A stretch of DNA of 25,680 nucleotides from a virus: positions 1-25,680 of the IMG/VR virus record IMGVR_UViG_3300046028_004529. One strand, 5' to 3'. A model generated the notes under the pieces. The model made no database searches and was not told the origin of the DNA. It saw only the letters and a list, made by a program, of their open reading frames with translations. Shown here one piece after another: positions 1 through 25,680 of this stretch (position 1 is the stretch's first letter; every line of letters starts with the position of its first letter). The position numbers and the translations under genes were made by a program.

Positions 1-974
1 AATAATGTTAAGGTAATTTTTAATCTATCCGCGCCAGGCGCAAGATAGTTTGAACTACCAAACGCAGGATCTAATAAACTTGAATCATCATTATAAGTTA
101 CAGTAGATTCATCGTACCTATAGATCACAGATTTTTTATCCGCATATGGCGTATATTTTTGAGGAACAATTGATTGTTCCGCTACATTTATAAAGAATCC
201 ATTTTTATAGTAAATACCTGCAGATGCGTGTAATACGCCAGTAGTACTAGATGCTCTTCTTACAAATTGTAAATTAGCATTGGTATCGGTTATTCCAATA
301 TTTTCATTTAATCGTATACTTGTTGCGGATACAACTTCAATTACATACAAAGACGGTGTAACATCTCCGTTAACTGCAAATAATTCATCTCCTACTTTTA
401 TCGAGGCAGATGTAACTAATCCAGTAATTGTTTCCGAATATTCATCTATTGTTCCGGTAGTTGAAATAAATAAATCCGAAACTAATGTTTCTGTGCCAAC
501 AAAAATGTTAGATTTTACTTCGGCAGAATCTATATTAGAATAAAAATATAAAGTTTCCCCTGATAAAAATTCACCGGTTCCTTTTAGTGGTCTAAATACC
601 ACAGTAGGCGGATCACCTATCGTGGGACTATCGGCATTAAAAGTAAATTCAACTTTTCCATAAGTGTTTGATGTTGCACCTGTTACGTATTTCCCCAAAT
701 AATCAGTAATATTTGCAATGTTCAACCCTGTTAATTTAAGTGATTTATGTTTAACATTTGTTATTGTTATTGCACTCGGATCTTCTTTTGATGCTCTGGT
801 ACCATCTACAAAAATGTGACTGGCAAAAGATTTAATTTGATTCTGTATGATAGATTGAATTTGCGTTAATTCTCTAGACTGAACAGGTACGCCCGGCTTA
901 AAAAGAATCCTATAAAAATTCTTTGTACTGTCAAAATCGTCATAATAAGGGCTGGATGTTAAATTTACACTCAT
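1..974 (-). CDS. DUF4815-type virion structural protein (N-terminal part, cut by window edge)
   Basis: The minus-strand frame opens at ATG 974-972, preceded by a ribosome site AGGAAT, and stays open to base 1, giving about 324 residues of a longer protein. The N-terminus carries YYDDFDSTKNFYRILFKPG and the SRELTQIQSIIQ helix. Near the window edge it reads DPAFGSSNYLAPGADRLKI. Both blocks are hallmarks, from memory, of the DUF4815 structural proteins found next to baseplate genes in cyanophage-type T4-like phages. The gene follows the gp8-like gene by 16 bases in the same direction, where T4 itself has gp9 and gp10. I infer a peripheral baseplate or fibre-attachment protein. The exact role is not known to me. 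Confidence 0.8.
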   Translation of the reverse strand, partial: MSVNLTSSPYYDDFDSTKNFYRILFKPGVPVQSRELTQIQSIIQNQIKSFASHIFVDGTRASKEDPSAITITNVKHKSLKLTGLNIANITDYLGKYVTGATSNTYGKVEFTFNADSPTIGDPPTVVFRPLKGTGEFLSGETLYFYSNIDSAEVKSNIFVGTETLVSDLFISTTGTIDEYSETITGLVTSASIKVGDELFAVNGDVTPSLYVIEVVSATSIRLNENIGITDTNANLQFVRRASSTTGVLHASAGIYYKNGFFINVAEQSIVPQKYTPYADKKSVIYRYDESTVTYNDDSSLLDPAFGSSNYLAPGADRLKITLTL

Positions 975-990
975 TTTTTTATTCCTAGAA

Positions 991-2295
991 TTAAAATTCT
1001 ATAACTATGTGAATATTCTCTGCTTGATCAGATTGTCTTGTTATTTTACTACGATTTTCAACATATAAAAATTTGCCAGTATTCAACACCACTTCGGGGG
1101 ATGACTTACCTATAATCTGAGCTGTTGTTAATGAAGTATTGCCTGATATACTTTCACCTACTGAAAATATAAGATTTCCAAATTTTAAATTTTCAGGGGC
1201 AATATATCTAATATATGTATTATCACCAATAATATTTGAACTTACAACTAATGCATTAGCGTTAGTTGTGTTGCCTATTATAATTTCGTCTAGAGTAAAA
1301 TTACTAGATGCATTTGCTAAAATTAAAGTGCTGGTGCAGTCTAATGTTATTTCTGTAGCAATATTGCCGGTTGTATTTGATACGGGGTCTTTAACTATTG
1401 CAATTCTTCTGTAATCATTAACAACTGGAAAATCACCGCCACCTTCTGCATAATCCAATCTACTATTTATCATGACATATTTTGCGCCTAACTCATATAA
1501 TGGGTCAGATCCATGTCCGTTTACGGGACTTATAACCGCATAGGCCGCAGCATTTACACCATTTGACCCATTTCTATCAATCGAAACATTTGCAAAAGTA
1601 TAATTTCTTCCAGTGTATGCTGGGTTAATAGTCATACTTGTTAAACTACCTGAACTATTTATGGATATGTTTGACACAATAGCTTGCGCACCTGTTCCAA
1701 AAATATTCGAAGTCACATTAGAAGCATACCCGACACCTTGATTTGTAATTACGATACTATCAATTGTACCTGGCACTGCAGTACTAACCACATCATCATT
1801 TACATTTATTGCCATGTAATTAGTGGTTAAAAACTTTAACAAATCTGCATCCGTTAAAGAATACATGTATTTCCATCTGTATCCATCGGCTGTTTGTACT
1901 ATGGATGTTGATTTGCCGGAAGGTTTTGCTGTGGATATAGAGCCAAAGTTATTGGATATACACTTGTATACGTTATATTCGGGCAATGTTAAAACACAGA
2001 AATTAGTCGAATAAAGATTTGCTTGAGTATGATCATATTGAGTATAAACTACGCCAGAAGCATAATCAGTCCTCTTGATTACTTGTTTTATACTAGATAA
2101 TACAATTCTTTTTGCAGCAATCGCATCTGCCCAATATACAAAATCTTGATTTGTTAAATTTACAGGTGAAGGTGCGGTTGGTTCGGTTAGCCATTGTTGA
2201 GGACGACCTATAACCAAATAGTAATTATTTTGATAACTACTTATAAAGTTTGACGCATTTTGAATGCTAAAATTGTTTGTAACAATCTGTGCCAT
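991..2295 (-). CDS. gp8: Baseplate wedge subunit, gp8-like
   Basis: The protein has 434 residues (T4 gp8 has 334). The N-terminal third carries YYLVIGRPQQW, then a WADAIAAKRI helix, VYTQYDHTQ and ADGYRWKYMYSLTDAD. This block is shared by gp8-type wedge proteins of aquatic T4-like phages, as I recall them. The rest is beta-rich, with Asn, Ser and Ile repeats typical of virion proteins. In T4, gp8 joins gp7, gp10, gp53, gp6 and gp25 in the baseplate wedge. The order gp6, gp7-like, this gene matches T4's 6-7-8. The start ATG lies about 22 bases after a late-promoter-like motif. The family call rests on synteny plus recalled motifs. Confidence 0.7.
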   Translation of the reverse strand: MAQIVTNNFSIQNASNFISSYQNNYYLVIGRPQQWLTEPTAPSPVNLTNQDFVYWADAIAAKRIVLSSIKQVIKRTDYASGVVYTQYDHTQANLYSTNFCVLTLPEYNVYKCISNNFGSISTAKPSGKSTSIVQTADGYRWKYMYSLTDADLLKFLTTNYMAINVNDDVVSTAVPGTIDSIVITNQGVGYASNVTSNIFGTGAQAIVSNISINSSGSLTSMTINPAYTGRNYTFANVSIDRNGSNGVNAAAYAVISPVNGHGSDPLYELGAKYVMINSRLDYAEGGGDFPVVNDYRRIAIVKDPVSNTTGNIATEITLDCTSTLILANASSNFTLDEIIIGNTTNANALVVSSNIIGDNTYIRYIAPENLKFGNLIFSVGESISGNTSLTTAQIIGKSSPEVVLNTGKFLYVENRSKITRQSDQAENIHIVIEF

Positions 2296-2317
2296 TAATA
2301 TTTCCCATTTATTTTAT

Positions 2318-2326
2318 TATTTATTA
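2318..2326 (-). promoter_or_regulatory. Late-promoter-like TAATAAATA at the gp7-like stop codon
   Basis: On the minus strand the gp7-like stop codon runs straight into TAATAAATA. This contains the ATAAATA core of T4-type late promoters and lies about 22 bases before the gp8-like ATG. The same string, CTGTAATAAATAA, recurs at the gp5 stop codon, and TAATAAATA recurs at the phoH stop. It could be an internal late promoter for gp8-like and downstream genes, or only a tandem stop signal in AT-rich DNA. Confidence 0.4.
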
Positions 2327-4099
2327 CAGATAACCAAATATTACAAAGACCTGATCTGTAGTTAGTGACAGATTTGCAACCCTGCTATTCGTATATCTAG
2401 AAGACGATGCGTTGAAAATTGCTAAATTGGAATCTGCAGTTAACCCATAATAGTCCCATACCTCCGCCTGTATGTTTGCTTCGGCATTGGCCGATATATC
2501 TCTATTAATATCAATCTCACCAAATACTGCCATTCCTGCAGGATGTATAAGATCATTTGTTGCAGGTTTCCAATCTGTTATGGATATATCACTCTTTACC
2601 ACATATGAATATGGTTGGTATAATATCTTTGTTCTATCTTCACTATTAACTGCAGGCCCTTGAATGTAGTTTAGTTCTGATAATTTTCCTTGACTGTTTA
2701 CCCAATATCCTTCAGACCTTTTTAAAACATCAACATTTGCAAATAATACTGCAGGTTGCGTATAACTTAAAGTAGATACTAATTCTGTCCTTACATTTGA
2801 TGCAATATTTGATAGATAGTAATTAAAAATAAATCTCTTACTATCCAATACTGAAGATACCGTTATTTGCTGTTGGGGTACTCCGGGATAAGCAGCAAAA
2901 GAAATATTTGCATAATTTCCTTTTGTTAATCCATGTGCTACATTTGAAACATATTGCCCTATGTTACTAAGTAGAATAACATTTCCTGTTAAACTTAAAG
3001 TAGGGGCAGGGGTAAAAATTGGCGCAATTACACCGTTTGCAGAAACAACTGAAGAACTGGTTGCCCCATATAAACTGGAATTTACAATCCTTACATTTTT
3101 TATTTTGCCGGTAGTATCAACATCTTTTATTCGTAAAACAGATCCACCGTATGCGTTAATTAATGTATCCGCTCGATATCCTGCAGCGCCATCTATAACG
3201 TCAATCTTAATTAACTGCAAATCTATTTCTGCGGAAACAGATAAACTAGTATTTGCAGTTAATTTTTTCGTAGCTGTTATATTTTCTTGAATAAAATTAC
3301 CTTGGATATTTTCCAAATATAACTCATATACTTCAATATTGTTATCTACAAATTTTAATACATTGTTAACAACCGCAGTTGCACCAGATTTTTTACCTGT
3401 TATTTTGGTGTTTATAAAATTAAAAGGATTATCGCTGAATGATGTAGGTATCACCTTTATAGTGTAATCACTTTTCCATTGTCCGTCAGAAGTTTTTAAT
3501 ATAACTGTATCGGGATAGAAAAATTCCGCAGAAGAATTAAACATTATACGGAAAAGCAATTTGTATGCTTCTTCTGTGCCTTTTGTTTTGTATATGTCTC
3601 TAAAATGACGTATAAAAGATCTTTTATCCGTAACAATATTTCTAGGTATATCGTTTCCGTAGCTTTTAAAGAAAGACTCAATTAACTCATCGATGGTGGT
3701 TTCACTATCACCATATTGTTTTGAGTTTTGTAAAATTTCTTGAGGATATTTGTCCTGCTCTAAAAATTTATAATATGCTTCTATAAATTTAACAAATGTA
3801 GATGTACTATCTGCTCTAAGAAATTTTACGGTTTGATTTGATAGCGATACTAAAACTGCAGTACTTACTTCAAGCTGGGTACTTGATAAAATCTTTACAA
3901 CATAAACAGTATTTGTGATAGCAGGATGTTGTAATTTGTCGCCTGCTATAATATCCGTGGTATCATTGACAGTAACTTTTTTTGAAGATGCTGTTGTAGT
4001 TACTTGGCGAATAATTTGAGTATTTAACTCCCCTGCTCGAATAAATTCGGGCAGTTGAGATTCAAAAATTCTAGATAATTTTTCTCTTATTCTGCTCAT
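2324..4099 (-). CDS. gp7: Baseplate wedge protein, gp7 positional counterpart
   Basis: The protein has 591 residues, much shorter than T4 gp7 (about 1030). It opens with a short helix (SRIFESQLPEFIR) and a small inserted beta region (about 30-95). A conserved helical block follows: FVKFIEAYYKFLEQ at 102-115, then HFRDIYKTKGTEEAYKLLFR at 165-184. This block is typical of the large baseplate-associated proteins found between gp6 and gp8 in cyanophage-like myoviruses. The remainder is beta-rich. The start overlaps the gp6 stop by four bases (ATGA), which implies translational coupling. The gp7 label is mainly positional; 'baseplate structural protein' is the safer description. Confidence 0.6.
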   Translation of the reverse strand: MSRIREKLSRIFESQLPEFIRAGELNTQIIRQVTTTASSKKVTVNDTTDIIAGDKLQHPAITNTVYVVKILSSTQLEVSTAVLVSLSNQTVKFLRADSTSTFVKFIEAYYKFLEQDKYPQEILQNSKQYGDSETTIDELIESFFKSYGNDIPRNIVTDKRSFIRHFRDIYKTKGTEEAYKLLFRIMFNSSAEFFYPDTVILKTSDGQWKSDYTIKVIPTSFSDNPFNFINTKITGKKSGATAVVNNVLKFVDNNIEVYELYLENIQGNFIQENITATKKLTANTSLSVSAEIDLQLIKIDVIDGAAGYRADTLINAYGGSVLRIKDVDTTGKIKNVRIVNSSLYGATSSSVVSANGVIAPIFTPAPTLSLTGNVILLSNIGQYVSNVAHGLTKGNYANISFAAYPGVPQQQITVSSVLDSKRFIFNYYLSNIASNVRTELVSTLSYTQPAVLFANVDVLKRSEGYWVNSQGKLSELNYIQGPAVNSEDRTKILYQPYSYVVKSDISITDWKPATNDLIHPAGMAVFGEIDINRDISANAEANIQAEVWDYYGLTADSNLAIFNASSSRYTNSRVANLSLTTDQVFVIFGYL

Positions 4100-5964
4100 A
4101 CTGCAATTACATTAACTGTAAGCCCTGAAAATCTATTTGATGCAACACTCAAAGTACTATCGTCTAATAAAATAATTTGATTTTTACTAACAGTCACATC
4201 AAGATATTCATCTTGAACAGTTGCGGTAATTCTAATATCTTTTACGTCTTCGGGGTACCCAATAAAATTTAAATTATTAATTGCAATTTCGCCTGTGCCA
4301 TAATCAACAGTACCGTAAGAATCTTCAACTAAAGCATTCGTTTGTGCGTTAATTATTCTTAATGTGCCTTTCCCTTTATTGTTAGGGACGGAATCGTTAG
4401 GAATATCTCTTATTGAAACTAATAGAGGGCTGTTGGTTTTGTATATTATAAAATTGGTTGAAGATACACTTCCAGGAACTATGCCGTTTTTAAACATTAT
4501 AGCGTCATCGTTTAGGTAAATATTTAATAAGCTATTTAAAATTGGTTTAATTCTTTTCTGCAATTTTACTGTCATTAAATTACCGACAATATAATCTCCG
4601 ATGTCGTCGATATTTTTTGACAATTTTGAGAACACAAAATCGTTATCAAATTGTTGTAAATACGTACTAAAGTAATTTTGAACTTCTGAAATAACTAAGT
4701 TTTGTATATTTGAAGATGTTAATGCAGTTTTTGTGCTCTGATATTTTACATTTATCGATAAATTTATATAGAAATAATCAGGCACAACAAACTCAGGCAT
4801 TATAGACATCACTGATTTATTTTGAAGCACCACTGTCTTAATGTCATTTTTTGTGCTTTCTGTAATTTCATATCCATCATATGGGTTTAACGAAATCATA
4901 ACCTTGCCGTATTTAGGAGGATCGTTTTCTTCACCTCCCCAAACAGATACTGATTGAATTAGCGGATAATTCTTTTCAATTAGTGCTTTGTAATCTGCGC
5001 TGCTAACTGCTCTATTAGATGAAGATGCAAATTTAGGAGCTCTAAATTTTATACTGTTTATATCTTCTTTGGCAAGCCCGCCTCTAGAATTAGAATTAGC
5101 CACTATTGTGCCGGGCACAGTTCCGCCGCCGATAGTTGCACCGCAACTAAATTGTTGGGATAAGGTACCTGCAACATTACCAATCTCACCATTGGTAATT
5201 AAGTAATTTATAATGATTAAATTATTTCTAGATAATTTTTTACCTAAAACGCCATCTCCAAAATAAATTTGATACATACCCATTGAATTTTCTTCAAGGA
5301 AGAATACTGTTGACTCTCCGTCTAAATCTAAAGTATCTTCGGCTAATCTGTATACTGTTTGTGTCGTATCTGTTGTAGAATTTTGCACTACAACATACAA
5401 GGTAGATGTATCTAAATTTTCATTTGGAATTACATATTTTTCAGCTGGGCCTGGAGTGTCAGCTACAAAGTTATATTGTAGTGGTATACCTTCTACTAAC
5501 TGAATATCACTGAAGGTGTAAACACCGCTAACCGGCTGTATTGTTTTCGCTTCTAAGTTAACAAATGTTAAGTTTGTATCATTAATTGTCGTAGTGAAGG
5601 GCGTATATTTTTCTAATGTTAAGAAATTAGGAAGAGTTGTAAACCCTGAGACGCTAAAGGTTACATCTGCACGAGCTCCTCTAGCAGATACTGGAGTATA
5701 TCCTAAATGTTTAGCAAGTGAAACTGCAGAACTACGCTTTACCGCAGAATCTAAGAACATATCATTAATAACCATACTTGCAAGATAAGCATTGTAATGA
5801 GTATTATATGACAGCATATCTAGTAGAATTGATATACCAGATCCCTCAAAATCAAAGTCGGTAAAATATGGCGAACCATCGTCATCTGTATAATTTTTAA
5901 GGTAATCTTTTAGATTAGATTTTATAGTATCAAAATCTAATTCCGCTATTCTTAAATTTGCCAT
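4096..5964 (-). CDS. gp6: Baseplate wedge subunit gp6
   Basis: The protein has 622 residues (T4 gp6 has 660). The N-terminus reads LDFDTIKSNLKDYLKN, then FEGSGISILLDMLSYNTHYNAY and DSAVKRSSAVSLAKHLGYTP. These form the conserved N-terminal helical region of the gp6 and gpJ-like baseplate family. A second block near residues 295-335 (FRAPKFASSSNRAVSSADYKAL) is the usual gpJ-like motif. In T4, gp6 forms the inner ring that holds the wedges together around the hub. The gene follows gp25 with a one-base stop/start overlap (TAATG) and overlaps the gp7-like gene by four bases, so the three are probably translated in a coupled way. Confidence 0.9.
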   Translation of the reverse strand: MANLRIAELDFDTIKSNLKDYLKNYTDDDGSPYFTDFDFEGSGISILLDMLSYNTHYNAYLASMVINDMFLDSAVKRSSAVSLAKHLGYTPVSARGARADVTFSVSGFTTLPNFLTLEKYTPFTTTINDTNLTFVNLEAKTIQPVSGVYTFSDIQLVEGIPLQYNFVADTPGPAEKYVIPNENLDTSTLYVVVQNSTTDTTQTVYRLAEDTLDLDGESTVFFLEENSMGMYQIYFGDGVLGKKLSRNNLIIINYLITNGEIGNVAGTLSQQFSCGATIGGGTVPGTIVANSNSRGGLAKEDINSIKFRAPKFASSSNRAVSSADYKALIEKNYPLIQSVSVWGGEENDPPKYGKVMISLNPYDGYEITESTKNDIKTVVLQNKSVMSIMPEFVVPDYFYINLSINVKYQSTKTALTSSNIQNLVISEVQNYFSTYLQQFDNDFVFSKLSKNIDDIGDYIVGNLMTVKLQKRIKPILNSLLNIYLNDDAIMFKNGIVPGSVSSTNFIIYKTNSPLLVSIRDIPNDSVPNNKGKGTLRIINAQTNALVEDSYGTVDYGTGEIAINNLNFIGYPEDVKDIRITATVQDEYLDVTVSKNQIILLDDSTLSVASNRFSGLTVNVIAV

Positions 5965-6365
5965 TATCTTACTCTATTAATTGTTGTTGTTACTGTTACC
6001 GGCAAAGCTACATTATTAAGCACAAATATTACTTCTATATCTATTGCGTTAGCATCTGTTCTATCATCAATTCGTACATCTATTATATTTGCCCTTGGTT
6101 CAAACTTTTCTATCACATTTCTAACAGATCTTTCGATAGCAACTAATGTAGACGGCCCGTTATTTTCAAACATCAAAGATGATACTTGGCATCCAATTTC
6201 AGGGTGAAATGGTCTTTCATAATTTTTAGTCAATATAAGATTTTGTATAGACGCCTTCACCGCATCCACATTTTTTCTAGTAAGTATATCCTTAGTATAT
6301 GGGTGAGGGGAGAACATCAGATTGATATCTGTGTAGCGTCTTACGTTTCTGTATGTAGTATCCAT
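5964..6365 (-). CDS. gp25: Baseplate wedge subunit gp25
   Basis: The protein has 133 residues, the normal length for gp25 (T4: 132). It shows the family features: INLMFSPHPYTKDILTRKN near the N-terminus, RPFHPEIGCQV at about 51-61, and the invariant FEPR motif at 88-91. Despite its Pfam name (GPW/gp25 'lysozyme'), the family is a structural wedge protein that links gp6 and gp53 to the sheath initiator. It is also conserved in type VI secretion (TssE). The gene sits between gp5 and gp6 as in many aquatic T4-like phages. Confidence 0.93.
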   Translation of the reverse strand: MDTTYRNVRRYTDINLMFSPHPYTKDILTRKNVDAVKASIQNLILTKNYERPFHPEIGCQVSSLMFENNGPSTLVAIERSVRNVIEKFEPRANIIDVRIDDRTDANAIDIEVIFVLNNVALPVTVTTTINRVR

Positions 6366-6403
6366 TTTTATATTTATTATATTTTGTTGCTAGATGAAGG
6401 AAA

Positions 6404-6428
6404 TAATAAATAACATCTTTATTTATTA
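6404..6428 (-). other. Perfect 10-bp A/T hairpin over the gp5 stop codon, with late-promoter-like core
   Basis: On the minus strand TAATAAATAA, loop AGATG, TTATTTATTA form a perfect 10-bp inverted repeat. Its first three bases are the gp5 stop codon, and it is followed by TTT. The arm includes the ATAAATA core of T4-type late promoters, 55 bases before gp25. It could be a weak terminator or mRNA-end stabiliser, or a late promoter whose symmetry is chance in AT-rich DNA. A second ATAAATA core at 6371-6377 lies only five bases from the gp25 ATG, too close for an ordinary leader. Confidence 0.45.
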
Positions 6429-8486
6429 CAGCAATTTAACAAATGCATTTGGCCGGCCCGGTGAAGCAGTGCTGTGATTTGCTAAAGTTCCAAAAGGCAT
6501 TTGAGATTTTGACCCATTTTGTGCAGATGCTAGATGAATCCATGCAATAGTTCCAGATGGTCTAGATGCATATTCTAATAATACTTGTTTATACGGAGTA
6601 TTATTCTTTATCCATTCTGCAATCTCATAATAATCAGAATATGAATGTCCCCTAAATTGTAAATCTACTGCTTGACCATAATTATGATCTGATTTAGAAT
6701 TGCCCGCTCTGAATCCGCTGGTAATTACCATATCTGGATATTTGTCTTTAATTGGATCCAACGCATTTACTGCTAAGTATTTTAAATTACTTACAATTTG
6801 TGCGCTTGTTAACCCATTTTGCGGCCGAACTCCAGCAGATGTAGCAGATGTATTTGTAGATACATCTTTTAGGTAAAAATATTTTGATAATTTTAAAGTT
6901 CCTGGTAATTCGTCATATTTGTCAAATTCTGAGGAATCAACAGGTGTGCCTTTAACAGGGCTTCCTTGTGCTGTATCTACCTGGGATCCTGATAATGAGT
7001 TAATAGAAGAAGTAACTTCCCCAGATTGTAATCGCTTTTGTGCCAAATCAGCAGCTTCGCTTTCCAATCCGTCTCCCAGGAAAATACTTTCTGGAGCATC
7101 TGGTCTTGTTAGTTTAGACTTATTTGTACCGCCAATAACAACTTTTGATTCGGGTGGAGGATAAGCTGTTAATTTTGTAGCAGCAATAGAGATTGCCCCC
7201 ATTTTCGTTTTAACTGTGGCAGCATCTAATAGTAATTCTAAACCACCTTTAATACTTGCTTTAGATGATGAACCAGATTGCAGTGCCACATCTTTACTAG
7301 CTTTAGCAACAAAAGACCCACTCTTAGCATTCATAGTAATACTACTACCTTGAATATTTACAGGACCGTCGCTTACTATTTCTAAACTAGACTTGCCTGA
7401 AACTTTTATATCTTCAGCAACAACCTGCACTGTTTTTGCAGATTGAACTAACGTTGATCCGTGTCCAGTTACATTTACATTCCCATTAACTTCTATATCT
7501 GCATCGTTTTGTAAAAGAACTTTTGTCGCACCGCCCACAGTTAAACTGTATGCGCCTTTTACATAAACATACCCGTTTTGATCGTTTATTTCGTAATTGT
7601 CGCCTATTACCTTTTTAACCATTGTGCCGTTTATATCTACCTCAATGTAGGCGCCGGATTTATGATATATGTGTATTCTTTCAGCATTTGGACTAGAGTC
7701 CAATTCTATTACATGGCCTGCTTCAGTTTCAATTACTTGATTATATGGATATAGTGCATTATATGGAGGATCGGGTTCGCTCCAGTTGATACCTGCCGAG
7801 GCAGTTGGTATATCTGTTTTTCTGTGATAATTCTTTGTTTTAAAATACTTATGCGATTTATCCTCTGTTGCTAATTTATTAGTATCAGGTAATCCGGCAT
7901 AATCAATCTTAGGATATACTTTGTTTGGATCACTAAATGCTTTTTTTGCGGAAAACGTCGGATCGTTTAAGGGACCTGAAGGAACCTGTGTTGCATTTGA
8001 GGGATGAGGTAACACTGCTGGAATATCTGAATCTCTTGGCAAAGTTGATTCCGTGGTACTTCCTAATTTAATTGGGTTGCCGTAATCATCATTTACTACT
8101 ATTCCAGTTGAAGTTGTTAAAACATTACCTGCTTTAACTTCTTCATTTGCTAATACTTTTGCGATAGTCGAATCTTTTTCAGGTTTTCCTGTAAAGGTTC
8201 CTATCATAATAGGTTGTTGTTTTTCTTCCCCATCTAAAAACCAACCAATTACCCAAGTGCCTTCAACCGGTCCCGTTGGAGTTATTCCCACACCTGATGT
8301 ACTTGCTGAAGTAATGGGTGTCATTGGAATCGCCCATGGTAAATCCTTTGTAGGCAATAACTCTACATCGTCAGGATGATATCCAAATATTCTAACCTTG
8401 CATCTACCCAATTTTTCAGGGTCTTTTCTATCTTCAACTACCCCAACCCACCAGCTAAAATTTTGTGTTCCGTAAAATGTGTTCAT
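6426..8486 (-). CDS. gp5: Baseplate hub spike gp5 with C-terminal M15-type peptidase domain
   Basis: The protein has 686 residues in three parts. Residues 10-105 form the gp5/VgrG OB-fold (WWVGVVEDRKDPEKLGRCKVRIFGYH, split here as WWVGVVEDRKDPEKLGR then CKVRIFGYH). Residues about 260-450 are short V/I-rich repeats (NVNVTG, VQVVAED, VNIQGSS) that predict the trimeric beta-helix of the needle. Residues about 535-686 match M15A-type peptidases: SGFR, then SDHNYGQAVD (H601, D608), a Glu at 638 and WIH (H651), the usual zinc and catalytic positions. T4 gp5 instead has a T4-lysozyme domain between the OB-fold and the helix. I infer that this phage cuts peptide cross-links during entry. The gp27-like hub partner is directly upstream. 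Confidence 0.9.
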   Translation of the reverse strand: MNTFYGTQNFSWWVGVVEDRKDPEKLGRCKVRIFGYHPDDVELLPTKDLPWAIPMTPITSASTSGVGITPTGPVEGTWVIGWFLDGEEKQQPIMIGTFTGKPEKDSTIAKVLANEEVKAGNVLTTSTGIVVNDDYGNPIKLGSTTESTLPRDSDIPAVLPHPSNATQVPSGPLNDPTFSAKKAFSDPNKVYPKIDYAGLPDTNKLATEDKSHKYFKTKNYHRKTDIPTASAGINWSEPDPPYNALYPYNQVIETEAGHVIELDSSPNAERIHIYHKSGAYIEVDINGTMVKKVIGDNYEINDQNGYVYVKGAYSLTVGGATKVLLQNDADIEVNGNVNVTGHGSTLVQSAKTVQVVAEDIKVSGKSSLEIVSDGPVNIQGSSITMNAKSGSFVAKASKDVALQSGSSSKASIKGGLELLLDAATVKTKMGAISIAATKLTAYPPPESKVVIGGTNKSKLTRPDAPESIFLGDGLESEAADLAQKRLQSGEVTSSINSLSGSQVDTAQGSPVKGTPVDSSEFDKYDELPGTLKLSKYFYLKDVSTNTSATSAGVRPQNGLTSAQIVSNLKYLAVNALDPIKDKYPDMVITSGFRAGNSKSDHNYGQAVDLQFRGHSYSDYYEIAEWIKNNTPYKQVLLEYASRPSGTIAWIHLASAQNGSKSQMPFGTLANHSTASPGRPNAFVKLL

Positions 8487-8492
8487 GTTATG

Positions 8493-9851
8493 TTATCCTG
8501 CTGTATTCACTACACCTGTTGTATTTTCCGAAATAGAATCTCTTACAATTTCCATTGATATCATGTGTTTGACATAATTAATTTTATGGTGTATGGACGT
8601 TATCAAATATCTTCCAGAATAGTTTGAATCTATATGTTGTGCTACTATATCTGATTCGTCTACCGGAGACATATCTGGAAATTTAATATCAATTACACGA
8701 CCGGCTTCTATATCTGTTCTGCCATGTATTGAAATATTAAGTTTTAACGAATTTAACTCAATTAAATTTGATAATCTATTTCCGTATATGTCACCCATCT
8801 GCTCATTATAATTTTTATCAACCCCAGTATGCACCCCTGTTGATGTAGGATATACTCGAATGTGACTGTTTAAATTTCTAATAACATTTTTTGCATCAAA
8901 TAATGGTCTTGTATTAGTTTTCGTTAAGTGTTTATACGATGAAAACCTTGAGACGTGATCGTAATCAGTAATTGCTTGTTGCTTCTTAATTACATCCAAA
9001 GATATTAACTTACTTGCAAAATATCCATTTTCTAAATTTTCCATGTGGTCTAATCCGTTTAGTATGGTAACAGACTGTATAAGTGACATCTTTTCATCTA
9101 TATCATCTGAAGAATTTAAAACACCGGTTGCTTTATATTCGTAAGTACCTATTGATGATGCAGATTCAAATATATTTTCCAATGCCCCGAAGTAAAATGA
9201 TCTATTAGATTCCCAGAATAAAAAATTACAAGCTTTTCCTGTTTTTGGAATTGTTTTCTTTGCCAACCAGTTTAAACATTGAAAAGGAGTCCATCCCGGA
9301 CTTACAAATTTTACTTTGTTTGCTGCATCTGAAAAAATAACAAGAGGTGTAGTATCGTTGCCAGGTTGAAGTCTAGAATACGCATCATCATAAACAAAAT
9401 TTCTATTAATCTTTAAATTGTCATTGAAAATTTTATTAACAATCGTATCAATAGATCCTTCAAACGCATTAAAAATTGGACTAAGAGAATCAACCAATGC
9501 TTCTTGAGATATAAATCTTAGTTTATAAATTTGAGTATTTTGATCTCTAACTAACATACGATCTTCGACCGATGTTACTTTAAAAGTTTTGTAGATTGTA
9601 TTACCCAATCCAGGAGTAGCAACTTTAACAATTAAATATTCTTCGCCTATAATAGAAAACTCTTTTATTAAGTTTCTACTGTCAGATATTAGTATATCTC
9701 CAGATACAACGTTGTTAAAAATGCTCTCATAGATATTCAACTCTACAAGATAATCGAATAAAGATACAACTCCCTTAGATGTAACTAAAAACAGTTGTTC
9801 TATATTTACTTCGCCTGGACCTTGCAGAGTTGATTGTGTAGAAATACTCAT
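8493..9851 (-). CDS. gp27: Baseplate hub subunit, gp27-like
   Basis: The protein has 452 residues (T4 gp27: 391). It begins with a region containing FLVTSKGVVSLFDYLVELNIYESIFNN. It continues with strand-rich segments such as LRFISQEALVDSLSPIFNAF and GWTPFQCLNWLAKKTIP, which recall the tube-like domains of hub proteins in the gp27/gpD family. It lies immediately upstream of gp5 with a 6-base gap. In T4, gp27 forms the trimeric cup that holds the gp5 trimer and caps the tail tube. It overlaps the gp53 stop by four bases. The call depends on synteny and general resemblance, because gp27 sequences diverge strongly. Confidence 0.7.
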   Translation of the reverse strand: MSISTQSTLQGPGEVNIEQLFLVTSKGVVSLFDYLVELNIYESIFNNVVSGDILISDSRNLIKEFSIIGEEYLIVKVATPGLGNTIYKTFKVTSVEDRMLVRDQNTQIYKLRFISQEALVDSLSPIFNAFEGSIDTIVNKIFNDNLKINRNFVYDDAYSRLQPGNDTTPLVIFSDAANKVKFVSPGWTPFQCLNWLAKKTIPKTGKACNFLFWESNRSFYFGALENIFESASSIGTYEYKATGVLNSSDDIDEKMSLIQSVTILNGLDHMENLENGYFASKLISLDVIKKQQAITDYDHVSRFSSYKHLTKTNTRPLFDAKNVIRNLNSHIRVYPTSTGVHTGVDKNYNEQMGDIYGNRLSNLIELNSLKLNISIHGRTDIEAGRVIDIKFPDMSPVDESDIVAQHIDSNYSGRYLITSIHHKINYVKHMISMEIVRDSISENTTGVVNTAG

Positions 9852-10444
9852 TGTCGTATAGCTGAAGTAAATGCTGTTTCTACAGATGAAACAATAGATG
9901 GTTTTAAAACATTAATGCGTCTCTTTTTCTCGTTCAAAGCATTTTCATACATAAAATTAGAAACTGGAAATATCGTACCTACTGGGAAATTTTGATAAAC
10001 AAAATTGACAGGTGCATATCCGCTGGTTGCTTGCAGGACAAGAGATGAAGGATTTGAAAATGTTGATCTAGATGTCATAGCTCGATAACCATTGACAATA
10101 TAATCTTGGGCATTTACATAGTGATGTAATGCAAACACATTTTCGTCCCCATATTTTCCTTCGCAATATTTAATAAGATTATTGTAGTCTAACGGCCAAT
10201 CAAATCTAGGATCTATAATATCATTAGCAATAAGTATTAGCCAATGTAAATTTGAATCCCCATACCAATAATCTGCAACGATTTCAGGTGTTTCGCCATC
10301 TTTTATATCATATTGGTCAAAGTATGTACCGTTCTTTTTTAACTCTTCAGATAAAACTGCTCTACGCAAAATATCAGGTACAGTTTGTACGGTTTTACCG
10401 TCATCTAATGTATAAAATAAAAGAGGAAATTTCTCAAAAAACAT
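9848..10444 (-). CDS. gp53: Baseplate wedge subunit gp53
   Basis: The protein has 198 residues (T4 gp53: 196). The N-terminus MFFEKFPLLFYTLD is followed by DILRRAVLSEELKKNGTYFDQYDI. The family signature, an ADYWYGDSNLHWLILIAND segment at about 66-84 with DPRFDWPLD just after, is clear. In T4, gp53 is the wedge subunit that carries a LysM-like fold and clamps gp25/gp6 around the hub. It lies between gp48 and the gp27-like gene. Its start follows directly on the gp48 stop with no gap. Confidence 0.93.
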   Translation of the reverse strand: MFFEKFPLLFYTLDDGKTVQTVPDILRRAVLSEELKKNGTYFDQYDIKDGETPEIVADYWYGDSNLHWLILIANDIIDPRFDWPLDYNNLIKYCEGKYGDENVFALHHYVNAQDYIVNGYRAMTSRSTFSNPSSLVLQATSGYAPVNFVYQNFPVGTIFPVSNFMYENALNEKKRRINVLKPSIVSSVETAFTSAIRQ

Positions 10445-11608
10445 TTAGTATCCTCGGTTCTTTATAGATTCTTTTGTAATTAGTTCCAACTCTCGGAAGC
10501 TTAGCACTAAATTAATTTCTGTAGGTGCTCCGTTTGCAAAAGATGAAAATTGCTCTCCGCCATACTCAACTGCCATATCAGTCAATGCGCAAGTTGCAAT
10601 TTTATTAAAATATCCATTTTCTTTATTGTTATAATAATACGCGATTTCAAACTCGGAAGGATATACAAAAAATGCACCGCCTGCAGCAATTTCAGGGTGC
10701 ATATGCAGTTTAAATTTATCAATTATGTTATATACTGCTCTAACTTCTTTTTCCGATTTAGGCATAAACCTATATCTAAAGTTAAATTTTCTATAGTCTA
10801 TACCTTCAAAAAATACTTCTCTAAAAGGATTAGTTTTAACTTTCGCGCCCAATTGTATAATATCTGCCGGATTCCCTAATCCTGGTAATATAGAGGGTAA
10901 TTTTGCTAGTTGCAATGCCGCAGAAGCCATTAGTCCACCTGTTCTGCTAGTTGAATCTATAGTATCAGATGCGGAAGAATCTGCCCCTAGAAATCCCCCA
11001 AGAAGACCCATATCCCTATCTTGATAGTTAATACCATAAGAAACTGAAGGACGTTCTTGCATATGTAGAGTAATCACATCTCTTAATCTTGCAGTCTTAT
11101 CGGATTCTAGAACTTTTGTATTTTGCATTGCTTGATCTGCAGCAACTCCTGCCGCAGTGTATAAAAGACCTTTAACAGCAGTTTTACCGAGTGCCTTCCC
11201 TATTTCTTCTCCAAATGTTCCAACAGGAGTTTTTGAATTATTTATTGCGCCTCCCAGTAAAGCACCGGCTGCAGTTTGTGCTATTACCCCTACACCTAAT
11301 GCAACAGCGCCACCATACGTTGCTCGTACACCTAAACTAGAATTATCTATTCCGTTTCTAATACTAGTACCAGCAACAGTTGAAGGGGTAGCATTTGTGT
11401 TTACATCAGATGGAGATTTAAATTTAGATTTTCCTCTAACATTTATAAAAAATGTGACATAGTGTTGCAAATCTGCATTAACTCCTATGCCTTCGGGATA
11501 GCTGTAGGTACCTATATTGTATCCATCCGCTCGTAATCTTGTGCCGAACGCATTTTCGTTGTTATATTCGGAGGCTCTTGCATCGCTATATGTTCTAGTA
11601 TCCACCAT
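10445..11608 (-). CDS. gp48: Baseplate tail-tube cap gp48
   Basis: The protein has 387 residues (T4 gp48: 364). The N-terminal part contains DLQHYVTFFINVRGKSKF. A central Gly/Ala-rich hydrophobic stretch (about 95-165) is followed by the conserved C-terminal half: FEGIDYRKFNFRYRF, FKLHMHPE, FVYPSEFEIAYYY and a final NLVLSFRELELITKE. These are recognisable gp48 features. gp48 sits on top of the hub and, with gp54, starts tail-tube assembly. As the first gene of the leftward baseplate operon, it starts about 31 bases downstream of the minus-strand late promoter at 11639-11646. The long hydrophobic Gly/Ala insert is unusual for a soluble tube protein. Confidence 0.85.
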   Translation of the reverse strand: MVDTRTYSDARASEYNNENAFGTRLRADGYNIGTYSYPEGIGVNADLQHYVTFFINVRGKSKFKSPSDVNTNATPSTVAGTSIRNGIDNSSLGVRATYGGAVALGVGVIAQTAAGALLGGAINNSKTPVGTFGEEIGKALGKTAVKGLLYTAAGVAADQAMQNTKVLESDKTARLRDVITLHMQERPSVSYGINYQDRDMGLLGGFLGADSSASDTIDSTSRTGGLMASAALQLAKLPSILPGLGNPADIIQLGAKVKTNPFREVFFEGIDYRKFNFRYRFMPKSEKEVRAVYNIIDKFKLHMHPEIAAGGAFFVYPSEFEIAYYYNNKENGYFNKIATCALTDMAVEYGGEQFSSFANGAPTEINLVLSFRELELITKESIKNRGY

Positions 11609-11616
11609 TTGTTTCC

Positions 11617-11624
11617 TATAAATA
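11617..11624 (+). promoter_or_regulatory. T4-type late promoter (rightward)
   Basis: An exact TATAAATA octamer, the T4 late -10 consensus read by gp55-RNA polymerase with gp33 and the sliding clamp. It lies 28 bases before the gp4 ATG, so transcription would start near 11630. It faces the leftward copy at 11639-11646. Confidence 0.75.
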
Positions 11625-11638
11625 TTATAGTTATTAAT

Positions 11639-11646
11639 TATTTATA
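11639..11646 (-). promoter_or_regulatory. T4-type late promoter (leftward)
   Basis: An exact TATAAATA octamer on the minus strand, 30 bases before the gp48 ATG, so transcription would start near 11632. It should drive the leftward baseplate operon. The two octamers point at each other and their predicted start sites nearly coincide. Confidence 0.75.
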
Positions 11647-11652
11647 TGAGTT

Positions 11653-12126
11653 ATGTACACCAAAACCTATAAGGGCCGGTTTAGAGTTGTGAATGCTGCA
11701 AAATATAAGGGAGATATCTCGAATATAGTGTATCGCTCTCTATGGGAATTAAAATTCATGAAATGGTGTGATACAAACGCATCAGTTGTGGAATGGGGGT
11801 CTGAAACGGTTATTGTACCTTATATTTCACCGATTGATAACAAAGTACATCGATATTTTGTAGATTTCTATATTAAAGTTAAAACTAACGCAAATAAAGT
11901 CGAAAAATACCTAATTGAAATTAAACCCGAGAAGTTTACGAAACCTCCCGAGATACCTAAAAATAAAACTAAACGATTTATAGATGAAGTTTTTCAGTAT
12001 GGTGTAAATGATGCTAAATGGAAAGCGGCATTTGAATTTTGCAAAGATCGTAATATGAAGTTTGTTATTTTAACAGAAAAAGACCTAGGAATAAAAAAAT
12101 TAAATGGCAACGAAAAGTCCCTTTGA
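11653..12126 (+). CDS. gp4: Head completion protein gp4
   Basis: The protein has 157 residues (T4 gp4, also called gp50/gp65, has 150). Family features are visible: YKGRFRVVNAAKYKGD at the N-terminus, YRSLWELKFMKWCD at about 28-41, a D in VDFYIK, and EIKPEKF. The E...D...ExK pattern resembles the TnsA-like nuclease fold reported for this family. gp4 closes the packaged head before tail joining. The start at 11653 is 28 bases after the rightward late promoter. The 3' end overlaps the next gene by 23 bases. Confidence 0.92.
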   Translation: MYTKTYKGRFRVVNAAKYKGDISNIVYRSLWELKFMKWCDTNASVVEWGSETVIVPYISPIDNKVHRYFVDFYIKVKTNANKVEKYLIEIKPEKFTKPPEIPKNKTKRFIDEVFQYGVNDAKWKAAFEFCKDRNMKFVILTEKDLGIKKLNGNEKSL

Positions 12127-12673
12127 AACAATACGAATAAATGCTGGCGGGCAAGAGAAGTCATATCAATGGTATCGCCAGCAAGTTCTTAACTTGGGTA
12201 AGATGGGATCATCCACGGGTCAAGTATTACGTGAAACAAATATGGTTACGTCAATTATGCCAGGCGAGATGTATTTGTTTATGTACGATCCTAAGTTTAA
12301 GAAAGAATTGCCTTATTATGATAGATTACCGCTAGTTCTTCCCTTTAGAAAAGTGCCAGGTGGCTTCTATGGGATAAACCTTCATTATTTGCCATATCTA
12401 ATGCGTTTTAAAATTTTAGATATATTGACTCAATATGCAGATTCTACAAATGAAGACACTCGCATCAAATTATCATGGAAATTATTAGATTCAACATCAA
12501 GATTAAGTCCTGCAAAATTTGCGGTAAAGCATTATTTAAATGACCATGTTCAATCTAGATTTTATAAAATAAATTATCAAGATTGGATAACGGCTTCCCA
12601 ATTACCCGTTGAGAGATTTGTTGGCGCCCAGAAAACTGCGGTGTGGCAAGATGCTAATAGAAGTCAACAATAA
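12104..12673 (+). CDS. gp2: DNA end protector, gp2-like (head completion)
   Basis: The protein has 189 residues (T4 gp2: 274). The core reads GEMYLFMYDPKFKKELPYYDRLPLVLPF, given here as MYLFMYDPKFK and LPYYDRLPLVLPF, then GFYGINLHYLPYLMRFK. Near the C-terminus are NDHVQSRFYKI and LPVERFVGAQK. From memory, this block is typical of proteins annotated as 'DNA end protector' beside gp4 in aquatic T4-like phages. In T4, gp2 protects the ends of packaged DNA from host RecBCD. Synteny (2 next to 4) agrees. The other head/tail-joining candidate, gp3, looks different in the sequences I recall, but I cannot exclude it. Confidence 0.65.
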   Translation: MATKSPFETIRINAGGQEKSYQWYRQQVLNLGKMGSSTGQVLRETNMVTSIMPGEMYLFMYDPKFKKELPYYDRLPLVLPFRKVPGGFYGINLHYLPYLMRFKILDILTQYADSTNEDTRIKLSWKLLDSTSRLSPAKFAVKHYLNDHVQSRFYKINYQDWITASQLPVERFVGAQKTAVWQDANRSQQ

Positions 12674-12681
12674 GGAACAAA

Positions 12682-13353
12682 ATGTCGAATTTTAATATAA
12701 CTAATTTTTTAACAGAAGTAAATAGATCGGGCATATCAAAAGCTAATAGATTTGAAGTGCAGATATTGCCGCCGCAATCTCTTCTAAGTTTTACTAATGA
12801 AAGTAGGTTAGTAAATTTATATTGCGATATAACAAATTTACCTGGGATGTCTATCATCACAAAGCCTTTAAGATTGTATGGTCCTGCATATCAACGTCCA
12901 GTTTCGTCAGAGTTTAATGGCGAGGCAATTAACATGACATTCTACTTAGATAGAGAAATGAATGTTAAAGCATTTTTTGATGCATGGATGTTTAAGACAG
13001 TAAATCCAAATTCTTTTAATGTGAACTATGCTGTAGACTATGTGTCTCAAATTAAAATCACACAATTAGATGAACGTGACACTGAAAAATATTCTATATA
13101 CTTAGAAGACGCTTTCCCAAGAGCAATGAGTTTAGTTGATCTCAATGCAGGAGCAGTAAATCAAGCAAATAAGTTAAATATGACATTTGCGTATAGACGT
13201 TGGTTTTCAGATCATCCAGCATACAACGGAATTAATGCTAAGACTAATTTTGATCCAAAATTAAAAGACCCAGCTATTAGCCCAATTAATCAAAATCGTG
13301 TTACTGGCGGAGTTGTCGGTGGCATTGATCGTGGCACACGAGGCGGACAGTAA
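12682..13353 (+). CDS. gp54: Tail tube-type protein, probably baseplate tube initiator gp54
   Basis: The protein has 223 residues. The sequence NRFEVQILPP, then NLYCDITNLPGMSI, MTFYLDREMNVKAFFDAWM and LEDAFPRAMSLVDLNAG is the gp19/gp54 tail-tube fold family. T4 gp19 (tube) has 163 residues and gp54 (initiator) has 320, so length does not decide. Position near gp48 and the gp26-like gene favours gp54. A separate gp19 gene would be expected next to the sheath gene gp18, outside this window. The Gly/Arg-rich C-terminal tail (GGVVGGIDRGTRGGQ) is probably disordered. A clear AAGGAAC ribosome site lies 8-9 bases before the ATG. Confidence 0.7.
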   Translation: MSNFNITNFLTEVNRSGISKANRFEVQILPPQSLLSFTNESRLVNLYCDITNLPGMSIITKPLRLYGPAYQRPVSSEFNGEAINMTFYLDREMNVKAFFDAWMFKTVNPNSFNVNYAVDYVSQIKITQLDERDTEKYSIYLEDAFPRAMSLVDLNAGAVNQANKLNMTFAYRRWFSDHPAYNGINAKTNFDPKLKDPAISPINQNRVTGGVVGGIDRGTRGGQ

Positions 13354-13387
13354 TTTAGTCTCGCAATTATTTTTATAAGGATACATA

Positions 13388-14083
13388 ATGGCACTGCCTA
13401 TATTAGAAACACCGACATATGAATTGATTCTTCCATCTACAAATAAAAAGGTAAAATACCGACCATTTTTAGTAAAAGAATATAAAGTTTTGTTAACAAG
13501 CGTTGAAGCAGATACTTCTGAGATTGCGAGAATAGTTACGGAATTAGTAGATGCTTGTACATTTAATAAATTAGATGTTAAAAAACTTGCACACTTTGAC
13601 ATAGAATATCTATTTTTAAATATTCGAGCAAAATCTATTAGTGAAACATCTGAAATTGTAATCAATTGCGATTGTGGTAATAAAATAGATTATACGTTGG
13701 ATATTACAAATTTAAAAGTGAACAAAGATGTAATTGCAGACAAAAAAGTTATGTTAACGGAAGACCTGGGTGTTATTTTAAGATACCCACAATTTGATGA
13801 AATATTGGATATACACAATAATTCAAACAGTACCAAAGTTGTGGAATTAATTACAAATTGTATAGATGCCGTATTTACTAAGGATGAGTATTTCGATGCT
13901 ATGTCATATAGTAAAGACGAATTATCAACATTTATAAATTCTTTTACTAAAAAGCAATTTGATAAACTTGAAGAATTTTTTAGAAATATTCCAAAAATAG
14001 TACAGAATATTGAGACAGACTGTCCAAAGTGTAATAAACATAATGTTGTAGAATTAGAGGGACTACAAAATTTTTTCGTCTAA
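13388..14083 (+). CDS. gp26: Baseplate hub assembly protein gp26-like (zero-frame product)
   Basis: The protein has 231 residues (T4 gp26: 208). It begins LPILETPTYELILPSTNKKVKYRPFLVKEYK, recognisable in part as YELILPSTNK and VKYRPFLVKEYK, the start of the T4 baseplate (gp26-like, PF12322) family. Two cysteine pairs, C94-D-C96 and C212-PK-C215, could form a zinc site. The family is thought to help hub assembly and, by position after the tube gene, may act as a tail assembly chaperone. The zero-frame product ends FFV with a stop at 14081. A slippery run just before the stop allows a -1 shift into the next frame, which carries the conserved continuation. Confidence 0.82.
   Translation: MALPILETPTYELILPSTNKKVKYRPFLVKEYKVLLTSVEADTSEIARIVTELVDACTFNKLDVKKLAHFDIEYLFLNIRAKSISETSEIVINCDCGNKIDYTLDITNLKVNKDVIADKKVMLTEDLGVILRYPQFDEILDIHNNSNSTKVVELITNCIDAVFTKDEYFDAMSYSKDELSTFINSFTKKQFDKLEEFFRNIPKIVQNIETDCPKCNKHNVVELEGLQNFFV
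14068..14077 (+). promoter_or_regulatory. Putative -1 ribosomal frameshift site
   Basis: The zero-frame codons are CAA AAT TTT TTC GTC TAA. They contain two overlapping canonical X XXY YYZ heptamers: A AAT TTT at 14068-14074 and T TTT TTC at 14071-14077, directly before the stop. A -1 slip leads into a 63-codon frame at 14077-14268. I did not find a strong downstream hairpin by eye; the following DNA is very AT-rich. Confidence 0.75.
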
Positions 14084-14268
14084 CTCTTTCCCATGAAAAT
14101 TTAATTAACTATTTTCAATTAAATTTTTCGTTGATGCAGCATCATAAATACTCATTAACGGAAATAGAAAATATGTTGCCGTGGGAAAGAGAAATTTATG
14201 TATCGTTATTGGTGAACTATATTAATGAAGAGAATGAAAAAATAAAAGCTAAAAAAGCAAGGAGTTAA
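14077..14268 (+). CDS. gp51: gp51-like C-terminal extension, reached by -1 frameshift from gp26
   Basis: The frame runs from the slip site to TAA at 14266-14268 and encodes 63 residues: RLTLSHENLINYFQ, then LMQHHKYSLTEIENMLPWER, then a charged end. This resembles the short proteins annotated as hub assembly catalyst gp51 after gp26 in cyanophage-type phages, as I recall them. No ATG or GTG precedes the conserved LTLSHENL motif: the frame opens at 14044, and the first in-frame ATG is 14134, inside the domain. The natural reading is therefore a fusion of about 293 residues made by -1 slippage. This is the layout of lambda G/GT tail chaperones. The last bases overlap the GGAG ribosome site of the holin gene. 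Confidence 0.75.
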   Translation, partial: RLTLSHENLINYFQLNFSLMQHHKYSLTEIENMLPWEREIYVSLLVNYINEENEKIKAKKARS

Positions 14269-14269
14269 T

Positions 14270-14779
14270 ATGTCAAAGAAGACTGAAGAAGTTAAAGAAA
14301 AGAAAAAACCCGATGAAGATTGGATGACGAAAAAATGGCGTCCAATGATGGCAATGATGTATATGACTTGCTGTCTATTCGATTTTGCGTTATTCCCAAT
14401 TATGTTTACTGTAGTGCAGTTCTGGGAAGTTCAAGCAGCGAATGACGCATTTAGACAATGGGTACCTATAACACTTCAAGGCGGTGGTTTATTTCACGTA
14501 GCTATGGGTGCAGTACTCGGCGTATCCGCATATGGCAGAACACAAGAAAAAGTTGCGGGCGCATCTAATGTTTCGACAGGAGTTCCTACTCCAGAGTTAA
14601 GCAGCGCACCTCCAGTACAATTACCTAGCTCTTTTGGTAGCGGTGGATTCAATTTATCACCAACTCCTGCTCCGGTAGCATCTTCTGGATTCGGTGGAGG
14701 ATTCGATTCTGCTCCAGCACCGGCTGATAATGGATTTGGATCAGTTCCAACTAAACCAATCGTTAGAAGACCAGTATAA
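14270..14779 (+). CDS. Holin candidate (GTA-holin-like membrane protein)
   Basis: The protein has 169 residues. A charged, Lys/Glu-rich N-terminus (1-23) is followed by KKWRPMMAMMYMTCCLFDFA, a first membrane segment at about 26-50. A second segment, LFHVAMGAVLGVSAYG, lies at about 74-89. The RP before the first helix and the Gly-rich second helix ending in AYGRT resemble phage holins of the gene-transfer-agent 3TM type. The C-terminal 70 residues are Pro/Ser/Gly-rich and probably disordered. A strong AAGGAG ribosome site precedes the ATG. Its place inside the tail operon, rather than beside the endolysins, would give late expression. A structural membrane protein is the alternative. Confidence 0.6.
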   Translation: MSKKTEEVKEKKKPDEDWMTKKWRPMMAMMYMTCCLFDFALFPIMFTVVQFWEVQAANDAFRQWVPITLQGGGLFHVAMGAVLGVSAYGRTQEKVAGASNVSTGVPTPELSSAPPVQLPSSFGSGGFNLSPTPAPVASSGFGGGFDSAPAPADNGFGSVPTKPIVRRPV

Positions 14780-16215
14780 TGCAAAACGCAATACAAGATC
14801 CATTAGATCGATTATCAAATATAATTGAAGGGGAAAAAAGTCCCTTTGTATTATTGTCTGAAAGAATGAGAACAACATCTGAAGATGTTAAAAATCTTAA
14901 TCTTTCTATTTTGGATCTTGCTATTGCGCTTGAAAAACGAGCAGGTGTGAGTAAAGATACCACAAAAGAAAAAAAACCGGTTGTTGAGGAACAAGTAAGA
15001 ACTTTATCGTCAGACGTTAAAGATATCTTTACGGGATTTACGGGGTATTTTAAAGAACAAGCAAATTATATCACAGGCAAAACTAGTTTGCCTTCCGATA
15101 TCAAAAAAATAAAACCAACAGATACTACAGATATAAAAGCAAGTATTCCTGAAAATATTATGTCAACTGAACCTGACCAAAATAGGGTGTTAGCTGATAT
15201 GGTAGATGTATTAATTGATATGAGAGATGATACTTCGCAAAAACAATTACTGCAAGAAGCACAATCTATTAAAAAAATTATAAACGATGAAAATAAAAAA
15301 TTAGAATTGCCTAAAGGAATTGAACCAAATAGCGAAACTGAAAAACAGGAAGATCGCGAAAAACTTGCAGAGGCAATTGCAAGAAGATTAGGGGAAATAT
15401 TTAATTCTGGAAATACTAATCCATTTAATCCTATGAATCTAGATCCAGATTTACCAGATAGACCAAACAGAACTGGCCCTGGAAAAACTAGGCCAGGTGC
15501 TCCTCCTGGTGCTCCTCCGACTGGTCAGCCAAAGACACCTGGACCAGGTGGTAAGACGCCCCCTACTTCCGGTGGGGGTAAGTTTAAATTGCCTAAACTG
15601 CCACCCGGATTAGGAATGGCTGGCCGGGTAGCTGGCGCCGCAACCGGTATAGGTGGTTTAATGTTAGGAGCGTATGAGGTAAGTGAATATTTGGATGAAA
15701 CAGGATTTGGCGACAAAATACAACAAGGCGCAGGTCAAGATGCAGAGAAAGCATTTAAAAATATAAATGCGGACTTTAGTAAGTTAGATATAACTCCGGA
15801 GCAAGCGCAAGATATATTAGATCAACCAGATTCTCCAGGCAAACAAAGAGATTTAAAAGCGTTTGGGGGAGAAGATGAACTTAAAAAGAGGGCATCCGAG
15901 CGTAAGAAAATTGAACAAGCATCTTTGAGAAAATATGATTATGTTGAACCAAAAACAAGTCCAAAAATTGATCCGTTTGCGCCAAAGCAAACAGAAACAA
16001 ATATAGGTAAAGTATTAAATGAGGTATCCGATAGAAATACAGAACTAAAAATGTTTAATATGGATAAAGGCGCAACTCAAATGTTGGCCCCAATAGTATC
16101 AAACAATACAATTAATAATACAGAACAAACATTAATAGGATCTTCCCCGCTACCTCACTCCAATGCCAATTCTTTAAATCGATGGCAACAAAAACGAAGT
16201 AACTATACAGACTAA
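14779..16215 (+). CDS. Large structural protein, possible tail tape-measure or hub protein
   Basis: The protein has 478 residues and I do not recognise its family with confidence. Residues 1-215 are charged and predicted helical, with coiled-coil-like spacing. Residues about 225-270 are a Pro/Gly linker (TRPGAPPGAPPTG, KTPGPGGKTPP). Residues about 278-298 form a Gly/Ala hydrophobic helix (MAGRVAGAATGIGGLMLGAY). The C-terminus has the NNTINNTEQT and SLNRWQQKRSNYTD style common in virion proteins. It follows a tube protein and a gp26/gp51 frameshift pair, where long-tailed phages carry the tape measure. T4's gp29 has 590 residues, so this would be short. The start overlaps the holin stop by one base. 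It is the last gene of the rightward operon. Confidence 0.45.
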   Translation: MQNAIQDPLDRLSNIIEGEKSPFVLLSERMRTTSEDVKNLNLSILDLAIALEKRAGVSKDTTKEKKPVVEEQVRTLSSDVKDIFTGFTGYFKEQANYITGKTSLPSDIKKIKPTDTTDIKASIPENIMSTEPDQNRVLADMVDVLIDMRDDTSQKQLLQEAQSIKKIINDENKKLELPKGIEPNSETEKQEDREKLAEAIARRLGEIFNSGNTNPFNPMNLDPDLPDRPNRTGPGKTRPGAPPGAPPTGQPKTPGPGGKTPPTSGGGKFKLPKLPPGLGMAGRVAGAATGIGGLMLGAYEVSEYLDETGFGDKIQQGAGQDAEKAFKNINADFSKLDITPEQAQDILDQPDSPGKQRDLKAFGGEDELKKRASERKKIEQASLRKYDYVEPKTSPKIDPFAPKQTETNIGKVLNEVSDRNTELKMFNMDKGATQMLAPIVSNNTINNTEQTLIGSSPLPHSNANSLNRWQQKRSNYTD

Positions 16216-16223
16216 TACATTAA

Positions 16224-16247
16224 AAAAGCCCGGTTTCCCAGGCTTTT
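16224..16247. terminator. Bidirectional rho-independent terminator
   Basis: AAAAGCC at 16224-16230 pairs with GGCTTTT at 16241-16247 around a C/G-containing loop that can pair further. T-rich or A-rich runs flank both sides. It sits between two convergent genes, the plus-strand structural gene ending at 16215 and the minus-strand gene ending at 16251. Confidence 0.85.
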
Positions 16248-16250
16248 CTT

Positions 16251-16523
16251 TTACTTCTTTGCTTCCTTCTCAGCCTTTAGCTCTTCAGGTCGTTTAACCT
16301 GCGGCTTTGCTGGTTTCTCGGCTCCTGCTTCTGCAGGTTTATCTTCTTTAGGTTTCTTTTCTATCTTGCGAACACCCGGTGTTGCTGTTGGCTCCGGTGC
16401 TTTCGCTTTCTGCGTCTTCACCGGTTCCTTCTTTTTTTCGGGTTCCTTTGTTTCTGCAGCATAGCCAGAATGCGCCATTGCAAATGTAGCTAGAAAAGCA
16501 ATTACTGTCTCTTTTAGAGTCAT
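16251..16523 (-). CDS. Small secreted Lys/Pro/Glu-rich protein
   Basis: The protein has 90 residues. A typical Sec signal peptide (MTLKETVIAFLATFAMAHSGYAA) has a likely cut after AYAA-type GYAA at residue 23. The mature part is low-complexity Lys, Glu, Pro and Ala (KEPEKKKEPVK, KAPEPTATPG), without cysteines or a recognisable domain. It is probably disordered in the periplasm. I do not recognise a family, and a spanin-like role cannot be supported because no lipobox or coiled coil is clear. It is the last gene of the gp32 unit, 12 bases after gp32. It ends at the shared terminator. Confidence 0.7.
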   Translation of the reverse strand: MTLKETVIAFLATFAMAHSGYAAETKEPEKKKEPVKTQKAKAPEPTATPGVRKIEKKPKEDKPAEAGAEKPAKPQVKRPEELKAEKEAKK

Positions 16524-16535
16524 GTTAGTCTCCGA

Positions 16536-17456
16536 TTAATCGTCACTTGCTAGTTTAGCGAAGTATGACAGGGATTCCTCATCGTCATCGAAGTTTACAT
16601 CTTGTTTAGGTGTTGGAACTGATGCGCGAGGCGCTGATGCTTGTACTGGTGATGAACCAATATCTTCATCTAGATCAACATTTTCTGCAGGCTTAACTGG
16701 TGCTACACCTGCTGAAAGAACCATAGTAAGTTTCTTCTTCAAATCATCATATGACTTAAAGTTCTTAGCATCCAAGAATGCTGTCAATGAATGTTGTTGA
16801 CTCCAAATCTTCTCAATGATTGAATCGTCATTAGAAATAGGACTTGGTGATTCAAATTCAGACTTATCATAATTACGATAGCCTTCAACATTACGAATCT
16901 TTAATTTGAAGTTTGCACCTGTGTCAAAGTCAAAAACATTAACTGGTTTCTCATCTTCAAACTGAGGATCAGCCATGTCTTTAATCTTATCCCAAATTTT
17001 CTTGCCGAATTTAAACAAGAAAACCTTGCCTTCATTATCTGGGCGAGATGGGTCTTTAACAACAAGAATGTTAGCGTAATATGTTAATTTACGCTTTTGT
17101 TTGCGAGCAACTTCTTTATTTGCTTCTGAACCTGAGTTCCACAATTCAGTATTGAGTTCTGAAACTGGGTCTTGTTTACCGATAGTGGTCAAAGAGTTCT
17201 CAATGTACCATTTACCTGTAGGTCCCTGAAATCCATGATTCCAAACACGAACAAACGGCAAGTCTTCACCTTGAGGTGGAGCCAAGAAGCGAATAACAGC
17301 ATAACCATTACCTGCTTTATCTACTTCTGGTTGCCAGAAGCGATCGTCTGATTTTTTAGAGTCGGATTGGGGATTTGCGATCTTTTCAACTTCTTTCATT
17401 AATGAATCGAAGCCGCCGCGAGATTTGCGTAGATCTGCTAGTGAAGTGTAAGCCAT
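16536..17456 (-). CDS. gp32: Single-stranded DNA-binding protein gp32
   Basis: The protein has 306 residues (T4 gp32: 301). It has the basic N-terminal LAST-like region (LADLRKSRGG), then the core: RFWQPEVDKAGNGYAVIRFL, FVRVWNHGFQGPTGKWY, LTYYANILVVKDPSRPDNEG and FKFGKKIWDKI. It ends with an acidic tail (FDDDEESLSYFAKLASDD). gp32 coats single-stranded DNA in replication, recombination and repair, and recruits gp59. The zinc site of T4 gp32 (His plus three Cys) is absent: H74 remains but the protein contains no cysteine. The leader has a tandem 11-bp repeat that may take part in translational autoregulation. Confidence 0.95.
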   Translation of the reverse strand: MAYTSLADLRKSRGGFDSLMKEVEKIANPQSDSKKSDDRFWQPEVDKAGNGYAVIRFLAPPQGEDLPFVRVWNHGFQGPTGKWYIENSLTTIGKQDPVSELNTELWNSGSEANKEVARKQKRKLTYYANILVVKDPSRPDNEGKVFLFKFGKKIWDKIKDMADPQFEDEKPVNVFDFDTGANFKLKIRNVEGYRNYDKSEFESPSPISNDDSIIEKIWSQQHSLTAFLDAKNFKSYDDLKKKLTMVLSAGVAPVKPAENVDLDEDIGSSPVQASAPRASVPTPKQDVNFDDDEESLSYFAKLASDD

Positions 17457-17474
17457 GATATTTCCTTTCGTATT

Positions 17475-17496
17475 GGCGTAGTATTTGCGTAGTATT
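17475..17496 (-). repeat. Tandem 11-bp repeat in the gp32 leader
   Basis: Two copies of AATACTACGC(A/C) lie head to tail 20-40 bases before the gp32 ATG, followed by a partial AATACG. The ribosome site AAAGGAA lies after them. The position recalls the unstructured repeat-bearing operator by which T4 gp32 represses its own translation. Confidence 0.5.
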
Positions 17497-17686
17497 AACG
17501 TCGTTTATTTTTTTGATTAGCGTATGCATAATCTAGTAGTTCATCAAATACATCATCGTCTTTTTGCAATGATGCTACATTATATATAATCTTTCGATGC
17601 TTGTCAATCTTTGAGGTGCCCTTTTCAACACGGCGCATTTTTTTCTCGCGCTCGTAGTAACCTTCATTCTTCTTTAACTTATTCAT
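17495..17686 (-). CDS. Small basic protein of unknown function
   Basis: I place the start at ATG 17686 (63 residues). The longer frame would need a TTG inside the preceding gene. The product is rich in Lys and Arg (MNKLKKNEGYYEREKKMRR), with a short acidic segment (KDDDVFDELLDYAYA) before a basic end. No domain is recognised. It sits between gp59 and gp32 in the same direction. The start lacks an obvious ribosome site, so either start could be wrong. The gp32 leader repeat begins at its stop codon. Confidence 0.55.
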   Translation of the reverse strand: MNKLKKNEGYYEREKKMRRVEKGTSKIDKHRKIIYNVASLQKDDDVFDELLDYAYANQKNKRR

Positions 17687-17700
17687 TTTAAAATAAAATA

Positions 17701-17937
17701 TTAAACATCTTTTGTTTTTCTTGCCTGGACTTTCATATAAGGCCAAGACAACATCCTCTTACTAATTTCTTTTTGACTATGCGCAACTTTAATTAAATAC
17801 CTTTGAGTTTCGGTAATTGCATTTTGTTGTTGCATTAATATTTCTTGCAGTATAGCCACATTTTCTTCTAATTTTTTAATTTTCTTATTAGAGTCAACTA
17901 ATTCTTCGTCTAAAGATTGCATCGTATTTTTCCACAT
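17701..17937 (-). CDS. Small coiled-coil protein of unknown function
   Basis: The protein has 78 residues (73 if the second Met at 17922 is used). Residues about 8-60 show heptad spacing of Leu and Ile (LDEELVDSNKKIKKLEENVA, ILQEILMQQQNAI), which predicts a coiled coil. The C-terminal RMLSWPYMKVQARK is basic with an aromatic patch. Similar short coiled-coil proteins with a WPY-like end lie beside gp59 in aquatic T4-like phages, from memory. It overlaps the gp59 gene by 44 bases, which suggests translational coupling with the replication genes. The function is unknown. Confidence 0.6.
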   Translation of the reverse strand: MWKNTMQSLDEELVDSNKKIKKLEENVAILQEILMQQQNAITETQRYLIKVAHSQKEISKRMLSWPYMKVQARKTKDV

Positions 17938-18496
17938 CTATAACTAGAAATGGTTTATATTTTTTAATGAGTCTGGAAATATCAGGCCACACTATTGTGT
18001 CATTAATTTCAGAATCAAATTTATTAATAAACCCTGTAAGCTTTTCCAAGATAACAAGGGTCTCAATACCAATTGTTTTTCTTAAATATGCCTTTATTAT
18101 ATATGGATGCTGACCTTTAGATACTACGAAAATAGACTTAGTATCTATACCAGAATCTTCACATTCTTGAATTAAATTGTCCAAATCTTGTGAGAAAGCA
18201 TACGATAAACTCTCAATTTTCTTTTTCCATAGTGTATATCGTTGTCCCGCTTCAATATCGAACATTCCTCCCCAACGATCACCTGACACAAAATTAGCAA
18301 CTAGGAAATTAGCAACTTCTTCATCGGTATAGTTCTTCGATATCTTTTTAATTGAAAATAAGTCTGTACGTTTAGCAAATGCTTGTCTACTTGCACGAAC
18401 TTTTCCTCGTTGTTTAATTACATCATAAGCATCTGTTGTAAAATGCAACTTTAGTGCAAGGTACATTTTATAAACTGAAAATTCATCCATTATCAT
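17894..18496 (-). CDS. gp59: Helicase loader gp59
   Basis: The protein has 200 residues (T4 gp59: 217). The N-terminal EFSVYKMYLALKLHFT, then FLVANFVSGDRWGGMFD and the C-terminal FINKFDSEINDTIVWPDI and IKKYKPFL match the gp59 family. gp59 loads the gp41 helicase onto gp32-coated forked DNA. The neighbours gp33 and gp32 keep the T4 order 33-59-32, with two small genes inserted before gp32. The start overlaps the gp33 stop (ATGA), so the two are translationally coupled. Confidence 0.88.
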   Translation of the reverse strand: MIMDEFSVYKMYLALKLHFTTDAYDVIKQRGKVRASRQAFAKRTDLFSIKKISKNYTDEEVANFLVANFVSGDRWGGMFDIEAGQRYTLWKKKIESLSYAFSQDLDNLIQECEDSGIDTKSIFVVSKGQHPYIIKAYLRKTIGIETLVILEKLTGFINKFDSEINDTIVWPDISRLIKKYKPFLVIDVEKYDAIFRRRIS

Positions 18497-18771
18497 AGTG
18501 GCAATTTGCCCCTTGGTCTCATATAATTTTGATCTTCTGCTTCGTTTTGAATTTTATCTTTAAGAGATTGATTAATTAGTTTAGTCACTGATTCTACATC
18601 AATATCTATATCATTGCAGTATCCAATTACTGCATCCATATAGCTAATTGATTCTTGTAATACTTTTTCTTCAATGTAGAGCGAAAATTCATTTGGCGAT
18701 CTAAATCTCTTAGTAATAATTAGAGCATCGGTTAATGTCTCTTCTGTGTTTGGGTCTAACATTTCTATCAT
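18493..18771 (-). CDS. gp33: Late promoter transcription coactivator gp33
   Basis: The protein has 92 residues (T4 gp33: 112). It is acidic and helical: NEFSLYIEEKVLQESISYMDAV is followed by YCNDIDIDVESVTKLINQSLKDKI and a final RPRGKLPL. The length, position directly before gp59 and helical pattern fit gp33. gp33 binds the RNA polymerase beta-flap and tethers it to the sliding clamp for late transcription. This fits the TATAAATA promoters in the window. It overlaps both neighbours by four bases, so gp33 is coupled to the bilin reductase gene just upstream. Confidence 0.78.
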   Translation of the reverse strand: MIEMLDPNTEETLTDALIITKRFRSPNEFSLYIEEKVLQESISYMDAVIGYCNDIDIDVESVTKLINQSLKDKIQNEAEDQNYMRPRGKLPL

Positions 18772-19442
18772 TCGATTTCTGGAAATAAGATTTCATCCAT
18801 AAAGTTTCTAAACACCTTTTCGTCGATGCCTAGGTTAATCATCATTGCTGGGGTATGTGGGTTCATCTTTTGAAACTTACAATAGTGATTATATCTCTCT
18901 TTGTATGATTCGCCGATTTTCTCCACTTGTCCTACATTATATAGGTAAACGTGTAAACTTTCAATAGCTAGATCGGCTAATTTGTCCAATTCTTCTTCTT
19001 CAGATATATTACCTGCCGCAATCATACCGGGACTAAAAATTTGAACAGCCCAGTCAGGCAACACCCTTGGCTTGTTCCATTCTAACTTAGATGAACGATC
19101 AACAAACCAATTGTATACATCGGAGTTTCCTGTTCTGGAAAAATCATGGAACGCACCTGTAATTTTGTTAGCTCCGCACACCACGTCAAATCCAAAGATT
19201 GGAGTTGGATCATCAAACTCTGGAAAAATTGTCATGTGCATAACCCAGATCTTTTTTGCTTCACGTGCATCTACAATTTCAATGTGCGCTCTACGATAAT
19301 TACGAGAAGTAAAAATATAATTTTCCCAAAGGTATCCGTTGCCTTGTTCTGCAGTATATTTTAATTCGTCATCTGTGTGTTGTTCCAATGTCTCAAGAAT
19401 ATTTTGAGACAGAGGAATCATTTTATCCCATACTAAAGACAT
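18768..19442 (-). CDS. pcyX: Ferredoxin-dependent bilin reductase, PcyX/PcyA type
   Basis: The protein has 224 residues, the usual size for this family. Core positions are visible: Glu55 in HIEIV, His69 in VMHMTIFP and Asp86 in PIFGFDVVCG. By my recall these match PcyA Glu76, His88 and Asp105; the His-Asp spacing of 17 is identical. PebA and PebS have Asn in place of this His, so this is nearer PcyA/PcyX. The C-terminal motif QKMNPHTP has Pro195 where PcyA has Asp in its QNDKT motif, a feature that bears on product choice. Such enzymes reduce biliverdin with host ferredoxin; phage PcyX makes phycoerythrobilin. The heme oxygenase gene ends two bases upstream. A ribosome site AAGGA lies about 15 bases before the ATG. 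Confidence 0.88.
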   Translation of the reverse strand: MSLVWDKMIPLSQNILETLEQHTDDELKYTAEQGNGYLWENYIFTSRNYRRAHIEIVDAREAKKIWVMHMTIFPEFDDPTPIFGFDVVCGANKITGAFHDFSRTGNSDVYNWFVDRSSKLEWNKPRVLPDWAVQIFSPGMIAAGNISEEEELDKLADLAIESLHVYLYNVGQVEKIGESYKERYNHYCKFQKMNPHTPAMMINLGIDEKVFRNFMDEILFPEIE

Positions 19443-19444
19443 TA

Positions 19445-19975
19445 TTAACTATATTCCTTAATGATATTAATATTATGATCAAATGCAACAATTGCTTCGG
19501 GCCCCATGGCATCATTGATTTTAGAACGTAATTCTCGAATCAATTCTGGCATATTTTCAAATTTATACATTGCACCCGATCCTGGTACTAATGTTGCTAA
19601 TTGCTGGCCGCCAAATAGATCGCCCATATGTCTAACATAAACGTGCGCCATTGCAGATTCTGCATTGTCAATACTCGACAAATAATTTATATAATTCATC
19701 GTAGATTCTTTAATAGTATATGCAGTTGGTAGGTCTGTTGATAATTCGTTAAAATCTTGTATTATTGCCGTTGTTCTTTTTAATCCCGGCATTGTAGTAA
19801 AAAGATTGAACGTTATTCCTAGACCTTCTTCTATAACATGATAGACTGCTGCTAGTTGAAACAAATAGTCTGTATATTTTTCTGTATCTACATTGTTTTC
19901 AAAAATAGATTTAATGAATGGCAAATTTTCTGCTTCATTATGTTTTTCTTGTGTTTGTTCTTTTAAGGTTGGCAT
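19445..19975 (-). CDS. ho1: Heme oxygenase (biliverdin-producing)
   Basis: The protein has 176 residues, shorter than cyanobacterial HO1 (about 240). The proximal heme ligand is His12 in TQEKHNEAENLPF. The distal-helix signature HVYVRHMGDLFGGQQL has Gly118, Asp119, Gly122 and Gly123 in the positions of the GDLSGGQ motif. The enzyme opens heme to biliverdin, iron and CO using electrons from ferredoxin. It should supply the bilin reductase encoded just downstream. The C-terminal membrane or tail region of longer family members is missing, so the enzyme is probably soluble. The ATG lies two bases after the stop of the membrane-protein gene and lacks a clear ribosome site, which suggests coupled translation. 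Confidence 0.93.
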   Translation of the reverse strand: MPTLKEQTQEKHNEAENLPFIKSIFENNVDTEKYTDYLFQLAAVYHVIEEGLGITFNLFTTMPGLKRTTAIIQDFNELSTDLPTAYTIKESTMNYINYLSSIDNAESAMAHVYVRHMGDLFGGQQLATLVPGSGAMYKFENMPELIRELRSKINDAMGPEAIVAFDHNINIIKEYS

Positions 19976-19977
19976 AA

Positions 19978-20283
19978 TTATTTAAATAAAATTAAAGCTA
20001 ATAGAGAAGCATGGATAATAAATCCTGCACCGATTGTTACAATGTGAAGCATATCTTTAAGAATAACTGCTCTCACAAATAGTAATGAAAGGCCTGCCCA
20101 GATAAACATAATAAGATCTACGGGAGGCATTTTATCTGATAATCCAGACATGATTGAAATCATTGTTGGTATAGTTGCGGCATGAATAAGGACAATTCCT
20201 ACCCATGAAATTGTTTCTGCGGTTGCAACAGTTAATGTTGTTTTGCAGTAATTAATAACGTCTTGTAATGTGGGATATTTCAT
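19978..20283 (-). CDS. Small membrane protein of unknown function, next to heme oxygenase
   Basis: The protein has 101 residues. Three hydrophobic segments are visible: about 24-46 (ISWVGIVLIHAATIPTMISIM), 53-70 (PPVDLIMFIWAGLSLLFV) and 79-100 (LHIVTIGAGFIIHASLLALIL). The short N-terminal part is soluble (TLQDVINYCKTTL). His33, His80 and His91 lie in or near membrane segments, but I see no basis for heme binding. I have the impression that similar proteins occur in pelagic T4-like phages but know no function. Its gene is coupled to heme oxygenase (two-base gap) and lies three bases after the SleB-like hydrolase, so it may belong to lysis or to the tetrapyrrole genes. Confidence 0.7.
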   Translation of the reverse strand: MKYPTLQDVINYCKTTLTVATAETISWVGIVLIHAATIPTMISIMSGLSDKMPPVDLIMFIWAGLSLLFVRAVILKDMLHIVTIGAGFIIHASLLALILFK

Positions 20284-20286
20284 AAT

Positions 20287-20817
20287 TTATCTGTAGAAAA
20301 TGTGGTTGCCAATTTTTGCGATTTGTTGACGTTTCCATCCAGGGGAAACGTATGTTGCATGATAATAAAGTGCATCGGTCAATCCTGCTAACCGGAATCC
20401 TTCAAGTAAAACTTTCTTAGCTACTTCATACGATTCTTTATAAGCAGATTGATGAATTGGTTTTGTCTTTGTAGAAGTTTCGCAATACCAACTGAATTGG
20501 CAGATCACCTTTTCATATACTATGTTCTTTTGATATACTACTTTGCAAATATCATTGGGGAACCCGGCATTTGCTGCTCTATTAAGAGTGACTTGTGCTA
20601 CAGCAACCTTGCCCTCAAATGGTTCACTTCTTGCTTCGTGGTAAATATTTTTTGCTAAACAGTCTAATTGTTGTTCCCTAACAGCAACTGTTGCAGTAGT
20701 GTCGTCAAAATTAGTTTGTCTTAAGTTTTGAAGTTTTAATGTCGTTACTTGTGTAAAAATTGAAATTAAAAATATTGCGGATACTGCTACTAAAAATGAT
20801 TGTGTATATGTTTTCAT
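20287..20817 (-). CDS. Cell wall hydrolase, SleB-like, with N-terminal membrane anchor
   Basis: The protein has 176 residues. An N-terminal hydrophobic segment (SFLVAVSAIFLISIFTQV, about 7-24) is a signal anchor or signal peptide. The catalytic domain from residue 52 follows the SleB/Hydrolase_2 pattern: CLAKNIYHEARSEPFEGKVA with the catalytic Glu61, VAQVTLNRA, and CQFSWYCE. The YYHATYVSPGWKR segment near the C-terminus is also typical. The family cleaves the peptidoglycan glycan strand as a lytic transglycosylase or glucosaminidase-like enzyme. The anchor suggests Sec-dependent export, like SAR endolysins. It opens the minus-strand cluster that runs to gp32 and starts just downstream of the tmRNA gene. 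Confidence 0.85.
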   Translation of the reverse strand: MKTYTQSFLVAVSAIFLISIFTQVTTLKLQNLRQTNFDDTTATVAVREQQLDCLAKNIYHEARSEPFEGKVAVAQVTLNRAANAGFPNDICKVVYQKNIVYEKVICQFSWYCETSTKTKPIHQSAYKESYEVAKKVLLEGFRLAGLTDALYYHATYVSPGWKRQQIAKIGNHIFYR

Positions 20818-20840
20818 CTGTTTGTAGATTAGTTAATAAA

Positions 20841-21155
20841 ATGGTTAGTTATTCTGTTACGAGGAAACTAACCGAAACCCTAGTCAGCGTTTAGGCTGCC
20901 AATGCGAAACGTGAGTCGTTTGCGTTTACTTTTTTTGCTTCTACGACCGGGTTACCCCAATCCTACGGGTTTCACATTCCCGTGCTGTCCACTCTGTTAC
21001 TCTTTGCCCTGTCGAAACTATGCACCCCCATCAAAAGCACACCATCTCTACTTAAAGTTTATCAGCAAGCCGACTCACAGTATGCTTTTGGTGGAGGTGG
21101 GGGGATTCGCACCCCCGTCCAGAACCTGTTTCTCTTTGCTTCATACAGCAATATT
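20841..21155 (-). ncRNA. ssrA: Circularly permuted two-piece tmRNA
   Basis: Minus strand, 5' to 3': an acceptor piece ends with a 5-bp T-stem (GGGGG/CCCCC, 21100-21104 and 21112-21116, 7-nt loop), the strand CACCTCC (21093-21099), A and CCA (21089-21091). After a 59-nt intervening segment, the coding piece begins GGGGGTG (21023-21029), which pairs with CACCTCC over 7 bp with one G-U. The 10 bases next to each acceptor strand (21080-21089 and 21033-21042) also pair, extending the helix in the precursor. The tag frame (20891-20938, resume codon GCA by inference) encodes AKKVNANDSRFALAA then TAA. tmRNA rescues stalled ribosomes and adds a degradation tag. The acceptor part before the coding part marks a permuted gene. 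Confidence 0.92.
20843..20873 (-). terminator. 3' hairpin of the tmRNA coding piece
   Basis: GGTTAGTT and AACTAACC form an 8-bp stem with a 15-nt loop after the tag stop codon. ATTTTATT follows on the minus strand. It may be the 3' end structure of the coding RNA or a weak terminator before the SleB-like gene. Confidence 0.6.
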
Positions 21156-21161
21156 TTATAT

Positions 21162-21189
21162 ATTATAACAGATTTTACGAAAAAGTCAA
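21162..21189 (-). promoter_or_regulatory. Sigma70-type promoter of the tmRNA gene
   Basis: TTGACT (21184-21189), a 16-base spacer and a perfect TATAAT (21162-21167) on the minus strand. Transcription would start near 21155, just before the acceptor piece. The -35 box lies inside the 3' end of the exonuclease gene. A host-type promoter would make the tmRNA early or constitutive rather than late. Confidence 0.8.
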
Positions 21190-21852
21190 TAAATTGTTGT
21201 CCATTTCGTAAGAATCTCGGCATTTTAGCAGTTCTTTGACCCAATTATCACGTTTTTCGACGAAAACTTGTGGATTTTCGTCTTCTACGGCGATAAGAAT
21301 GACCAATTTACTGATTGGGATACCCGTTCTTTCTTCATACATGATAGCATATGCCGCACATTGCATGAAGTAGCTATGAATCCATTCTTTTTTCTTCAAT
21401 TTGCCCGAAGTTTTAAAGTCGATGACTGCAAGTTTGCCTTCGTATTCACCGATGCAGTCAACTGTGCCTGCTAATCTTAGATGATCCGAGTATAATTTTT
21501 GTTCTTGCACATGAATGTTGTTAATTTTGTGCAATTCTGGCAAAATACTTGTGAAAAGTTCCTTTTGGAAGAAGGACATTTCCTCTATGGCGTTAGTATT
21601 GTTTAAATAATTCTCAATATACGCGTGTAACTTAGTTCCTCGTGTCGTAGCAGCTTTAGAAATTTTATTAGCTGCATCCTCACCGACTCTTTTACGCCAT
21701 TCCATGATGCCCTGTTTGCTTTGGGCACCGAGAATGGTTGTAATTGAAGGATATTGTTTGCCGTTAGGAGTTTTATAAAATCGTACACCATCTTCTCGTG
21801 TAATTTGTTCTAACGTATCAAATTTGTTCACATTAACATGATTAAATATCAT
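21175..21852 (-). CDS. PD-(D/E)XK exonuclease (MGME1-like)
   Basis: The protein has 225 residues. The nuclease core is visible: TTRGTKLHAYIE with His76 at 69-80, AGTVDCIG with Asp132, and VIDFKTSGK with Asp145 and Lys147. FMQCAAYAIMYEE gives the helix with the conserved Gln and Tyr. This matches the Cas4/RecB-type exonucleases of the MGME1-like group that are common in aquatic T4-like phages. The likely job is processing single-stranded or flap ends in replication or recombination. No Fe-S cysteine cluster is present. The gene is followed directly by the tmRNA, whose -35 box overlaps its last codons. Confidence 0.85.
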   Translation of the reverse strand: MIFNHVNVNKFDTLEQITREDGVRFYKTPNGKQYPSITTILGAQSKQGIMEWRKRVGEDAANKISKAATTRGTKLHAYIENYLNNTNAIEEMSFFQKELFTSILPELHKINNIHVQEQKLYSDHLRLAGTVDCIGEYEGKLAVIDFKTSGKLKKKEWIHSYFMQCAAYAIMYEERTGIPISKLVILIAVEDENPQVFVEKRDNWVKELLKCRDSYEMDNNLLTFS

Positions 21853-21855
21853 TAA

Positions 21856-22494
21856 TTATCCCTGTAAAATATCAACTGCGTGATTATAATGTTTAAGTCT
21901 ATCTTCTAATCCAATAAATCCACCATTAATCTTCTTTGTCATCATCTTAATATCTTGCGCATCTGCAAGTTCATTTAATTTATTTGCATTCCAGAACCAG
22001 CACGCAGAATTTAATGCATAATATGGTTGTACTAGAATATCGGGTTGTTCTAACAAGGTATGGTCATCAAAAAATGCCTCGGAGCATTTTGTGTAATTGT
22101 GTTTGCCGGTCAATTGAATCAATCCACGACCTCTAAACTTCCAGCCTTCACCGCTAGCTTCATCTCCGTTACCCATTCTATTTGCGTAGACTCTATTCGC
22201 AATTTTTTCAGGTTGTCTTGCATACTGCGCGGCAATCTGCGGGTTAGGGAAATACTTACCGAAGATCTTTTGCAAGCCGTCTGCACTATAGTTCAGATTT
22301 TCCTGCATAACTGCAAACCCACCTGATTCGTGTGCGCATTGTGCAATAAATGCCGATACTCGAGCAATATCATTGATACCATATTGCGGTAAAGTCTCAA
22401 CCATTGCCTCATACCATTCACTAACATTTTTTACTCTTGGTAATAAATGATGTACCTGCTCTTCTGTGAAATTAAAATCAAATCCGTCAGCCAT
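21856..22494 (-). CDS. Endolysin, glycoside hydrolase family 19-like
   Basis: The protein has 212 residues with no signal peptide. The GH19 features are AFIAQCAHESGGF with the catalytic Glu56, YANRMGNGDEASGEGWKFRG and GRGLIQLTGKHNY. They continue with PYYALNSACWFWNANKLNELAD and KKINGGFIGLEDR. Phage members of this family cut the peptidoglycan glycan strand and serve as lysis enzymes. A single catalytic domain without a cell-wall-binding domain is usual for phages of Gram-negative hosts. Lack of a signal implies that it needs a holin. The gene has a good ribosome site (AAAGGAT) and is three bases upstream of the exonuclease gene. Confidence 0.92.
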   Translation of the reverse strand: MADGFDFNFTEEQVHHLLPRVKNVSEWYEAMVETLPQYGINDIARVSAFIAQCAHESGGFAVMQENLNYSADGLQKIFGKYFPNPQIAAQYARQPEKIANRVYANRMGNGDEASGEGWKFRGRGLIQLTGKHNYTKCSEAFFDDHTLLEQPDILVQPYYALNSACWFWNANKLNELADAQDIKMMTKKINGGFIGLEDRLKHYNHAVDILQG

Positions 22495-22504
22495 TTTTTA
22501 TCCT

Positions 22505-22795
22505 TTACTTTTGATAACAAGTTCTTTCTTTATAAATTTTACCCTCGGAAGTCTGAATTTCTTTCCACGGACCACATTCCATAGTTTGCTCAATAATAAT
22601 ATTCGGTTGTTGCACAATTACAGTATTTGTACGAGATCTATGTAACTCGTAACCTATTACCCCGCCAATAATAGCAGGTGCAATCCAATTGTTTTGACTA
22701 TAATAAGGTCCGTGCCTTGAATGCCAATGCATATATTGAGCAGATGCTGTAATTGAGATTAATGCTAATCCAATTAAAACTAAAAATTTTTTCAT
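22505..22795 (-). CDS. Small secreted or envelope protein of unknown function
   Basis: The protein has 96 residues. A Sec signal peptide (MKKFLVLIGLALISITASAQ) has a likely cut after SA or SAQ near residue 19. The mature part has a His/Tyr-rich start (YMHWHSRHGPYY) and a Gly-rich hydrophobic patch (IAPAIIGGVIGYELHR). It ends in a conserved-looking CGPWKEIQTSEGKIYKERTC, where the two cysteines could form a disulfide. I do not recognise a named family. It lies between the phoH terminator and the GH19 endolysin, with a strong GGAGG ribosome site. A lysis or periplasmic role is possible but not shown. Confidence 0.7.
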   Translation of the reverse strand: MKKFLVLIGLALISITASAQYMHWHSRHGPYYSQNNWIAPAIIGGVIGYELHRSRTNTVIVQQPNIIIEQTMECGPWKEIQTSEGKIYKERTCYQK

Positions 22796-22811
22796 CTTTC
22801 CTCCGATAAAA

Positions 22812-22838
22812 AAGAGCCGAATTATTAGCCCGGCTCTT
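22812..22838 (-). terminator. Rho-independent terminator after phoH
   Basis: On the minus strand AAGAGCCG and CGGCTCTT form an 8-bp stem followed by a T run (TTTTTTAT). It lies 8 bases after the phoH stop codon, where TAATAAATA is also found. Confidence 0.85.
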
Positions 22839-22845
22839 ATATTTA

Positions 22846-23592
22846 TTAAGTGTTATAACGTGTTTCGTACTCTAATCTTGCTAAGATATATTCTTTAACT
22901 ATTGCAGATCTAACAATATCATCTACGCCGAACTCGAATGTTTTGAATGAGGGCATCATGTCGGCGATTGCCATGAACTTTTTGAGTCCAGACATATCTG
23001 TTTTTCTGTATAAATCTGTTTGCCTAAAGTCTCCGCAAAATATAATTTTAGAACGATTTCCTACTCTAGTAATAACTGAGTTTAATTCCATATCCGTCAT
23101 ATTTTGGCATTCGTCTACTATAACAATAGAGTCTTCTAAAGTAATGCCTCTGACAAATGACGTTATTAAAAACTTAATTGCTCCTTGTTCTTCTAATCGT
23201 TGATACGAGTCATGTCTTCCAAAAAGATCTTGACAAACTTCGACATATGGTTCAGTATATACCTCTGTTTTCTCTTTTTCGTCTCCCGGTAAATGACCAA
23301 TTTCCCTACTCGGTACTGCTGATCTAACTACTATTACCCGCTTGTAAGGATTAGTCTTATCAAGCACTTCTTCTAACGCATGATATAGAGCAATGAATGT
23401 TTTTCCCGTACCAGCTACTCCGTGAAGTAGCATAATATTTGAATCTTCATATGCATCAAAAAATAATTTCTGGTTGTCCGTCAATGGCTCAATTACTTTC
23501 ATATCATCCAAGCGTAACTTCAAGCGATTATTTGCTATAGTTAACTGTGGTTGTTCCGGCTGCAATTGAGTATTATTTTTAGACTTTGCCAT
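22846..23592 (-). CDS. phoH: PhoH-like ATPase
   Basis: I place the start at ATG 23592 (248 residues), preceded by AGAGGG; a TTG at 23622 would add ten residues. The Walker A motif GVAGTGKT is at about 58-65 and the Walker B motif IVIVDECQN lies near residue 158. RSAVPSREIGHLPGD and IIFCGDFRQTDL are family blocks. PhoH-like proteins are P-loop ATPases often linked to helicase or RNA metabolism, and they are very common in aquatic phages. The phosphate link in the name comes from E. coli regulation, and I saw no clear PHO box. It has its own terminator downstream and a terminator-like hairpin upstream. Confidence 0.95.
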   Translation of the reverse strand: MAKSKNNTQLQPEQPQLTIANNRLKLRLDDMKVIEPLTDNQKLFFDAYEDSNIMLLHGVAGTGKTFIALYHALEEVLDKTNPYKRVIVVRSAVPSREIGHLPGDEKEKTEVYTEPYVEVCQDLFGRHDSYQRLEEQGAIKFLITSFVRGITLEDSIVIVDECQNMTDMELNSVITRVGNRSKIIFCGDFRQTDLYRKTDMSGLKKFMAIADMMPSFKTFEFGVDDIVRSAIVKEYILARLEYETRYNT

Positions 23593-23612
23593 GGATGCCC
23601 TCTTAAGGAAAA

Positions 23613-23649
23613 AGGAGGCCAAATAGACTTTCGACTATTGAATCCCCCT
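23613..23649 (-). terminator. Terminator-like hairpin before phoH
   Basis: Minus strand: AGGGGG pairs with CCTCCT (one G-U), then AATAG with CTATT inside, loop TCGAAAGT, followed by TTTTT. It lies between the FmdB-like gene and phoH, and ends about 20 bases before the phoH ATG, so it could also act as an attenuator. Confidence 0.55.
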
Positions 23650-23674
23650 AGAAGTTGAAGTTAAAGAAATCATT

Positions 23675-23932
23675 TTATCGTCTACTTAGTTTGTCTGCCA
23701 AGTTACTCTTGTAATTATTAGAGTGTATCTTAGACAAGACTTCGTTAAAACCACCATCGGGTTTGGTGACTCCTAGACGCACGGAGTCACCTAGTACAGG
23801 TGCACTGGTGATGTGGTTCTCGTGATTTGTTGATTGACAGGATGGGCATTGTTGTTCGGCTCGTACATCATATCGGCAGAGTACGTTGAACATTGTATCA
23901 CATTCGTTGCATTTTAATGTATAACTAGGCAT
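23675..23932 (-). CDS. FmdB-like zinc ribbon protein
   Basis: The protein has 85 residues. The N-terminus MPSYTLKCNECDTMFNVLCRY and the CPSC at 29-32 give a C8-x2-C11 and C29-x2-C32 zinc ribbon of the FmdB/CxxC type. The rest is polar and likely flexible (GDSVRLGVTKPDGGFNEVLSK). The family is usually called a putative regulatory protein, but its true function is unclear. It overlaps the preceding gene by 8 bases and ends before the hairpin upstream of phoH. Confidence 0.8.
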   Translation of the reverse strand: MPSYTLKCNECDTMFNVLCRYDVRAEQQCPSCQSTNHENHITSAPVLGDSVRLGVTKPDGGFNEVLSKIHSNNYKSNLADKLSRR

Positions 23933-24470
23933 ATGTAAACCATTCAGGTGTTTGTCTTTTTTTCCAGGATGCTAGATGCTTTTTTGCACCAACATAATAA
24001 TTTATATATGATCTGACGGAATTCCCGGTTATCTTATATTCGTCGGGCATTGCAGGAGTAGGTTCTGTAAACCCCACTCCTTTAGGAATATGTGTTGGGG
24101 GTGTGTATAATACATCTATCAGTCGAGCAGTAGCATGTATTCTACCATACCTATGGGTATATTCGTTTAATACTGCAATGAATAACTTATACAACCATTC
24201 ATAATTTTCATAAGAATGTCTTACCCAAATTGCTGAAGGATGGTTGATATGAGTAGCCCGATAAAGCACAACATCGCGGCTATCAGAGAGTATATACGAG
24301 GTTCGTTGTCTGCCAGTCCTAGTTCCCCTATCAACACTAGGGACACCGTCAATAAACCTGTGAGCAGTAGAAAGTAATTGAGCATATTCGAGAATCATTT
24401 TTACAACGTGTTTATCGTTGTGTAGTTCAGCGCACGTTTTAGGGTCATTATGTAGATAAAAGATATTCAT
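23925..24470 (-). CDS. Conserved phage protein of unknown function
   Basis: The protein has 181 residues. It has a distinctive pattern that I recall from many aquatic phages without a named function: MNIFYLHNDPKTCAELHNDKH, split as FYLHNDPKTCAELHNDKHVV, then MILEYAQLLSTAHR, ATHINHPSAIWVRHS, NYEWLYKLF and YTHRYGR. It ends with KKRQTPEWF. Conserved His, Asp and Lys in the first 25 residues and HxNHPSxxWVR suggest a nucleic acid- or nucleotide-acting enzyme, but this is inference. It overlaps both neighbours by a few bases in a coupled run. Confidence 0.75.
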   Translation of the reverse strand: MNIFYLHNDPKTCAELHNDKHVVKMILEYAQLLSTAHRFIDGVPSVDRGTRTGRQRTSYILSDSRDVVLYRATHINHPSAIWVRHSYENYEWLYKLFIAVLNEYTHRYGRIHATARLIDVLYTPPTHIPKGVGFTEPTPAMPDEYKITGNSVRSYINYYVGAKKHLASWKKRQTPEWFTYA

Positions 24471-24739
24471 TTTTCAAGTCGTTCAACGGATTCAATAATA
24501 TTAAGATAAGTTTGTTTTGCGGAATCTGAAAATATATCTAAGGTACATGCTTGAGATATTGCAGCTATAACAATAACAGGATCGCATTCTTCTAAATTAG
24601 CTGCGGTTATTTTATGAGGAAATGAACTAAAGATGTTAACCGCTAAAACAGTAAGAAATATATCCTCATCCGTATATAACGGAATTTTATAAACAATTAT
24701 CTTTTTTGTGTCTGGGAATCTAAAAACTTTAGCGTTCAT
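24467..24739 (-). CDS. Small protein of unknown function
   Basis: The protein has 90 residues and I recognise no family. The first part is beta-like (KVFRFPDTKKIIVYKIPLY), the rest helical with small hydrophobic residues (VIVIAAISQACTLDIFSD) and a charged end (YLNIIESVERLEK). It overlaps the next gene by four bases (ATGA). Its own start codon and ribosome site are inside a 7-bp hairpin, which suggests translational control. Confidence 0.65.
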   Translation of the reverse strand: MNAKVFRFPDTKKIIVYKIPLYTDEDIFLTVLAVNIFSSFPHKITAANLEECDPVIVIAAISQACTLDIFSDSAKQTYLNIIESVERLEK

Positions 24740-24759
24740 AAAGAGGTTCCTTCTCTTTA
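24739..24759 (-). promoter_or_regulatory. Hairpin presenting the ribosome site of the 90-residue gene
   Basis: Minus strand: TAAAGAG, loop AAGGAAC, CTCTTTA, a perfect 7-bp stem. Its 3' arm ends in the A of the start ATG. The loop holds the AAGGA ribosome site. The first bases are the stop codon of the AbrB-like gene. Confidence 0.55.
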
Positions 24760-24996
24760 TATATTATTTTTGCGTTCTATTTCTTTCCACGCTTCTTCTT
24801 CTTCAGGTGTTACTTCCGGTATTTTTTTTAAAGTCCACGAACCATTACCATTATCAGACCAATCTAAAAGATCCCCATCTTTCCAACCTGCTTCTTCAAG
24901 CAATCTTTCTGGCAATGGCAATATTAAATCATCACCATCTTCAATTAATTCGATGGTATAACTTTTATTTGATTTTTCCGATTGGGTCTGCTTCAT
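24757..24996 (-). CDS. AbrB-like small DNA-binding protein (antitoxin fold)
   Basis: I place the start at ATG 24996 (79 residues), preceded by GAGGAC; the longer frame has no better start. After a short polar lead (MKQTQSEKSNKSYT), IELIEDGDDLILPLPERLLEEAGWKDGD, in part DLILPLPERLLEEAGW, has the strand-loop-helix of the SpoVT/AbrB swapped-hairpin fold. GSWTLKKI then gives the last strand. A helical acidic tail follows (TPEEEEAWKEIER). This fold is found in transition-state regulators and antitoxins. No toxin gene is visible beside it. It overlaps the DNA ligase 3' end by 32 bases. Confidence 0.65.
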   Translation of the reverse strand: MKQTQSEKSNKSYTIELIEDGDDLILPLPERLLEEAGWKDGDLLDWSDNGNGSWTLKKIPEVTPEEEEAWKEIERKNNI

Positions 24997-25680
24997 TTTT
25001 GTCCTCGCGCATTTCAATAAAGATTGGCAAGAATAATCGTTCAACATTTTCTCCGCGATCTTTAATTCTTGCGTTGTATTTAACCGTTATAATTTTGCCA
25101 ATAACAGCTTTAGTATATTCTTCACGTTGTTCGTCAGAATAACCAGATCCAACATTAACTTGAATAAGACCATCGGATGATTCGCAAACTAATGCGCCGA
25201 GACGACCTTTGTTCTTACCGGTGCCTTCTTCCCATCCAACGACTACAAGATCACACTCCAATTCACCTTTGAATTTAATCTGTTCTTTGGATCGTTTGCC
25301 TTCCCAGAAGTTGGTCTTAGATTTTAGAATAGTACCTTCTTGACCTTCAGCTAAGAATTTTTCAAAAATCGTTTGTGCTTCAAGTTGAGTATTTACTTCT
25401 TTAGTCCACACGCAATCAATCAATGTGCCTAATGCACGATTAACTGTTTTTAGATGTGTAGTGCGCTTAACCAATGATTGAAATCTATCATTGTAGGGCA
25501 CAGCATACTCGCCAGCTTTAAAGTCAATATATGGAATAGCATCCCATAGTGTTACACGTACAGACTCTGCCTCTTTTTCTGACATTGTACCCTTAACTGC
25601 CTTGCTCAAAATGCCATTGCCTGTTTTGCGATCAAGAGGTTTGCCTGCAAAATCTACTACTAGTAATTCACCATCAAATT
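24965..25680 (-). CDS. ATP-dependent DNA ligase (C-terminal part, cut by window edge)
   Basis: The frame is open to the window edge and ends at TAA 24965, giving about 238 visible residues. At the edge FDGELLVVD is motif III. EGTILKSK is motif IV and QIKFKGELECDLVVVGW is motif V plus the start of the OB domain. The KxDG active-site motif lies outside the window. This is the T4 gp30-type ligase that seals nicks in replication and repair. The OB-domain ends with NARIKDRGENVERLF and a short tail. It is the most upstream gene of the minus-strand run in this window. Confidence 0.92.
   Translation of the reverse strand, partial: FDGELLVVDFAGKPLDRKTGNGILSKAVKGTMSEKEAESVRVTLWDAIPYIDFKAGEYAVPYNDRFQSLVKRTTHLKTVNRALGTLIDCVWTKEVNTQLEAQTIFEKFLAEGQEGTILKSKTNFWEGKRSKEQIKFKGELECDLVVVGWEEGTGKNKGRLGALVCESSDGLIQVNVGSGYSDEQREEYTKAVIGKIITVKYNARIKDRGENVERLFLPIFIEMREDKNEADPIGKIK

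Follow-up and report, generated by a model that had tools for sequence, protein, structure and literature searches.

A 25,680-base virus record (the window, by which we mean the whole stretch of DNA analysed) comes from a T4-like phage with baseplate, tail, gp32, gp59, gp33, PhoH and other core genes, and contains adjacent genes for a heme oxygenase (HO) and a ferredoxin-dependent bilin reductase (FDBR). Our preferred reading, to which we assign a probability of about 0.68, is that the two genes are an auxiliary metabolic cassette for bilin synthesis in the infected cell, with phycocyanobilin (PCB) the likelier product, and that the bilin is what is selected while iron is a second benefit. Aquatic phages with hemO-pcyX and hemO-pcyA cassettes, of two genes and of three, have been published from marine and freshwater settings (PMC11480375), and the window pair is a further member of these hemO-FDBR cassettes. 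A reading of this DNA made from sequence alone had described the pair as a two-gene version; this form was already published for marine phages (PMC11480375) and is common in the relatives considered here. The reason for phycobilin synthesis by phages of non-photosynthetic bacteria is a stated open question (PMC11480375).

The heme oxygenase and bilin reductase genes

The two genes and the codons of their key residues are as follows.

18768..19442, minus strand: ferredoxin-dependent bilin reductase, Glu type, 224 aa (PF05996, E 2.7e-17, above the curated cut-off)
19185..19187, minus strand: FDBR Asp86 codon (PcyA Asp105), invariant in 50 aligned sequences
19236..19238, minus strand: FDBR His69 codon (PcyA His88), invariant in 50 aligned sequences
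19278..19280, minus strand: FDBR Glu55 codon (PcyA Glu76; Asp in PcyX), placed by alignment
19445..19975, minus strand: heme oxygenase, 176 aa (PF01126, E 1.1e-20, above the curated cut-off; best match of the model HmuO)
19607..19624, minus strand: HO GDLFGG distal-helix motif, residues 118-123; D119, G122 and G123 invariant in 48 aligned sequences
19940..19942, minus strand: HO His12 codon (proximal heme ligand position), invariant in 48 aligned sequences

The open reading frames at 19445-19975 and 18768-19442 are separated by 2 bases (19443-19444), which confirms the adjacency and two-base gap described in the sequence-only reading, and the residues that it had singled out in both proteins were all correct. 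HO has the family profile, the fold, the proximal His and the distal GDxxGG helix of heme oxygenases. Its PDB matches were heme oxygenases, and its AlphaFold model (mean pLDDT 95.9) was structurally closest to HmuO, with a TM of 0.84 by query length. The protein is short, at 176 aa compared to 207-264 aa in the best PDB matches; His12 and GDLFGG are retained.

The reductase has the family profile (PF05996) and fold of bilin reductases, and its Glu55, His69 and Asp86 align with Glu76, His88 and Asp105 of Synechocystis PcyA, so that the PcyA triad is complete. The best PDB match was PcyX 5owg (E 3.7e-47), followed by PcyA (1.4e-12), and over its whole sequence the protein resembles PcyX more than cyanobacterial PcyA. 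The best structural matches of the AlphaFold model (mean pLDDT 94.5) were PcyA 2g18 and 2d1e. As dN/dS against close relatives was ~0.05-0.09 and the match to 5owg was strong, the FDBR is not a chance match. The family, structure and selection tests indicate that HO and FDBR are two real enzymes, and conservation together with dN/dS ruled out decay or chance origin of the pair. One could still regard the genes as functionless passengers, as it is hard to see what they would do in a non-photosynthetic host, but the low dN/dS, the intact residues and hundreds of conserved pairs already contradict this idea, and we give it a negligible chance. Judging from sequence and structure, both enzymes are probably active, in agreement with the earlier prediction of an active pair in a T4-like phage; families, PDB matches, models and selection all favour it. 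HO is predicted to open host heme to biliverdin IXalpha, freeing Fe(II) and CO, and FDBR would transfer four electrons to biliverdin, the donor presumably being host ferredoxin.

Two phage reductase clades and the likely product

A reductase tree, which the sequence-only reading had proposed as a check, placed the window FDBR among phage bilin reductases. In this tree (81 sequences, Bradyrhizobium and CB_2 PcyA left out) the phage FDBRs formed a pair of sister clades, one carrying Asp and the other Glu at position 55, far removed from other PcyA and separate from both the cyanobacterial and the alphaproteobacterial PcyA clades. The Asp clade, comprising the characterised PcyX 5owg, the FDBR of Pelagibacter phage Mosig EXVC030M and many others, had moderate support (86/80), and the Glu clade, two members of which have Gln, contained the window FDBR (96/83*). 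Position 55 split the clades without overlap, with Asp in all 34 rows of the Asp clade. Because the window FDBR lies outside the clade of characterised PcyX, has Glu instead of the PcyX Asp55 and is separate from the PcyA clades, it is best named a Glu-type phage FDBR. Of the earlier label, PcyX/PcyA-type, the assignment to the bilin reductases holds; the protein is not inside PcyX and belongs to a sister clade that keeps the PcyA Glu. The two FDBRs with Gln at position 55 (L060 and L080) resemble the PcyA E76Q mutant (PDB 3i95), and their product may differ.

If the triad decides, a Glu-type phage FDBR would work like PcyA. Glu76 is PcyA-specific, is required for 18-vinyl reduction and is missing from PcyX (PMC10151467), and one freshwater phage has an FDBR that lacks the PcyX Asp55 and yields PCB in vitro (PMC11480375). 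On these grounds, and because the window enzyme keeps the PcyA triad in a clade that is sister to PcyX, PCB appears a likelier product than phycoerythrobilin, and the pigment probably differs from that of the known enzyme, PcyX.

The product is unsafe to read from one residue. Ledermann in 2018 reportedly changed the PcyX Asp back to Glu, and PcyA activity was not obtained. The same cassette might contain an FDBR that makes phycoerythrobilin or another bilin as PcyX does, with Glu not decisive. The overall closeness to PcyX and the sister relationship of the phage clades, far from other PcyA, agree with such a product, as does the view that FDBR structure/function relationships resist reliable prediction, which leaves products poorly predictable from sequence (PMC13193486). 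We nevertheless consider this alternative unlikely, given the complete Glu/Asp split between the clades and the PCB made by a phage FDBR without Asp55 (PMC11480375).

Two contigs carry one HO followed by two tandem FDBRs (L110:5288-6669 and L083:5289-6663), and both also have a 5-ALA synthase gene. In L110 the first FDBR is Asp-type and the second Glu-type; the tandem arrangement of the two contigs might point to a pathway with two products or two steps.

A collection of genomes was scanned for bacteria that might have supplied the FDBR, and no donor was identified. Three matches of 37-39% were in environmental MAG contigs, two of them with phage-like neighbours, and the others were one fragment and distant genes of the Falsiroseomonas/Roseomonas type. 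The complete Glu-His-Asp triad occurs in PcyA-like FDBRs of Falsiroseomonas, Roseomonas and a related Acetobacteraceae MAG (L041-L043, L045, L046).

Genomic place, host and exchange of the heme oxygenase

The features surrounding the pair are listed below.

16536..17456, minus strand: gp32 single-stranded DNA binding protein (PF08804, E 1e-47)
17894..18496, minus strand: gp59 helicase loader (phrog_269, E 1.1e-63), 4-base overlap with gp33
18493..18771, minus strand: gp33 late-transcription coactivator (PF16805, E 7e-22), 4-base overlap with the FDBR gene end
19978..20283, minus strand: 101-aa hydrophobic protein, directly 5' of HO, kept in relatives
20287..20817, minus strand: cell-wall hydrolase, Hydrolase_2 (PF07486, E 1.2e-25)
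20837..21203, minus strand: permuted tmRNA, tag ANDSRFALAA (ARAGORN; Rfam RF04321, RF01850)
21162..21189, minus strand: sigma-70-like site TTGACT-16-TATAAT before the tmRNA, pattern match only

The genes run in the order Hydrolase_2, 101-aa protein, HO, FDBR, gp33, gp59, a 78-aa ORF and gp32, and all junctions from Hydrolase_2 to gp59 are 2-3-base gaps or 4-base overlaps. The 101-aa protein is possibly holin-like; its best named homologue (44%) is in Methylophilales phage Melnitz, with a glycoside hydrolase family 108 gene close by. As the run is tightly spaced and includes lysis genes and gp33-gp59, joint expression during infection is probable, and we picture the cassette as co-expressed with these neighbours in a non-cyanobacterial, probably proteobacterial, host. 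Two matches to the T4 late-promoter motif TATAAATA were both distant from the cassette and below the chance number, and this candidate was rejected.

The order HO-FDBR-gp33-gp59-gp32 is kept, as far as contigs extend, in relatives with 55-93% FDBR identity, most of which also have Hydrolase_2 and the 101-aa gene. The pair therefore sits between the tmRNA and lysis genes on one side and gp33-gp59-gp32 on the other. Melnitz has PhoH, nuclease, tmRNA, gp33, gp59 and gp32 in the same order as the window, and its tmRNA and gp33 are not separated by the four genes that lie there in the window; the backbone of Pelagibacter phage HTVC008M also resembles that of the window. The window baseplate protein was nearest to those of HTVC008M (38%) and Melnitz (36%), with cyanophages at 35%. 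Since Melnitz and HTVC008M share backbone and baseplate kinship with the window, and Melnitz that of the 101-aa gene as well, the HO-FDBR pair is cargo that occupies a definable site, and the window phage is related to phages of streamlined heterotrophs. A DNA search for close named phages matched core genes alone, nearly all at 60-80% identity.

The tmRNA matches a betaproteobacterial tmRNA model (95.5 bits), and the sequence-only reading had taken the tmRNA as a pointer to the host. Melnitz infects Methylophilales yet bears an alphaproteobacterial-type tmRNA (PMC9004378); a tmRNA is therefore a poor host marker, and this argument was given up. A phylum scan of 398 genomes matched mostly the short conserved tRNA-like core and was likewise set aside for host assignment. 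Kinship with Melnitz and HTVC008M, along with the betaproteobacterial model match, makes a proteobacterial host likely. The host is probably a non-cyanobacterial freshwater bacterium, a habitat that we assume from many of the IMG sample series and a parallel in the literature. Tags vary among relatives (e.g. L003, L005 and L029), including ANDSRFALAA, ANDSQFALAA, ANDELFALAA, ANDEQFALAA and ANDDYFYQDLKLAA, and some lack the usual LAA end (ANDNSYRMVA in L055 and ANDSQFRIAA in L009). Melnitz already provides an example of a two-piece phage tmRNA placed immediately before the late-transcription coactivator (PMC9004378).

Most genes flanking the cassette are 79-94% identical in DNA between the window and relative L005, with one small gene at 73%, compared to 62% for HO, falling to 55-64% across the gene body. 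In the HO tree the window joins L060/L024/L026 (99/92*), whereas in the FDBR tree it joins L002/L008/L010/L012/L019 (100/100*). The drop in HO identity and the discordant trees point to local HO replacement in the cassette, and the simplest reading is that HO was swapped between otherwise near-identical phages, with both neighbours staying similar. In L101 an Asp-type FDBR is combined with a Glu-clade-type HO, which looks like a second case of HO exchange.

Possible purpose of the bilin and comparison with known systems

An FDBR-alignment scan found FDBR relatives in at least 597 confirmed viral stretches. With an FDBR motif as bait, the matches listed comprised 100 Glu-type and 118 Asp-type loci, of which 94 and 109, respectively, had HO no more than 200 bases away. 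With HO as bait, FDBR was directly downstream in 71 of the 78 loci with room for it, a sample biased towards the closest relatives of the window. This near-constant pairing favours the reduced bilin, over iron alone, as the selected trait. The payoff might instead be iron and heme removal: HO would free Fe(II), which could serve, for instance, 2OG-Fe(II) oxygenases of the phage, and FDBR would only clear biliverdin. Mosig and L049 have genes for 2OG-Fe(II) oxygenases close to the pair, the remaining 7 of the 78 loci in the same biased sample have HO without adjacent FDBR, and iron supply has been discussed for such cassettes (PMC11480375). However, the 71 paired loci and strong purifying selection on FDBR argue against this explanation, simple clearing leaves the two residue-defined clades and the tandem FDBRs unexplained, and the annotated genes of the window yielded no 2OG oxygenase. 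We regard it as improbable, and in our choice the bilin would be the selected product and iron release a secondary gain.

A phytochrome-type chromophore and a redox agent, both also suggested in the sequence-only reading, and another ligand are candidate roles for the bilin. In E. coli, phytochrome Cph1 becomes loaded with PCB made by a phage cassette (PMC11480375), and the phage could in this way supply host phytochrome-like photoreceptors and alter light signalling; with no phytochrome in 29 related phage records, we think this specific role rather unlikely. The photosystem, phycobilisome, phytochrome and [2Fe-2S] ferredoxin families had no match in the window, in line with the earlier statement that it has no photosystem or phycobilisome genes. 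In 36 related records there were no photosystem proteins and no phycobilisome proteins above the cut-off, and among the phages compared a [2Fe-2S] ferredoxin was found in Mosig only. As had also been stated, no 5-ALA synthase is seen among the annotated genes of the window, itself a genome fragment. The enzyme was present in 7 of 23 longer relatives and in none of the T4-like window relatives examined, including a 119-kb contig.

A gene directly upstream of HO in L049 (4861-5469) has a PHROG label of ferrochelatase, and its Mosig counterpart gave tblastn matches in many Glu-clade relatives. The label is doubtful because there is no Pfam match, and the gene was dropped as heme-pathway evidence. 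Some relatives from larger phages, L069 (4700-5472) among them, have Hsp20 and ClpS genes ahead of the pair, an order that recalls the pmoC-phages with Hsp20 (PMC7674155).

More broadly, and as a tentative proposal that we hold to be somewhat doubtful, Glu-type FDBRs may be a separate and very common phage family in heterotrophic aquatic bacteria, making PCB or another bilin as signal, cofactor or redox agent without phycobilisomes, with the adjacent HO repeatedly exchanged under host-specific pressure. The clean split of two clades at one active-site residue gives the phycobilin question a testable form, as do the contigs with tandem reductases, the near-constant pairing of HO and FDBR, and the fixed genomic place, for which Melnitz, without the pair, is a natural comparison phage.

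Melnitz and HTVC008M, whose baseplate proteins (36-38%) rank them with the closest cultured phages, share with the window a backbone of PhoH, nuclease, tmRNA (Melnitz), gp33, gp59 and gp32, and neither was matched in the FDBR search. Cyanobacterial and cyanophage PcyA have the same Glu-His-Asp triad and the same fold as the window FDBR, which is only ~22-30% identical to cyanophage PcyA and on a distant tree branch; no photosystem genes were seen in the related phage records analysed. The CB_2 cassette, compared by description (hemO, a PCB-forming pcyA and valaS; PMC11480375), is like the window pair an HO with an FDBR in an aquatic phage; both FDBRs are without the PcyX-type Asp55, and a cyanobacterial host is expected for neither. 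CB_2 is a 527-kb phage with 5-ALA synthase, in contrast to the window fragment and the T4-like relatives examined, in which none is seen. In the marine hemO-pcyX cassettes (PcyX_EBK42635, PDB 5owg; Mosig) HO is likewise directly upstream of FDBR, the phages are also those of non-cyanobacteria, and the active-site His and Asp are kept. The window FDBR is 37% identical to each of these two proteins, differs from them in having Glu instead of Asp at position 55, and falls in the separate sister clade. The pair is also located differently, between a 2OG oxygenase gene and neck genes in Mosig and between lysis genes and gp33 in the window.
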